A DNA stretch of 57,202 nt from NCBI GenBank assembly GCA_030429365.1, contig JAUIEW010000004.1, forward strand, positions 1-57,202. The letters are read 5' to 3'. This document shows positions 1 to 57,202 of this stretch, piece after piece. The position numbers and the translations under genes are program-made. Origin of the DNA: Phycisphaerae bacterium (GTDB lineage Bacteria; Planctomycetota; Phycisphaerae; UBA1845). Every line of letters starts with the position of its first letter. The stretch's first letter is position 1. The notes under the pieces were generated by a model, which worked only from the letters and a program-made list of their open reading frames with translations, was not told the DNA's origin and made no database searches.

Positions 1-531
1 TCCATCGGCATAGACTCATTGCATCTGGTCGATCCGGATGTTGTCGCTGTCGAAAATCTGGCTTGCCAAGGCTTCGATCAGGATAATTTGGGAAGAGCCA
101 AGGTCGAAGCAACTGCTGACTTCTGCCATCGCATCAATCCCTGCATGGAAGTCCTGACCGAAGAAAACCGATTCCGGCGCAGCGGTGCGTTCGGCAACGC
201 GATCTTCTGCTGTGTCGACAGCATCAAAACGCGCCGCTTTGTCTGGGAGAATGCGGGCGAACATGCCGAAATCTTCCTCGACGGCCGAATGACCGCCGAG
301 ACCATTCGAATTGTTACCGTCAGCGATGCGCATGGTCGCGATCATTACCCACGTACATTATTCGCACCGGACCGCGCCTACCGAGGCAACTGCACGAACA
401 AATCGACGATATTCGCCGCAAATATCGCAGCGGGATTGATGGTGTCGAACTTTAGCAAGTTCTTGAGAAGACTGCCCATCGAGCCAGACTTCTGCATGAA
501 TCTGTTAAGCAACGAGTTGTTGGTTTTTTGA
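1..531 (+). CDS. ThiF/E1-like adenylyltransferase, 5' end cut by window edge
   Basis: The reading frame is open from base 1 (SIGIDSLHLVDPDVV...), so the TTG at 19 in the ORF track is not the start and the N-terminal glycine-rich nucleotide-binding loop lies outside the window. What is visible is the second half of an E1/ThiF/MoeB fold: the strand ending LVDPDVVAVENLACQGF (typical LVDxDxVxxxNLxRQ), then GRAKVEA, the VDSIKTRR segment, the DGRM strand, and a C-terminal helix region NCTNKSTIFAANIAAGL whose Cys could be the thiolating or zinc-site residue. Such enzymes adenylate the C-terminus of a ubiquitin-like or sulfur-carrier protein. It is the first gene of a recombinase-bearing element, so it is more likely accessory cargo than thiamine or molybdopterin synthesis. 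No carrier protein, E2 or JAB peptidase is visible; they could lie upstream of the edge. Family assignment is firm, substrate unknown. Confidence 0.8.
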   Translation, partial: SIGIDSLHLVDPDVVAVENLACQGFDQDNLGRAKVEATADFCHRINPCMEVLTEENRFRRSGAFGNAIFCCVDSIKTRRFVWENAGEHAEIFLDGRMTAETIRIVTVSDAHGRDHYPRTLFAPDRAYRGNCTNKSTIFAANIAAGLMVSNFSKFLRRLPIEPDFCMNLLSNELLVF

Positions 532-583
532 GTCAAACGGTGGTTTCGCAGACCAAACCAATCCATACGCGAAAGGACATATC

Positions 584-772
584 ATGCAAGACTGTAATCC
601 GAAGAGTCGGCCCGATAGCCGAATTGAAAACCTGGAAACTAACCAGGCGGAGATTCGACATTCGAAATCAATTGCAACTGCACAGGCCCATTTCTTGCGC
701 CTTATTGCAGTGCGAATCGCACAACGATGGACCGCCAACCAGCGTGAGATTCCTGATTCCGATGACAAATAA
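584..772 (+). CDS. Small hypothetical protein in integrative element
   Basis: A 62-residue ORF 52 bp after the E1-like gene. It starts at ATG with an AAAGGA-like Shine-Dalgarno a few bases upstream. The protein is charged at both ends with a central amphipathic or hydrophobic helix (SIATAQAHFLRLIAVRIAQ), and the N-terminal part (RIENLETNQAEIRH) has coiled-coil spacing. I do not recognise a family. The longer overlapping ORF 528-944 in another frame lacks such a ribosome site and reads as low-quality protein, so this frame is preferred. It may be co-transcribed with the E1-like gene. Confidence 0.5.
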   Translation: MQDCNPKSRPDSRIENLETNQAEIRHSKSIATAQAHFLRLIAVRIAQRWTANQREIPDSDDK

Positions 773-940
773 AGTTGTTCTTGCCCCGCCGGTTTGCGGC
801 CAGTCTGCTGGAATTCGAATTGGAATGATGCTGCCGCCAAGCAGCAGGCGTTATTCCGCCAAATGTAAAATTTGGGGCCAATCATTCCTTCATGGTAAAA
901 CTGGCCCAGTTCACCGAGTGGCCTGTTCTTGGAGATTGAG

Positions 941-1966
941 ATGATATCGATTGAAGAAATCCTACCGAAAGCCAAATACCAAACGATTCCATCGCAATAC
1001 AAAAGCCATCCGCTAATTGAGGGGCGCTCGTATTACACTTTGCCCCTTCAACTTCTCAAAGAGCTAGTTAAACACTGCGGTGAAAACGCGTTCGACGCCG
1101 TTCTACTGAAAATGGAGCGCGATCTTGCGACGGCCCTTAGGCACAACCCGCGTCTCATCGGTTTTGACGGATATGGAGAAGTGCTCTCGCACGATTATCT
1201 GTCGAAGGATGATCTACCGCTTCCGAATCCTGACGACCAATTCTTGAATCGCATCGGCAAAACACGTGCGGGCTACGACCAATTCCTCGACGAAGCAAAA
1301 CAGCTGTTAACCTCCAGGCGAAACGAGTTACGAGGTTACATCGGGTGGCTGGTTACCAACCCGTCGTTCCGCAATGAACGGGACCAACTTTTTCAGAAGT
1401 GGGAACGCCACATCGCCGTCGTCGGTATACCCCAACATGGAACCATGTTCCTTCGCAATGCCAGTGGCAGCCATTTAGTGCTCAAAACTCGCAAGCCAAG
1501 ACGTTCACAGTTCTTTGACGATTTCACAGGATTCTATCGGCGGTGGCGTTTGCGACATCTGATGACGCATGAACTTCCAGTTCCAGTAGCGCCGAAGGTG
1601 ACTGCCCGTGGAGCGCTTGAGGGCAACGCACTTATGAACGGTGGCGGCGTTTGCGTCTGGCAGCCGGATACGGTTCCGGTGAGTTCCGGTGATCAACTCA
1701 AAGTGATGCTCGACGACATGCGCCTCAGTGGCGACAACGATCACCTTGACGAATGGATCAACAAGTTTAGCAAGACGGGGACGAACTCTCACACGATCCA
1801 TAAATTCGGCGACGTGCTCACAGTTCATTTTTACCGGAACCTGTTGCAGGAACGCCATCCAAATATGTTCAATCGCAGGAAAGGAAAAGTCATCGCGGCC
1901 TTTGGCGAATACCTTGGCCTCAGCCCGCGCCCAATCCAGAGGATCATTCGGCTGATCGACACTTAA
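941..1966 (+). CDS. Hypothetical protein of integrative element
   Basis: About 341 residues. The track start at 929 is TTG; the ATG at 941 has GGAG six bases upstream, so it is the better start. The product begins MISIEEILPKAKYQTIPS and is soluble, with no signal peptide or membrane segment. The middle is rich in aromatic and basic residues (FDDFTGFYRRWRLRHLM), and the C-terminal 60 residues are basic (MFNRRKGKVIAAFGEYLG), which would suit nucleic-acid contact, but I recognise no domain. It lies between the E1-like gene and the excisionase-recombinase pair on the same strand, so it is cargo or a maintenance gene of the element. Function unknown; the coding call rests on length, start signal and normal composition. 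Confidence 0.7.
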   Translation: MISIEEILPKAKYQTIPSQYKSHPLIEGRSYYTLPLQLLKELVKHCGENAFDAVLLKMERDLATALRHNPRLIGFDGYGEVLSHDYLSKDDLPLPNPDDQFLNRIGKTRAGYDQFLDEAKQLLTSRRNELRGYIGWLVTNPSFRNERDQLFQKWERHIAVVGIPQHGTMFLRNASGSHLVLKTRKPRRSQFFDDFTGFYRRWRLRHLMTHELPVPVAPKVTARGALEGNALMNGGGVCVWQPDTVPVSSGDQLKVMLDDMRLSGDNDHLDEWINKFSKTGTNSHTIHKFGDVLTVHFYRNLLQERHPNMFNRRKGKVIAAFGEYLGLSPRPIQRIIRLIDT

Positions 1967-2144
1967 CTGGCGGCAGGTTCATCCCACCAATTGAAATGAA
2001 CTGAGCCGATTTGCGTCACTTCCTCGTTAGGAAGTGGCGTATGAATTCACTCACTCGCCGCCAACAATTCCACGGAAACGAAAGCAACTCTCGGCGTATG
2101 CCGGCTTTGAAGGCCGGAATACGTCGAAGACTTGAGATCGATCC

Positions 2145-2531
2145 GTGGAAAAAGAGCCGTATTTCAACCAAGACGAGGAACAACACACTGGCGGAGGATC
2201 CGACCCAACACGTACGGACTCGCCGTCAGATTTGCAGTTCTTATCCGCTGCTGAATTTGCTGCGATTACCGGGCTCTCAAAAAGCACGGTGCGCCGCCGA
2301 ATCCGCGACAGTGATATTCCCGTTTTCCAGCCCGGCGGCCATCGCTGCCGGGTTCTGATCCCAGTTTCTGCAATCCAAAGCGTCACGCGAAAAGACAATT
2401 CAGACGACGACGGTTGCGCACCTTGTGCTAAACGTCCGGCAGAGCCTCGACTGCCAGGACCGTCGCCGACATGGCGACGTGCAAATATCAAAGCCAAGAT
2501 TCGGGGCCAGGGAGCAAACAATGGCTCATAA
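2145..2531 (+). CDS. Excisionase-type helix-turn-helix protein
   Basis: 128 residues from a GTG start; an in-frame stop (TGA at 2133) closes the frame upstream. Residues about 30-80 (LSAAEFAAITGLSKSTVRRR, then IPVFQPGGHRCRVL) form a MerR/excisionase-like winged helix: helix-turn-helix followed by the wing that normally reads PGGxxRRxxxxxL. Such proteins act as recombination directionality factors or promote excision by bending att DNA. The C-terminal 45 residues are basic, Pro-rich and probably disordered. Its stop codon overlaps the recombinase start by 11 bp, indicating translational coupling. It could also act as a transcriptional regulator of the element. Confidence 0.75.
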   Translation: MEKEPYFNQDEEQHTGGGSDPTRTDSPSDLQFLSAAEFAAITGLSKSTVRRRIRDSDIPVFQPGGHRCRVLIPVSAIQSVTRKDNSDDDGCAPCAKRPAEPRLPGPSPTWRRANIKAKIRGQGANNGS

Positions 2532-3738
2532 ATCTTCGAATCAGACGATTTGCTGCAAATATTTTAAGTGGAAACTACGTCGCCGTAACGGCGTGTTCAT
2601 CGCCGATGGTCGAACAAACGCATCGCCGCTTGGTCGACATTCTCTTGGGACCAAAGACCGTGAAGAAGCCATGCGATTACTTTTTGAACTTGACCAGCTC
2701 AAAGCCGTCGAGTTGGACTTGGCCGATCCTGAAATCGTCGACCAGATTCAACACGATGCCGTCGAATTGGAAGAAGGTTGGAATCAGTATCGCGATTACC
2801 TCCGACGACCCGAAATCGCCGGCGGCGTGTGCGAGAAATCGGTCAAGAAGTACGCTGGAATTGTTAAGAAGTTCTTCCGGTTTGCACATAACCATGGTGT
2901 TACGAAATGGAACAATGTCACGACCCGATTCACAGAGAATTACCTTAGACATCTAAGCAACAAGAATTACGCCGACCGCACGATTTACTCCGAAGGGACA
3001 TTTATGAAACAAATCACAAAATGGATGATCGGCGAAGAAATCCTGCCCGCCGCCTGCATGATTAAGCTCAAACTCAAGAAAGTCCATGGGACAAATACAT
3101 ATTGCTGGAAGCAGCAGGAAGTGACGGCAATGATCAGACACTGCCGGCAAAGTCAGAAACTCAAATGGCTAGGCGACATTATCGTCGCATTGGCACACAC
3201 CGGTCAACGCATCAGTGAACTGGCGAACTTGCGATGGTCGGACGTGGATTTCGAGCATGGGCTCATTTGGATTACCAACGATAGAAGCAATGGAACTTCC
3301 GGACGACCAGCACGCAGAACCAAGAATCGGTGTGACCGAAGCATCCCCATTCATGGGGTTCTTCTAACGGTCTTAGGCGGTATTCCGAAATCGAACGACG
3401 GCTTTGTTTTTCGTGGACCACGGAATGGAAAACTGAAACCGGATGTGGTTCGGGTCGCCTTCATTCGTGATGTCATCAAACCACTCAAGGAGCGTTTTCC
3501 CACGGCAGAGGGTGCCATTGGTTTTGAAAACGGCCGATTGCATTCGTTCCGGCATTTTTTCTGCAGCGCTTCAGCCAACGCCGGTACACCTGAAGCTGTT
3601 GTGATGTCGTGGTTGGGGCACAAGAGCAGCGCCATGCTTCGTCATTACTACCACCTAAACAACAGCGAAGCCCAGCAGCAGATTGGGCGGATCGCGTTTA
3701 CAAGCGGGACGTTAGATCCCGAAGATGAAGACGAATGA
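2521..3738 (+). CDS. Tyrosine recombinase (site-specific integrase)
   Basis: 405 residues from ATG 2521, preceded by GGGAG; the track start at 2425 lies deep in the excisionase gene and is rejected. The N-terminal part resembles a SAM-like core-binding domain (about residues 80-175). The catalytic domain shows the expected set: R230 in HTGQRISELANLRW, H341-x-x-R344 in HSFRH, H367 in WLGHKSSAML and the nucleophile Y376 in RHYYH. All key residues are present, so it should be active. It points at the tRNA-Ser 3' end 350 bp downstream, the standard geometry for an integrase next to its attachment site. Overlap with the excisionase gene suggests one transcript for both. Confidence 0.92.
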   Translation: MAHKSSNQTICCKYFKWKLRRRNGVFIADGRTNASPLGRHSLGTKDREEAMRLLFELDQLKAVELDLADPEIVDQIQHDAVELEEGWNQYRDYLRRPEIAGGVCEKSVKKYAGIVKKFFRFAHNHGVTKWNNVTTRFTENYLRHLSNKNYADRTIYSEGTFMKQITKWMIGEEILPAACMIKLKLKKVHGTNTYCWKQQEVTAMIRHCRQSQKLKWLGDIIVALAHTGQRISELANLRWSDVDFEHGLIWITNDRSNGTSGRPARRTKNRCDRSIPIHGVLLTVLGGIPKSNDGFVFRGPRNGKLKPDVVRVAFIRDVIKPLKERFPTAEGAIGFENGRLHSFRHFFCSASANAGTPEAVVMSWLGHKSSAMLRHYYHLNNSEAQQQIGRIAFTSGTLDPEDEDE

Positions 3739-3997
3739 ACTAGGTGGTGCTGGTGGCCATTAAGAACGGCTGTCCCACAATTATCGAGACCGACCGGCAT
3801 GCGCTGGTTTGACCTTAAGAAAGAATCTGGGTGGCAATCTTGCGACGTCGCAACGGTCAAGCCGCTCAATACATTGGAGGACGCTCGAAGCGGATTGAAG
3901 ATTCGTGAAATGAAGAAGAAATAAACGGTAAACACCAGATCTAAGACAACCGATTCCTTACCGATCCTCCGCTTGAACCGGGCCGCGGGCGGCCTGT

Positions 3998-4021
3998 TTT
4001 GGCACAGTTTTTGGCACAGTT
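3998..4021. repeat. Tandem 12-bp repeat TTTGGCACAGTT x2
   Basis: Two exact adjacent copies of TTTGGCACAGTT between the recombinase stop and the tRNA-Ser gene. Position just inside the presumed att junction and the exact duplication fit arm-type binding sites for integrase or excisionase. That role is inferred from position only. The rest of the 3739-4093 gap shows no credible gene. Confidence 0.55.
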
Positions 4022-4093
4022 GGCCATGCCAATAAAATGACGCCTCGTAACATCCTGTAAACCAAGGTGTTACAAAGCGTCTAGAATAAGAAA

Positions 4094-4130
4094 CGGAGAG
4101 GGAGGGATTCGAACCCCCGCTGCAGTCACC
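4094..4130. other. Probable attachment site (attR/attL) in the 3' half of tRNA-Ser
   Basis: The T-arm and acceptor stem of tRNA-Ser (GGAGAGGGAGGGATTCGAACC on the + strand) face the recombinase gene. Tyrosine recombinases commonly use this part of a tRNA gene as their core site, leaving the tRNA intact. I found no second copy of the sequence to the left, so the other end of the element must lie beyond base 1. The exact crossover cannot be set from one end, so the limits are approximate. Confidence 0.5.
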
Positions 4131-4180
4131 CGCAGACCGCATTTCGAATGCGGCGCCTTCAGCCGCTCGGCCACCTCTCC
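4094..4180 (-). tRNA. tRNA-Ser (CGA anticodon)
   Basis: 87-nt class II tRNA on the minus strand. The acceptor stem GGAGAGG/CCTCTCC pairs perfectly, the D-arm reads TGGCCGAGCGGCTGAAGG, and the anticodon arm CCGCA-TTCGAAA-TGCGG gives anticodon CGA. It has the long variable arm of tRNA-Ser and the T-loop TTCGAAT. CCA is not encoded. It reads codon UCG. The 3' end points at the recombinase gene. Confidence 0.95.
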
Positions 4181-4389
4181 TGCACCGATCGATTTACCCC
4201 AAAACCGCCCGCCAAACGGGCAAAATCGAGGATCGATCAGACCTATTCACTTTTTCTGGCACCTGCGGATTTATCGTCCGCAGCGTGTGAAACCCTTAAT
4301 ATCACGATCGCCCAAACAAGTCCAGATCACCCGACGGCATCAGGCGTCAATTCCGAAACCGATGGCGACGCAACACGAACGGATCGCGT

Positions 4390-5883
4390 TTAGCCTTTCG
4401 AAAGCTCGGCCAACACGGCTTTCAGATAGGACCAGATCTTCCCGACCGACTCGATCCACACCTGCTCGTCGGGACTGTGGGCTCCTTCGATCCGCGGCCC
4501 GAATGAGATGGTGTCCATCTTGCCGACCCGTTCGCCGATGATTCCGCACTCCAAACCGGCATGGATCGCGGCGACTTTCGGCTCTTCCTTGAACAACTCG
4601 GTGTAAATCCGCGAGCACGTCCGCAGGAGGGCTGAGTCCGGGTTCGGCTCCCAGCCGGGATAGTCATTGGCGTGGCTGATCTTCGCACCCGACAACTTGC
4701 CGACGCTGATGATCTGACTCAGCGCCACTTCCTTGCGCGAATCCGACGAGCTGCGCGTCAACATGCCGACATCCACACTCAACGCACCACCGTCGGCGAC
4801 TGTCTTGATCGTTGAGATGTTATTCGACGATTGCACCAACTCCGGAATTTTAGGATGCATCCCCATCACGCCATGCGGAATGGCCATCAATGCCGCGAGC
4901 AACCGGGCAGTGTCATCCTTTGACACCACAGCCCCACATTCTGCGTCCGCGATCTTGGCAACTTCGATGCGAATGTTCTTTTCAAACGACTCAGCCGTCG
5001 ATTCAGCCGCGACCGTCTTGGCGGCTTCTTCAAGCGCTTTCAACGTACCCGTTGGCCCACATACCACCGCGCTCGATTCGCGGGCGATCGCATTCCGCTT
5101 GCTTCCTCCGTTGATCGACGCAACCTGCACGTCGGCGGCATGCAGCAACGTCCGCACAACCAACCGGTTGGCCGACGCCCGCCCTTCATGAATATCACCA
5201 CCCGAATGCCCACCGCGAAGACCCGACACCGAAACCCGCAGACATTCCGCACCAGCCGGCACAGCCGACGTCTCAAAGCGCCAGGTCAGGTTCGTATCGC
5301 GTCCGCCTGCGCAACCGATATACAGCGCGTCATCTTCTTCCGAATCCAGATTGATCAGCCGGCGTCCTTCGAACGAATCGGGCGCGAGCGCCTTCGCACC
5401 GGTCATGCCCTCTTCTTCATCACTCGTAAAGAGCAACTCAAGCGGTCCATGCACAACCTCGGGATCAGTCGCGGCAGCGAGTGCCAAACTCACGCCCATC
5501 CCGTTGTCGGCACCGAGCGTTGTCCCGTCGGCGCGAACGATCTTCAAGCCTTCGTCATCTTCAGCGATGATCGTGCGAATCGGATCGTTGTCGAAATCCT
5601 GCTCAACCCCCGCATTCTTTTCGCACACCATGTCCAGATGCCCTTGCAAGACGGTGATCGGCGCCGACTCGCAGCCGGGCGATGCCGGCACGGTGATCAC
5701 GATGTTGCCAGCCGTATCGCGCTTCGATTTGAAACCGAGCGACTCGGCAAGGTCGAGAACATGCTTTTGAATCTTAGCCTCGTTCTTGGAAGGCCTGGGC
5801 ACGCCCGTCATCCCGGCGAAAAATCGCCAAACGGATTTCGGTTCCAGTTGAGTCAAGTCGGCTGACACACGATCGGCGGACAT
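4390..5883 (-). CDS. pepD: Cytosolic aminoacyl-histidine dipeptidase (PepD, M20C)
   Basis: 497 residues from ATG 5883, with AAGGGG upstream; the track start at 6012 adds an unlikely leader. It begins LEPKSVWRFFAGMTGVPRPS, the usual PepD N-terminus. Metal and catalytic motifs of the M20 family are all visible: GHLDMVCEKN, ADNGMGVSLALA (bridging Asp), TSDEEEGMTGA (catalytic Glu pair), RGGHSGGDIHEGRA in the lid region and HAGLECG near the end. Length matches the E. coli enzyme (about 485). It hydrolyses a broad range of dipeptides, including Xaa-His, in the cytoplasm. It is a single gene next to the tRNA and outside the element. Confidence 0.92.
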   Translation of the reverse strand: MSADRVSADLTQLEPKSVWRFFAGMTGVPRPSKNEAKIQKHVLDLAESLGFKSKRDTAGNIVITVPASPGCESAPITVLQGHLDMVCEKNAGVEQDFDNDPIRTIIAEDDEGLKIVRADGTTLGADNGMGVSLALAAATDPEVVHGPLELLFTSDEEEGMTGAKALAPDSFEGRRLINLDSEEDDALYIGCAGGRDTNLTWRFETSAVPAGAECLRVSVSGLRGGHSGGDIHEGRASANRLVVRTLLHAADVQVASINGGSKRNAIARESSAVVCGPTGTLKALEEAAKTVAAESTAESFEKNIRIEVAKIADAECGAVVSKDDTARLLAALMAIPHGVMGMHPKIPELVQSSNNISTIKTVADGGALSVDVGMLTRSSSDSRKEVALSQIISVGKLSGAKISHANDYPGWEPNPDSALLRTCSRIYTELFKEEPKVAAIHAGLECGIIGERVGKMDTISFGPRIEGAHSPDEQVWIESVGKIWSYLKAVLAELSKG

Positions 5884-6051
5884 GAAAATCCCCTTCCTCA
5901 AAAGAGTTGATCCAGTGAAATCAGATTGAGTTGCCAAGGGGATATTGTAAGGAATGCCACACGAACCGCCACGCGTCCAAAGCGGCTTTTTCCATGCGTG
6001 TTCTGCAAGCACGCGATTTTGCCGCGATGCAATGCTGGCGACCCTGCGAAT

Positions 6052-6825
6052 CTATTTCGCAGATGCGACGGATGCCCGGCGATGCGGTTGCGACGGGGTT
6101 TCAGTTTCGCTGCCGTCGAGGATGTGTTTGGCGATTTCGTAGCGCACGAATTTCTGGTTGGTGCAATCGGTGTGTGCGCCAGCCCAGCCGAGTCGAACCC
6201 AACTGCGATTCCACGGCGTATTCACGACGCGATCTTCCATGCCACGCGGCGGTTTCAAACCGACTGCGCCGATCGAACTCACCCCGCGTTTGCCATCAAT
6301 CGTCCCGACGATCTTAACCGTCTCCAACACTTCGTCGTATGGCGAATGATAGACGTAGATCTTGCCGGTCATCTTGCTGAGTGCCCGACTCATGTTGTAG
6401 TCATGCGAAAGCGATGAGCCGAGCAGAACCAGATTGTGAATCTTGGTGCCCCCCTTCAATCCTTCGATCGCCCAGGTCGCAACACCCGTGCCGGCTGACA
6501 GCGCGATGACGTTGATCTTGCGATCCGGATATCGTTCGTGGTAATCCTGAATGCGGCGCGAGAGAGCCGACGCCCGCAACTTCGCGCCGGGAATGTTCAA
6601 CTGATCGACCAACGGATTGAAGGACAACGTCCAAACGTAAAGTTCAACGTCGCCATGATATCCGGCTTGCTCCAACCCACCGGGAACTTCCGAAGCCCCG
6701 AAGCCCCAGTTGCCGGCGCCGTCGAGGTAATAGGTCTTGCCAAAATTTTCAGCCGTGCTGCGCTTCTGGCACCCACACGTTCCAATCAGACAAAACGAAA
6801 TCAGCAGTGTCGTTATTATTCGCAT
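6052..6825 (-). CDS. Lipoprotein with alpha/beta-hydrolase fold
   Basis: 257 residues from ATG 6825. Starting there gives a short lipoprotein signal (MRIITTLLISFCLIGTCGC) with lipobox LIGTCGC; the track start at 7077 adds 84 residues with no family support. An intermediate ATG at 6858 is also possible, since neither has a strong ribosome site. The mature protein has strand-turn motif VIALSAGTG (A-x-S-x-G nucleophile elbow), a SPYDEV acid candidate and a late GAHTD histidine, consistent with a Ser-Asp-His hydrolase. Probable membrane-anchored serine esterase or lipase-like enzyme; substrate unknown. It is divergent from trpF. Confidence 0.7.
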   Translation of the reverse strand: MRIITTLLISFCLIGTCGCQKRSTAENFGKTYYLDGAGNWGFGASEVPGGLEQAGYHGDVELYVWTLSFNPLVDQLNIPGAKLRASALSRRIQDYHERYPDRKINVIALSAGTGVATWAIEGLKGGTKIHNLVLLGSSLSHDYNMSRALSKMTGKIYVYHSPYDEVLETVKIVGTIDGKRGVSSIGAVGLKPPRGMEDRVVNTPWNRSWVRLGWAGAHTDCTNQKFVRYEIAKHILDGSETETPSQPHRRASVASAK

Positions 6826-7111
6826 TCTGACTATATCGCCGCGCAAATGCCCAAACATGAAGATCCGGCCCACATTAAACATGTAGTGTAAACCCGACTC
6901 GACTAGGGTCAAGATAACCTCATACCAATCCACCGCGCCGGCGATTTCGTGGGCGGCGATCCGCAAGCCCGATATTTGACCACCCGATTGTCCATGCCCC
7001 ATAATCACCGCTCCAACAGGGAATGAACGCGGGCAACAACCAACCCAATCGTCACGCCTTGCCTGAATTGATGGCATTGCATGTCGAATTCGCGCTTGGA
7101 ATCACTCGGCC

Positions 7112-7816
7112 ATGCAATACGCAAACGGACCCAGCCCCATGACCAGGGTCAAAATCTGTGGAATCACGACCGCAAAAGATGCGGTTCTGGCAGCCAGCGC
7201 CGGGGCGGACGCCGTCGGATTGAATTTTGTCGCAGGCCCCAGAAAGATCACGCCCGATGTCGCAGCCGACATTGTCGCCGCGCTGCCGCCATTCTGCGCG
7301 CCGGTCGCCCTCGTCAACGTCGAAACCAATCCACTGGGCGACGCCTTGTGGAATGCCATCGCTCAACTGCGGATTCGAACGATACAACTGTATGGCGACG
7401 AGCAGGATCAAGCCGTCCTGCCACTGATCCGCGAGGGATTCGCTCCGCTACTGGTGCACCGCATAATACCGGACGCATTCCCCGCCGACCTCGAAGCGCG
7501 AATCAATCGCCTCGATCCTGCGCCACCGCTCGGCGTAGTGGTCGATACGCACGATCCCGTTCAACTGGGCGGAACAGGACAAACGTTTGATTGGAAGATT
7601 CTCGACAAGGCGCGCATTGATGCGATCGCGCCGAATCCACCACGCCTCATTGTCGCCGGCGGACTCAACCCAACCAACGTCGCGGAGGCAGTGCGCATCG
7701 CCAAGCCATGGGCGGTAGACGTGTCTTCAGGCGTTGAAGAATCACCGGGACGCAAGTCGCCGGAATTGATGAGCACATTCGTGCGCGCCGCCAAGATTCC
7801 GACAACATCCACATAG
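7112..7816 (+). CDS. trpF: Phosphoribosylanthranilate isomerase
   Basis: Third step of tryptophan synthesis: Amadori rearrangement of N-(5'-phosphoribosyl)anthranilate to CdRP. The beta-alpha barrel signature is clear: VKICGITT with the catalytic Cys at strand 1, ADAVGLNF, the phosphate-binding end LIVAGGLNPTNV and the last strand VDVSSGVEESPGRKS, plus VVVDTHD with the general-acid Asp. Length is slightly above the family norm. An alternative start at ATG 7139 would bring VKICG to the usual position three residues in; neither codon has a good ribosome site, so the start is uncertain. No other trp gene is nearby, as is common for a dispersed trpF. Confidence 0.92.
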   Translation: MQYANGPSPMTRVKICGITTAKDAVLAASAGADAVGLNFVAGPRKITPDVAADIVAALPPFCAPVALVNVETNPLGDALWNAIAQLRIRTIQLYGDEQDQAVLPLIREGFAPLLVHRIIPDAFPADLEARINRLDPAPPLGVVVDTHDPVQLGGTGQTFDWKILDKARIDAIAPNPPRLIVAGGLNPTNVAEAVRIAKPWAVDVSSGVEESPGRKSPELMSTFVRAAKIPTTST

Positions 7817-8128
7817 TCGAATCGCGTGCTTCCCATAACGCTCGTTCCCATAAGCACACCTCCAAACTTATGAGCCCAACGGACCAAGCGCGCCGCGCGC
7901 CACGGATTTGTAAAGTCGTCAAGAATCACGTTCATCGTCATCAAAACCCGTCTGCCAATTCTGAACGATTCCATCCTTATTTCGCATAAACGCGCCGGAC
8001 GCTGGTAAGTCGTGCGTGCAGCGAAGAACGTATCGTAGCTTTCCCCCGAGACAACTCCGGCAGCGCGGACCCCCCAGGTCGCGCCCGGCCCAATCGCCTC
8101 TACAAAAAGGAATCGGGGGAGAGACACG
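7817..8128. other. Intergenic region, no gene seen
   Basis: 312 bp between trpF and the coiled-coil gene. The opposite-strand ORFs crossing it (7561-8187, 7919-8179) show biased, low-complexity translation and run into both neighbouring genes, so they are not called. I see no RNA gene and no convincing promoter boxes. A GGGGGAG ribosome site at its right end belongs to the next gene. Confidence 0.5.
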
Positions 8129-8482
8129 ATGGAAGACATTGCAAGACAGCTCGACGACGTTCGCGACGAAATGGTCCAACTGCTCAACGAATATCCCTAT
8201 GTCGAAGGGCAGGAACGCGAAGACATCTACGAGCGGTGCGAAGTGCTCGGCGGCGAAATCCAGGAGCTGGTCGGACTGCTGAAAATCGCCATCCGCTCAG
8301 CCAACCAGGAAGCCGAAGCCGAACGCGAATCCGATCCGGCATACTCCGAGCAGATTCAGAAGCTTAGCAACGAGAGTCTGGCTGCCATCCACGAAGCCGG
8401 CGTCGAAGTTTCCGCGGTGATCTCCGTCCTTCGCGAACGTCGCAACGAATTCCAGGACCTCGACGAGCCCGACTACATCTAG
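8129..8482 (+). CDS. Hypothetical acidic coiled-coil protein
   Basis: 117 residues with a strong ribosome site (GGGGGAG) before the ATG. The protein is highly acidic and almost wholly helical, with heptad spacing over MEDIARQLDDVRDEMVQLL and IQELVGLLKIAIRSANQ. No signal peptide, membrane segment or known domain. It may be a structural or adaptor protein; function unknown. It stands alone, with a GC-rich hairpin 19 bp after its stop. Confidence 0.7.
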   Translation: MEDIARQLDDVRDEMVQLLNEYPYVEGQEREDIYERCEVLGGEIQELVGLLKIAIRSANQEAEAERESDPAYSEQIQKLSNESLAAIHEAGVEVSAVISVLRERRNEFQDLDEPDYI

Positions 8483-8500
8483 CCAATAGGCTTGACAACC

Positions 8501-8522
8501 GGCGCCGTTTTCTCGCGGCGCC
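8501..8522 (+). terminator. GC-rich hairpin after coiled-coil gene
   Basis: Perfect 7-bp stem GGCGCCG / CGGCGCC with an 8-nt loop, 18 bp after the stop codon. There is no T tract behind it, so it may terminate poorly or serve to protect the mRNA end. Confidence 0.4.
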
Positions 8523-8774
8523 CAACTGACGACGTCAGGGTCGATTCAGCGCATCAAGGAGGCGCCGCCCTGCGTCAGTTTCCCTCCCCGCACGCTCGCA
8601 AGTACCTGCCAGCCACTTTGTCGTAGCCCAATTGCCTAAGCCCACCCTTTGCTATATCGTGCGCGAATCGCGGCGGCACACGCATCACAATGCACCACTA
8701 CAGAGAACACCGCCCGCGAGCATTCAGTCGTCGAACTGACAACACCCTTATCCTTTTCGTCATTGGAGAATCCC

Positions 8775-10493
8775 ATGATTTGTAACCCAACGACGGTGAT
8801 CGCGTTTGGCGCCGCGCTCGTCCTGTGCTCCGTTTCAAACGCCGTTGCCAACGATGTCCCCGACAAAGGCGCAGCCGCTCAGAAAGCACCAAACGAGTTC
8901 ACCGCCCTTCGCGATGACTACCTCACCCGCTTCAAACCTCTGTTCCTCACGTCGTCCAATGCGTGGTGGAATGCGTCGATCTCAGGCAAGGATGAAGACT
9001 TTACCAAGAAGAAAGAAGCCGACACCGCTGTCCTCGAACTTCACAGTGACCACGACTTCTTCAGCAAACTAGACGCGCTACGGAAATCCGGCGAAGTGCG
9101 CGACCCCAAACTCGCCCGCCAACTCGAAGTGATGTACTTCACGTTTCTCCCTGCCCAAGCCAACAAAGAACTGCAGAAGAAGATCCTCGACATCGAAAAC
9201 AAAGTCGAACAAATCTTCAACACCCATCGCAGCGAAGTGAAAGGCAAGAAGATCACCGAAAACGATGTTCGCAAGATCCTCAAAGACTCGAAGGATTCAG
9301 AGGAAGCGAAACAGGCCTGGATGGGCTACACCAGCGTCGGCCGAAAAATCGCGCCGGACCTCAAAGCCGTGGTTGGTTACCGCAACCAGATCGCCAAAGA
9401 ACTCGGCTTCCACAACTACTACGACATGAAGCTCGCCGTTCAGGAAATCGACAAACAGGAATTCGTCGCCCTGTTCGATGAACTCGACGCCTTGACCCGC
9501 CAGCCCTTTGCCGAAATCAAAGCCGAAATCGATGACCGGATGGCCAAGAAATTCGGCGTCAGCAAAGACCAGCTGCGCCCCTGGCACTTTGGCGATCTCT
9601 TCTTCCAGGAAGCGCCGGGCATGGAGTCGGTCAACCTCGACGACTACTTCGCCGACATCGACATGATCGAACTCACCAAGAAGTATTACGCCAGCCTGGG
9701 CATGCCCTGCGAAGACATCTTCGAACGCAGCGACATGTACGAACGCGAAGGCAAGAGCCCGCACGCATTCTGCACCCACATCGATCGCGAAGGCGACGTC
9801 CGCGTCCTCTGCAACCTCAAGCCCAACATGTATTGGGCTGACACGCTCATGCACGAAATGGGCCACGGCGTTTACGACAAATACATCGATCGCGAGCTAC
9901 CGTGGTTGCTGCGCGAACCATCACACAGCATCACCACCGAAGGGGCTGCGATGATGTTCGGCGCGCTCGTCAAGAACGAAGACTGGCTCGTCAATGTTCG
10001 CGGTCTGTCAGCCGAAGAAGCCAAGAAAGCCGTGGAAGCCGCCCAAGCCTCACTTCGCATCGAAAAGCTGATCTTCTCGCGCTGGACGCAGGTGATGGTG
10101 CGGTTCGAGATGGCCATGTACGCCAACCCCAATCAGGACCTCAGCAAACTTTGGTGGGATCTCAAAAAGAAATATCAACTGATGAATCCGCCCGACGACC
10201 TGACGCTTCCCGGATACGCCGCGAAGATCCACGTTCTTTCCGTCCCTGTCTATTACCACAGCTACATGATGGGCGACCTCTTCGCCGCGCAGGTGCATGC
10301 CTATGCCGCACAAAAAGTCCTGGGCATCAAACACCCCGACAAGACCTGCTTCTACAATCAACCCAAAGCCGGCGAGTATTTCCGCAACAAGGTCTTTGGT
10401 CCTGGCAACTTGATGAGTTGGAACGAGTTGACGAAATTCGCCACCGGCGAGTACCTCAGCGCCAAATATTTCGCCAAGCGCTTCGTCAACTGA
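8775..10493 (+). CDS. Secreted M2-family (ACE-like) zinc metallopeptidase
   Basis: 572 residues from ATG 8775, with GGAG six bases upstream; the track start at 8649 is rejected. Signal peptide MICNPTTVIAFGAALVLCSV... with cleavage after NAVA. Zinc site H360-E-M-G-H364 and third ligand E389 in SITTEGAAMMFG, the spacing of angiotensin-converting-enzyme-type M2 peptidases. The long helical N-terminal half and the conserved C-terminal segment VYYHSYMMGDLFAAQVH also match that family. It should be an exported dipeptidyl carboxypeptidase that removes C-terminal dipeptides from peptides, useful for nutrient scavenging. Its true substrate is unknown. A good terminator follows. Confidence 0.88.
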   Translation: MICNPTTVIAFGAALVLCSVSNAVANDVPDKGAAAQKAPNEFTALRDDYLTRFKPLFLTSSNAWWNASISGKDEDFTKKKEADTAVLELHSDHDFFSKLDALRKSGEVRDPKLARQLEVMYFTFLPAQANKELQKKILDIENKVEQIFNTHRSEVKGKKITENDVRKILKDSKDSEEAKQAWMGYTSVGRKIAPDLKAVVGYRNQIAKELGFHNYYDMKLAVQEIDKQEFVALFDELDALTRQPFAEIKAEIDDRMAKKFGVSKDQLRPWHFGDLFFQEAPGMESVNLDDYFADIDMIELTKKYYASLGMPCEDIFERSDMYEREGKSPHAFCTHIDREGDVRVLCNLKPNMYWADTLMHEMGHGVYDKYIDRELPWLLREPSHSITTEGAAMMFGALVKNEDWLVNVRGLSAEEAKKAVEAAQASLRIEKLIFSRWTQVMVRFEMAMYANPNQDLSKLWWDLKKKYQLMNPPDDLTLPGYAAKIHVLSVPVYYHSYMMGDLFAAQVHAYAAQKVLGIKHPDKTCFYNQPKAGEYFRNKVFGPGNLMSWNELTKFATGEYLSAKYFAKRFVN

Positions 10494-10525
10494 GTTACTT
10501 CAAAGCGAGACGATTAACAACCGAT

Positions 10526-10563
10526 GGCGGCCTCCTGCTTCAAGACGGGAGGCCGTCTTTTTT
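10526..10563 (+). terminator. Rho-independent terminator after M2 peptidase
   Basis: Stem CGGCCTCC / GGAGGCCG (8 bp) with a 12-nt loop followed by TCTTTTTT, 33 bp after the stop codon. A textbook intrinsic terminator on the + strand. Confidence 0.88.
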
Positions 10564-10653
10564 GACAAGATCACGTTCAAAGCGCACGATCAGTCCAACG
10601 CGATCAAACGTGTGACGCAAACAGAACCGCGCAAACGAAGGTGAGCCCGCACC

Positions 10654-11565
10654 ATGTCCGAATCAAAGTTTCAACTCGTGGGAATCGGCGAACTGCTCTG
10701 GGATTGCTTTGAGGACAAGCGCAAACCGGGCGGTGCGCCCGCCAACGTCGGCTTTCATGTCAACCAATTGGGCATGCACGCCACGATCGTTTCCAGTTTG
10801 GGCGCCGATGCGTTGGGCGACGAACTGCGCGGGTTCATGGAGGAGCACGGCCTCGACACGACGCAAATCCAGTCCGACCAGGAACATCCGACGTCAACAG
10901 TCAGCATCAAAATGGTACGGGCGGACCATCCGCAATACACCATCCACGAAAACGTCGCCTGGGATCACATCAAGTTCAACGACAAACTCCGCGCCGAGTG
11001 CGAAAAAGCCGACATCCTCTGCTACGGAACACTTGCCCAGCGATCGGCCGTTTCAAGACAAACGATTCAAGAATGTGTGGCGGCTGCGAAGAACGCCATC
11101 AAGATCTTTGACGTCAATCTTCGACCACCGTACTACGATCGCCAGACGGTCGAGGCGTCGCTGAAAACATGCAACATTGCAAAATTCAACGACGAAGAGT
11201 CCGAAGTGCTGTCCGGCATGCTTGAGTTGCCACTTCCCAACCTTGAGACGTTCGCGGAATCCATGCTTAAGCGCTACGGGCTTGATGCGGTTTGTATCAC
11301 CAAGGGCGGTGATGGCAGCTTGGTGATGACTGCCAGCGAGTCAGCCACCGCCCCCAGTCCTTCGATCACGGTCGCCGACACGGTCGGAGCTGGCGACGCG
11401 TTCACCGCAGCGCTTTCATTCGCCCAGTTGCATCGATGGAGCGCCAAAGCGACAGCCACCTTCGCCAATCAAATTGCCGGGAGAGTCGCGTCTGAATTCG
11501 GCGCGATGCCCCGCATTGACCGCAATGTCATCGAGGAATTGATTGAATCGGCGAAGGACCTGTAG
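10654..11565 (+). CDS. PfkB-family carbohydrate kinase (probable fructokinase)
   Basis: 303 residues. N-terminal PfkB motif GGAPANVGFHVNQLG with the preceding GIGELLWD strand, and the C-terminal ATP/anion-hole motif DTVGAGDAFTAAL with catalytic Asp. The overall pattern is closest to bacterial fructokinases, which phosphorylate D-fructose to fructose-6-phosphate, but PfkB substrates are hard to assign from sequence. GAAGGTGAG lies upstream of the start. It is convergent with the DAO-type oxidoreductase, whose stop is only 15 bp away. No sugar transporter or regulator is adjacent. Confidence 0.88.
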   Translation: MSESKFQLVGIGELLWDCFEDKRKPGGAPANVGFHVNQLGMHATIVSSLGADALGDELRGFMEEHGLDTTQIQSDQEHPTSTVSIKMVRADHPQYTIHENVAWDHIKFNDKLRAECEKADILCYGTLAQRSAVSRQTIQECVAAAKNAIKIFDVNLRPPYYDRQTVEASLKTCNIAKFNDEESEVLSGMLELPLPNLETFAESMLKRYGLDAVCITKGGDGSLVMTASESATAPSPSITVADTVGAGDAFTAALSFAQLHRWSAKATATFANQIAGRVASEFGAMPRIDRNVIEELIESAKDL

Positions 11566-11580
11566 CGCCAAAACGATGCA

Positions 11581-12582
11581 CTAAACGACAGACGGCGCGT
11601 CCACCAAACGAGAAGGTGAGAAGGCGTGCTTATCTTCGACCGAACCGCGCATGATCGCGCCGGCTGCAAACTGCCCCACGGCATACGACGACGTCACCCC
11701 GTGCCCCCCAAGTCCGGCGACATGGAACAACCCACGGTAGCGCGCATCAAATCCGATCACAAACTTCTCGTCGGCTGCAAACACACGCTGACCGGTCCAT
11801 CGCGTCTTGATCCGAACCCCCGCAAGCTTCGGCTGATGCTTCTGGAACTTGGCGGCCAACATCTCCTCAACGGCATCATCGACAAGATAGTCGCCGGGAT
11901 CGCGCGTAGATTCATCGCACGCACAGAGCAAAAGCCCGCCCCCTTCGGGTCGAAAATAAAGACCGTTGACCACATCCCAAACAAACGGAAGCGTTGGATC
12001 GATTCCGTCCATCGATGGCGTGACATAAAGGTGTCTGTTCCGCGGTTCGAGCGGTAGTTTGCCAACCACACCAGCCCAAGGCCCCGCCGCGTTGACCAGC
12101 ACACGCGAACGGTACGTCGCGCCGTCGGTGCGAATCACGAAGCCATCGTCAACCGATTCCCACGCCAACACCGAGTTGTTGTATCGGACGTCTTGACCGC
12201 GCAAATAGGTCTGTAGCAGACCAGCCGGATCGACGATGCCATCATCCGGACACCACCGCCCAGCGCCTTCCGCCATCGGAAAATAGTCACTGACCGAATC
12301 ATCCCCCAAACCAAGCAGCACGCTCCCGGTTTTTCGAAACTCGCAATGCTCGCCAGAACGCAGAGCCGCCGCGCCAGCAACCGTGAACCGCGCGACATCC
12401 GGATCACCGACCCACGCCCGAATCATCGCGGCATTTCGGCCGGATGAATGCACGCCCGGGTCGTTCTCCTTTTCCAGCAGCACAACGTCCCCCGCACCCA
12501 GGCGTTTCAGATGATATGCCGTGGATGCGCCGGCGAGCCCGGCTCCTATGATCAAAATGTCGCATTGGTGCTGACCGCCCAT
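11581..12582 (-). CDS. FAD-dependent oxidoreductase (DAO family)
   Basis: 333 residues. N-terminal dinucleotide-binding motif DILIIGAGLAGASTAYHL and the acidic residue VVLLEKE that holds the FAD ribose; the GVHSSGRNAAMIR segment is typical of glycine, sarcosine and D-amino-acid oxidase relatives. Near the C-terminus, FHVAGLGGHGVTSSYAVGQ is the second FAD contact motif of the family. It should oxidise a secondary or alpha-amine with O2 or another acceptor; the substrate cannot be told. No signal peptide. Divergent from the VOC gene with about 70 bp between them. Confidence 0.85.
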   Translation of the reverse strand: MGGQHQCDILIIGAGLAGASTAYHLKRLGAGDVVLLEKENDPGVHSSGRNAAMIRAWVGDPDVARFTVAGAAALRSGEHCEFRKTGSVLLGLGDDSVSDYFPMAEGAGRWCPDDGIVDPAGLLQTYLRGQDVRYNNSVLAWESVDDGFVIRTDGATYRSRVLVNAAGPWAGVVGKLPLEPRNRHLYVTPSMDGIDPTLPFVWDVVNGLYFRPEGGGLLLCACDESTRDPGDYLVDDAVEEMLAAKFQKHQPKLAGVRIKTRWTGQRVFAADEKFVIGFDARYRGLFHVAGLGGHGVTSSYAVGQFAAGAIMRGSVEDKHAFSPSRLVDAPSVV

Positions 12583-12653
12583 GACCCGATTCTAGCGAAT
12601 CGATGCCGAAAGGATAACCTGCCCCAATCGGTCATCATTCGCCGATAATCCCC

Positions 12654-13109
12654 ATGTCAGCCGCCCTTGCCAGGAAGCAAACCCAGCGGCGCCACACAAG
12701 CACAAGCGACACGACAATGCCAAGCGACCAACCCACGGGAGACAAATCCGCCGTCACGATCGAGTCGATCAGCGCCGTGACGCTTTCCACGCCCGACATG
12801 CGCGCGTCGATCGGGTTCTACACGTCGTTGGGATTCGAAAAAATCTACGGGGGCGAGGACGAGCCATTAACCAGTTTCCAGGTCGGACGGGGCTTTTTGA
12901 ATCTCATGCCCACCGATGACGGTGGACGCTCAACAACGTGGGGCCGCGTGATCATCTACGTGTCCAACGTCGACGCAATGTTCGAGCGGTGCCTTGCAAA
13001 TGGATGGAAGCCGTCAACCAAACCCGCTGACGCCCCCTGGGGTGAGCGGTACTTTCATATCTCAGACCCCGCAGGCCACGAGATCAGCTTTGCCCGTCCA
13101 ATCAATTAG
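12654..13109 (+). CDS. Glyoxalase/bleomycin-resistance (VOC) superfamily protein
   Basis: 151 residues as tracked; the VOC fold starts at about residue 35 (ISAVTLSTPDMRASIGFYTS) and ends HISDPAGHEISFARPI, the usual terminal strand with the metal-binding Glu. One beta-alpha-beta-beta-beta pair per half is visible, i.e. a single-domain VOC protein. Function cannot be fixed: the superfamily includes glyoxalase I, dioxygenases and antibiotic-binding proteins. A later ATG at 12717 would remove an unstructured leader; neither start has a clear ribosome site. Confidence 0.8.
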   Translation: MSAALARKQTQRRHTSTSDTTMPSDQPTGDKSAVTIESISAVTLSTPDMRASIGFYTSLGFEKIYGGEDEPLTSFQVGRGFLNLMPTDDGGRSTTWGRVIIYVSNVDAMFERCLANGWKPSTKPADAPWGERYFHISDPAGHEISFARPIN

Positions 13110-13249
13110 GACGTGTCCAACACTGCTCGACACTTCAATCGATGTGAAATTGATTGCCACTGGAAAGCGGTTTGGTGATACAGGGGCATTGAATGAAACA
13201 GAGGTCCGAGTGATTCGGAGGCTGGGGTAAATCGGTGCCGCGAAAAGAA

Positions 13250-13753
13250 TCACCCCACCATAGCCGCTTTGTCTGGCGGTGGCGGAATCATTTGCACCGG
13301 TTTGACACACAGCGCGAATGAGAACTTGCCAAAGCGACCAACCATGGGCACTTCCAGCCACGCACCTTGCTTGCGCAACGCCGAGCTCTCAAAAGAACCA
13401 TCGGCATTGGAGACTTCGGCGAATTTCATCTCGGGGGTATGGGAGTTTTTTCGCACGAGCGTTTTGACCAACCTTGCGATCAGGTCCCCAGCCCACAAGT
13501 TCTGATCGGCAGGATCCATCTCCTCGGGAGCGCCCAGCATGGAAGCCGCGACACTTGCGACAGTCCCAGGAATATTCAAGACCATGTAGCCCTGATGGCT
13601 ACCGGATACCTCCACGACGGCTCGCACCGTTTCGTCGCTCGATCCCAAACCGCGGCTGACGGATGGTTTACCAACGCGGCACGGACAATCCAGCATCTTT
13701 TCAAATACCCTTCGGGTTGACACCATGAAGGGCCGGACGATCGCAGTGTTCAT
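13250..13753 (-). CDS. CheX-like chemotaxis phosphatase domain protein
   Basis: 167 residues with GAAGGTCAG before the ATG. The layout matches CheX/CheC-type CheY-P phosphatases: N-terminal MVSTRRVFEKML helix, the strand pair around VVEVSGSHQGYMVLNIPG, the AASMLG helix and a long helix DLIARLVKTLVRKN that in CheX carries the catalytic E-x2-N pair, here less clear. It likely dephosphorylates a receiver domain or is a non-catalytic relative. No chemotaxis genes are nearby, so it is an orphan. The C-terminal PPPPDKAAMVG tail is probably disordered. Confidence 0.7.
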   Translation of the reverse strand: MNTAIVRPFMVSTRRVFEKMLDCPCRVGKPSVSRGLGSSDETVRAVVEVSGSHQGYMVLNIPGTVASVAASMLGAPEEMDPADQNLWAGDLIARLVKTLVRKNSHTPEMKFAEVSNADGSFESSALRKQGAWLEVPMVGRFGKFSFALCVKPVQMIPPPPDKAAMVG

Positions 13754-14079
13754 GGACTGACCTTCGATTCCCAGGTACGTACGGGCTCCCCTGCCGTTGC
13801 TCCAGCACTACACCATCGAGGTGCAAGACATCAGCTTGACACGGTGCCTACATCTTACATTAACGACACCGAATTCACGTCTCCTTACAGAAACACACGA
13901 CCAAACTATGGGGTAGACTCCTCAACCATCGTACCCAGTATTGAATTCGGTTTTGCGACGTGGCAAGTTGATTGAAACCTAGAAGAAAGACGGGCCGAAA
14001 AGACCTCGCAGTGCAATGATGCCAGCGACGCTTTGGGTGATTTGACGCCAAACAATTCTTTGTGTTCAACAAGCGCGGA
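13754..14079. other. Intergenic region, no gene seen
   Basis: 326 bp upstream of the CheX-like gene and downstream of tadA, both on the minus strand. It must hold the CheX promoter, but I see no clear -35/-10 pair, RNA gene or inverted repeat in it. Small ORFs here translate to unlikely proteins. Confidence 0.45.
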
Positions 14080-14547
14080 TCATTTCTTTCCGAGTGCCCG
14101 TTGTTTCTTAAAGAACTCGGTCAATGCCAAGCTACATGCATCCCCTTCGACGTCCGATAACACGGAAACCTGGTGGTTCGATCGGGGATCATCGACGATC
14201 GAATACAACGACCCACACGCCCCGAACTTCGGGTCCTCTGCCCCGAAGACCAATTGCTTGATTCGAGCCAGTACAATCGCCCCCGCGCACATCGGGCAGG
14301 GTTCCAGCGTCACGTAAAGGGTGCAGTCCGTCAGGCGCCAATCGCCAACCGCCGAACAGGCAGCCGTAATCGCCAACATCTCCGCATGGGCGGTCGGATC
14401 GCGCAGCGATTCCTTCTCATTGTGCCCGCGTCCAATAATGCGACCCTCGCGCACAACCACCGCCCCCACCGGAACCTCATCGTATTCCTCAGCGATGCGC
14501 GCTTCTTCGAGCGCCGCCCGCATGAATTTCTCGTGATCGATACTCAC
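14080..14547 (-). CDS. tadA: tRNA-specific adenosine deaminase
   Basis: 155 residues from GTG 14547. This start overlaps the Nudix stop as GTGA, so translation is coupled; the 248-residue track ORF is too long for the family. It converts A34 to inosine in the anticodon of tRNA-Arg(ACG), needed to read CGN codons. Zinc site and catalytic Glu: [11 protein letters not shown] (HAE) and [11 protein letters not shown] (PCxxC). The strand VPVGAVVV and the segment [14 protein letters not shown] are also typical of TadA rather than cytidine deaminase. It shares an operon with the Nudix gene. Confidence 0.94.
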
Positions 14548-15404
14548 GACAGACGCTCCAGCAATTCCACGAACCACTCGCCTCCGAACGTCTCCCATCC
14601 AAATAAACACAATGCCGACATCGCCACCGGCGTGGTCCGCCTGGCTTGCATCATGTAGTTCCCCACGTCCGTCTCCGAAACATGAATTCGATCGACGCCC
14701 ATGTGCTCTGCGGTCTTTGAAGAAACGTCCACCCGGTTTGCAACCTCGTCGACATCCATGCCCACCCGCGCCGCGAAAACGAGTTCCGGCTGCCATATCG
14801 ATCGGTCGTACACCAACCCAAGGCATTCAAGTCCGGTCAGGTCTTCGGGCTTCAACGCCAGTTCTTCGCAGATTTCCCGAGTCACGGCTGCAAACACATC
14901 GATTCCCCCGTCTTTGTCGCGATCGTCGGCATCCAGCCCCCCGCCGAAAGTATGAACGGCGCCCGGTTGATCGACGACCTTGGCGCTGCGATGACCGAGG
15001 AGAATGGTTGCGGGTTCACTTTCGCAAACGATCAACGCGCTGACGCCGATCGCGTTGGCAAAGGCATCGCGGCCAACCTCGCCAATCAATTGCCCGTTTC
15101 GCAGATTTGTTCCGAGAAATGACTTGTAGTCCGTCGGCCCGACGTCGATGCGTAACGCGCCATCAACCAACGCATGATCGACATGACGAACGAGATCACC
15201 GTTGAACAGCACAGCGCCGTTGCGATCGGCCAACGCCCGTTCACGCGACCACACGCCTTCGATCAGCCGCTCCAGTACGTCAGTGGTTTGGCGTGGCGTG
15301 TCGCTCCAACACAGCTTGACACAATCCCGTGCGAACGGACCGGCAACTTCAACGCTTGCCAACCGCGCGATCTTCTCCAATCGATGGGCGGGAAACGCCG
15401 ACAT
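14544..15404 (-). CDS. Nudix hydrolase family protein
   Basis: 286 residues from ATG 15404, which has GGAG six bases upstream; the track start is 11 codons earlier. The Nudix box is present as [18 protein letters not shown] then [13 protein letters not shown], with the usual REIxEEL metal-binding Glu residues and a slightly longer spacer between G and R. The first 110 residues form a separate N-terminal domain of unknown type. The enzyme should cleave a nucleoside diphosphate linked to X; substrate unknown. It is translationally coupled to tadA (GTGA overlap). Confidence 0.8.
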
Positions 15405-15429
15405 GCCACACTCCGACCGACGCAAGCCC

Positions 15430-16107
15430 CTACTCAACGTCGCGGGTGAAGAACACGCCCGGTGAAACGTCTTCGTCGTCGGTGTTTAGAAAGAAGAACG
15501 TCACCACCTGGCCAGCCTGTGCCGTGAAAGGTGCAAACGTCCGCAGAATCTCATCGCCAGCCGCATTGCGAATCTGCAAGACCAACTCCCCCGCATCGAC
15601 CGCGACATATTCGCTGACGTCGCGGAACATCATGTCGTCCACCAAGAGCGTCCCATCAGACAGGTTGATATCCACTTCGGGACCGTCGGGGTGCACGTTC
15701 ACAAAGCGAAGTCGCGTCATGCCAGCCGCCGGAGCGGAATTGTCGTCGTCCAGCAATACTGCCTCGATTTCGTCGAATACGTTGAGGAGGAGGATCGTCG
15801 ACGCCGTGTCCACAGCCAACGAAACGTCCGCATCGACTAGGGACGGTTCCGAACAATCGTCGCCGTCGGCTACGAAGTTGACAGTGAAGTTCGATGCAGC
15901 CACTTGACCGTATGAGGTCCCGGGACGCTCTCCGCCGATCGCATCGAACGCGACCGTCCCGTCGTCAAAGCAGCCGTCGAGCAGCGGCGAATCGGGACTT
16001 GCGTTGATCGCCCGAAGCGACGCGGTTTCCTGAGGCGGTGCTGGGGTGCAACCGGCGATGGCAATCGACACTAAAACCGTTGGCAAGAATCGATGAAATC
16101 GAAACAT
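15430..16107 (-). CDS. DUF4397-like lipoprotein
   Basis: 225 residues starting with a lipoprotein signal (MFRFHRFLPTVLVSIAIAGC). The mature part has two immunoglobulin-like beta repeats of the DUF4397 type: SLRAINASPDSPLLDG and LRFVNVHPDGPEVDINLSDG, i.e. the (V)R(F)xNxxPDxxxVD motif in each half. It is very acidic and would be anchored on the periplasmic face of a membrane. Function is unknown for the family. It lies 26 bp upstream of the Nudix ORF start, so the three minus-strand genes may form one transcript. Confidence 0.8.
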   Translation of the reverse strand: MFRFHRFLPTVLVSIAIAGCTPAPPQETASLRAINASPDSPLLDGCFDDGTVAFDAIGGERPGTSYGQVAASNFTVNFVADGDDCSEPSLVDADVSLAVDTASTILLLNVFDEIEAVLLDDDNSAPAAGMTRLRFVNVHPDGPEVDINLSDGTLLVDDMMFRDVSEYVAVDAGELVLQIRNAAGDEILRTFAPFTAQAGQVVTFFFLNTDDEDVSPGVFFTRDVE

Positions 16108-16316
16108 AAAATCACGTCTCCCAAGTCAGGTCAGCCGCATGGCTCCATCCATGCGCGTGCGTCGGATTCTAAAGGCAACTCGCCGCTGGTGCGAATATGG
16201 CGAATTGGCGACCATCACGCACGCCGGCAGCTTGATGCCCGATTCGGGCGGCGCTACACTGCTGGCATCAGACAAATCGATGCCAGCAACCTCCAAGACC
16301 GGCAGAGATCCGCCCC

Positions 16317-17363
16317 ATGAGACGAACCATTGCCCAACTGCTTCTTATCGTTCTGGTCATCGGACTGGGCTGGGGGATCGTTTCCACTGCGCCAAAGATC
16401 GCGGAACAATATCGCCAGATGCGCGAAACCGGTGACGCGATGGCCCTTCCGTTCTTGGGCATCGTGGGTGTGGGCGCACTGTTGGTACTAAGCGGCGCAT
16501 CCTATGCTGGCTGGCTGATCTGGCGCGAACTCGCATCTCCAAGAACCAAGCGCCATCGCAAGATCGAAACGATGTCCGACGCGCAAATCGCCCGCGAAAC
16601 GCGCAAACACATTTCCCGCGCCGAGAAGAAACAAGCATCGCCATCGACGACCGGACCGCTGTCTTCCGATCAACGCGAACTGCGCGACGAACTTCGCAAC
16701 CTCGATCGCAAGTCCGCCGAAAGCACGCTCGAAGTCATCGTCTTCGGCGCGATCAACGGCGGCAAATCGTCGCTGCTCAACGCCATCTGCGGACAAGACC
16801 GTTTCGCCACCGACGTGGTCGGCGGCGCCACCACCCAATCGTCTGAAATCAGCTTTCCTGATCAAGGTAAGATCATCCTGCGCGACACGCCCGGCTTGCA
16901 GGAGGTCTTCGGTGATCGGCGGGCGCTCATCGCGCGAACCCAAGTCGGAAAAGCCGACGTGGTGGTCTTCGTCATCGCCGACGATCTGCGCAGCTTCGAG
17001 CTCGACGAAATCAAAGACGTCGCTTCAATTCCCAAACGCGTCATCGTCTGTTTCAACAAGCGCGACTGCTTCACGAAGACCGACGCCAATGCCCTGCACC
17101 GGCGCATCATCGAACGCCTCGACGGAATTGTCGAACCGTCTGACGTCGTGCAAACCCAGGCGATCGACGTCGCCCAAACCGTCGAAATCCAAAAAGCCGA
17201 CGGAACCGTGGAGACGCGCACTGACACCAAACCGCGCGACGTGTCCGCCCTCAACGAGCGACTACTGTCCATCCTGGAATCCGAAGGCCAAAAGCTGCTC
17301 GTTCGAACCATGCTGCAACGGGCGAGAGAACTGGAAAACCTGACCACGCAACCTCAAGAATAA
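16317..17363 (+). CDS. Membrane-anchored Era-like GTPase
   Basis: 348 residues. Two N-terminal membrane segments (LLLIVLVIGLGWGIV at 8-22 and FLGIVGVGALLVLSGASYAG at about 47-66), then a basic, coiled linker and a GTPase domain. G1 is G144AINGGKSSLLN, G2 includes the TTQSSE threonines, G3 is DTPGLQE and G4 is NKRD. Unlike the next gene it has no DUF697 after the G domain. It lies 5 bp upstream of a second GTPase, so the two are surely co-transcribed and may work together at a membrane, in the manner of dynamin-like or Era/YeeP-type GTPases. The cellular role is unknown. Confidence 0.82.
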   Translation: MRRTIAQLLLIVLVIGLGWGIVSTAPKIAEQYRQMRETGDAMALPFLGIVGVGALLVLSGASYAGWLIWRELASPRTKRHRKIETMSDAQIARETRKHISRAEKKQASPSTTGPLSSDQRELRDELRNLDRKSAESTLEVIVFGAINGGKSSLLNAICGQDRFATDVVGGATTQSSEISFPDQGKIILRDTPGLQEVFGDRRALIARTQVGKADVVVFVIADDLRSFELDEIKDVASIPKRVIVCFNKRDCFTKTDANALHRRIIERLDGIVEPSDVVQTQAIDVAQTVEIQKADGTVETRTDTKPRDVSALNERLLSILESEGQKLLVRTMLQRARELENLTTQPQE

Positions 17364-17368
17364 ACGCG

Positions 17369-18724
17369 ATGACCAACGACGCACCCGACAATCCCAACCC
17401 GACCGAAGCGCAGCACGCCTTCTTCGAAGAATCCGCGCGTTCGCTCGAGCGTATCCTTGAGGACGTGCGCAACGCCTCGCCCGAAGAGCGGCACCTGATG
17501 GCCGAAGACCTCGCCCAACTGGAAGCGATGCAGGAAAAACTCCGCCAGGGCGAAGTCCACATCCTTTGCTTCGGTTCGATCAACGTCGGCAAAAGCTCAC
17601 TGATCAACGCCCTGCGTGCAGAGTCCGACGCCGAAACCGGACCCATCGGCGGCTGGACGACCGCCAACAAGCGTTACGACTGGGCCACCTGCTCTTACAA
17701 AGTCCCGGGACTCGCCAACTCCAAGGTTGTGCTTGTCGATACGCCCGGACTCAACGAAGTCGACGGCGCAGAACGCGCCAGGATGGCCCACGATGCCGCG
17801 TCGGCTGCCGATTTAATCCTCTTCGTCGTCGCCGACGATTTCATGGACGTGCAATACGACGCACTCAGGCAACTGGCTGAAGCCCGCAAACCGATCATCG
17901 TCGTCTTCAACAAAACCGACACGCGCAAGCCCGACGAACTCCAGCGTCTCCTCGCAAAGATCCGCGACGATCGCGTGCCCAAGTTCATCAAACCCGAAGA
18001 CGTCGTCGCAGTGGCAGCCAACCCCATGCCGCGCCTCCGCATCATCGAACGCGCCGACGGAACCACCATCGAAGAGGAATATCAACCACCGCCCGACATC
18101 GAAGCGCTGCAAATCCGCATGCTCGAAATCCTCGGCGCGGAAGGCAAGGCGCTCATCGCGCTCAACTCAGCCGTCTTCTCGTCAGACAAAGCCGACCGCC
18201 TCATCGCGGTGAAGGAATCCATTCGCAGCCAGCAAGCCGAAAAGATCGTGCGCAACTTCGCCATCGGAAAAGCGCTGGCCGTCGCGTTCAACCCGGTGCC
18301 GATCGCTGACATCGCTGGCGGCGCACTCGTCGATGCGAAGATGATCCACAGCATCGCGGACATTTACGATTGTCGATTGTCTGCGAAACAAGTGCGCTCG
18401 CTGATTCTGGAAATCGGTAAGAGCGCAGGTTGGGTCGCCGGCGCCGAATGGATCACCCACGCTGGTTCCGGCGTGCTGAAAACGCTGACATTTGGTGTCA
18501 GTACGCTCGTTACCGGACCCATGCAGGCCTGCGCAGCCGCCGTCGGTTCTTACATTGTGGGGAAAGCCGCCCAGCACTATATTGTGCACGGCGAGGGATG
18601 GGGAAAAGACGGGGCAAAGAAGGTCATTCTCCGCATCATCAAAGACGCTGCCGCCGGTGGTAAAATCGACGACCTCAAGGACGAGATCAAGCAGCGCATC
18701 GCGCAGAATCGTCACGCATCCTGA
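17369..18724 (+). CDS. Era-like GTPase with C-terminal DUF697
   Basis: 451 residues. An acidic coiled N-terminus (residues 10-55) precedes the GTPase domain: G69SINVGKSSLIN (G1), GGWTTANKR (G2), DTPGLNEVDG (G3), NKTDTRK (G4). The C-terminal third (from about residue 285) matches DUF697, with KALAVAFNPVPIADIAGGAL and a hydrophobic hairpin ILEIGKSAGWVAGAEW, followed by another GVSTLVTGPMQACAAAVGSY segment; this region probably inserts in or associates with membrane. It is co-transcribed with the preceding GTPase (5 bp gap), and the G domains are clearly related, suggesting gene duplication. Specific function unknown. Confidence 0.85.
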   Translation: MTNDAPDNPNPTEAQHAFFEESARSLERILEDVRNASPEERHLMAEDLAQLEAMQEKLRQGEVHILCFGSINVGKSSLINALRAESDAETGPIGGWTTANKRYDWATCSYKVPGLANSKVVLVDTPGLNEVDGAERARMAHDAASAADLILFVVADDFMDVQYDALRQLAEARKPIIVVFNKTDTRKPDELQRLLAKIRDDRVPKFIKPEDVVAVAANPMPRLRIIERADGTTIEEEYQPPPDIEALQIRMLEILGAEGKALIALNSAVFSSDKADRLIAVKESIRSQQAEKIVRNFAIGKALAVAFNPVPIADIAGGALVDAKMIHSIADIYDCRLSAKQVRSLILEIGKSAGWVAGAEWITHAGSGVLKTLTFGVSTLVTGPMQACAAAVGSYIVGKAAQHYIVHGEGWGKDGAKKVILRIIKDAAAGGKIDDLKDEIKQRIAQNRHAS

Positions 18725-18894
18725 TTGATACCAGCGCCGAAGCTGTCGATCAAAATGGTGCGAAACGGTTGCGCGATCGCCGTGTCTGCGTATTTTCGCA
18801 GCACGGCGCACTAAGCATCCTTGATTCCAGCCCCCGGCTTGGCCAACAATAACGAGTGGCTGGGTTGTTTTCGTCAACAGCACCGGACGTTCCT

Positions 18895-21800
18895 ATGCGA
18901 ATCAAAATCAATGCTCTTTTCATCACGCTGATCTGCGCGCTGCCCGCGACTGCATTCGACCCAATCGCGGGCGATTACTCACGCGACAATCCGCTGCACA
19001 TCCGCGTGATGTCCTACAACACGCAGCGTAACTTCATCTCGGATCCTGGAAGCGACGACACATTCAATCGCATCCTCGTCGCCGTCGATCCAGACGTGAT
19101 CGTGTTTCAGGAAATCGAAACCGACGTCGCCCAATCCACGATGATCGCTCGCCTCAATGCGGTCCTGCCTCCGCCTTCGGGAAGTTGGCAGGTGCAGTTC
19201 GGGTTGACAGGTGGTATTCGCAATGTGCTGGCTTCGCGATTCCCCTTGGCCGACACGCGGACAGATACGATCCCCGCATCGGCAACGCGCGGCGTCACCA
19301 TTGGCCGCATCGACTTGCCCGATTCAATTTATGCCGACGACATTTACGTCATGGGGGTCCACCTCAAAGCGTTCAGCGGTAGCGAAGAAGATGCCCTGCG
19401 ACAACAAAGTGCCGATGCAATCACAAACTGGTTGGCGGACGCGCGCGGTGTCGTTCGACCATCCGGCAACAACATCGTCTTGCCCAATAGCACACCGATG
19501 ATCGTCATGGGCGATTTCAACCTCGTCGGCCCGAGCATCCAGCCGGAACTCACGCTGACAAACGGCGACATTCAAAATGAAGCGACCTACGGAACGGATG
19601 TGAAAGGTGACTGGGACAACACCGACATGGGCGACCTCATGCCCGCAGACCCATTCACAGGCGACACCGACACCTGGCCCAGCACGTCGGGCAACCCCAG
19701 TTCGCGACTCGACCGCTTCATCTACACCGACAGTTCGACGGTGGTGGCCAACAGCTTCGTCCTCAATACGTTGAACATGAACAGTGCGGCGCTTACGGGA
19801 ACGGGGTTGTTTTCGAACGACACCACGTCGTCGAACTCGGCCGACCACCTGCCGATCGTGATGGACATCGAAATTGTTCAGGACTGCAACGAAAACTCGA
19901 TCCCTGACGAAGTCGAGATCGCAGCCGGCACCGCCACCGACTGCAACGCGAACATGATCCCAGACGACTGCGAGGGGTTGGACGATTGCAACAACAACGG
20001 CATCGCCGACCTGTGCGATATCGCCAACGAACAAAGCCTCGACTGCAACAACAACATCGTCCCCGACGAATGCGAACCGCCCGCAGACTGCAACGCCAAC
20101 GGGATTCAGGACATTTGCGACATCGCAGCCGGCACCAGCAGCGACTGCAACGACAACGATGTACCCGATCTGTGCGAACTCATGCAGGGCGCGGAAGATT
20201 GCAACGCCAACGACGTCCCCGACGAATGTGAGCCGGACGAAGACTGCAACAACAACGGCACGCAGGACATCTGCGACATCGCCAACGAAACCAGCATCGA
20301 CTGTGACGGCAACAGCGTACCCGATTCATGCGAACTCGACGGGACCGACGACGTCGTCGTGTTGGCCAGCGATTTTGAAACGCAGTTCCCACCGACCGGA
20401 TGGTCTGCCAGCGGTTTGTGGCATGGCTCAACCGATTGCCCGAGAACCAACTCCTGCGACCCGGTCGCCTGGGCCTACTTTGGCGACGACACGGTCTGCA
20501 ACTTCGCAACCGGCTTGACCGAAGTCGGCGTGATGTCTGCACCACAAGTGACGATCCCATCCGGCGCCCTCTCCGCGACGCTGACTTACTGCTCCGCATA
20601 CAACGGCGAAGGCGGCAATGCCAACGCCTCTGGTTTCGATTGGGCATACGTGACCGTCAATGGTGCGGAAGTTGACGACGCGGGCGTTGACGGCGTTCAA
20701 AACACCTGGGAAGTTCGCACGGTCAACTTAGACGCCTACATCGGGCAAACGATCAACCTTGAATGGCGATTCGACTCGCGCGACGGATCGGTCAATACCG
20801 GTCTCGGTTGGCAGGTCGACAACATCGAACTCATCGCGCCAACGCCAGCCGACCGCGACTGCAACCAAAACGGCACCCTCGATTCTTGCGAGATCGACGC
20901 CGGCAGCGCCGACGACTGCAACCTCGACGGCATCCCCGACGAATGCAGTCCCGACTGCAACGCGAATACCATTCCCGATGTGTGTGATGCTGTTGCGCTA
21001 CTGACGGGTCAGCCCGAGGACAACGAGCGGTGCTTGGGCGGCGACGCCAACTTCAGCGTCACCGTGACCGAACCAACCGCAAGCATTCAATGGTTCAAGG
21101 GAGCGACGCCGCTTGCCGATGGCGGAACCGTTTCCGGCGCAAACACTGAAAACCTGACGATCACCAATGTGGGTGTATCAGACGAAGGAAGCTATCACTG
21201 CGTCGTCACCGATGGGTGTGTCGTGGCGACCAGCGATCCCGCCTCGCTTGATGTCGTGGGCACGCCCGCGACGATTACCGGCCAGCCCGAATTCCTCATT
21301 GAGAAATGCGCTGGCGAAGACACTTCATTCTCCGTCAGCGCCGCTGGTTCAGAACCGCTGCACTACGAATGGCGGAGGAATGGACAACCCATCGGCGCTC
21401 CTGACGCGCCAACACTGAACCTGAATTTCGTCACGACCGATGACTCCGGCGACTACACGTGCATGGTCTCCAATGCGTGCGGGTCTGAACTGTCCTCGAT
21501 CGGCGAACTCGCAGTGGGCGGCGGAGCGTTCACTCAGCATCCAGCCGACACCTGCGTCGAGTCCGGCGCGAACATTGTGCTGCAAGCGTCAGCGGCTGGC
21601 AGCGGATTCCTTTGGGCGTGGACGAAGGATGGCCTTGGCATCGCCAATGGCGGGCAGATTTCCGGCGCAACAACCGGAACGTTGACCATCTCCAATGCCA
21701 CCGCAGCCAATGCTGGCGACTACATCGCGTACGCGTACAACACCGCGCCGCTTTGCGTCAACGCCAGCAGCCCAGCCACCGTGTCTGTTGACGGCTGCGA

Positions 21801-21993
21801 CCCGTGCCCCACGCCTGGCGATTTTGACAACGATGGCGATATAGACCTGTCCGACGCGCAGTTCTTCATCGAATGTTTCGGCGAAAACGTGTTCCTTCAA
21901 CCGGCGTGCGAATGTGCGAACTTGAACGCGGCCAGCCCGGTCATCGACATAGCCGACTGGGAAATGTTTACACCACTGCTGACAGGGCCGTAG
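18895..21993 (+). CDS. Secreted endonuclease/exonuclease/phosphatase-fold protein with Ca-binding repeats, Ig domains and dockerin-like tail
   Basis: 1032 residues from ATG 18895, which opens a clear signal peptide (MRIKINALFITLICALPATA). Residues 30-325 are an EEP-family domain: VMSYNTQRNF, VIVFQEIETD, VMGVHLKAF, VMGDFNLVG and SADHLPIVMD give the Asn, Glu, Asp and His active-site positions. Next come at least nine DCNxNxIPDxCE-type repeats, interrupted by a MAM/jelly-roll-like domain (FETQFPPTGWSASGLWHG), then three Ig-like domains and a final calcium-loop segment GDFDNDGDIDLSDAQFF like a type I dockerin. Such tails are frequent in planctomycete exported proteins. Catalysis on nucleic acid or lipid phosphate is possible but unproven. 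Confidence 0.85.
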   Translation: MRIKINALFITLICALPATAFDPIAGDYSRDNPLHIRVMSYNTQRNFISDPGSDDTFNRILVAVDPDVIVFQEIETDVAQSTMIARLNAVLPPPSGSWQVQFGLTGGIRNVLASRFPLADTRTDTIPASATRGVTIGRIDLPDSIYADDIYVMGVHLKAFSGSEEDALRQQSADAITNWLADARGVVRPSGNNIVLPNSTPMIVMGDFNLVGPSIQPELTLTNGDIQNEATYGTDVKGDWDNTDMGDLMPADPFTGDTDTWPSTSGNPSSRLDRFIYTDSSTVVANSFVLNTLNMNSAALTGTGLFSNDTTSSNSADHLPIVMDIEIVQDCNENSIPDEVEIAAGTATDCNANMIPDDCEGLDDCNNNGIADLCDIANEQSLDCNNNIVPDECEPPADCNANGIQDICDIAAGTSSDCNDNDVPDLCELMQGAEDCNANDVPDECEPDEDCNNNGTQDICDIANETSIDCDGNSVPDSCELDGTDDVVVLASDFETQFPPTGWSASGLWHGSTDCPRTNSCDPVAWAYFGDDTVCNFATGLTEVGVMSAPQVTIPSGALSATLTYCSAYNGEGGNANASGFDWAYVTVNGAEVDDAGVDGVQNTWEVRTVNLDAYIGQTINLEWRFDSRDGSVNTGLGWQVDNIELIAPTPADRDCNQNGTLDSCEIDAGSADDCNLDGIPDECSPDCNANTIPDVCDAVALLTGQPEDNERCLGGDANFSVTVTEPTASIQWFKGATPLADGGTVSGANTENLTITNVGVSDEGSYHCVVTDGCVVATSDPASLDVVGTPATITGQPEFLIEKCAGEDTSFSVSAAGSEPLHYEWRRNGQPIGAPDAPTLNLNFVTTDDSGDYTCMVSNACGSELSSIGELAVGGGAFTQHPADTCVESGANIVLQASAAGSGFLWAWTKDGLGIANGGQISGATTGTLTISNATAANAGDYIAYAYNTAPLCVNASSPATVSVDGCDPCPTPGDFDNDGDIDLSDAQFFIECFGENVFLQPACECANLNAASPVIDIADWEMFTPLLTGP

Positions 21994-22017
21994 TGTCCGC
22001 TGTGTGAATCTGACACG

Positions 22018-22398
22018 TCAATAGTCGAGCGACACCAGATATTCGCAACCGATGAGGAACCCGTCATCCGTCAGCGTGCGGTGGCGCACCACTGCCGGAA
22101 CAAGCGGACTGTCCGATTCGCTCCAGAACAGGCGCAACCGGATGATCGACCCGACATCGATCGACCGTCGATACAGGAACGCGATTCCGCCGATCGACGC
22201 GTCATGCAATGCGGCTGATTCCTCGCGGCTTGGATCCTTTGGGTCGATGATCGCCAGCGGCCACGTTCGCTTGTGTCGCAAGAATGCTCGACGCCCGGTT
22301 GCCCGGGTCGAGTCGCACCGCCGTTGTGAGATTGCCAGAAATCGCAACAGCACTTCGCGAATCAGCACGTTCGATGAAGGCTTCGTGTCCACGTCCAT
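22018..22398 (-). CDS. PilZ domain protein (probable c-di-GMP binding)
   Basis: 126 residues from ATG 22398, preceded by GGGAGGGGAG; the track start at 22521 gives a poor leader. The PilZ signature is visible: an RxxxR motif (RRAFLRHKRTW) followed about 25 residues later by DASIGGIAF (D-x-S-x-x-G), then a six-stranded barrel ending IGCEYLVSLDY. It most likely binds c-di-GMP and acts on a partner protein. There is no enzymatic domain. Divergent from psd. Confidence 0.8.
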   Translation of the reverse strand: MDVDTKPSSNVLIREVLLRFLAISQRRCDSTRATGRRAFLRHKRTWPLAIIDPKDPSREESAALHDASIGGIAFLYRRSIDVGSIIRLRLFWSESDSPLVPAVVRHRTLTDDGFLIGCEYLVSLDY

Positions 22399-22566
22399 TT
22401 TGCTCCCCTCCCTGCCAAACAAAACTTTACGATCCGAAAAAAGCCTTTGGCAATCGGCGTCATGTCGCAATGGACGGACGTGGAAAGTTATCAGCCGCTC
22501 GCATGGAAAGAGCCGGCGCAACGTGCTAAGGTAGCCGGCAATTCCACGCGAAACGGACGCAACGAT

Positions 22567-23223
22567 ATGGGACTTGCTAAAGAGGGACTGCGGGAGATTC
22601 TGCTTTCAACGCTCGTGCTCGGCGCGGCGATGTGGGGGCTTTGCTATGTGCATTGGGCGCTTGCGATCATCCCTGCCGTCGTCTTGATCTGGGCGTTCTC
22701 GTTCTTTCGCGACCCGAAGCGCATCACCAACGTGGCGGACAACGTGCTCGTTTCGCCAGCCGACGGCACCGTGACCGAAGTCGTCCACCTCGATCACCAC
22801 GAACAGATCGGCGGGTCCGCCATCCGCGTCGGCATCTTCCTGAGCATCTTCAACGTCCACATCAATCGCGCTCCGTGCGCGGGTGTCGTGCGCACGGTCA
22901 GCTATCAGCCGGGAAAGTTTCTCGACGCCCGTCACGAGGATGCCGGCAGACTCAACGAATCCAACACGCTGGTCATCGACCCGGCGTCGCCGATCGCCGG
23001 GCCCGTCGTCGTGCGGCAGGTCTCCGGACTGATCGCCCGCCGCATAATCTGCCATGCCAAGCCTGAAACCGAGCTGGTTTGCGGGGAACGCTTCGGGCTG
23101 ATTAAATTTGGTTCGCGAACCGAGTTGATCGTTCCCGATAAACAGGGGATCACCATCACGACCCAAGTCGGCGACAAGGTGCAAGCCGGCCTGACAGAAA
23201 TGATGACCTGTTCCGGGAAATAG
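22567..23223 (+). CDS. psd: Phosphatidylserine decarboxylase (archaeal-type, short form)
   Basis: 218 residues from ATG 22567; the track start adds 40 residues lacking conservation. Two N-terminal membrane-facing hydrophobic stretches (LREILLSTLVLGAAMWGL, WALAIIPAVVLIWAF), then the decarboxylase domain: SPADGTVTEV, FLSIFNVHINRAP, and the autocleavage motif FGSRTEL, where cleavage before Ser would generate the pyruvoyl group. It makes phosphatidylethanolamine from phosphatidylserine at the inner membrane. pssA, which makes the substrate, follows after 98 bp that contain a palindrome. A pyruvoyl-type short Psd is usual in bacteria with this gene pair. Confidence 0.92.
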   Translation: MGLAKEGLREILLSTLVLGAAMWGLCYVHWALAIIPAVVLIWAFSFFRDPKRITNVADNVLVSPADGTVTEVVHLDHHEQIGGSAIRVGIFLSIFNVHINRAPCAGVVRTVSYQPGKFLDARHEDAGRLNESNTLVIDPASPIAGPVVVRQVSGLIARRIICHAKPETELVCGERFGLIKFGSRTELIVPDKQGITITTQVGDKVQAGLTEMMTCSGK

Positions 23224-23237
23224 AGTTGCGATTTGCC

Positions 23238-23267
23238 GGGTGCCACTGGCTGCTCGCCAGCCAGTGC
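23238..23267. repeat. REP-like palindrome, family C (GGGTGCCACTGGCTG...)
   Basis: Sequence GGGTGCCACTGGCTGCTCGCCAGCCAGTGC between psd and pssA. It folds as a perfect 9-bp stem CACTGGCTG / CAGCCAGTG around CTCGC. A close copy lies at 56082-56107, so this is a dispersed intergenic repeat rather than a dedicated terminator, although it could stop or stabilise the psd end of the transcript. Confidence 0.65.
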
Positions 23268-23321
23268 TCAAAGTAGCGAACCCCGCTAGAAAGCGAACCG
23301 CAAGAGCCACAGGGAGAGATC

Positions 23322-24275
23322 ATGAAAATCGCCGACGAAACCGGCAAACCCGTCACGCATCACCGATCGGTGCGCCGGCTCCGCTCCATCGCCGTTCTTC
23401 CGACCATGCTGACACTCGCCAACATGCTTTGCGGATTTGCAGCCGTCTACCTTTGCATGCTTGGCCTGATCGATGCGTTCACCGGCGTTGGTGCGGCTGC
23501 GAAGACAACCCTGAACCGGCAAATGATTGAGGACCTGCTTCCGACCTATGTGTCGGTTGGTGGTGTACTGATTTTCCTCGGCATGTTTTTCGACGGCATG
23601 GATGGCCGCGTCGCCCGCATGACCACCGGAACGACCAACTTCGGCGGACAACTCGACTCGCTCGCCGACATGATCACCTTCGGCATCGCGCCGGCCATGC
23701 TCGTGATCGTGATGATCCTGACCGGACATCACGAAGGCCTCGAAGGTCCGTTCATCAAACAGCGCATCGCCTGGGTCGCCGGCGCGGTCTATGTCAGTTG
23801 CTGCGGCCTGCGGTTGGCAAGGTTTAACGTCGAACACGCCGAGGGCGACCTCAAGCACACGCGCTTCTATGGCCTGCCCAGCCCAGGCGCCGCCGCCCTC
23901 GTCGCGTCGCTGGTTATCCTTCACGAACACGTCGCCGAGGCCCGCGGCATGGTGCTCGTCAATTCGCTTCCGGTCATCACCGTCATCGCCGGCATGCTCA
24001 TGGTAAGCCGCGTGCAATACGTCCACGTCGGCAACACCTACCTCCGCGGCCGCAAACCATGGGGATACGGCGTGCTCATGGTCCTCATCGCCGGCGTCTT
24101 CATCGCTTACCCATCACCGACCCTGGCCGGCATCGTAGCCATCTACGTCCTGAGCGGACCGATCAACACGCTGTTCAAAAAGAAGAAACAAAAGCACGCT
24201 CCAGAAAGCAAGAAACAAACCACCGAACCAACCGCAGACGCATCAGGCGTGAGCCAATCGAACAGTGCTTCGTAG
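23322..24275 (+). CDS. pssA: CDP-diacylglycerol-serine O-phosphatidyltransferase
   Basis: 317 residues with GGGAG before the ATG. The CDP-alcohol phosphotransferase signature is complete: FDGMDGRVAR with GQLDSLADM following (D-x2-D-G-x2-A-R-x8-G-x3-D-x3-D). Several membrane segments follow, e.g. ITFGIAPAMLVIVMILTG and VLMVLIAGVFIAYPSP. It transfers the phosphatidyl group from CDP-diacylglycerol to L-serine at the cytoplasmic membrane, giving the substrate for Psd. The last 45 residues are a Lys/Glu-rich cytoplasmic tail. The downstream gene starts 63 bp later. Confidence 0.93.
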   Translation: MKIADETGKPVTHHRSVRRLRSIAVLPTMLTLANMLCGFAAVYLCMLGLIDAFTGVGAAAKTTLNRQMIEDLLPTYVSVGGVLIFLGMFFDGMDGRVARMTTGTTNFGGQLDSLADMITFGIAPAMLVIVMILTGHHEGLEGPFIKQRIAWVAGAVYVSCCGLRLARFNVEHAEGDLKHTRFYGLPSPGAAALVASLVILHEHVAEARGMVLVNSLPVITVIAGMLMVSRVQYVHVGNTYLRGRKPWGYGVLMVLIAGVFIAYPSPTLAGIVAIYVLSGPINTLFKKKKQKHAPESKKQTTEPTADASGVSQSNSAS

Positions 24276-24338
24276 CGATAGCGGCAAACCGAAGAAAGGG
24301 AGCTTTGGGCACCCATCCGTCGACACCGGGACAGATTC

Positions 24339-24836
24339 GTGATTAGGCGGCTAGGCAAATCTCTTTTGATTGGATCGCTGATATCTATTGTTGCAATTTG
24401 GATTGCAAGCTATTGGAACATACTCTACGCATTGTCTGGGAATCGCCATACACTTCTTTTATCGCGAGGCTGCGTTTCCTGGACTCAGCAATCAGTGCTG
24501 GATGAGTTTGCATTTGGAGTCTATGAGTCCATGGGTTTCAAGCAAACCAAATTGGTCGTTCTGGGATTCAATGATCTGTCAACAGATTGGATGCCTCTTC
24601 CATTCCACCGGAAGTTTGCAGACGGCCAAATTCAATTGCGAATACCACTGTGGCCACTTGCGCTCTTCCTATTCATCGCGGCACTCTGGAATCTTGTGCT
24701 TCGCAGTTACTGGATTCAATGGAGATTCCCGAATTGCTGCAAGAAATGCAGATACAGCTTGGTTGGCAATTCAAGCGGTGTTTGCCCGGAATGTGGAACC
24801 AAGACAGATAGTGAAACACAAGTCAAAGACGATTGA
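24339..24836 (+). CDS. Membrane protein with C-terminal zinc ribbon
   Basis: 165 residues from GTG. A membrane segment at 8-28 (SLLIGSLISIVAIWIASYW) and another at about 102-122 (LWPLALFLFIAALWNLVLRS) flank an exported central domain. The tail is a four-Cys zinc ribbon (CCKKCRYSLVGNSSGVCPECG), a motif I know as common on small planctomycete membrane proteins of unknown function. The base composition of this gene is more A+T-rich than that of the pssA gene before it. Function unknown. Confidence 0.75.
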   Translation: MIRRLGKSLLIGSLISIVAIWIASYWNILYALSGNRHTLLLSRGCVSWTQQSVLDEFAFGVYESMGFKQTKLVVLGFNDLSTDWMPLPFHRKFADGQIQLRIPLWPLALFLFIAALWNLVLRSYWIQWRFPNCCKKCRYSLVGNSSGVCPECGTKTDSETQVKDD

Positions 24837-24877
24837 TTGTAGAAGCGCAAGGAACGGACTTGTCCGGTGAATCCGCG

Positions 24878-26149
24878 TTAAATCGTATCCGCCACGCGTC
24901 TTACATCTGCACCAACCGCTTTTAACTTCTCTTCAATTCGCTCGTAGCCGCGATCGAGGTGGTACATGCGTTGCACGCGCGTTTGCCCCTTCGCCAATAG
25001 ACCTGCAAGAACCAGCGCCGCCGACGCGCGCAGGTCGGAGGCCATCACCGGCGCGCCGACGAGTTTCTTGACGCCTTCAACAATGACGGTCGGGCCTTCC
25101 TTGCGAAGGCGCGTGCCCATGCGGTTGAGTTCCGCGACGTGCAGGAATCGATCGGGGAAAATCTTCTCGGTGATCACGCTGTTACCGTCGGCCAGCGAAA
25201 GCAGCACCATCGTCTGCGCCTGCAAGTCCGTCGGGAAACCGGGGTAAGGCTGCGTCGTAATCTCGGTCGGATCCAACCTTCGCGACGACGACACGTTCAC
25301 ACCCTTGTCGGTTTTTTCGATATTCAAACCAACGCGGCGAAGCGTATCGACAAACGCCACGAGGTGATCGATGCGGCAATCCTTGAGCGTCAGTTCACCA
25401 TTGCTGACCGCAGCCGCAATCATGAACGTGCCGGCTTCGATCCGGTCGGGAATGATCGTGTGCTCTGCACCATGAAGCGAAGCCACGCCCTCGACAACAA
25501 TGCGCGGCGTCCCCTGTCCCTCGATCCGCGCACCGCACTTATTCAAAAAGTCAGCAAGGTCCACGATCTCCGGTTCGCAGGCGGCTGACTCGATGACCGT
25601 TCGCCCTTCGGCGAGGGTGGCGGCCATCAATACGTTGGCCGTTCCGGTGACGGTCGACCCAAACGCACCACCAAGAAACAGCTCGGACCCGCGCAGCTTC
25701 TTCGCTTTCATCACGAAGTCACCGTTGACCAGATCGGTGTCCGCACCCAGCGCTTCGAGTCCTTGAATGTGCAAGCGAACGGGGCGATCGCCAATCGCGC
25801 AACCACCCGGCATCGAAATCTGCGCTTTCCGCCGTTTCGCGAGCAGCGGTCCCAACACGCAGATGCTCGCCCGCATCTTGCTGACGAGTTCGTATTCGGC
25901 GTGGCAGTTCATTTCATCTTCGGCGCGGAGGTGCAGTGCCCCGGACTCGTCGCGTTCGGTTTCCACGCCCAGTCGATTAAGTAACACGCACATCTGTCGA
26001 ACGTCGCGAAGGTCGGGCACGTTGCGAAGAATGGTCTCGCCTTCGCAGAGAATGCAGGCGGCCATGATGGGCAGCGCCGCGTTCTTCGCCCCGCTCACTG
26101 GAATGGTACCCTTGAGACGATTCCCTCCCTGGATAATCAAGCTCTCCAC
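24878..26149 (-). CDS. murA: UDP-N-acetylglucosamine 1-carboxyvinyltransferase
   Basis: 423 residues from GTG 26149, with GAGGT upstream. First committed step of peptidoglycan synthesis, adding enolpyruvate from PEP to UDP-GlcNAc in the cytoplasm. N-terminus LIIQGGNRLKGTIPVSGAKN, the catalytic loop PGGCAIGDRPV with C117 (equivalent to E. coli C115, the fosfomycin target), and FPDRFLHVAELNRMG are all typical. Length matches the family (419-430). Presence of the active-site Cys predicts fosfomycin sensitivity. It shows the organism keeps a peptidoglycan pathway. Confidence 0.96.
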   Translation of the reverse strand: MESLIIQGGNRLKGTIPVSGAKNAALPIMAACILCEGETILRNVPDLRDVRQMCVLLNRLGVETERDESGALHLRAEDEMNCHAEYELVSKMRASICVLGPLLAKRRKAQISMPGGCAIGDRPVRLHIQGLEALGADTDLVNGDFVMKAKKLRGSELFLGGAFGSTVTGTANVLMAATLAEGRTVIESAACEPEIVDLADFLNKCGARIEGQGTPRIVVEGVASLHGAEHTIIPDRIEAGTFMIAAAVSNGELTLKDCRIDHLVAFVDTLRRVGLNIEKTDKGVNVSSSRRLDPTEITTQPYPGFPTDLQAQTMVLLSLADGNSVITEKIFPDRFLHVAELNRMGTRLRKEGPTVIVEGVKKLVGAPVMASDLRASAALVLAGLLAKGQTRVQRMYHLDRGYERIEEKLKAVGADVRRVADTI

Positions 26150-26253
26150 AACAATGACCTCGCGAAATTAAGGGTGAAATGAATAAGACAAAAGGCAACC
26201 GCGCCGCCGGCATCATAACCGATTCGTCAAGTCCGCCCAAGGTCGATAAATGC

Positions 26254-26317
26254 GTAGGGTGGGCCGTGCCCACCAAGTCGTTGGCGCGCAAAAGGCGGTG
26301 GGCACGGCCCACCCTAC
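26254..26317. repeat. REP-like inverted repeat, family A (GTAGGGTGGGCCGTGCCCACC)
   Basis: Perfect 21-bp inverted repeat with a 22-nt spacer between murA and prmC: GTAGGGTGGGCCGTGCCCACC and its complement. A second, imperfect copy lies between atpH and atpA (38874-38940). Each arm contains its own short palindrome. The dispersed copies and intergenic placement mark it as a REP/MITE-like element. Confidence 0.75.
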
Positions 26318-26357
26318 GATTCGCCAACCTACGATTCGAATGTCGAATCAAATGCGC

Positions 26358-27254
26358 TTATGTCGATCGATCGAATCGCATCACGCGTTCATGCCCGCCG
26401 ACCGTGTCGCGCCAGACTTGTCCCGGTTCGAACCCGCCCGCAGCCGCAAAGATTTGCTTCACCGCGTCGGCTTGCGATTCGCCGATTTCGATCAGCACCA
26501 CTCCCGAAGGCTTCAACACGCGCGGCGACCCCTCGGCGAACATGCGATAGAACGACAACCCATCCGCACCGTCGTGCAGCGCCATGTGCGGCTCATGATC
26601 CTTGACGTGTCGCGGCAGGTCGGCCATCTCCGCCTCGGCGACATACGGCGGATTCGACACCAACGCATCGAAGCCCCCGTCCGCGACCGCGTTATCCGGC
26701 AATTCCAATCCGCTGCACTCGACGAATTCGATCCGGTCAGCCACCCCGTGCTTTTCAGCATTTCGCCGGGCCAGTTCCAACGCGCCGGCTGACACATCCG
26801 TCGCGACAAACCGCACATCCGGGGCGTTCTTGCACGTCGCCACCGCGATGCATCCGCTACCCGTCCCGATCTCAAGAAAGCGAGGCGACTCGCCGCCGGA
26901 TTTGATCAACTCCAGCAACCGCTCCACCAGCATTTCGGTCTCGGGACGCGGCACCAAGACATCGGGCGACACCTCAAAATCGAGGCTGTAGAACTCTTTG
27001 AAACCCACCAGATAGGCGATTGGAACATGGTCAGCCGCTCGATTGACGAACTCGCGAAAGACGGCCAACTGATCGGGCGGCGGCACGCGATCGAACCGCG
27101 TGTAAAGTTCAAGCCGCGCGCACCCCAGCGCCTTGGCCAGCAAGATCTCCGCCGCCAGCCGCGGTTCGTCGAGACCCTTACGCTCGAAGAACGGTTTCGT
27201 CCATTCAAGCAGACGCTGAATCGTCCACTGTTGATCTGTGGGGGCGGTGCTCAT
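26358..27254 (-). CDS. prmC: Peptide chain release factor N5-glutamine methyltransferase
   Basis: 298 residues from ATG 27254. It methylates the Gln of the GGQ motif in release factors RF1/RF2. An N-terminal helical bundle is followed by the Rossmann-type methyltransferase: FLEIGTGSGCIAVA (SAM loop), VRFVATDVSAGAL (acidic ribose contact) and the substrate-amide motif ALVSNPPYV (NPPY). The region VLVPRPETEMLVE is also a PrmC hallmark. Length is normal. No prfA is next to it, although the two are often adjacent elsewhere. Confidence 0.94.
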   Translation of the reverse strand: MSTAPTDQQWTIQRLLEWTKPFFERKGLDEPRLAAEILLAKALGCARLELYTRFDRVPPPDQLAVFREFVNRAADHVPIAYLVGFKEFYSLDFEVSPDVLVPRPETEMLVERLLELIKSGGESPRFLEIGTGSGCIAVATCKNAPDVRFVATDVSAGALELARRNAEKHGVADRIEFVECSGLELPDNAVADGGFDALVSNPPYVAEAEMADLPRHVKDHEPHMALHDGADGLSFYRMFAEGSPRVLKPSGVVLIEIGESQADAVKQIFAAAGGFEPGQVWRDTVGGHERVMRFDRST

Positions 27255-27353
27255 GTTCGCCAACTATAGGCGCGTGACCGGCCCATCGCCAGAGGCGCAG
27301 GCGATTGCAGTTTTGGATTGGGAATTCGAAGCGATGAGATGAAACGAATACGG

Positions 27354-27737
27354 TCAATACCACATGCCAGCGACGGCATCGGGAATACGCTCGGGCTTGC
27401 CAGCCATCCGCTTGCGATAGTTTTTTTGTGCGCGAGCCCAGCGCGCCGGCCAACGGTCGCGTTCGGCTTGCTGTTTGGATTCGAGCAAATCCAACGTAAA
27501 CGCCAACCGCTTCGCATGATGCGGTTCGACCGCCTCGATGATCGCCCCCACCTTTTGCAACCGCTCAGGGCACTCCTGCTCGCGGGCAGCGACGGCTCGA
27601 TTGACGGCGCCGATGTTCTCCCAGCGCTTGATCGACGCCTCCTCGAACCGCTCATTGTGGCAGCCGGTCAGCCCGAACCCCAGAAGCATTGCGCCCAAGA
27701 CCATCGTCCGTCGAAGAATGGGAGAGTTTCGCATCAT
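27354..27737 (-). CDS. Small hypothetical lipoprotein
   Basis: 127 residues from ATG 27737, with AAGGA upstream; the track start at 27824 is out of character. Signal peptide MMRNSPILRRTMVLGAML... with lipobox LTGC. The mature part is helical, basic and Arg/Glu-rich (ERDRWPARWARAQKNYRKR), with no known domain. It would be a small membrane-anchored periplasmic protein. Function unknown. Confidence 0.65.
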   Translation of the reverse strand: MMRNSPILRRTMVLGAMLLGFGLTGCHNERFEEASIKRWENIGAVNRAVAAREQECPERLQKVGAIIEAVEPHHAKRLAFTLDLLESKQQAERDRWPARWARAQKNYRKRMAGKPERIPDAVAGMWY

Positions 27738-27937
27738 ACCGTCCTTATCGTCCAAACAATCAGGCCCTCGACAGCGGCATCGCCAACCCGTGCAAGGCCC
27801 CCTCCAACCCTTGTTCCAACCCAAGCCGCAACGGTTGCAAGCCGACCCAGAAATGGTATCGTTTGCCGTTGCTCTGACGCCAGTTTCGCCAGAGCTTCCC
27901 GGTTTTTGCCGCCCTCAGGCGGGTATCACCGGACATT

Positions 27938-28012
27938 GGTGGGTGTAGCTCAGTTGGCTAGAGCGCCAGGTTGTGGTCCTGGAGGCCGCGGGTTCGAGCC
28001 CCGTCACTCACC
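27938..28012 (+). tRNA. tRNA-His (GTG anticodon)
   Basis: Acceptor GTGGGTG/CACTCAC with the extra G-1 paired to C73, the identity feature of tRNA-His. The D-arm is TAGCTCAGTTGGCTAGAGC and the anticodon arm is CCAGG-TTGTGGT-CCTGG, giving GUG, which reads CAC/CAU. T-loop TTCGAGC. CCA is not encoded. 75 nt including G-1. Confidence 0.95.
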
Positions 28013-28057
28013 CTTCTTTTTGGCCCCCTTCTGTTTCTTTCCTTCGCAATACGCCCG

Positions 28058-28504
28058 CTATTTCATCGATGCCGCAGACGCAATCACCTTCAGCTCAACG
28101 TTGATCGGTGTCGGCAGGCAGTTGATCTCGATGGTCGTCCGCGTCGGATTCGGTTTGCCTTCGCCCGCAAAGTACTCGGCGTAGAGTTTGTTGAACGTCG
28201 CGAAGTCCTGCTTCATGTTCGTCAGAAAAACCTGCACGTCGAGAATGTCATTCCAAGACGCCCCGGCATCTTCCAACACGGTCCGCACGTTTTCAAATAC
28301 CGCAACGGTCTGCACCGCGATGTCATACGACACGACGCGGTCCGCATCATCCATCGTCACACCGGGGATCACTTTCGTCCCGCGCTTTCGCGGACCGATC
28401 CCCGAGAGAAACAGAAGGTCACCCGCGCGCTTGGCATGGGGAAACGCGCCGACGGCTTCCGGCGCTCGCTGGCTGACGATGTCTTGATTGCTCGAATCGC
28501 TCAT
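28058..28504 (-). CDS. RidA/YjgF-family protein, probable 2-aminomuconate deaminase
   Basis: 148 residues from ATG 28504. RidA fold: AKRAGDLLFLSGIGPRK, YDIAVQTVAVFENVRTVLEDAG and, near the end, NPTRTTIEINCLP with the substrate-binding Arg. RidA proteins deaminate reactive enamine/imines. Its gene lies 24 bp after the end of a dehydrogenase of the 2-aminomuconic semialdehyde type on the same strand. 2-Aminomuconate deaminase belongs to the RidA family, so that function is the best guess; a general RidA enamine deaminase is the alternative. Confidence 0.72.
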   Translation of the reverse strand: MSDSSNQDIVSQRAPEAVGAFPHAKRAGDLLFLSGIGPRKRGTKVIPGVTMDDADRVVSYDIAVQTVAVFENVRTVLEDAGASWNDILDVQVFLTNMKQDFATFNKLYAEYFAGEGKPNPTRTTIEINCLPTPINVELKVIASAASMK

Positions 28505-28528
28505 GCTCGACCATTTCAACAATGATGA

Positions 28529-29992
28529 TTAACTTTGCGATGCATCGGGAACGCGAATGCAGACGTTCTTCGGTTCGGTATAGAACCGCAGCGCTTCGTC
28601 GCCGCCTTCGCGCCCAACGCCGCTTTGTTTCATTCCGCCAAACGGCACCCGCAAGTCGCGCACCATCCAGCAGTTGACCCACACCGTGCCCGATTGGATG
28701 CGTTCAGCCACCCGGTGTGCCCGCGACACATCGCCCGTCCAAACCGAGGCGGCTAACCCGTATGGCACACCGTTGGCATATTCAACCACCTGATCCTCGT
28801 GGTCGAATGGCGTGACCGTCACCACCGGACCAAAGATTTCTTCCTGATTCACGCGACAATCGACGCCCAGTTGGCTAACGACCGTCGGCGCGTAGAAATA
28901 TCCATCCTTGCAGCGTTCGTTTAAACCCTCGGGCCGATCGCCACCGCACAGAATCGAACCGCCTTCTTCGCGCGCGAGGGCGACGTACTGCGTCACCTTG
29001 TCCAACTGCACCTTTGAAACCAACGCGCCTTGATCGGTGTCGCCATCGAGCGGATCGCCAACTTTCAGCGTCTTGGCCCGTTCGACAAACCGCGTCACGA
29101 ACGCGTCGAAGATGCTGCGCTCGACAAACATCCGCGACCCGCAAAGGCAGACTTGACCTTGGTTGGCAAACGACGATCGAACGCTGCCTTCCAATGCCGC
29201 ATCAAGATCGGCATCGGCGAAGATGATGTTGGGATTCTTTCCGCCAAGTTCCAAACCGACCTTCTTGAACATGGGGGCTGCATCGCTGGCGATCCGCGAG
29301 CCCGTGGCTGTCCCGCCGGTAAAGGCGATCGTCGGTGCGTCAGTATGCGTCACCAGCGCCGCGCCGGCTTTTGCGCCGAGACCGTGAACAATGTTGAGCA
29401 CACCCGGGGGCATCCCCGCGTCCGCGCACAGTTCGCCGAGCATGTAAGCCGTCATCGGCGTCACTTCCGACGGTTTGCCGACGACGGTATTGCCGGTCGC
29501 AAGCGCGGGAGCGATCTTCCAGGTGAACAGGTACAGTGGCAGATTCCAGGGCGAGATGATTCCCGCGACGCCGCGCGGTTGACGCAGCGTGTAGTTGAAC
29601 CCGACGCCTTCCATCGGATGCGTTTCGCTGCGCGCGTGCAGGACAGCCGTCGCAAAGAATCGAAGGTTCTTCGCCGCCCGCGGAATATCGAGCGTCCGCG
29701 CGAGTGACAAAGGCTTACCGTTGTCAACGCTTTCCGCCCGAGCCAATGCGTCGAGATTTTTGTCCACAAGGTCGGCCAACCGCATCATGACAGCGCAGCG
29801 ATCCTCTGCTGGCATCGACGACCACGCAGGAAACGCCGCGCGAGCAGCAGATACTGCGGTATCAACATCGCGCCCATCGCTGTCTGCTACCTGCGAGTAC
29901 ACCTTCCCGGTGGCCGGCTCAACGTTGTCGAGGTATTCACCCGAAACCGGCTCGACGGTTTCGCCATTGATATGGTTCAGAATTCGCTGCAT
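28529..29992 (-). CDS. Aldehyde dehydrogenase, probable 2-aminomuconic semialdehyde dehydrogenase
   Basis: 487 residues with the full ALDH domain: GIISPWNLPLYLFTWKIAPA, NAD site FTGGTATGSRI, general-base region LELGGKNPN, nucleophile in FANQGQVCLCGSRM, and the NQEEIFGPVV motif. The C-terminal segment NCWMVRDLRVPFGGMKQSG is the pattern I associate with ALDH8A1-type and 2-hydroxymuconic/2-aminomuconic semialdehyde dehydrogenases. It would oxidise 2-aminomuconate semialdehyde, a late step of kynurenine-pathway tryptophan breakdown, with the RidA gene next door handling the product. No other pathway gene is in the window. Confidence 0.8.
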   Translation of the reverse strand: MQRILNHINGETVEPVSGEYLDNVEPATGKVYSQVADSDGRDVDTAVSAARAAFPAWSSMPAEDRCAVMMRLADLVDKNLDALARAESVDNGKPLSLARTLDIPRAAKNLRFFATAVLHARSETHPMEGVGFNYTLRQPRGVAGIISPWNLPLYLFTWKIAPALATGNTVVGKPSEVTPMTAYMLGELCADAGMPPGVLNIVHGLGAKAGAALVTHTDAPTIAFTGGTATGSRIASDAAPMFKKVGLELGGKNPNIIFADADLDAALEGSVRSSFANQGQVCLCGSRMFVERSIFDAFVTRFVERAKTLKVGDPLDGDTDQGALVSKVQLDKVTQYVALAREEGGSILCGGDRPEGLNERCKDGYFYAPTVVSQLGVDCRVNQEEIFGPVVTVTPFDHEDQVVEYANGVPYGLAASVWTGDVSRAHRVAERIQSGTVWVNCWMVRDLRVPFGGMKQSGVGREGGDEALRFYTEPKNVCIRVPDASQS

Positions 29993-30349
29993 GGCCTATC
30001 GATACACCCTTCAACAATGCCACAGTGTGACACTCAATGTCGCGACACGATCGCGCCGGTGCGCCAGCAAGACCGCGTCCCATTCAAGTGAACTCGGCCA
30101 CAAGTCAACATTATTGGCCAACACCGGACAACACACAAACCCCTCGCCTCCAGGCGCATTCGTCCGCCCAGAATTGCCACGCAAGTCGATTCGGCTGTTA
30201 TCGGCCCCAGATTGTGCCCCATAAACCGCCTTCGACCCCACCCGCGAACGCCGCCACATCGTACCGTTAAGTAGGGGTATGCGCCTGCCGATTCAGACTT
30301 GAGATTCCATGTTTTCGGGCCAACGAAAATCGACGGAGCGTGATCGCCA
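29993..30349. other. Intergenic region, no gene seen
   Basis: 357 bp divergent spacer between the dehydrogenase and HD-GYP genes; promoters of both must lie here. Short overlapping ORFs in several frames look like composition artefacts. I see no RNA gene or hairpin. Confidence 0.45.
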
Positions 30350-31717
30350 ATGTCGCAGGATTCATCCATAGGCTTCGACGAGCCAACTTCGCTGGAAGAC
30401 GCAGAAGCCACGTCCAGCCGACCGCAAAAAGAATCGCGGAGCGACGACGGCCGTCAACGCAAGAATAATTCCCTCATCAGTCTCGATGAGCTGCGTTGCG
30501 AATTCATCGAATCCATTCGCGCCGGCATGACCGCGATGGATGACATCTACTCGGCAGACGGCATCCTGCTGCTGTCAGCTGGCTCGCGCATTACCCCGCG
30601 ATTCCTGCACCTTCTTCGCGAACGCGGCATCTTCCACGTTCAACTCGGCGCTCCGGGCACGATCGCAGAAGCACCGGTCGACGTCACCGAAGACTACGAA
30701 CTGCCCATCGACATCGGGTACGAGTTCCAGACCCCTAGGACCCGGGCGCTCGACAAGAAGCTCGACGGCGCGTTGATGGTACCGGTCAAGATCAATTCGA
30801 TCAGAGGATGGCGGCGACCTCGGTTGTCCATCGATGATCTTAAGAACGAAGCCGCCCAAGGCGTCGAACATCACGAAGCCACCACGACGGCTGTCTCGGA
30901 CATCTGCGACTCGCTTCGATCGGGTCGAAAGATTTCGTCGAGCGATTTGCGCAAGCACATCAACCACTTCGTTAACATTTCGACGTTTGACTTCGATTTG
31001 CTCCCGCTCATCGTTGCGATGAAAAACAGCAATGACGAATACCTTTACGACCACTGCGTCAACGTGGCGCTGCTGACGCTATCACTCGCAGCGCAGCTGG
31101 GACTTGACCGTGAAAGTGTGACGGAACTGGGTCTGGGCGGGTTGCTTCAAGACATCGGGATGATGCGCGTGCCCGAATCGATTCGGCTGTCTGCTGGCGA
31201 ACTGGGCGGACGCGAATGGCACGAAATCCACCTGCATCCGCTGCACACCGTTGAGATGCTGTCGAGCCTGACGGGCATCCCCCAATCGGTGAAATTCATC
31301 GGATACCAGGCCCACGAACGCATCGACGGCAGCGGCTATCCAAACCATCGCCGCGCCGAAAAACTGCACATGTACTCGCGCATCGTGTCGCTGGCGGACG
31401 TGTTTGCCGCGATGACCAGCGCACGACCGTATCGCAGCGCCATGCCCGCCTATGAAGCGGCGAAGACCATCCTCCTAAAAGGGACGGCCAACCATTTCGA
31501 CCGAACGCTCGTGCGCGGTTTCCTCGACACCGTTGCACTTTTTCCCATCGGCAGCACGGTCACGCTGAGCGACGAAACCCTCGCCCGCGTCCTTCGTGCA
31601 AACCCCGACGCGCACACCAAACCAGTCGTCGAAGAAATCGGCGAAGACGGCGAGACCACCGGCCGCGTTATCGATCTATCAAATCAAGAAGAGTTGTCCG
31701 TCATCAAAGCCGGCTAG
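30350..31717 (+). CDS. HD-GYP domain protein with degenerate metal site
   Basis: 455 residues. The N-terminal 190 residues form a non-transmembrane domain without a receiver or PAS motif that I can see; from about residue 215 there is an HD-GYP domain. Visible are LYDHCVNVALL (first His), HLHPLHTVEML, QAHERIDGSGYP and SRIVSLADVFAAM. Two canonical ligand positions are changed: the HD pair reads Q267-D268 (GLLQDIGM), and the first His of the HHE motif is Ala (A321-H322-E323). HD-GYP enzymes hydrolyse c-di-GMP; this one may be inactive and act as a c-di-GMP or protein-binding module. It is upstream of the H-NOX/kinase pair on the same strand but separated by 406 bp. Confidence 0.82.
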   Translation: MSQDSSIGFDEPTSLEDAEATSSRPQKESRSDDGRQRKNNSLISLDELRCEFIESIRAGMTAMDDIYSADGILLLSAGSRITPRFLHLLRERGIFHVQLGAPGTIAEAPVDVTEDYELPIDIGYEFQTPRTRALDKKLDGALMVPVKINSIRGWRRPRLSIDDLKNEAAQGVEHHEATTTAVSDICDSLRSGRKISSSDLRKHINHFVNISTFDFDLLPLIVAMKNSNDEYLYDHCVNVALLTLSLAAQLGLDRESVTELGLGGLLQDIGMMRVPESIRLSAGELGGREWHEIHLHPLHTVEMLSSLTGIPQSVKFIGYQAHERIDGSGYPNHRRAEKLHMYSRIVSLADVFAAMTSARPYRSAMPAYEAAKTILLKGTANHFDRTLVRGFLDTVALFPIGSTVTLSDETLARVLRANPDAHTKPVVEEIGEDGETTGRVIDLSNQEELSVIKAG

Positions 31718-31886
31718 GTCGAATCGTCCACACGCGTGATCGCGGCGATGGATCATTCACCCCATACATCATTCACCCCAATTGTTTGCCGGGATTGCAC
31801 GCAAGACACTACTGCGCGGCGATCAAAGGAAACTGTCCATCGTCAAGTGTTAGAAAATCTGGTCGAAGGAAGATCCGAAATTGATT

Positions 31887-31994
31887 GTTTGACAGTCATT
31901 CCGAGCCGGGTACAGCCAATTCCATTTCGAACAACAGACCTGGAGTGAACGTGTCCTCAATCGATCGACGCACGACAGTAAGTGATTGTCAAAC
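31887..31994. promoter_or_regulatory. Inverted pair GTTTGACA...TGTCAAAC upstream of H-NOX gene
   Basis: GTTTGACAGTCATT (31887-31900) and its near-complement AGTGATTGTCAAAC (31981-31994) match at 12 of 14 positions, in opposite orientation and 80 bp apart, ahead of the H-NOX/kinase genes. This could be a looping operator pair or a chance match. The rest of the 31718-32123 gap shows no gene; the 70-residue ORF at 31736 is not credible. Confidence 0.3.
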
Positions 31995-32123
31995 TTCTGT
32001 TTGAATCGCGTCGATGATTGGCGTGGGGCGATTCAATATCAGTGCCCCAGTGGTCGGGCAGGAATTTGAAAGCGAGGCGGCAAGACCCTAGTGCCAGGTC
32101 GTGTCATCCCCAAGGAGCGATCG

Positions 32124-32675
32124 ATGGTTGGGCTGATTCACAAGATCCTGTTTAACATGCTCGAATCGACTGCTGAACCCGAGGTCGCTATGGAGATTCG
32201 GCGACGCGCAGAGATCCCCGCGGAAAAAGAATTTCATATCAACGAAGTCTACGACGACGAAGAGTGGCGGCGGTTGTTCGCTGCGACGATCGACGTATTG
32301 AATATCACCCAGGAGCAGGCCGAAGAGGTGTACGCGGAGCACTTCATCAAAGACGGCCAGAAACGTTGGCCCGTTTGGTTCACCATGGCCAAGTCCGCCC
32401 GCGAGTTTCTCATCCGCCAACCGAAAATCCACAACGGTTTTGCGACCAGCCAACAGGACCCGGTTCTGAGATCGGCCATTGATGACAAGTTTCATGTCGA
32501 AGAGTGCGACGACGAACTCGTCATTCACTATCAATCGCCCAACAAGCTTTGCGGTTTGTACAAATCACTCGCAAACCAAGTCCTCAAGCTCTATGAAGAA
32601 AACGCGCAGGTGGATGAGTCATGCTGTATGAAGCAGGGCGCGCCTGAGTGCAAAATCCATGTCCGTTGGTCTTAG
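32124..32675 (+). CDS. H-NOX (heme NO/O2-binding) protein
   Basis: 183 residues from ATG 32124, with AAGGAG upstream. The H-NOX pattern runs through it: MVGLIHKILFNMLE at the start, YDDEEWRRLFAATIDVLNI, the proximal heme-ligand His at H103 in FLIRQPKIHNGF, and C-terminal SCCMKQGAPECKIHV. The porphyrin-propionate motif, normally YxSxR, reads Y136-Q-S138-P-N140, so the Arg is Asn. It follows that heme may be bound in an altered way. Bacterial H-NOX proteins sense nitric oxide and control a partner kinase or cyclase; the kinase gene starts 14 bp later, strong evidence for a working pair. Confidence 0.85.
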   Translation: MVGLIHKILFNMLESTAEPEVAMEIRRRAEIPAEKEFHINEVYDDEEWRRLFAATIDVLNITQEQAEEVYAEHFIKDGQKRWPVWFTMAKSAREFLIRQPKIHNGFATSQQDPVLRSAIDDKFHVEECDDELVIHYQSPNKLCGLYKSLANQVLKLYEENAQVDESCCMKQGAPECKIHVRWS

Positions 32676-32689
32676 GTCTCGAGAACAGC

Positions 32690-34183
32690 ATGCCAGAACT
32701 GCAATCGGCGCCGGCCAACAATCAAGAGCTCTGCGTTCTCATCGAACAGTTGGCCGATCAACTCTGCCCGGCCATTGACGGTAACTTCGATTTTTCCATA
32801 CAAGTCTCCAGCCGCCATGAAGGCGTCGACAAACTCCAGATGCTGATGAATCTTGTTCTGGATTCAGCCCACAGGGCACTTAGCAAACTCAACACCACGA
32901 ATACCGAGCTGATCGCGCTCAATGCCTCTTTCGAACTTGAAAGCGCGAAGGCAAAGCGGGCCACCGCAGCCAAGAGCGAATTCCTCGCGCGCATGAGCCA
33001 CGAGATTCGCACACCGATGACCGCCATTCTCGGGTTTGCAGAAAGCCTTCGAATGCGCGAACTGAACGAAGCCCAGATGACCGATGCCATTGATACGATT
33101 CACAGCAATGGTCAGTACCTGCTGGGGTTGATCAATGACATCCTCGACATGACCAAGATCGAGGCGGGCAAGATGGAAATCGAGCACGTTGCATGCACGC
33201 CCCGATCAATCGTCGCTAAAACGATGGAGTTGATGAGTGTGCGCGCGGAAGCCAAGAAGATTGGTCTCCACGCTGATTTTGTCGGATCGATACCCGAAAC
33301 CATCGTCTCCGATCCAACTCGGGTCAAGCAGATCCTTATCAACTTGCTCGGTAACGCCATCAAATTCACGGAAAACGGTGAAGTGCGTGTGATCGTTCAG
33401 ACCGTGCCCGATCCCCAAGTTGATACAACCGAAGCGAGCGACGAAGCCCTCCTGCAATTCGATGTGCTCGACTCCGGTATCGGTATGACTGAATCGCAGA
33501 CCCAGCGCCTTTTCAAACCGTTTGTCCAAGCCGACACAACGATGACCCGGAGATTTGGCGGGACAGGTTTGGGGCTGGCGATCAGCAAAGAACTCGCCAA
33601 TTTGCTTGGTGGAGACGTCGCGGTCATTCATTCGCAACTCGGGAGCGGTACGCAATTCAGGGCGACCATTGCCACAGGATCGCTCAATGGCGTCAAGATG
33701 CTCGACGGAAACTCAGTTGAAGAATCTGAAACGCTTGAGCGTTCCGCCGGCGCTCAACCGCAGGATAGTTTGCTTGGAGCAAGAATTCTTCTGGCTGAGG
33801 ATGGCATCGACAATCAACGCTTGATCACATTTGTGCTGGAGAAAGCCGGAGCCGAAGTCGAGGTGGCTGAGGATGGACAATGCGCACTATTCAAAGCCCT
33901 GAGCGCGGAAAGAAAGGGCCATCCTTTCGATGTAATCCTCATGGACATGCAGATGCCGGTACTGGATGGCTATCAGACCACAACGGCGCTGCGCTGCTGC
34001 GGATACTTGCGGCCAATCATTGCCCTGACCGCACAGGCGATGACCGGTGACCGTGAAACGTGCATCAATGCCGGCTGCGACGGTTATGCGACCAAACCCA
34101 TTGATCGAGACCGGTTGATTGAAGAACTCAATTTCCAGATCAAGAGAGCGCGGTCGGCCTCACCGGTCAAGATTTCTATCTAG
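32690..34183 (+). CDS. Hybrid histidine kinase partnered with H-NOX
   Basis: 497 residues from ATG 32690, 14 bp after the H-NOX stop. The first 90 residues are a soluble helical region without membrane segments or a PAS domain, ending in a coiled linker (IALNASFELESAKAKRATAA). Then HisKA with SHEIRTPMTAILG (phospho-His), HATPase with NLLGNAIKFTENG, DSGIGMTESQ and FGGTGLGLAISKEL, and a C-terminal receiver: ILLAEDGIDNQR, phospho-Asp in VILMDMQMPVLDGY, TAQAM and KPIDRDRL. All catalytic residues are present. With no sensor of its own, it is likely controlled by the H-NOX protein. An output response regulator is not in the window. Confidence 0.88.
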   Translation: MPELQSAPANNQELCVLIEQLADQLCPAIDGNFDFSIQVSSRHEGVDKLQMLMNLVLDSAHRALSKLNTTNTELIALNASFELESAKAKRATAAKSEFLARMSHEIRTPMTAILGFAESLRMRELNEAQMTDAIDTIHSNGQYLLGLINDILDMTKIEAGKMEIEHVACTPRSIVAKTMELMSVRAEAKKIGLHADFVGSIPETIVSDPTRVKQILINLLGNAIKFTENGEVRVIVQTVPDPQVDTTEASDEALLQFDVLDSGIGMTESQTQRLFKPFVQADTTMTRRFGGTGLGLAISKELANLLGGDVAVIHSQLGSGTQFRATIATGSLNGVKMLDGNSVEESETLERSAGAQPQDSLLGARILLAEDGIDNQRLITFVLEKAGAEVEVAEDGQCALFKALSAERKGHPFDVILMDMQMPVLDGYQTTTALRCCGYLRPIIALTAQAMTGDRETCINAGCDGYATKPIDRDRLIEELNFQIKRARSASPVKISI

Positions 34184-34237
34184 AAAAAATCGCCCGGTGG
34201 ATTGGAAGAGATGATTTTCCCTTCACTGAAACGGAAA

Positions 34238-35236
34238 TCAGAGCAATTCCGCGATTTGGACGGCGTTTAGCGCTGCGCCTTTCAGCAGTTGATCACCGCT
34301 GACGAACATGTCGATACCGCAACCGTCGGGCTGGCTGATGTCCTGGCGAATGCGGCCAACCAAGACGTCATCTTCACCGCTGGCATCAATCGGCATCGGG
34401 TAATGTTGCGGGCTTCGCTGATCGACGATGCGCACGCCCGGCGCTTTGCTTAGAACGTCGCGCACTTCGTCCGGTGTGATCGGGTTGGTGAATTGCAGGT
34501 TGATCGCTTCGCTGTGGGCACGCATCACCGGCACGCGCACGCACGTCGCCGTCACCTGAATCCCTTCGCAGTGAAACATCTTCCGCGTCTCGTTGACCAT
34601 CTTCATCTCTTCGGTGTTGTAACCGTTGTCGCCAACGTCGGAGTTGTGCGAGAAGAGATTGAAAGCGTATTGGAAGGGAAAAATGTTCGGCGTGACCTGC
34701 TTGCCCGCGAGCACGTCGCGCGATTCCTGCTCAAGTTCGAGCATCGCAGCCTGCCCGGCGCCGCTGGCGGCTTGGTACGTGCTGACGACAATGCGCTTGA
34801 TCGGATTGACCTGGTGGAGCGGCCAAACCGGCACGACCATGATGATCGTCGAGCAATTCGGGTTGGCGATGATGCCCTTGTGGTTGCGAACGTCTTCGGG
34901 ATTGACTTCGGGCACGACGAGCGGTGTGCCCGGGTCCATGCGAAACGCAGACGAATTGTCGACGACGACGCTGCCCGCATTGGCTGCGATCGGTGCGTAC
35001 TCCTTGCTGATGCTTCCACCGGCACTGAAGAGCGCGAGGTCGACGCCGTTGAAGCTGTCGGGTGTCAATTCCTCGACGGTCAGATCGCGTCCGTTGAACG
35101 CGACTTTTTTACCGGCGCTGCGCGCCGACGCGAGCAATTTGATCGACTCGGTTTGCAGATTTCGCTTGTCGATCAGCGACAAAAATTCCTGCCCGACCGC
35201 ACCGGTCGCGCCCACAATTGCAACACATTTGAACAT
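34238..35236 (-). CDS. asd: Aspartate-semialdehyde dehydrogenase
   Basis: 332 residues from ATG 35236; the track start adds 22 residues. It makes aspartate semialdehyde from aspartyl phosphate with NADPH, feeding lysine/diaminopimelate, threonine and methionine synthesis. N-terminal VAIVGATGAVGQEFL (NADP loop), SARSAGK (phosphate contact), VDNSSAFRMD, the nucleophile in GIIANPNCSTI, and QAASGAGQAAMLELEQ all fit. Length matches the family (330-340). Divergent from the ATP synthase operon. Confidence 0.95.
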   Translation of the reverse strand: MFKCVAIVGATGAVGQEFLSLIDKRNLQTESIKLLASARSAGKKVAFNGRDLTVEELTPDSFNGVDLALFSAGGSISKEYAPIAANAGSVVVDNSSAFRMDPGTPLVVPEVNPEDVRNHKGIIANPNCSTIIMVVPVWPLHQVNPIKRIVVSTYQAASGAGQAAMLELEQESRDVLAGKQVTPNIFPFQYAFNLFSHNSDVGDNGYNTEEMKMVNETRKMFHCEGIQVTATCVRVPVMRAHSEAINLQFTNPITPDEVRDVLSKAPGVRIVDQRSPQHYPMPIDASGEDDVLVGRIRQDISQPDGCGIDMFVSGDQLLKGAALNAVQIAELL

Positions 35237-35397
35237 GACTTTTGACCTGTGAAATGATCGCCCGATATGATGCGTCGGAACCCCGCAACGCCGTCCGATC
35301 AAACTAACTTTTGCCCCATGATAGACGGTAGCAAAACCCCTCTAATTGGTCAACGACGGGCGTTGCGAACTGCGCTAAATTACTGTCATTTGAGGGG

Positions 35398-35427
35398 TTG
35401 ACGCATGATCGGGCACATTGCTAGACT
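35398..35427 (+). promoter_or_regulatory. Candidate sigma-70-type promoter for the atp operon
   Basis: TTGACG (35398-35403), an 18-bp spacer, then TAGACT (35422-35427), about 115 bp upstream of atpZ in the asd-atp divergent gap. The -35 box matches five of six consensus bases and the -10 four of six. It is the best such pair in the 305-bp gap and otherwise untested. Confidence 0.5.
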
Positions 35428-35541
35428 ACCGCCCCTCGCTGGCAACGAAGCGCCTTCGGGACTTCGTTCAGGCTGCCCGATCCGGGCTGTCGGATGTCGC
35501 CGAAGTGACACGCATTGTCAGCGTCATAGGTGCGAGGTGGG

Positions 35542-35880
35542 ATGTCTGGAAAACGGTCGACCTCAAGGGACACTGGAAGGTCGAGTGGACGCGAATTCTA
35601 CAAGTACAGTGGACTTGGATTTGAATTCGTCGTCATCGTAGGCATCTTCGCCTTTCTGGGAGACTGGGCAGACCGCCGGTGGCAGTGCGACCCTTGGGGC
35701 TTGTTAGCCGGTTGCGGATTTGGCCTGACGACGGGCCTCTACTTCCTGGTCAAGGAATCGAACAAGATGATGCGGTCGATGGATTCCAAACCGAATCCGG
35801 ACGACACGACTCAGCGCATCGGCGCCATCGACGATTCCAAGGGTGTTGGTCGAGAGGCAGACAGACAGGACGAGTCATGA
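35542..35880 (+). CDS. atpZ: AtpZ/AtpI-family F0F1 accessory membrane protein
   Basis: 112 residues from ATG 35542, which has GAGG upstream. Two membrane helices (FEFVVIVGIFAFLGDWADRRW and WGLLAGCGFGLTTGLYFLV) separated by the short DRR loop, the arrangement of AtpZ. It is the first gene of the operon and overlaps the next by ATGA. AtpZ and AtpI are thought to help with c-ring assembly or Mg2+/Ca2+ handling. The C-terminal 35 residues are acidic and cytoplasmic. Confidence 0.75.
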   Translation: MSGKRSTSRDTGRSSGREFYKYSGLGFEFVVIVGIFAFLGDWADRRWQCDPWGLLAGCGFGLTTGLYFLVKESNKMMRSMDSKPNPDDTTQRIGAIDDSKGVGREADRQDES

Positions 35881-36278
35881 TTGCCCTCGTCCTATCAACC
35901 TTGACCGTCACGGGGATGTTGGTCGTTGCCGGTATCTTCGCGATCGGGCGATGGTTCCCAGATCAGAGCACGACGCCGCTGTACATCGCGGCTTCGATCA
36001 ATCTGCTGGCCGGCTGGGTGGCGTTTATCCCGCTGGCACTGGTGTCTAGAAGTCGGTTGACCGACTACATCCCCCAAGCCGCAATGGGGGCGATGGTGAT
36101 TCGGATTCTCATCGTCGCGTTTGCCCTCTTGGGCCTGATGGTTTGGGGAAAGTGGGATAGCTACACACTATCGATTTGGATGCTGGTCTTCTATCTGGCG
36201 CTTTTGATGGTGGAAACCATCTTCGCGTTGCGGCTGGTAAAGCAGTTTTTTTCAAGCGGTGAGAGCGACCAACAATGA
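35877..36278 (+). CDS. atpI: ATP synthase subunit I-like membrane protein
   Basis: 133 residues starting at the ATGA overlap with atpZ; the track start at 35679 belongs to a shadow frame. Four membrane segments, e.g. ALVLSTLTVTGMLVVAGIFA and ILIVAFALLGLMVWGKW, fit the AtpI family, but sequence conservation is weak, so the name rests on topology and on its place between atpZ and atpB. It overlaps atpB by ATGA, so the first three genes are translationally coupled. Probable role: assembly of the c ring. Confidence 0.7.
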   Translation: MIALVLSTLTVTGMLVVAGIFAIGRWFPDQSTTPLYIAASINLLAGWVAFIPLALVSRSRLTDYIPQAAMGAMVIRILIVAFALLGLMVWGKWDSYTLSIWMLVFYLALLMVETIFALRLVKQFFSSGESDQQ

Positions 36279-37159
36279 CGCACCTGACAACATTGATGGC
36301 ATCAGCCGACCCGATGACGCACGTCCTTCCTCACGAAATCGCGCGTTTCGGCCCCTTCAGCTTCACCAACCACATGCTGATGCTTCTCATCTCCGCAGGG
36401 TTGATGCTTCTGATATTTCCGATGCTCGCCCGTCGATACACGGCATTGTCGGCTGGCGAACGCCCCTCGGCCCCAAGCGGGATCCTCAACTTCTTCGAAT
36501 CGATCATGAATTTCATTCGCAAGGAAGTCGTTTACCCCTCCTTGCACGAGCACACCGATCGATTCCTGCCGTACCTTTGGACGCTATTCTTCTTTATTTT
36601 GTTCAATAACCTGCTTGGCATGATTCCGATGGACGCCATTTCATCGGCGGTCTTTGGCAAACAGCACCTGTTCGGAACGGCGACTGCGGGCATTTCGGTG
36701 ACGGCTGGCCTTGCGGTCATTTCGTTCCTGGTGTTTCACGGGGCTGGCGTTGTCGCGCAATATCACCACGGCGTTGAACACGGCAAGTCGGCCGGCGCGG
36801 CATTCGTGATGGCTCCGTTCAGCTATCTGGCCAGTATGGTCCCAGCGGTACCGGGCATCATTGGAAAACTGCTGTTCCTGCCTTTGCTGGTGCTCGAATT
36901 CGCACTCAGTTTCGTCAAGCCATTCGCCTTGGCGATTCGATTGTTTGCAAACATGTTGGCGGGCCACGTCGTGTTGGCGTCGCTATTGGCGCTTGCTCCG
37001 GCCATCCGACACATGGCCGACGCGGGCGTTGCCCTGCCCGCCGTTCTGGGCTGTGCAGCTCTCAGTTGTCTCGAGTTGTTCGTGGCGTTTCTACAAGCGT
37101 ATATCTTCGTCTTCTTGACAAGTATGTTTATCGGTGCGGCAGTGAGTCCGGATCACTAG
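36275..37159 (+). CDS. atpB: ATP synthase subunit a (F0)
   Basis: 294 residues, polytopic. The conserved proton-half-channel helix is SFVKPFALAIRLFANMLAGHV, with the essential stator Arg at R222, and the late helix has LFVAFLQAYIFVFLTSMF. N-terminal PFSFTNHMLMLLISAG and LWTLFFFILFNNLLGMIP also match. Together with the c ring it carries protons through F0. It is longer than the E. coli subunit (271) because of the central loop after LLGMIPM. Overlaps atpI by ATGA. Confidence 0.94.
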   Translation: MTHLTTLMASADPMTHVLPHEIARFGPFSFTNHMLMLLISAGLMLLIFPMLARRYTALSAGERPSAPSGILNFFESIMNFIRKEVVYPSLHEHTDRFLPYLWTLFFFILFNNLLGMIPMDAISSAVFGKQHLFGTATAGISVTAGLAVISFLVFHGAGVVAQYHHGVEHGKSAGAAFVMAPFSYLASMVPAVPGIIGKLLFLPLLVLEFALSFVKPFALAIRLFANMLAGHVVLASLLALAPAIRHMADAGVALPAVLGCAALSCLELFVAFLQAYIFVFLTSMFIGAAVSPDH

Positions 37160-37227
37160 TTTTGATTACGGCGCGGCTTGCAATCGTTTTATTGATGCGG
37201 TCTAAGAAATAATTGGAGGCAGTAAGA

Positions 37228-37539
37228 ATGGGAACTTTCGGATTTTTCCCGATGTTGGCAACGGTTTTGATTGATGGCACGGGTCTCGCACTCCTGGGTG
37301 CTGGCTTGGGCGCAGGCTTGGTCACGATGGGTGCGGCCAAAGGCATTGGCCACTTGGCTGGTGCAGCCGTTGAAGGTCAGGCCCGTCAGCCGGAAGCAGG
37401 CGGTCGTATCTTTACTTCGATGATCATCGCCGCGGCACTGATTGAAGGTTTCACCTTCTTTGCTCTCGTGGTCTGCATGCAAATCGGTGGAAAGCTCGAA
37501 GCCGCATTGAAGCTTGCCAGCGCCGCAGCCGGACACTAG
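37228..37539 (+). CDS. atpE: ATP synthase subunit c (F0 ring)
   Basis: 103 residues from ATG 37228, with GGAGG upstream; the track start is five codons earlier. Two helices: a Gly-rich first one (LLGAGLGAGLVTMGAAKG) and a second with the ion-binding carboxylate E73 in AAALIEGFTFFALV, joined by the polar loop QARQPE. The residues around E73 lack the Gln/Ser/Thr set of sodium-type rings, so proton transport is likely. The strong ribosome site fits the high copy number of the ring. It is slightly long at the N- and C-terminus. Confidence 0.94.
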   Translation: MGTFGFFPMLATVLIDGTGLALLGAGLGAGLVTMGAAKGIGHLAGAAVEGQARQPEAGGRIFTSMIIAAALIEGFTFFALVVCMQIGGKLEAALKLASAAAGH

Positions 37540-37586
37540 TCGTATTCTTGAGGATTCTGTTGGCCTTTACGAAGGGAGTTTGCGCG

Positions 37587-38174
37587 ATGCGCTTCTCTTT
37601 GCGCCATGCAATGATTGCGACGCTGTGCTTTTCAGCCGTCGCCTTCGCATCAGGTGGTGGTGAAAACGTAGACCCGGTGTCGCCAGATCTCTGGCAAGCC
37701 GGTTTCACCATTGCGGTATTCTTGATCCTGCTCTTCATCCTCGGCAAGTTCGCATTCAAGCCGATCATGAAAGGGCTCAACGATCGTGAGGCATTCATCA
37801 CCAACGCTCTGCGCGATGCGGATGAAGCCAGCAAGAAAGCCCAGGCCCAGTTGGCCGAGTACAGCCAAAAGCTCGACCAGGCCCGTGCGGAAGCCACCGC
37901 GATCGTTGAAGAAGGCCGCCGCGACGCCGAAGTTACGAAACGCTCCATTCACGAAGAGGCACGAAACGAAGCCGACAAGATGATCGAGCGTGCCAAACGC
38001 GAAATCGGCATCGCTCGCGACTCCGCTGTCCGCGAACTATGCGACCTCGGTGCGAAACTCGCGACCGACGCCGCATCCAAGATCGTCGGCAGGGAACTTT
38101 CGCCATCCGATCACGAACGACTCATTCGTGAATCGATCGACGAAATCAGCGCGCAAAACGCGTCGCGTAACTAA
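37587..38174 (+). CDS. atpF: ATP synthase subunit b with N-terminal signal-like extension
   Basis: 195 residues from ATG 37587, with GGGAG upstream. The first 20 residues look like a cleavable signal peptide (MRFSLRHAMIATLCFSAVAFA), followed by a second hydrophobic helix WQAGFTIAVFLILLFILGKF that is the true F0 anchor, then the long charged helix DEASKKAQAQLAEYSQKLD of the peripheral stalk. If the leader is cut off, the N-terminus faces the periplasm as in normal b subunits. It links F0 to the delta subunit on top of F1. Only one b gene is present. Confidence 0.92.
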   Translation: MRFSLRHAMIATLCFSAVAFASGGGENVDPVSPDLWQAGFTIAVFLILLFILGKFAFKPIMKGLNDREAFITNALRDADEASKKAQAQLAEYSQKLDQARAEATAIVEEGRRDAEVTKRSIHEEARNEADKMIERAKREIGIARDSAVRELCDLGAKLATDAASKIVGRELSPSDHERLIRESIDEISAQNASRN

Positions 38175-38180
38175 GGGTGT

Positions 38181-38237
38181 GTAGGGTCCGCGGTGCGGAC
38201 CTTGGTCAATGACAGCGGTCCGCTCAGCGGGCCCTAG
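38181..38237. repeat. REP-like palindromes, family B (GTAGGGTCCGCGGTGCGGACC)
   Basis: Between atpF and atpH. GTAGGGTCCGCGGTGCGGACC (38181-38201) and GGTCCGCTCAGCGGGCCCTAG (38217-38237) are imperfect inverse copies; each arm can also fold on itself (GGTCCGC/GCGGACC). A single arm recurs after atpA at 40733. It fills most of this otherwise short spacer. Confidence 0.65.
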
Positions 38238-38260
38238 CGAAACGGATTCTGCAACAGATC

Positions 38261-38863
38261 ATGGCTAAGTTCGAACACGGCAGCATCGCCATCGCAGACA
38301 GCTACGCCAAGACGCTCCTCGAGTTGACCGAGAAAAGCGGTCAGTCAGAAGCGGTGGCCGACGACTTCAGCGAGTTCGACAAACTCCTCAAGACCGACGA
38401 GGCGTTTGCGGAGTTCATGTACAGCCAGTCCGTTGATTCTGACACCCGTGAAGGCGTTCTCGAAAAGAACTTTCGGGGACGCATGAACGACCTGCTCCTC
38501 AGCACGATTCAAGTGGTCAACCGCAAGGATCGCTGCGAACTGCTCGAACTCATCCGCGAGCGATTCCGACTTGCACTTGAAGAAGCGCGAAACGAAGTGG
38601 ACGTCTACGTGACGTCGGCCATCGCTCTCACGGACGAATTGCGTGACAACCTTCGCCAAGCCACGTCGTCGCTCACCGGAAAAACCGTTCGGTTCATCGA
38701 AAAGGTCGACCCTTCGATCCTCGGCGGACTGATCGTGCGCATCGGCGACGAAAAACTCGACAACAGCGTGGTCAATCGCCTCCGCGGTTTGAACGCGTCG
38801 TTGACGCAGAGGGCAACTGAAGAAATCCACAAAGGCCATGCGTTCGCGGAAGCGACTGGCTAA
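38261..38863 (+). CDS. atpH: ATP synthase subunit delta (F1)
   Basis: 200 residues. N-terminal six-helix domain IADSYAKTLLELTEKSGQSE that caps the alpha subunits, then the C-terminal domain with VDVYVTSAIALTDEL and VDPSILGGLIVRIGDEKLDNSV, the family signature. It joins F1 to the b stalk. Somewhat longer than E. coli delta (177). Repeats flank it on both sides, the only two wide spacers of the operon. Confidence 0.93.
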   Translation: MAKFEHGSIAIADSYAKTLLELTEKSGQSEAVADDFSEFDKLLKTDEAFAEFMYSQSVDSDTREGVLEKNFRGRMNDLLLSTIQVVNRKDRCELLELIRERFRLALEEARNEVDVYVTSAIALTDELRDNLRQATSSLTGKTVRFIEKVDPSILGGLIVRIGDEKLDNSVVNRLRGLNASLTQRATEEIHKGHAFAEATG

Positions 38864-38873
38864 CTGGTTGTGC

Positions 38874-38940
38874 AGGGTGGGCTATGCCCACCAACGATCT
38901 AGATATTTGCAGCGAACGAATGGTGGGCACGGCCCACCCT
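38874..38940. repeat. REP-like inverted repeat, family A, second copy
   Basis: Arms AGGGTGGGCTATGCCCACCA (38874-38893) and TGGTGGGCACGGCCCACCCT (38921-38940), matching at 18 of 20 positions with a 27-nt spacer, in the atpH-atpA gap. The right arm is the same sequence as the right arm near 26297. It could fold in the atp mRNA and lower or protect part of the transcript. Confidence 0.7.
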
Positions 38941-38999
38941 ACTGATAAACCCGGTCGAGTTCGACCGCCGTTGGTTCAAACGAAATAAGCGAGTACGCG

Positions 39000-40724
39000 A
39001 TGAAGTTCAAAGTCGATGAAATCTCCTCGGTCCTACGGGAAGAAATCAGCAAGTACCAATCCACGATCGATGTCGCCGAAGTCGGCAAGGTCCTTGAGGT
39101 CGGTGACGGTATCGCCCGCCTCTATGGTCTGAGCAACGCGATGGCTGGCGAGATGGTCGAGTTTGCCGACGGCGCCATCGGACAGGTGCTTAACCTCGAA
39201 GAAGGCTCGGTCGGTGTCGCGATTCTGGGCGACTACCTCGGCATCAAAGAAGGCGACGAGGTCAAGCGCACCGGTAAGCTGCTGAGCGTGCCGTGCGGTC
39301 CCGCGATGATTGGTCGCGTGGTCGATCCCCTCGGTCGTCCGCTCGACGGCAAGGGCAACATCGAAACCAACCTGTCGCGCCCGCTCGAATTCAAAGCCCC
39401 CGGTATCGCCGAACGTCAGCCGGTGACCGAGCCGCTGCAGACCGGTATCAAAGCCATCGACAGTATGATTCCCGTCGGCCGCGGCCAGCGCGAACTCATC
39501 ATTGGCGACCGCAAGACCGGTAAGACCGCCATCGCCCTCGACACCATCATCAACCAGAAAGACACGGGCGTTATCTGCGTTTACATCGCGATCGGTCAGA
39601 AAGAATCGACCGTCGCCTCGGTGGTCGAAACGCTCCGCGAACAAGGCGCGATGGACTACACGATCGTCGTGTCGGCGACGGCAGCCAACCCCGCACCGCT
39701 GCAATACATCGCACCGTACGCGGGTGCAGCGATGGCCGAATACTTCATGTACGAGCAGGGTAAAGCCACGCTCTGCATCTATGACGACTTGTCCAAGCAG
39801 GCACAGGCCTATCGCCAGATGTCGCTCTTGCTGCGTCGCCCGCCGGGACGTGAAGCCTACCCCGGTGACGTGTTCTATCTCCACTCCCGTTTGCTCGAGC
39901 GTAGCTGCAAGCTCCTCGACGAGTACGCGGTGGTGCCGGCATCAACGGCTGACGACTGCCGTGATCGCAGCGTCATCGTCAAACACCCAGAAGGCCTGTC
40001 CGCACCGAAGGAACACCGTCCCGACGACGAAACCGGCGCATATCACCGCCCGGAAGGCAAAGAGAAAGCCGAAGCCTGGCTTGAGACGATGCCCAACAAG
40101 GATTCGCACAAGATTCACCGCTTCCCCGACTCGGGTGGCTCGATGACCGCCCTTCCCGTGATCGAAACGCTGGAAGGTGAAGTGTCCGCATACATTCCGA
40201 CCAACGTGATTTCGATTACCGACGGTCAGATCTATCTCGAACCCGATCTGTTCTTCGCCGGTATCCGACCGGCTGTTAACGTCGGTATCAGCGTGTCGCG
40301 CGTGGGTGGTAACGCCCAGGTAAAAGCGATGAAGAAGGTGTCCGGTTCGCTGCGTCTGGACCTGGCGGCTTTCCGCGAGTTGGAAGCGTTCGCCCAGTTG
40401 GGAACCGATCTCGACAAGTCGACGCAGGCCCAGCTCGATCGCGGTATGCGAATGGTTGAGTTGCTCAAGCAGCCGCAGTACGTGCCGCTAAGCGTCGCCG
40501 ACCAGGTCATCAGTATCTTCGCCGGTACCGGTGGTTTGCTCGACCCGATTCCGGTCGACAAGGTGCTCGACTTCGAAGCCAAGATGCTCCAACTCATTCG
40601 CGACGAGTATCCGGAAATCCGCGATGAGATCACCAACAAGAAAGCAATGTCAGACGATACGTCGGCAAAGCTGAAGCAGATCATTGCAGACTTCTCGCGT
40701 CGTTACCTGAGCGAGAACGCATAG
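39000..40724 (+). CDS. atpA: ATP synthase subunit alpha (F1) with internal insertion
   Basis: 574 residues, against 500-515 in most bacteria. Walker A G169DRKTGKT176, the [14 protein letters not shown] context, [29 protein letters not shown] and [19 protein letters not shown] with the arginine finger region are all normal. Between the helix [12 protein letters not shown] (about residue 308) and [17 protein letters not shown] (about 377) there is an extra segment of roughly 65 residues, highly charged ([20 protein letters not shown]), where other alpha subunits have about ten. The reading frame is intact on both sides, so this is not a sequencing frameshift. It forms the F1 hexamer with beta. 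Confidence 0.94.
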
Positions 40725-40732
40725 TTGTAGTT

Positions 40733-40753
40733 GTAGGGTCCGCTGTGCGGACC
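40733..40753. repeat. REP-like palindrome, family B, single arm
   Basis: GTAGGGTCCGCTGTGCGGACC between the atpA stop and atpG. It folds into a 7-bp stem GGTCCGC / GCGGACC with loop TGT and matches the left arm at 38181 except for two bases. No T tract follows, so it is not an obvious terminator. Confidence 0.65.
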
Positions 40754-40788
40754 AAGGGTGCCTATAAACGCAGGAAGCATGTAACGTC

Positions 40789-41682
40789 ATGGCCAACCGC
40801 AGAGAACTCGTCAAGCGCCGCAAGTCGGTACGCAACATCCGCAAGATCACGCGGACGATGCAGCTCATTGCCACCGCCCGCTTCCAGCACGCGATGAACC
40901 GCGCCACTGCCACCAAGCCCTACGCAAGCACCATGGGCAAGATGGTCGCAGCCGCCGCCAAGTCGGCAGAAAAAGTCGACAACCCGCTGCTCAAGACAAA
41001 CGAGTCCGGTGCGGACGCGCTTCTGGTCATCACCTCCAATCGCGGTTTCTGCGGTGGACTGAATGGAAACGTCCTCCGCCTGGCAATGGATACGCTCCAG
41101 GAAAAACGAGACGCTGGCGAGACGGTCAACCTCAATGTCGTCGGAAAGAAAGGGATCGCATACCTGCGATTCCTCGGCGAAGAGATGGCCATGCAGGAAG
41201 ACGGCATCGATGAGCAGCCGGGCTTCGCGCAAGTATCCAGCATCGCCGACACGATGATGAACGCCTATCGCGATGGCGATATCAGTTCGCTCAACGTCTG
41301 CTATATGCAGTTCATCTCCGCAGGTGTGCAAAAACCCGCGATCATGCAACTGCTACCCATCGCCGGGATCGGCGGCGACGAAGAAGGCGAATCCGAAACA
41401 ACCGAACCTCAGTCGACGGCAGAAACGAAAATCGATTTCTCACCGAAACCGGCTGAGCTGCTCAACGAACTGCTGCCCGCGTCGGTACGGATGCGTTTAT
41501 TCCAGTGCTTCACCGAAGCCGCAGCCAGTGAGCAGGTCGCGCGAATGGTCGCGATGAAGGCAGCCACCGATGCGGCTGGCGACATGATTCGCGTGTTGAC
41601 GCAGCAATACAACCGCGCCCGTCAGACGGCGATCACGATGGAACTGCTCGACATCATTGGTGGTGTCGCGGCGATTTCCTAA
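40789..41682 (+). CDS. atpG: ATP synthase subunit gamma (F1)
   Basis: 297 residues. N-terminal central-shaft helix RRKSVRNIRKITRTMQLIATARF and the C-terminal helix ATDAAGDMIRVLTQQYNRAR are the gamma signatures, with the LLVITSNRGFCGGLN strand in the globular part. An acidic stretch EGESETTEPQSTAETKIDF in the middle is longer than in E. coli, as seen in several phyla. It rotates inside the alpha-beta hexamer. Normal place between atpA and atpD. Confidence 0.94.
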   Translation: MANRRELVKRRKSVRNIRKITRTMQLIATARFQHAMNRATATKPYASTMGKMVAAAAKSAEKVDNPLLKTNESGADALLVITSNRGFCGGLNGNVLRLAMDTLQEKRDAGETVNLNVVGKKGIAYLRFLGEEMAMQEDGIDEQPGFAQVSSIADTMMNAYRDGDISSLNVCYMQFISAGVQKPAIMQLLPIAGIGGDEEGESETTEPQSTAETKIDFSPKPAELLNELLPASVRMRLFQCFTEAAASEQVARMVAMKAATDAAGDMIRVLTQQYNRARQTAITMELLDIIGGVAAIS

Positions 41683-41707
41683 ACGGATCGACGGAGCGGG
41701 CTTGTAA

Positions 41708-43237
<1,530 letters not shown>

Positions 43238-43249
43238 TACAGGTTCATC

Positions 43250-43642
43250 ATGGCCGACAAAACTTTTTCATGCACAGTCCTGACGCCAGAGCGCACGATC
43301 TTGAACGCCGAGGTCACGTCCGCGGTCATTCCCGCGCACGACGGCGAAGTCGGTATTTTGCACGGCAGGGCCCCACTCCTATGCCGCCTGGGGATCGGCA
43401 TCCTTCGGCTTGAAGGTTGCCCCGATCCCGACCGCCTCTATCTCGATTCGGGCTTTGCTGAAGTGGCGAACAACAAGATTACCATCCTGACCGAGAATGC
43501 GCTGACGCCGCAACAAATCGACAAGGAACAGGTGCAAGCCGACCTTCAAGAAGCGCAGAAACGATCGGCAACCACTCAGGAAGATCAGGAGAAGCGGCAG
43601 AAGGATTTGGCCCGCTGCAAGAAAAAGCTCGAGTTGGTTTAG
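43250..43642 (+). CDS. atpC: ATP synthase subunit epsilon (F1)
   Basis: 130 residues. N-terminal beta sandwich (TPERTILNAEVTSAVIPAHD, GEVGILHGRAPLL, FAEVANNKITILTENAL) and a C-terminal helical hairpin rich in Lys, Gln and Glu (QKRQKDLARCKKKLELV). The epsilon C-terminus can inhibit ATP hydrolysis. Last gene of the operon; I see no strong terminator behind it. Confidence 0.93.
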   Translation: MADKTFSCTVLTPERTILNAEVTSAVIPAHDGEVGILHGRAPLLCRLGIGILRLEGCPDPDRLYLDSGFAEVANNKITILTENALTPQQIDKEQVQADLQEAQKRSATTQEDQEKRQKDLARCKKKLELV

Positions 43643-43694
43643 AATCTGTGCTTAACCGCCCGACCGACGGTTGGACGCAAGCGTTATCATCGAG

Positions 43695-44360
43695 TCAAGC
43701 CTCAATGATGCCTTCGCGAATCGCGAATCGAGCCAGCGAAACCCGATCGTGAATATCAAGCTTCTTCATCAGGCTGACTTTCTGCTTGTCAGCCGTCTTG
43801 TAGGAAATCTCCAACTCTTCGCACGCCTTGCGAAGCGACTTGCCCGCCACCAAAACTTTCATGAGCTGCTGTTCACGCGGACTCAATAAGTCCGAGCGAG
43901 TCTTGATGGAACTGCTGGGTTTGAAATTTCGAACCGATGGGTCGATACGGGCCATGAATTCTGCTGAATAGTAGTGTTTGCCGGCATGGACTTTGCGCAT
44001 GGCCTCACAGATTTCCTCGAAGTTCCCGGATTGATGAACCAAACCGGGTACTTCAGAATCCAGGGCACGGCGAAGGTCGACATCGCACACGCGACGAGGA
44101 ACGGCCACGACCCCCGTCTCCGGAACCTCCTGACGCAAACGCGCCACCGCGCCAAAGGCGTCGGTATCATCTTCAGCAATGCTGATGACTGAGATGTCTG
44201 GTCTGAGGCGGCGCGCAACCTCCACCAACTGAGCGTGATCACCGAACGATCCGACACATTCAAATTCGTGAGATTTACTGAACAGAAACCGCAACCCGTC
44301 GCGCAACAGCGCATAGGGATCAACGATCATCACGGTGACTGCCCCTGCAGAAATGGACAT
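43695..44360 (-). CDS. LuxR-type response regulator with pseudo-receiver
   Basis: 221 residues. N-terminal receiver-like domain (VTVMIVDPYALLRDGLRFLF) and C-terminal LuxR helix-turn-helix (LLSPREQQLMKVLVAGKSLRKAC, then ISYKTADKQKVSLMKKL). The receiver keeps one acidic residue of the first pair (VDPYAL) but the phospho-acceptor strand reads ISVISIAEDD where the normal pattern is xxxLLDxxMP, so the Asp is apparently lost, and the KP motif is not visible. It probably works without phosphorylation or through another signal. It lies convergent to the atp operon, 50 bp from atpC. Confidence 0.82.
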   Translation of the reverse strand: MSISAGAVTVMIVDPYALLRDGLRFLFSKSHEFECVGSFGDHAQLVEVARRLRPDISVISIAEDDTDAFGAVARLRQEVPETGVVAVPRRVCDVDLRRALDSEVPGLVHQSGNFEEICEAMRKVHAGKHYYSAEFMARIDPSVRNFKPSSSIKTRSDLLSPREQQLMKVLVAGKSLRKACEELEISYKTADKQKVSLMKKLDIHDRVSLARFAIREGIIEA

Positions 44361-44867
44361 GCGTGAATCACTTCATATAAAACCGAACAGTTCTTCAGTG
44401 CCGAGCAGAATTGAGCAGCCCAGCGACGACGGCAAAGCTAGCCCGACCAAGGTCCGAATCACAATATTGTATGAACTTGCACACAGGGACCTTAGGGTAT
44501 TTGACCCAATTGTCGCCAAATCACGCATATATACCCCAAACTAACAGCTATGGGCTATGAAATAGGAACTGCACAGATTCAAGTGGCTTGCAGAAGGTCG
44601 TGCAATGGATTTGTTCTTAATCTATTGAGACGAATTAACACTAATCCGCACACCGGGATCGAATATCGCGCAGATCGATTGCAGGCGATACAATGGCGAG
44701 GACGTGATTCATTCGTGGCTCGAATGCTCACGACACCTGGAGATTAAAGCAATTCGCGCGATCGTTCGATTGTCGATTTTGTTTACAATGGCAATGACCT
44801 GCCCAGGTTTAACACGATTTATCGCAGAAGGCGGAGCCCTCATGGCAGGGTGCGACAGGGAATCAAC
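44361..44867. other. Intergenic region, no gene seen
   Basis: 507 bp between the LuxR-type gene and the MBL-fold gene, divergent. It is more A+T-rich than its surroundings. Small ORFs at 44335-44544 and 44550-44747 have no ribosome site or recognisable content. A TACAAT at about 44783 could be a -10 box for the MBL gene, but no fitting -35 was found. No RNA gene recognised. Confidence 0.45.
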
Positions 44868-45749
44868 ATGCTGACGATCACATTCCTCGGAGTTGGCGGC
44901 GCCTTCGCCAAACGCAACTATCAATCAAACGCACTGATCGAAGCGTGGACCGAGGGGCCCGGTGCGCAAAAAGCGCCGGATGACAACCTGTTGGTCGACT
45001 TCGGCTCGACAGGCCCGATGGCACTTCACGATCTCAAGGATGTGGATGGCTTTGAATACCTCAACGATGAGGGCCGAATCCACTTTCCGTCGATCAAGCG
45101 CGTCTTCATCTCGCACCAGCACGCCGACCACATCGGCGGTCTGGAAGAAATGGCTTTTGCGAACAGATTCATGTACGCCGCTTCAAACGGCGACGCAGGA
45201 TATCGACCGCAATTGATCAGCAGTGCCGACATTCTGGAAAGACTCTGGGACCAATCGCTGAAGGGTGGGCTTGGCGTCTTAAAAGACAAAAGCGCAACGC
45301 TTCAGGACTATTTCGACGTGCGGGCGTTGGCCAACAAGAATCCTCAGGAAATCGCATTCGATATGCTTCAGAATTATCGGTTTTCGATATTCCCAACCGA
45401 TCACTTAAGCATTCAACGCAAGTACGATTGGCCGAGCCTAGGCTTGTTCGTCACCGACACCAAGTCAAACGCATCTGCATTCTTCTCGGGTGACACCAAG
45501 TACGACTACGAAGCCTATCAAGCGATGTTGCACGAGTCGAAGGTCATCTTTCACGACGTGCAGTTGTACGAGCAGCCGGACCCGGTACACGCTTTGCTGA
45601 GCGAGCTTTGGAATCTGCCCGAAGAAATCAGGCGAAAAACGTACCTGTACCACTTTGATGACACGTGGGATGAACCGCGTTTTGACAGCGTGCGCGAACA
45701 GTTTGCCGGATTCGTCGCCCCGCGAAAACGCTACACGATCTTTGAGTGA
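44868..45749 (+). CDS. MBL-fold metallo-hydrolase
   Basis: 293 residues from ATG 44868; the track start at 44850 is six codons earlier. It begins LTITFLGVGGAFAKRNYQSNAL, with the metal motif HQHADHIGG and later TDHLS, SAFFSGDTKYD and YHFDD for the remaining ligands, the RNase Z/arylsulfatase-like branch of the metallo-beta-lactamase fold. It has no beta-CASP domain and no signal peptide. The substrate could be RNA, a phosphodiester or an ester; not decidable here. A strong bidirectional hairpin follows. Confidence 0.85.
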   Translation: MLTITFLGVGGAFAKRNYQSNALIEAWTEGPGAQKAPDDNLLVDFGSTGPMALHDLKDVDGFEYLNDEGRIHFPSIKRVFISHQHADHIGGLEEMAFANRFMYAASNGDAGYRPQLISSADILERLWDQSLKGGLGVLKDKSATLQDYFDVRALANKNPQEIAFDMLQNYRFSIFPTDHLSIQRKYDWPSLGLFVTDTKSNASAFFSGDTKYDYEAYQAMLHESKVIFHDVQLYEQPDPVHALLSELWNLPEEIRRKTYLYHFDDTWDEPRFDSVREQFAGFVAPRKRYTIFE

Positions 45750-45766
45750 GCGTGCAAAACAAAGAA

Positions 45767-45797
45767 CGGTCCGCGAAGTCTTGATCTTCGCGGACCG
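45767..45797 (+). terminator. Bidirectional hairpin terminator
   Basis: Perfect 12-bp stem CGGTCCGCGAAG / CTTCGCGGACCG with a 7-nt loop, between convergent genes (MBL-fold on +, Clp N-domain on -). The sequence after it on the + strand is CCATTATTT, a weak T-rich tail; on the minus strand TTCTTTGTTTTG follows. Well placed to end both transcripts. Confidence 0.75.
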
Positions 45798-45862
45798 CCA
45801 TTATTTGCGATTGATTCGCTTCAAGTTGCGATGACCGTCAAACGATCGCAACTCAGACAACG

Positions 45863-46576
45863 CTAGCTTTGGGCGGCGCCAAAAGTCTGCCGGGCCCAGT
45901 CAGCCGTCACGCCTTTCTCGGCAAGGGCCTTGGCCACGTTCGACTTCTCATCACGCAAGAGTGCGATCAACAAATGCTGCGGTTCGATTTCGCCTGCACC
46001 GAGGCGGTTTGCGGAATCGACGGCCAACACCAGTGTGTGCCAAAATTTTGGCGAACGAAACGCCTTCGACAATTCCTGCTGATGCAACCACTCAAACTCG
46101 CCGTGGCGCGAATGGGCGAGATCGTGCGAGTCGTCAACGCTCGACCGCAACATGCCCAGCACCTTTTCGCGTAGTGGCGATGACTCAACGCCCTGCTTGC
46201 GCAGCACTTTCGCGGGAATGCCATCTTCGTAACCGAGCAGACCGAGCATCAGATGTTCGGTGCCGATGTACTTGTGTCCGAGTGAGCGGGCTTCTTTAAC
46301 CGCCAAGGCAATGACGTCCTTGGTGCCCTGCGTTTGCGCGCGGAAACCAATCCCACCACTCCCATCGCCTTCGCCCAACTCCTGAGCCACCTCGCCGCGA
46401 ACACGCTCGAGATTCACATCGAGAACCCGCAACGCTTCGGTCGCAACGCAATGCCCCTCACCAATGATCCCGAGCATGATGTGCGCGGGGGCCAGGTAAC
46501 CATGTTTGAGTCGCCCAGCCTCCTGGTTCGCCAATGCCATCGCGTGGCGTGCCCGGTCAGAAAATCTCTCTTGCAT
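45863..46576 (-). CDS. Stand-alone Clp N-terminal domain protein
   Basis: 237 residues from ATG 46576. Opens MQERFSDRARHAMALANQEAGRLKHGYLAPAHIMLGI, the classic ClpC/ClpA N-domain start, followed by a second repeat (DVIALAVKEARSLGHKYIGT with EHLMLGLLGYEDG). After a 40-residue linker a third half-repeat appears (TLVLAVDSANRLGAGEIEPQ). There are no AAA+ modules: the frame ends here without Walker motifs. It may act as an adaptor or decoy for ClpC, binding substrates or McsB-like partners. Similar free N-domain proteins occur in other phyla. Confidence 0.82.
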   Translation of the reverse strand: MQERFSDRARHAMALANQEAGRLKHGYLAPAHIMLGIIGEGHCVATEALRVLDVNLERVRGEVAQELGEGDGSGGIGFRAQTQGTKDVIALAVKEARSLGHKYIGTEHLMLGLLGYEDGIPAKVLRKQGVESSPLREKVLGMLRSSVDDSHDLAHSRHGEFEWLHQQELSKAFRSPKFWHTLVLAVDSANRLGAGEIEPQHLLIALLRDEKSNVAKALAEKGVTADWARQTFGAAQS

Positions 46577-46712
46577 GACTGATTCTCGCTTTCTTGGATC
46601 CATATCCCAGCCGCGACTTGACCACCAAAACACGCTTGATTCGGCTGGCGACTCGGCAGTTTAGCGTGTTAACTCACACCTGCAATGGACTCCGCCAACC
46701 GCCGATTTCGGG

Positions 46713-47960
46713 TCACCCGACGGGCAAGGTCAGGACCGGATCGGTGCGGTTCACCTCGCCCGTTTGAAGCATAAATAGCTGCCCGAGCAGCGAAAATGTG
46801 GACTTCGAATCCTCGTCGTCATCCCGGATGTAGAACCAGCGTCCACGGTGCCGGACCGCGACGGCAGCCCCCCGCGGCTTGGTCCGGCTGGTATGGACGT
46901 GAAACAGATCGTCGAGCACGTTGGACCACTCGAAGGGCGTCCCATCGGGGAGTCGCGTCTGGGTCGCGAGCCCATCTTCAATGTGCTCCTCGGGCACATC
47001 CACGCTCTGCGACAGGAAGTAGAGCACCCCCATCAGCGAGCGCGTATCCAGCCCGATCTTGTCCCGCGTTGTGCCCGGCTTACGAGCGTCGGCAAGCTCC
47101 ACTTCGTCCACGATATCGAATTCGTCGCGGCTCCGATCGAGCGAGAGCAATTCGCGAAACCGAGATTGCGCGGATTGACTTGTCGATGTGTCGCTGAGCT
47201 GCATCACCAACACACGGCGCGACGCCACCAGGTTGACGCTTTCCTTGTCGCCTGCGGTCGCGAACCCCACGCCGGACTTGGCGGCCGATATCAAATCGCC
47301 GCTGGAAACCTTATCGCGCGGAAGCTCGAACGATATCTGGCGGCGGCGCGGAATGTAGGTGATGTTCATCGCGCCAGACGCCCGCATGTCTTTGATGAGC
47401 GCCATCACTTCAGCAAAGGACTCGTACTTGGGGGCGCTGCCCGGTGTCGGACCCGATGCGGTTGGCGCATTGGGCAGCCCATTGAGCGCTTCGACTGATA
47501 AGCGCAACACACGGTCCGAACGCCACCCCGACTCGGCCAACAACGAGATGTTCTCAACCGAAATCGGCATCAACATCCGCCGCAGAAATGCCTCGCCGCC
47601 CAGCAGCGAATACGTAATCGTCGGTTTCTCCGAGTAACCCAATTGCCCTTTCAACTGAAGCACGTTGGGGTTGAGCGCATCGCTGCCGACGTTTTCATTC
47701 AACGTACCGACGGCTTCTGCCCCTTGGTCAAATTGAAACTGCGTGGCAATGCTCGTCACCCCCAGGAAAACAGGCAAATCGCGATACCGTAGCCGCACCA
47801 GGTTCACCAGCATCTGCTCCGAGGTCGCCACCCTCAGCGCATCGCTGTACTCCGATTGACCGACCTTAAGGGCCTTGGGACCGAACTGACACCCCGACAA
47901 CAACAGACCGAGCACAATCAGCATTCCGCCGCACAGACGAGCCGGACACGTGTTTTTCAT
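46713..47960 (-). CDS. Hypothetical lipoprotein
   Basis: 415 residues from ATG 47960 (MKNTCPARLCGGMLIVLG...), with lipobox LLLSGCQFG; an earlier ATG at 47987 is equally possible. The mature protein is mixed alpha/beta without membrane helices: TSEQMLVNLVRLRYRDLPVF at its start, a long variable middle and a C-terminal GRWFYIRDDDEDSKSTFSLLGQLF. I recognise the style as a family seen in Planctomycetota and Proteobacteria of unknown function, but cannot give a name. No export or secretion genes are next to it. Confidence 0.7.
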   Translation of the reverse strand: MKNTCPARLCGGMLIVLGLLLSGCQFGPKALKVGQSEYSDALRVATSEQMLVNLVRLRYRDLPVFLGVTSIATQFQFDQGAEAVGTLNENVGSDALNPNVLQLKGQLGYSEKPTITYSLLGGEAFLRRMLMPISVENISLLAESGWRSDRVLRLSVEALNGLPNAPTASGPTPGSAPKYESFAEVMALIKDMRASGAMNITYIPRRRQISFELPRDKVSSGDLISAAKSGVGFATAGDKESVNLVASRRVLVMQLSDTSTSQSAQSRFRELLSLDRSRDEFDIVDEVELADARKPGTTRDKIGLDTRSLMGVLYFLSQSVDVPEEHIEDGLATQTRLPDGTPFEWSNVLDDLFHVHTSRTKPRGAAVAVRHRGRWFYIRDDDEDSKSTFSLLGQLFMLQTGEVNRTDPVLTLPVG

Positions 47961-48173
47961 GACAACCAACACCTTCCCTGGATACATGGACTTGGATTTC
48001 TCAAAGTACAAAGGCCCGACCGATCGTATGGCAAGCGCACTGTTTCCGCAAAATTTTCACGACGGAAGATGGCGTCAACCGTCGCTCGATTGTGATTAGT
48101 CGGCGCTCAAGCTTGCGACTATCATACGCGATAAGGACGTACCAAAACCGGCCACATCAAACGGAGGTGCAAC

Positions 48174-48941
48174 ATGACACGGCGCATGACAACCCTGGGC
48201 CTGCTGGGATTCATCACCCTTTCATCCTGCGCGATTCAATCGCAAGCGGAAGCGCCCGATGAATTACGAAAGTCCAAAGCCGAATTCAAAACCGATGACG
48301 GCGTCACCATCGTCGGCGACTACTACCCGCCAACCGGACGGGCGATTTCACCCGCCGCGATCCTGCTCCACATGTACAACCACGATCGATCCACCTGGGC
48401 GCCTTTAATCAAACCGCTCCACGAAGCCGGGTTCGCCGTGCTCGCGATCGACATGCGCGGTCATGGTGAAAGCACCGAGCCAGCCGACATGAAGCTGGCT
48501 GACCGCGTTCAGGAACGCGACCCGAAACTCTTCAACGACATGCACAAGGACGCCCAAGCGGCGATCAAATGGGTGCGCACCCAACCCAACGTCGATCAAG
48601 AGCGACTCGTTTTGATCGGCGCCAGCGTCGGGTGCAGCGTCTCGATCGACACGATGGCCCGCGAGCCCTCCGTCGACGCCATCGTGTGCATGACGCCCGG
48701 AACGAACTACCTTGGTGTCAATTCGACCGAACACATTCTAAAGACCGGCAAGCGCCCCATCCTCCTGCTCGCCACCGAGGTCGAACGCGAGGCCACCGAC
48801 GCATTGGCCAAGTCAGCCGACAACGCCACCGGTGAAATCGTCGGCAGCGGCAGGGTCCACGGCACGAACATGTTCGGCAAGATCGACGGGATCGAAGCCA
48901 AGATCACCGCGTTCGTCCGAGACGCCGTCCACAGTCCATAA
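48174..48941 (+). CDS. Exported alpha/beta hydrolase (dienelactone-hydrolase-like)
   Basis: 255 residues with GGAGG before the ATG and a lipoprotein-type signal (MTRRMTTLGLLGFITLSSC). Hydrolase fold: VLAIDMRGHGEST after strand 4, nucleophile elbow LIGASVGCSV (G-x-S-x-G), and candidate late His in GRVHGTNMFGKID. Asp candidate around LLLATEVER. It likely cleaves an ester or peptide-like bond in the periplasm. Substrate unknown. The GH13 gene follows after 38 bp, so the two may share a transcript. Confidence 0.8.
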   Translation: MTRRMTTLGLLGFITLSSCAIQSQAEAPDELRKSKAEFKTDDGVTIVGDYYPPTGRAISPAAILLHMYNHDRSTWAPLIKPLHEAGFAVLAIDMRGHGESTEPADMKLADRVQERDPKLFNDMHKDAQAAIKWVRTQPNVDQERLVLIGASVGCSVSIDTMAREPSVDAIVCMTPGTNYLGVNSTEHILKTGKRPILLLATEVEREATDALAKSADNATGEIVGSGRVHGTNMFGKIDGIEAKITAFVRDAVHSP

Positions 48942-48979
48942 AGCAACTGCCAAGGACGTCCAAAGAGCAACTGACAGGG

Positions 48980-51070
48980 ATGTCATCAAACCGGAAAACG
49001 CGCACCATGAGCAAACGATCCACCCCACGCCGCAAGGAGGCTGGCGGACTTTCGTATCGCATGCCCAAGCTCTGGAATTGCTGGGGATACGATGGGCCAA
49101 CCGCATCCGCTGGGCGCGAATGCACGGTTGAACCCAAGCACTACTTCACCGCCCTCCTCGATTGGATCAACGGTCAGTCGCATTTGCCGAAACGCATACG
49201 CGGCAAGAGCCTGTCGCAGATTCAACGACGCAAGATTCAGCGCACACAGCGCGGCGGGGATTGGATCAGAACGTCGGTCGCGTATGGCATGCTGATCCGA
49301 GCCGCAACCGCGTGGGACCATGACGGTGATGGCAAGTTGGACGCGCGCCCGTTTCACGACATGGGTTCATTCTGCAAGACGATCCTGCTGCTACCGCACA
49401 TCAAACGCCTCGGCGCCGACGCCCTGTACCTGCTGCCCGTCTGCAAAGCCAGCAACGCCTACCGCAAGGGCGAACTCGGCTGCCCTTATGCAACACAGGC
49501 TTTCCTTCAACTCGATCCATCGCAAAATGACGGAACGCTCGGGCCGCTTATCGGCGACATCAACGAACAATTTCACCTTCTCGTTGAATGTGCCCATCGC
49601 CTGGGAATTCGCGTTCTGATCGACTTCGCTCCGCGCACCGTCGCCCGCGATCACGTGTGGGTGCTCGATCACCCCGAATGGTTCTATTGGATCGACCGCC
49701 GGTTCGACAAACGTTTCGCCGCGCCGTACATCGACAACGTGCAATACCAAAACCCAAGCGCCCAAACGCTCGGCGATATTTACAACACGCCAGCCGTCAA
49801 CCGCCATCTCAAGAGATTCCGCTTCGATCCAAGCAAAACGCATCCCGAGAAGTGGCAACGTTTCGTCGCACAAGAAAAAGCGCGTCCCCGCACGGGCGTC
49901 ATCAGCCGCATCGCCAAGACGTTCGGCGTCACCACCACCCCCGGCTACACCGATGTCATCAACGACCCGCAACCGCCATGGTCCGACGTCACCTACCTGC
50001 GACTTTATGGCGACCACCCAACGGCGTCGGCGAAGTTCCTGCGCGACCCCCAAAGTCAGCCGCCCTACATGCACTTTGACGTCGCCAAATCCAGCATATT
50101 TCAAGGGGTCAAACCGCACCGCCTGCTTTGGAACAAGCTGGCCAACATCATCCCGTTCTATCAGAAGTTCGGCATCGACGGCGCCCGCATCGACATGGCC
50201 CACGCCCTCCCGCGCGAACTCGAAGCCCGCATTTTAGGGAAACCGCGTGAGCGCGATCCGGATTTCTGCTTCATCGCCGAAGACCTCGGCACCGACAACC
50301 ATGCCAAGGCGAAAGAGACGGGTTATAACCTGATGATCGGGCCCAGTTGGTGGATGCAGCCGCGGGCGCACGAAGGCATGCTGCACGAAATGGTCGAAAA
50401 AATCGCGCCGCTTAAGATTCCCGTGTTCGCGTCGGCAGAGTCACCCGACACGCCGCGCGCTGTGACGCGTCATGGCAAGCGCAAGTACGCCAGGCAGATG
50501 ACCGTCATCAACTGCCTGCTGCCCAACAGCGTCCCCATGATCAACAGCGGCGCGGAAGTCTACGAACGCCAACCGCATAACCTCGGCCTCGACGCCAAGC
50601 CGAAAGATCAATTCGCCCTGCCCAAAAGCGACCCGTATTACGGCAAACTGGCGTTCTTCGACAAAGCCATCCAGCACTGGACCAATCAGGGCGCTGACGA
50701 AATGTGCGCCACGATCGCAGCGGCCACCGCGCTTCGCGAGCGGTTTATCAAAGCGCTGACCAACCCCAAAGCGAGGCTTAACCCCGTCGTCAAAGGCAAC
50801 GCCAAGAGCATTTTGGCCCTTGGATACAGACTCAATTGGACCGGCACAGCGCTGCTCGTCATCGCCAACCTTGACTACAAGCGATCCCTCCGCACAGCGC
50901 TTTCGGGACTCGGAGCGCTTCGCACACCTTGCGAGCTGCTCATGCACCTCGCGGCGAAACCGCCAACGATCGCGATGAAACGATCGACGATCACAGCGAA
51001 ACTCGCACCAGGCGAATGCGCCGTCATCCACCTGAAAGGCAAGTCAACCAAACGCACCCGATCCAACTGA
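48980..51070 (+). CDS. Glycoside hydrolase family 13 (alpha-amylase-type) protein
   Basis: 696 residues; an in-frame ATG at 49007 is an alternative start, and no signal peptide is visible. Barrel motifs of GH13: region I RVLIDFAPRTVARDH, region II GARIDMAHA with nucleophile D405, region III FIAEDLG with acid/base E434, and region IV FASAESPDTPR with D490 replacing the usual NHD. A loop WDHDGDGKLDARPF near residue 113 looks like a calcium-binding EF-type loop. It acts on alpha-glucan or maltosaccharide; a transferase such as 4-alpha-glucanotransferase or maltosyltransferase is possible. The C-terminal 90 residues form a small beta domain (KLAPGECAVIHLKG). Confidence 0.78.
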   Translation: MSSNRKTRTMSKRSTPRRKEAGGLSYRMPKLWNCWGYDGPTASAGRECTVEPKHYFTALLDWINGQSHLPKRIRGKSLSQIQRRKIQRTQRGGDWIRTSVAYGMLIRAATAWDHDGDGKLDARPFHDMGSFCKTILLLPHIKRLGADALYLLPVCKASNAYRKGELGCPYATQAFLQLDPSQNDGTLGPLIGDINEQFHLLVECAHRLGIRVLIDFAPRTVARDHVWVLDHPEWFYWIDRRFDKRFAAPYIDNVQYQNPSAQTLGDIYNTPAVNRHLKRFRFDPSKTHPEKWQRFVAQEKARPRTGVISRIAKTFGVTTTPGYTDVINDPQPPWSDVTYLRLYGDHPTASAKFLRDPQSQPPYMHFDVAKSSIFQGVKPHRLLWNKLANIIPFYQKFGIDGARIDMAHALPRELEARILGKPRERDPDFCFIAEDLGTDNHAKAKETGYNLMIGPSWWMQPRAHEGMLHEMVEKIAPLKIPVFASAESPDTPRAVTRHGKRKYARQMTVINCLLPNSVPMINSGAEVYERQPHNLGLDAKPKDQFALPKSDPYYGKLAFFDKAIQHWTNQGADEMCATIAAATALRERFIKALTNPKARLNPVVKGNAKSILALGYRLNWTGTALLVIANLDYKRSLRTALSGLGALRTPCELLMHLAAKPPTIAMKRSTITAKLAPGECAVIHLKGKSTKRTRSN

Positions 51071-51077
51071 GCGCGGG

Positions 51078-53930
51078 CTATTCGTCGGTCATATCCACTT
51101 CGATCTTCAGCGCCGATTGCTTGCTGCTTCGTTCGCCAAAGTGAATGTACCCAACCGGATGCGCCCCACTCGGCGCTTTTGGCAGCGAACCATCGAGTTG
51201 ATACTTCACGTCGATGGGCACATGCGGTACGAAATCGATCTTCGTCGAATCGCCTCGGGTCACTTCCAATCCAACCGCGTCCGCGAGCATGTGATCGATT
51301 TTGACGGTGATCGGCGTCTTGCGTTGATCGTCGGAAACGGCGAACGCACCCGTGATCTTAAGCTTCAAACTGCTGCCCGATTTCGGTTTGGACACGGTGG
51401 CCGAGTACAAGTTGTCGCTGAAACCCGCATCGAGAAGATTCTTGCCGTTCGAATCTTCAACCGCCACCGCAATATCCGTCGTTTCCGCGTAATCCTTGAA
51501 CGACATTTCCAGGTTGATGCGCACCGCATCAAATTCGTCGCCCAGTTCAATATCGTATGTCAGTACATCCTTGAGACCCTTGAACGTATCTTCGGTCGTC
51601 TTGCGGAATCCTTCGATTCGACCGCTGGCCGACGCGAACAACGGCGTATCGAATTCATTCGTCACCGTGACCGTCCCCTTGGTGCCCGAAGCCCACTTCG
51701 TGATCGGGTTCTCTGACGCATGCAAACCGAAGAATCGCACGTCCAAGTCGTAGGGCCACGACTTGTCGGGGCGGTCGGCCACCACGTCCAATTCCCAGAC
51801 ACCCGGCATCAACTCATCATCCACCGTCCAGATCAGCTCGCGTTTGCCTTCTGCTGAATTCAAATGATAACTGCGTTTGCGGCTCTGATGCCCGTTGGGG
51901 TCAAAGATGCGCTCGATCGACGCCTTGGACGCTTCACCCTTGGGCGCCGACAAGGTCACGACCATCGCGCTCGCCCCAGGTGGAACGGAAACGAAATGCC
52001 GATCCGGCGCCCATCCATGAACGACCTGCTTCTCAAAATGCAACGAGTGATCTGTCTTGGCACTGACACGATGTGGCACCACAATCGTATTGAGCATACG
52101 GAACGCAACCTGCTCACCCCACAGTGCATCGACAGCCGCCACGTAAACGCCGGGCTCGGTCAACTCGTCAGCCACATAGTCCACGAACACCGTCGCTGAC
52201 TGAACGCTTCGCAGGTACACGCTTTCCTGACGCAAACGGCACCACGGGCTACCCGACCGCAACGTGAACTTGCGCGTGAACGAGGTCTTCGTCGAACCAT
52301 CGATGCCCGGTGCGAAGATCGGCTTAATCGTGAAGACTTGCGGTTCGTCCTTCGGGAAATACGTGCTGCGCCAATAAGCCGCCGACGATGTTCCCTCGTA
52401 CGCGCTGGGACATGGCGTTGAAACGTCATAACCGATGATGGGGTCGTCATTGGCGGCGTTGGCCAGCTTGGCAAGTTGCTTCGCGGCGTGGGTCGCGTTG
52501 GGCAAACCGAATCCAAAATCGAGCGCCGTTGCGTTCTTGAGTGGCAGGCACGAGTCGCACAGGGCGCGCTTCACGTCACACGATCGGATCGTCGCTTTGG
52601 AGTCGGCGTTGAGCGTGTGACTGATCATCAGGGCGCAAAGTCCCGACGCGTACGGGCTGGCCATGCTGGTGCCTGCCCAGTAATCGCCCCGCATCGTCCA
52701 GCGAGGCACCGTCGAGGTGGACCAACCCGGGGTGGCGATGTCCGGCTTGGCTGTGTCACCTCCGCGCGACGTAAACACCGTCGGAATGGGACCATTAATA
52801 TCATACCCCTGCACATCGCGGGCGGAGTCCGGCGCCAACAGCGCCCCGACCGTGATCGCTGCCGCCGAAGCAGCTGGCGTCCCGACCGTCGACAAGCCTG
52901 GCCCGATATTTCCAGCCGACGTGCAGAAAATCAGATCCGGGTACTTGTGCAGAATGTCATCCATGAACGTATCGATCGCCGAACGTCCTTCGATCGTGGA
53001 TGCCACCCCGTACGACAAATTGCACACGACCGGCACGCCATGTTCGTGCGAGTACCGCGCCGCATACTCCATCGCCTTCTTCTTCGCATCGGTCGTGCTG
53101 ATGCCGCCGATCGCGTTGTTGCCGATCTTCAAACTGATGATCTTCGCGCCCGGGGCGACGCCGTTGAATCCATCCTGCCCGTTGATCTTATAGCCAGCCG
53201 CAATGCCTGCGACGTGCGTGCCATGTGCACCGTCGTCGTAATGCAACACGATCTTGCTCTTGTTCAAGAAGATGTTCACCGCGAATGACAACGGCACGAT
53301 CTGCTTTTCGGGTGTTGGGCGCGACAGCGTGAACGAGTCGTAAGCCAGCTTGTAATTCTGGATCGGAACCTCGTCGGCGAAACTGCGATCGTGATTGGTG
53401 TCGACGTAGCAGATCGCCTGATCGTCGCCTTCGTTGGGCATCGCCGAAACGAGAATGCCGAACTTGTCGTCGGTGCTACCATTGTCATCGAGGTCCGGGA
53501 TCGACGCGTTCACAAAGTCCTTTTCATCGAGACTGCCAAACCAGAAACGCCGCTCATCTTTTTGACCCGCCCAGTTCTTCGGAAGGGCATACTTGATCGC
53601 AGCGCCCTCGTCTTCGAAGTTCACGATCGAACCGCCGTCTTCGTCGCGGCGGACAATGTGCAACTCGATGTCGCCCTCACCGCTGAAATCCTGAACGTCG
53701 ACAACTTTGACTGCACCGTCCGGTGTGTGGGTCAAGCCGGGAATCGAGGGGTCCACCCCCGTGTCCAGAACGGCGATGACCACGCCGCGACCATCATCGT
53801 TGGGATGACTGGCAAGGAACTCGTTGACGCCGCATGTGTCGAGCGAAAGCTGCGTCCAGGATTCCGGCCCGCGAGCCTGTGCAATGGCAACCGCAGCCAC
53901 CAGCGTGAATACACCCAATGACAAACGCAT
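51078..53930 (-). CDS. Secreted tripeptidyl-peptidase II-type serine peptidase (S8)
   Basis: 950 residues from ATG 53930, with GGAGG upstream. Signal peptide MRLSLGVFTLVAAVAIAQA. Catalytic triad D56 (AVLDTGVDP), H236 (DGAHGTHVAG) and S422 (GTSMASPYASG). The roughly 180-residue D-to-H distance is the mark of tripeptidyl-peptidase II, compared with about 40 in ordinary subtilisins, and the long C-terminal beta domain (FEKQVVHGWAPDRHFVSVPP) also resembles it. It should release tripeptides from protein N-termini. Unlike eukaryotic TPPII it is exported. It is downstream of sppA on the same strand, with a terminator between. Confidence 0.85.
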   Translation of the reverse strand: MRLSLGVFTLVAAVAIAQARGPESWTQLSLDTCGVNEFLASHPNDDGRGVVIAVLDTGVDPSIPGLTHTPDGAVKVVDVQDFSGEGDIELHIVRRDEDGGSIVNFEDEGAAIKYALPKNWAGQKDERRFWFGSLDEKDFVNASIPDLDDNGSTDDKFGILVSAMPNEGDDQAICYVDTNHDRSFADEVPIQNYKLAYDSFTLSRPTPEKQIVPLSFAVNIFLNKSKIVLHYDDGAHGTHVAGIAAGYKINGQDGFNGVAPGAKIISLKIGNNAIGGISTTDAKKKAMEYAARYSHEHGVPVVCNLSYGVASTIEGRSAIDTFMDDILHKYPDLIFCTSAGNIGPGLSTVGTPAASAAAITVGALLAPDSARDVQGYDINGPIPTVFTSRGGDTAKPDIATPGWSTSTVPRWTMRGDYWAGTSMASPYASGLCALMISHTLNADSKATIRSCDVKRALCDSCLPLKNATALDFGFGLPNATHAAKQLAKLANAANDDPIIGYDVSTPCPSAYEGTSSAAYWRSTYFPKDEPQVFTIKPIFAPGIDGSTKTSFTRKFTLRSGSPWCRLRQESVYLRSVQSATVFVDYVADELTEPGVYVAAVDALWGEQVAFRMLNTIVVPHRVSAKTDHSLHFEKQVVHGWAPDRHFVSVPPGASAMVVTLSAPKGEASKASIERIFDPNGHQSRKRSYHLNSAEGKRELIWTVDDELMPGVWELDVVADRPDKSWPYDLDVRFFGLHASENPITKWASGTKGTVTVTNEFDTPLFASASGRIEGFRKTTEDTFKGLKDVLTYDIELGDEFDAVRINLEMSFKDYAETTDIAVAVEDSNGKNLLDAGFSDNLYSATVSKPKSGSSLKLKITGAFAVSDDQRKTPITVKIDHMLADAVGLEVTRGDSTKIDFVPHVPIDVKYQLDGSLPKAPSGAHPVGYIHFGERSSKQSALKIEVDMTDE

Positions 53931-54023
53931 TTTATTTCCTCCTCCAAGGGATTGAATTGCTGAATCCAGAGACTGTAACCCCGATGGGCCAATCGTTTCA
54001 ACGGGCCCGCGACAACCCCTTAC

Positions 54024-54054
54024 AAAAAAAGCCCGCAGACCGGAGCCTGCGGGC
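54024..54054 (-). terminator. Rho-independent terminator after sppA
   Basis: Read on the minus strand: stem GCCCGCAG / CTGCGGGC (8 bp, 8-nt loop) followed by TTTTTTT, 76 bp beyond the sppA stop. It separates sppA from the peptidase gene. Confidence 0.9.
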
Positions 54055-54129
54055 ATCTGATTTATATCGGTTTTGACCGCTGATCCAGGAGTCAGTCGAA
54101 AGACCCCCAAACCGCGCGACTGTACCGCA

Positions 54130-55968
54130 CTACTTCATTCGCACGACCCAATCGCCGGCCGGCATCAAAGCGATGTTCTCTTCGTGGAGGATCTGCAATT
54201 TCGTCAGTGCCGTTCCCAAAGCGGCTGCCCGCTGCGGATCGAGCGAACTGAGCATTGGGAGCACCATGTCCATCAACGGCGAGCCGGAGTTGAACAGTCC
54301 CTGCTTGGGAGTGAGCGAAACGCTCACGTTTTCACTTTCCTTACCACCCAGTTCATCGCCGAAAATCTCAAAGATGTTCTTCGGGCGCGGCAAGACTTTC
54401 AACTCATAGTCACCCAGGCTGGCCAGGTCTGCCGCCGACTCGATCGCATCGCGCATCGATCCCAACTCATCGACCAGACCGAGTTCAAGCGCCTGCTTAC
54501 CGGTGAACACGCGCCCACCGGCCATCTCGTCAATCGGCTTGGTCAACTTGCTGCCGCGATGCTCGGTGATGTGGCCTTTGAAGATTCCATAGACCTCTTC
54601 CATCCAGCTGACGATGCGTTGGCGTTCATCGTCGTTCCAGGCGCGGGCGGTGCTCATGATCCCAGCCTGCTTTCCACGCTGATATGGATGCCAGTGGATA
54701 CCCATCGAGTCCCACATGCCGGTGGTCACGACCTTACCGCCAACAACGCCGATCGACGCGGTGATCGTCATCGGATCGGCAATGATCTTGTCAGCCCCGC
54801 ACGAGACGTAGTAGCCGCCACTGGCTGCGACGTTGCCCATCGACACCACCAACGGTTTGCCAGCCGCTTTCACCCGCATCGCTGCGTCGTAGATGATCTC
54901 GCTCGCCAGCGCCGATCCACCGGGCGAATCCACGCGGAGGACGACAGCCTTCACGGAATCGTCGGCTGTCGCTTTATCGAGCGCCTTGCGAATGCTCGTG
55001 CTCTTGGCACCACTGCTTCCACCGAACGGGCTGACCTCGTCCTGCCCCGTGCTGATCGCACCTTCAACGTAAACGATTGCGATTGACGGATCTTTGGATT
55101 CCTTCTCGCCCGACATGAGGTCGCCGATCATCTGGAAGATGGCGAATGGGTTGTTGAAATCGATGTCGGGTCCGGACTTCTTGCCGAAACCGTGGACGAA
55201 TTTGAGATCGTCGCCATAGCGCTTTTTCAACTCAGCGACCAGATCCTGACGATGCTGCACGGAATCGATCAACCCGAGTTCCAGCGCCTTCTCTGCGGTG
55301 TACGGTGCGTTGTCGATGATCTTCTTGACCTTCGCGGTGTCGCCGTTGAAGCGCGAGTCGGCGATGTTCTTGACCATGCCGTCGTACAAACCGTCGAGCA
55401 GCCAGTTCATGTTGGCTTCAGCCGCTTCGCTTGGTCCGTTGCGTGAAAGTGTTTCGCCGGCGCTCTTGTAGTCGCCGATGTGAACGATGTCGGGTTCGAC
55501 GTGAATCTTGCCAAGCATGTCGCGGAGGTACAGGCCTTCGGTGTAGAAACCGAGCAGCCAAACGTCACCAGTCGGCGTGACACTGAGGTGCTTTGCAGCC
55601 GACGCGAGGGTGTACATGCCGGTTTGGAGCGAATCGACGTGGACGTAGACCGGTTTGCCACAGGTCTGCATGGCCTCGCGAAGTTCTTCCAACTGACCGA
55701 AACCCATGCCCGGCGCGCCGACGGTCATCAAAATCGCTTTGATCGAATCGTCGTCACCGGCTTTGTGAAAGCGCTCGATCAGACCCTTGAGCGTTTCCGG
55801 CTGATTGCCAAACGCAAATCCCATGTCGCCCATTGGGCGCTCAATCAGCGGGCCGTTCAGGTGGAAGACCGCCACCTTGCTGGTTTCCACGCCAGCCAGC
55901 GCCGACGACGCCACGAAGGTCGCGGCCAAGCACGCCGTCACTGCTATTTTACGAAATGAAAATCTCAT
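54130..55968 (-). CDS. sppA: Signal peptide peptidase SppA (67K type, double domain)
   Basis: 612 residues from ATG 55968, with GGAGG upstream. N-terminal signal or anchor MRFSFRKIAVTACLAATFVA. Two crotonase-like SppA domains: the first with general-base K168 in GDYKSAGE, the second with nucleophile S383 in MGNVAASGGYYVSCGADK. The Lys-Ser pair comes from different domains, as in E. coli SppA (K209, S409). It degrades cleaved signal peptides and membrane-embedded fragments on the outer face of the cytoplasmic membrane. The C-terminal tail carries LPRPKNIFEIFGDELGG. Confidence 0.92.
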   Translation of the reverse strand: MRFSFRKIAVTACLAATFVASSALAGVETSKVAVFHLNGPLIERPMGDMGFAFGNQPETLKGLIERFHKAGDDDSIKAILMTVGAPGMGFGQLEELREAMQTCGKPVYVHVDSLQTGMYTLASAAKHLSVTPTGDVWLLGFYTEGLYLRDMLGKIHVEPDIVHIGDYKSAGETLSRNGPSEAAEANMNWLLDGLYDGMVKNIADSRFNGDTAKVKKIIDNAPYTAEKALELGLIDSVQHRQDLVAELKKRYGDDLKFVHGFGKKSGPDIDFNNPFAIFQMIGDLMSGEKESKDPSIAIVYVEGAISTGQDEVSPFGGSSGAKSTSIRKALDKATADDSVKAVVLRVDSPGGSALASEIIYDAAMRVKAAGKPLVVSMGNVAASGGYYVSCGADKIIADPMTITASIGVVGGKVVTTGMWDSMGIHWHPYQRGKQAGIMSTARAWNDDERQRIVSWMEEVYGIFKGHITEHRGSKLTKPIDEMAGGRVFTGKQALELGLVDELGSMRDAIESAADLASLGDYELKVLPRPKNIFEIFGDELGGKESENVSVSLTPKQGLFNSGSPLMDMVLPMLSSLDPQRAAALGTALTKLQILHEENIALMPAGDWVVRMK

Positions 55969-56081
55969 CGAATTGCCTCCTTCAGCAAATGAAGTGCATA
56001 GGTATTCAAGACCACCGGCCACCAACTGCCCAGCCCACATACGTCACTAAGAACTGCCTCAATTCCGTTGCGGCGTCCAGC

Positions 56082-56107
56082 GTGCCACGGGCTGCTCGCC
56101 AGCCAGT
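56082..56107. repeat. REP-like palindrome, family C, second copy
   Basis: CGTGCCACGGGCTGCTCGCCAGCCAG matches the copy at 23238 in its core (GTGCCAC, GGCTGCTCGCCAGCC). It sits upstream of sppA. Confidence 0.6.
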
Positions 56108-56292
56108 AACCACCGAAAGCGTCACGTCATAGACGTATCAGGATCGCCCCGGAACACCATGCAGTCTACAGCGCTTTCGGAAGAAATGCCCCAGCAGAAG
56201 CATCCAAATGACAATTATCCACACGCGCCGACCACATCAAACGGCCCGACAAACGCATGCAAAAACCGACATAATGCGGAGAGATGAAGCAC

Positions 56293-56328
56293 GGGTGCCC
56301 CGCCCTTGAGCGAAGCGGAAGGGTGGGG
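56293..56328. repeat. REP-like palindrome, family D (GGGTGCCCCGCCCTT...)
   Basis: GGGTGCCCCGCCCTTGAGCG and its continuation fold as CCCCGCCCTT / AAGGGTGGGG around an 11-nt loop, with one mismatched position. It lies at the 3' side of the beta-helix gene, between it and sppA. The 56129-56404 stretch otherwise shows no gene. Confidence 0.55.
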
Positions 56329-56404
56329 GACTGAAGATATGCAAGGTGCGCCACGGCTCAAAAAACACGACGAAGCAGAACACAAACCCAAGTGCCAACA
56401 AGCG

Positions 56405-57202
56405 TCACGGAATAAACGCCATCTGGAAGAATCCGAAGTCACGAAGATCAACATCGGCATCCGAATCCAGATCAAGACAAGCGCAGCCGACACCCAACGC
56501 CGCACCCGGACTGGTCAGGCAACCGTCAAGAATCACATGATCGTCAAGGTCGGCATCGCCATCGGCATCGCAATCGCCAAGCACAAACTCGTAGGCGCCC
56601 ATGTCAACAATCGGCGAAGCGCCCACACCCGTGTCAGGCGTCGTGACGTCGTCCACAAACCGCGCATGGCCATCCAAATCAGTCAGCGCGCCGATTGGCA
56701 CTGCCGAGTTGTCACCAGCATCGATCGCCGGCGAACCCGGCAGCAGTCTCAGATTATCGTCTTCGGTCCCGGCGATGTTATCTGGCCCATTGGAATCGAC
56801 GAAGCGAGGATCGACAGAGGTTACGCCGGGCCCACCGAGTTCTTCAACAATACACTTCACAAAATTCCCTATGGTGCTCGCCGATTGAGTCGGGTAGTTG
56901 TCCCAAAAGATGCAATTGGTCGCATTAAACGACTCGAATGAACCAGAGCCAATCGCTCCCGCATGCGACCCCAACGTGCCCGTGCTGATATTTCCTGCAA
57001 ATGAGCAGTTGATCATCGTTGGAATACAATTGTTGAAGTACAAACCACCGCCATTGGTCGACTCGTACCAAGTCGCCATGTTGCCGCTTAGCACACTGTT
57101 TTCCAGAAGCAGCGATCCGGAATCACAATGTATTGCCCCACCCGACTGGGACATGTTGCCTAAAAACTGACATCGATTCACATAAGCATCGCACTCGTCA
57201 CA
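56405..57202 (-). CDS. Beta-helix (choice-of-anchor type) surface protein with dockerin-like tail, 5' end cut by window edge
   Basis: The frame is open to the right edge (CDECDAYVNRCQF...), so the GTG at 57181 in the track is not the start. Visible are 265 residues of a right-handed parallel beta-helix of the Q-type repeats: VNRCQFLGNMSQSGGAI, LENSVLSGNMA, MINCSFAGNIST, NCIFWDN, then LRLLPGSPAIDAGDNSAVP. The C-terminus has two calcium loops GDCDADGDADLDDHV and DLDSDADVDLRDFGFF, a dockerin-like pair also found at the end of the 18895 protein. Such tails are common on exported planctomycete proteins and may hold them to the cell surface or to each other. Confidence 0.85.
   Translation of the reverse strand, partial: CDECDAYVNRCQFLGNMSQSGGAIHCDSGSLLLENSVLSGNMATWYESTNGGGLYFNNCIPTMINCSFAGNISTGTLGSHAGAIGSGSFESFNATNCIFWDNYPTQSASTIGNFVKCIVEELGGPGVTSVDPRFVDSNGPDNIAGTEDDNLRLLPGSPAIDAGDNSAVPIGALTDLDGHARFVDDVTTPDTGVGASPIVDMGAYEFVLGDCDADGDADLDDHVILDGCLTSPGAALGVGCACLDLDSDADVDLRDFGFFQMAFIP

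Follow-up and report, generated by a model that had tools for sequence, protein, structure and literature searches.

Complete ubiquitin-like (Ubl) cascades, comprising a modifier, an E1, an E2 and a peptidase, are known from few bacterial systems. The genes of BilABCD are ordered A-B-C-D, i.e. Ubl-E2-JAB-E1 (PMC11354881). In the Caldiarchaeum operon, the tail of the Ubl precursor is removed by an Rpn11-like JAB (PMC5654768). Iyer et al. (2006; PMC1779556) described types 6a-6e, in which JAB and E1 genes, with or without E2 and Ubl genes, are present on mobile elements. Related Planctomycetes operons (RING/treble-clef Ub operons) were reported in 2011 by Burroughs et al., according to PMC4197634, and possibly cover part of the family considered here.

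The window, by which we mean the whole stretch of DNA analysed (57,202 nucleotides from a Phycisphaerae bacterium), is contig C404 of its genome (G000) and starts at base 1 of that contig; an E1 gene at its left edge is therefore cut by the assembly. The explanation we favour, and consider likely, is that this fragment belongs to the E1 of a complete Ubl-E2/Zn-JAB-E1 conjugation cassette carried on a mobile island integrated at a tRNA-Ser gene. The sequence supports the gene set, its order, the catalytic residues and the mobile context and, through a structure model, the fold of the Ubl; the reaction steps and the biological purpose are inferred.

The E1 gene and the reassembled cassette

The match of the 5'-open reading frame to the ThiF family exceeds the curated Pfam cut-off, and the fragment corresponds to residues 43-218 of a 218-residue E1. 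A full-length homologue (218 residues, 98% identical) with all of the adenylation motifs is present in a sister genome, G001 (locus L024, on G001:C8). In an alignment of 53-54 cellular E1s, the G29xG31xxG34, D53, N61, K76, D115 and C173 positions are conserved at ≥96%, with Lys76, Asp115 and Cys173 each present in 53/53. The predicted catalytic cysteine, in a GxCT motif, lies at about residue 131 of the window fragment (Cys173 in full-length numbering). Among the viral E1s, 45 rows have Cys at this position and one has a gap, and the other motifs are kept in nearly all rows. The equivalent of MoeB Arg73 is not conserved, and a profile search against the PDB returned ThiF, UBA5 and BubCD.

When the JAB end of L024 was used as a DNA query, a 4,336 bp contig of the window's own genome, C104 (L033), was found at 99% identity. 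This contig carries the Ubl, E2-like and JAB genes (Table 1) and terminates 33 codons into E1, with comparison to L024 indicating that 27 bp are missing before window base 1. The adjacency of C104 and C404 is an inference that rests on the match to L024, not on a read crossing the gap. Joined, minus the 27-bp gap, the two contigs give the order Ubl - E2/Cys-rich Zn - JAB - E1 - p62 - p345 - excisionase - tyrosine integrase - tRNA-Ser(CGA). A second copy in the same genome, on contig C4, has the same three genes ahead of an E1 that is 79% identical at the DNA level. At the far left end of C104 (positions 2-289), upstream of the cassette, a transposase-like fragment was identified by eye.

Table 1. 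Positions of the cassette and island features on the two contigs.
Feature	Contig	Position	Strand	Evidence and occurrence
Ubl, cassette gene 1	C104	2228-2452		
E2-like gene, cassette gene 2	C104	about 2501-3619		
JAB, cassette gene 3	C104	about 3555-4250		
E1-like (ThiF-fold) Ubl-activating enzyme, 3' 176 codons	C404 (window)	1..531	+	5'-open; PF00899 E=1.2e-13
p62, small protein, unknown function	C404 (window)	584..772	+	97% in L024; profile matches in L064, L066
p345, island protein, unknown function	C404 (window)	929..1966 (in-frame ATG 941)	+	96% in L024, 34% in L026, also L098
Excisionase-like HTH protein (Xis)	C404 (window)	2145..2531	+	HTH_17 2e-6; TIGR01764 excise 1e-4, below cut-off
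Tyrosine-recombinase integrase	C404 (window)	2521..3738	+	PF00589 2e-21; XerA-type NF040815 8e-23, below cut-off
tRNA-Ser(CGA), presumed attachment site	C404 (window)	4094..4180	-	ARAGORN; 3' end toward integrase

The Ubl, JAB and E2 proteins

The Ubl has about 72 residues, with a single domain in all 49 cellular Ubls aligned, and ends in TPxKIEGA followed by a variable tail. Within that alignment Gly71 is present in 49/49 and Ala72 in 48/49 sequences, the terminus thus being Gly-Ala rather than Gly-Gly. A beta-grasp fold is predicted by the structure model (pLDDT 91), with Foldseek matches to Caldiarchaeum ubiquitin, SUMO and TtuB. Whereas the cellular copies have one domain, the phage copies L152, L155, L172 and their kin carry Ubl domains in tandem, two or three per copy.

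The likeness of both Ubl and E1 to cofactor-pathway proteins raises the possibility of a sulfur-carrier system of the ThiS/MoaD type, in which the E1 would adenylate the Ubl for sulfur transfer only. In support, the Ubl weakly resembles ThiS (E=0.012) and the E1 resembles ThiF. However, an E2-like protein and a JAB are encoded in every complete locus, thiamine or molybdopterin genes were not noticed in the flanks, the genome has a separate full-length ThiF/MoeB homologue on contig C282, and the distribution of the cassette is mobile and patchy; we regard this alternative as very unlikely. Assignment of the E1 to the thiamine/Moco ThiF-MoeB enzymes was likewise rejected: the best NCBIfam ThiF score was 60 bits compared with a cut-off of 159, and no thi or moa neighbours were noticed in the open reading frame lists.

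The JAB retains the JAMM motif (E..HxHx7SxxD), with E47 and H107 in 61/61, H109 in 59/61, and S117 and D120 in 59/59 sequences. Rpn11-like peptidases rank first in a profile search against the PDB, the best match being the Caldiarchaeum Rpn11 homologue.

With respect to the E2, the His-Pro-His and Cys residues of an HPH-x(6)-C site are present in 55/55 cellular sequences, and an HP...C site is present in all 40 viral ones. C-terminal to the active site are ten CxxC knuckles, with 20 Cys conserved at ≥96%, which resemble B-box/RING domains and are predicted to form five zinc sites. The E2 part is not covered by any model in Pfam, PADLOC or NCBIfam, nor did it match an E2 profile in Pfam or the PDB. 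The protein is collinear with yeast E2s (HPN/HPH..C) through the active site (hhalign P=0.014, probability 3%), and comparison of the full-length model with PDB folds gave nothing significant, the best E2 match having E=0.78. Although an E2 (UBC) fold is strongly suggested, it is not proven, there being no significant profile or fold statistics.

A probable mobile island at tRNA-Ser

Downstream of the E1 gene lies an integrase module. The order E1-p62-p345-xis-int is repeated in loci L024/L064 and L026/L066, and the linkage of the E1 to the island is therefore not due to chance. The p345-xis-int genes are also found in L098, beside a tRNA-Ser(GGA) gene; the same integrase module is beside tRNA-Ser(CGA) in L066, and in L064 the contig stops in matching tRNA sequence after the same module. 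The p345 protein itself had no match in Pfam, NCBIfam, PHROG or the PDB.

Genome G004, of the same genus, has a decayed remnant at tRNA-Ser(CGA) (L144; G004:C33, 2292-4769), in which a partial E2, JAB and integrase remain; none of E1, p345 and Xis is matched there. In G003 a tRNA-Ser gene is present without the cassette, as a bare site. More widely, a recombinase or TniB/TniQ gene is near 22 of 58 cellular loci. Where the sequence was scanned, no direct repeat delimiting the island's other end was detected, and neither the window's own genome nor G002 had a further exact 17-bp copy. Taken jointly with the conjugation cassette reading, it is likely that the cassette is cargo of a tRNA-Ser-integrated mobile island, with its attachment site presumed and its far end undefined.

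These results bear on an initial annotation of the window, made from the sequence alone, which had linked the E1 to a recombinase as cargo of a mobile element and had placed E2, JAB and Ubl genes just past the left edge. The first proposal held, given the Xis and tyrosine integrase beside tRNA-Ser downstream, and the second was right, since all three genes were found on C104 of the same genome. The annotation would have been refuted by upstream thi or moa genes or by a full protein lacking adenylation motifs; the upstream genes on C104 are instead those for Ubl, E2 and JAB, and about 53 cellular homologues retain the motifs. As to the proteins it had proposed looking for, a small Ubl with a C-terminal Gly was found, with Gly71 near-terminal and followed by Ala72, and a JAB peptidase with a conserved JAMM motif was found on C104; for the E2-fold, the HPH and Cys are invariant, but without a significant profile or fold match.

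Distribution in cellular genomes and phage contigs

A GTDB-wide scan with JAB patterns found 56 loci, nearly all in records titled as Planctomycetota, together with one Hydrogenedentota MAG and one other bacterium; because the patterns were built from planctomycete JABs, distant cellular relatives could have been missed. An E2 profile run over 392 genomes of the phylum gave strong matches (E<1e-50) in 14 genomes, and five weaker ones, with one genome carrying five copies. The order Ubl-E2-JAB-E1, on one strand, is found in 39/39 cellular loci with all four genes (nearly all Planctomycetota). Of 59 cellular loci, 18 have genes for both an AAA ATPase (PF00004) and p340 close to the operon. A plasmid search with the E2 gave no match.

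Scans of IMG/VR returned the same order and strand in 49/49 fetched viral loci with all four genes; these represent 38 distinct contigs after removal of repeat fetches, among which three pairs are near-identical. Many of the operon-bearing viral contigs are 50-190 kb long and uncultivated (L120, L121 and L156-L196 carry the complete operon). A terminase was detected in 12 of the 26 viral records tested, some matches being weak, and L120 has genes for a phage-type DNA polymerase, exonuclease VIII and SSB near the operon. On phage contig L169, p340 matches DUF3150. One record, L122, resembles a planctomycete island adjoining phage genes more than a clean virus. Phage-isolate searches with the E2 and with a viral JAB gave no match; isolate phages of Flavobacterium, Bacteroides (crAss-like) and Xanthomonas (L222, L223 and L224) have only distant, stand-alone E1/ThiF proteins (28-33% identity), and Ubl, E2 and JAB genes were absent nearby in these three loci as scanned.

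The viral copies raise the alternative that the cassette serves mainly phages, whether in superinfection exclusion, counter-defence or host takeover, and has been acquired by planctomycete islands. Consistent with this are the full operon on the 38 viral contigs, the interleaving of viral and planctomycete rows in the E1 tree, which requires 7 changes, and the presence of an AAA ATPase downstream of the operon, in some cases a few kb away, on seven phage contigs, five of which also encode p340. However, the tree is unrooted, was made by a quick method and has many weak forks, the direction of transfer is unresolved, and the viral contigs are without known hosts or isolates; on balance, we lean slightly against this alternative. 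In the same tree the window clusters with L064, L023, L065 and L066.

Proposed mechanism and function

Returning to the conjugation cassette reading, the JAB metallopeptidase would trim the short variable Ubl tail at the conserved Gly71-Ala72, after which the E1 would adenylate the exposed C terminus and load the Ubl onto Cys173. The Ubl would then be transferred to the E2, at the Cys within its HPH-x(6)-C motif, and the E2, together with its fused ten-knuckle Zn region, a putative built-in E3 or target-recognition module, would attach it to a target; the JAB may also undo the Ubl-target bond. The location of AAA and p340 genes near the operon suggests, without showing, that an AAA enzyme handles the conjugates, and in many loci the AAA ATPase and its DUF3150/p340 partner may act in this way.

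The mobility of the cassette and its carriage by phages are the basis on which we infer an anti-phage or inter-element role. The likely use, in the absence of phage-resistance data, is in phage/mobile-element conflict, as defence in islands and as exclusion or counter-defence on phages. A bolder reading, which in our view could as readily prove wrong as right, is that the cassette represents a distinct, uncharacterised class of bacterial Ubl system, common to planctomycete islands and large tailed phages, in which an E2 with its own E3-like Zn region, linked to AAA/DUF3150 proteins, tags targets in conflict. If this is true, the carriage of an E2-Zn fusion by both phages and islands would extend ubiquitin-style tagging to phage genomes, and the compact four-gene set would be suited to reconstitution and would bear on the origin of E2-E3 pairs.

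Comparison with known systems

Membership in PRTRC, type II CBASS, Bil and Bub was rejected on the features tested. The score for PRTRC (TIGR03736, PRTRC_ThiF) was 23.9 bits compared with a cut-off of 144.75. Type II CBASS, which has a Cap2 E1-E2 fusion and a CD-NTase, was excluded on the grounds that the E1 and E2 are separate genes here, although a CD-NTase was not specifically searched for. Of the two proteins, only the E1 is matched by the E1-E2 models of PADLOC, and beyond the generic E1 and JAB models no known defence family in PADLOC matches the gene set. Elsewhere in the same genome, contig C444 (L123) has a 599-residue frame encoding a Cap2-like E1-E2 fusion (PF14461 and PF00899), which may belong to a type II CBASS system.

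Of the described systems, BilABCD shares with the cassette the Ubl, E2, JAB and E1 genes in one operon and in the same order and, as Bil (bacterial ISG15-like) is anti-phage, the cassette could be viewed as a divergent branch of it. Against this, BilA has two Ub-like domains compared with the single domain and GA end of the cellular Ubls; the CEHH motif of the Bil E2 (C, E+6, H+8, H+13) is not met, the conserved His lying upstream in HPH (from the Cys onward, the L066 E2 reads C-LGDAAGPLQTAAR); the large Zn region has no counterpart described for Bil in the literature searched; and no Bil-named PDB or NCBIfam entry was matched by the cassette proteins. On these sequence features we consider this alternative unlikely.

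The similarity to Bub (bacterial ubiquitination-like) operons lies in the E1, the profile of which matches residues 183-295 of the 458-residue Citrobacter BubCD (PDB 9ea5, E=1.8e-12), which we take to be a JAB-E1 fusion; in contrast, JAB and E1 are separate genes in all complete loci here, and no Bub Ubl or E2 was matched. The Caldiarchaeum ubiquitin operon likewise has a tailed Ubl precursor, an Rpn11-like JAB, an E1, an E2 and a Zn-finger component. However, its Zn component is a separate small RING, whereas the Zn region here is fused to the E2; the E1 of about 218 residues leaves no space for a C-terminal Ubl-fold domain, and the modifier ends in GA rather than GG.

The suggestion in the initial annotation that the E1 belongs to a conjugation or defence set held with respect to the conjugation genes, defence being plausible only, without phage-resistance data. 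Its description of the system as undescribed held in part, being true of the variant and not of the principle, because operons combining JAB, E1, E2 and Ubl genes had already been described (Iyer et al., 2006; Bil; Bub). An E2-Zn fusion in this arrangement of four genes is not described for any of the types 6a-6e, and the cassette does not show those defining features of Bil, Bub, PRTRC, type II CBASS and the archaeal operon that were tested; it is therefore best regarded as a variant of the Iyer/Bil/Bub-like conjugation systems.
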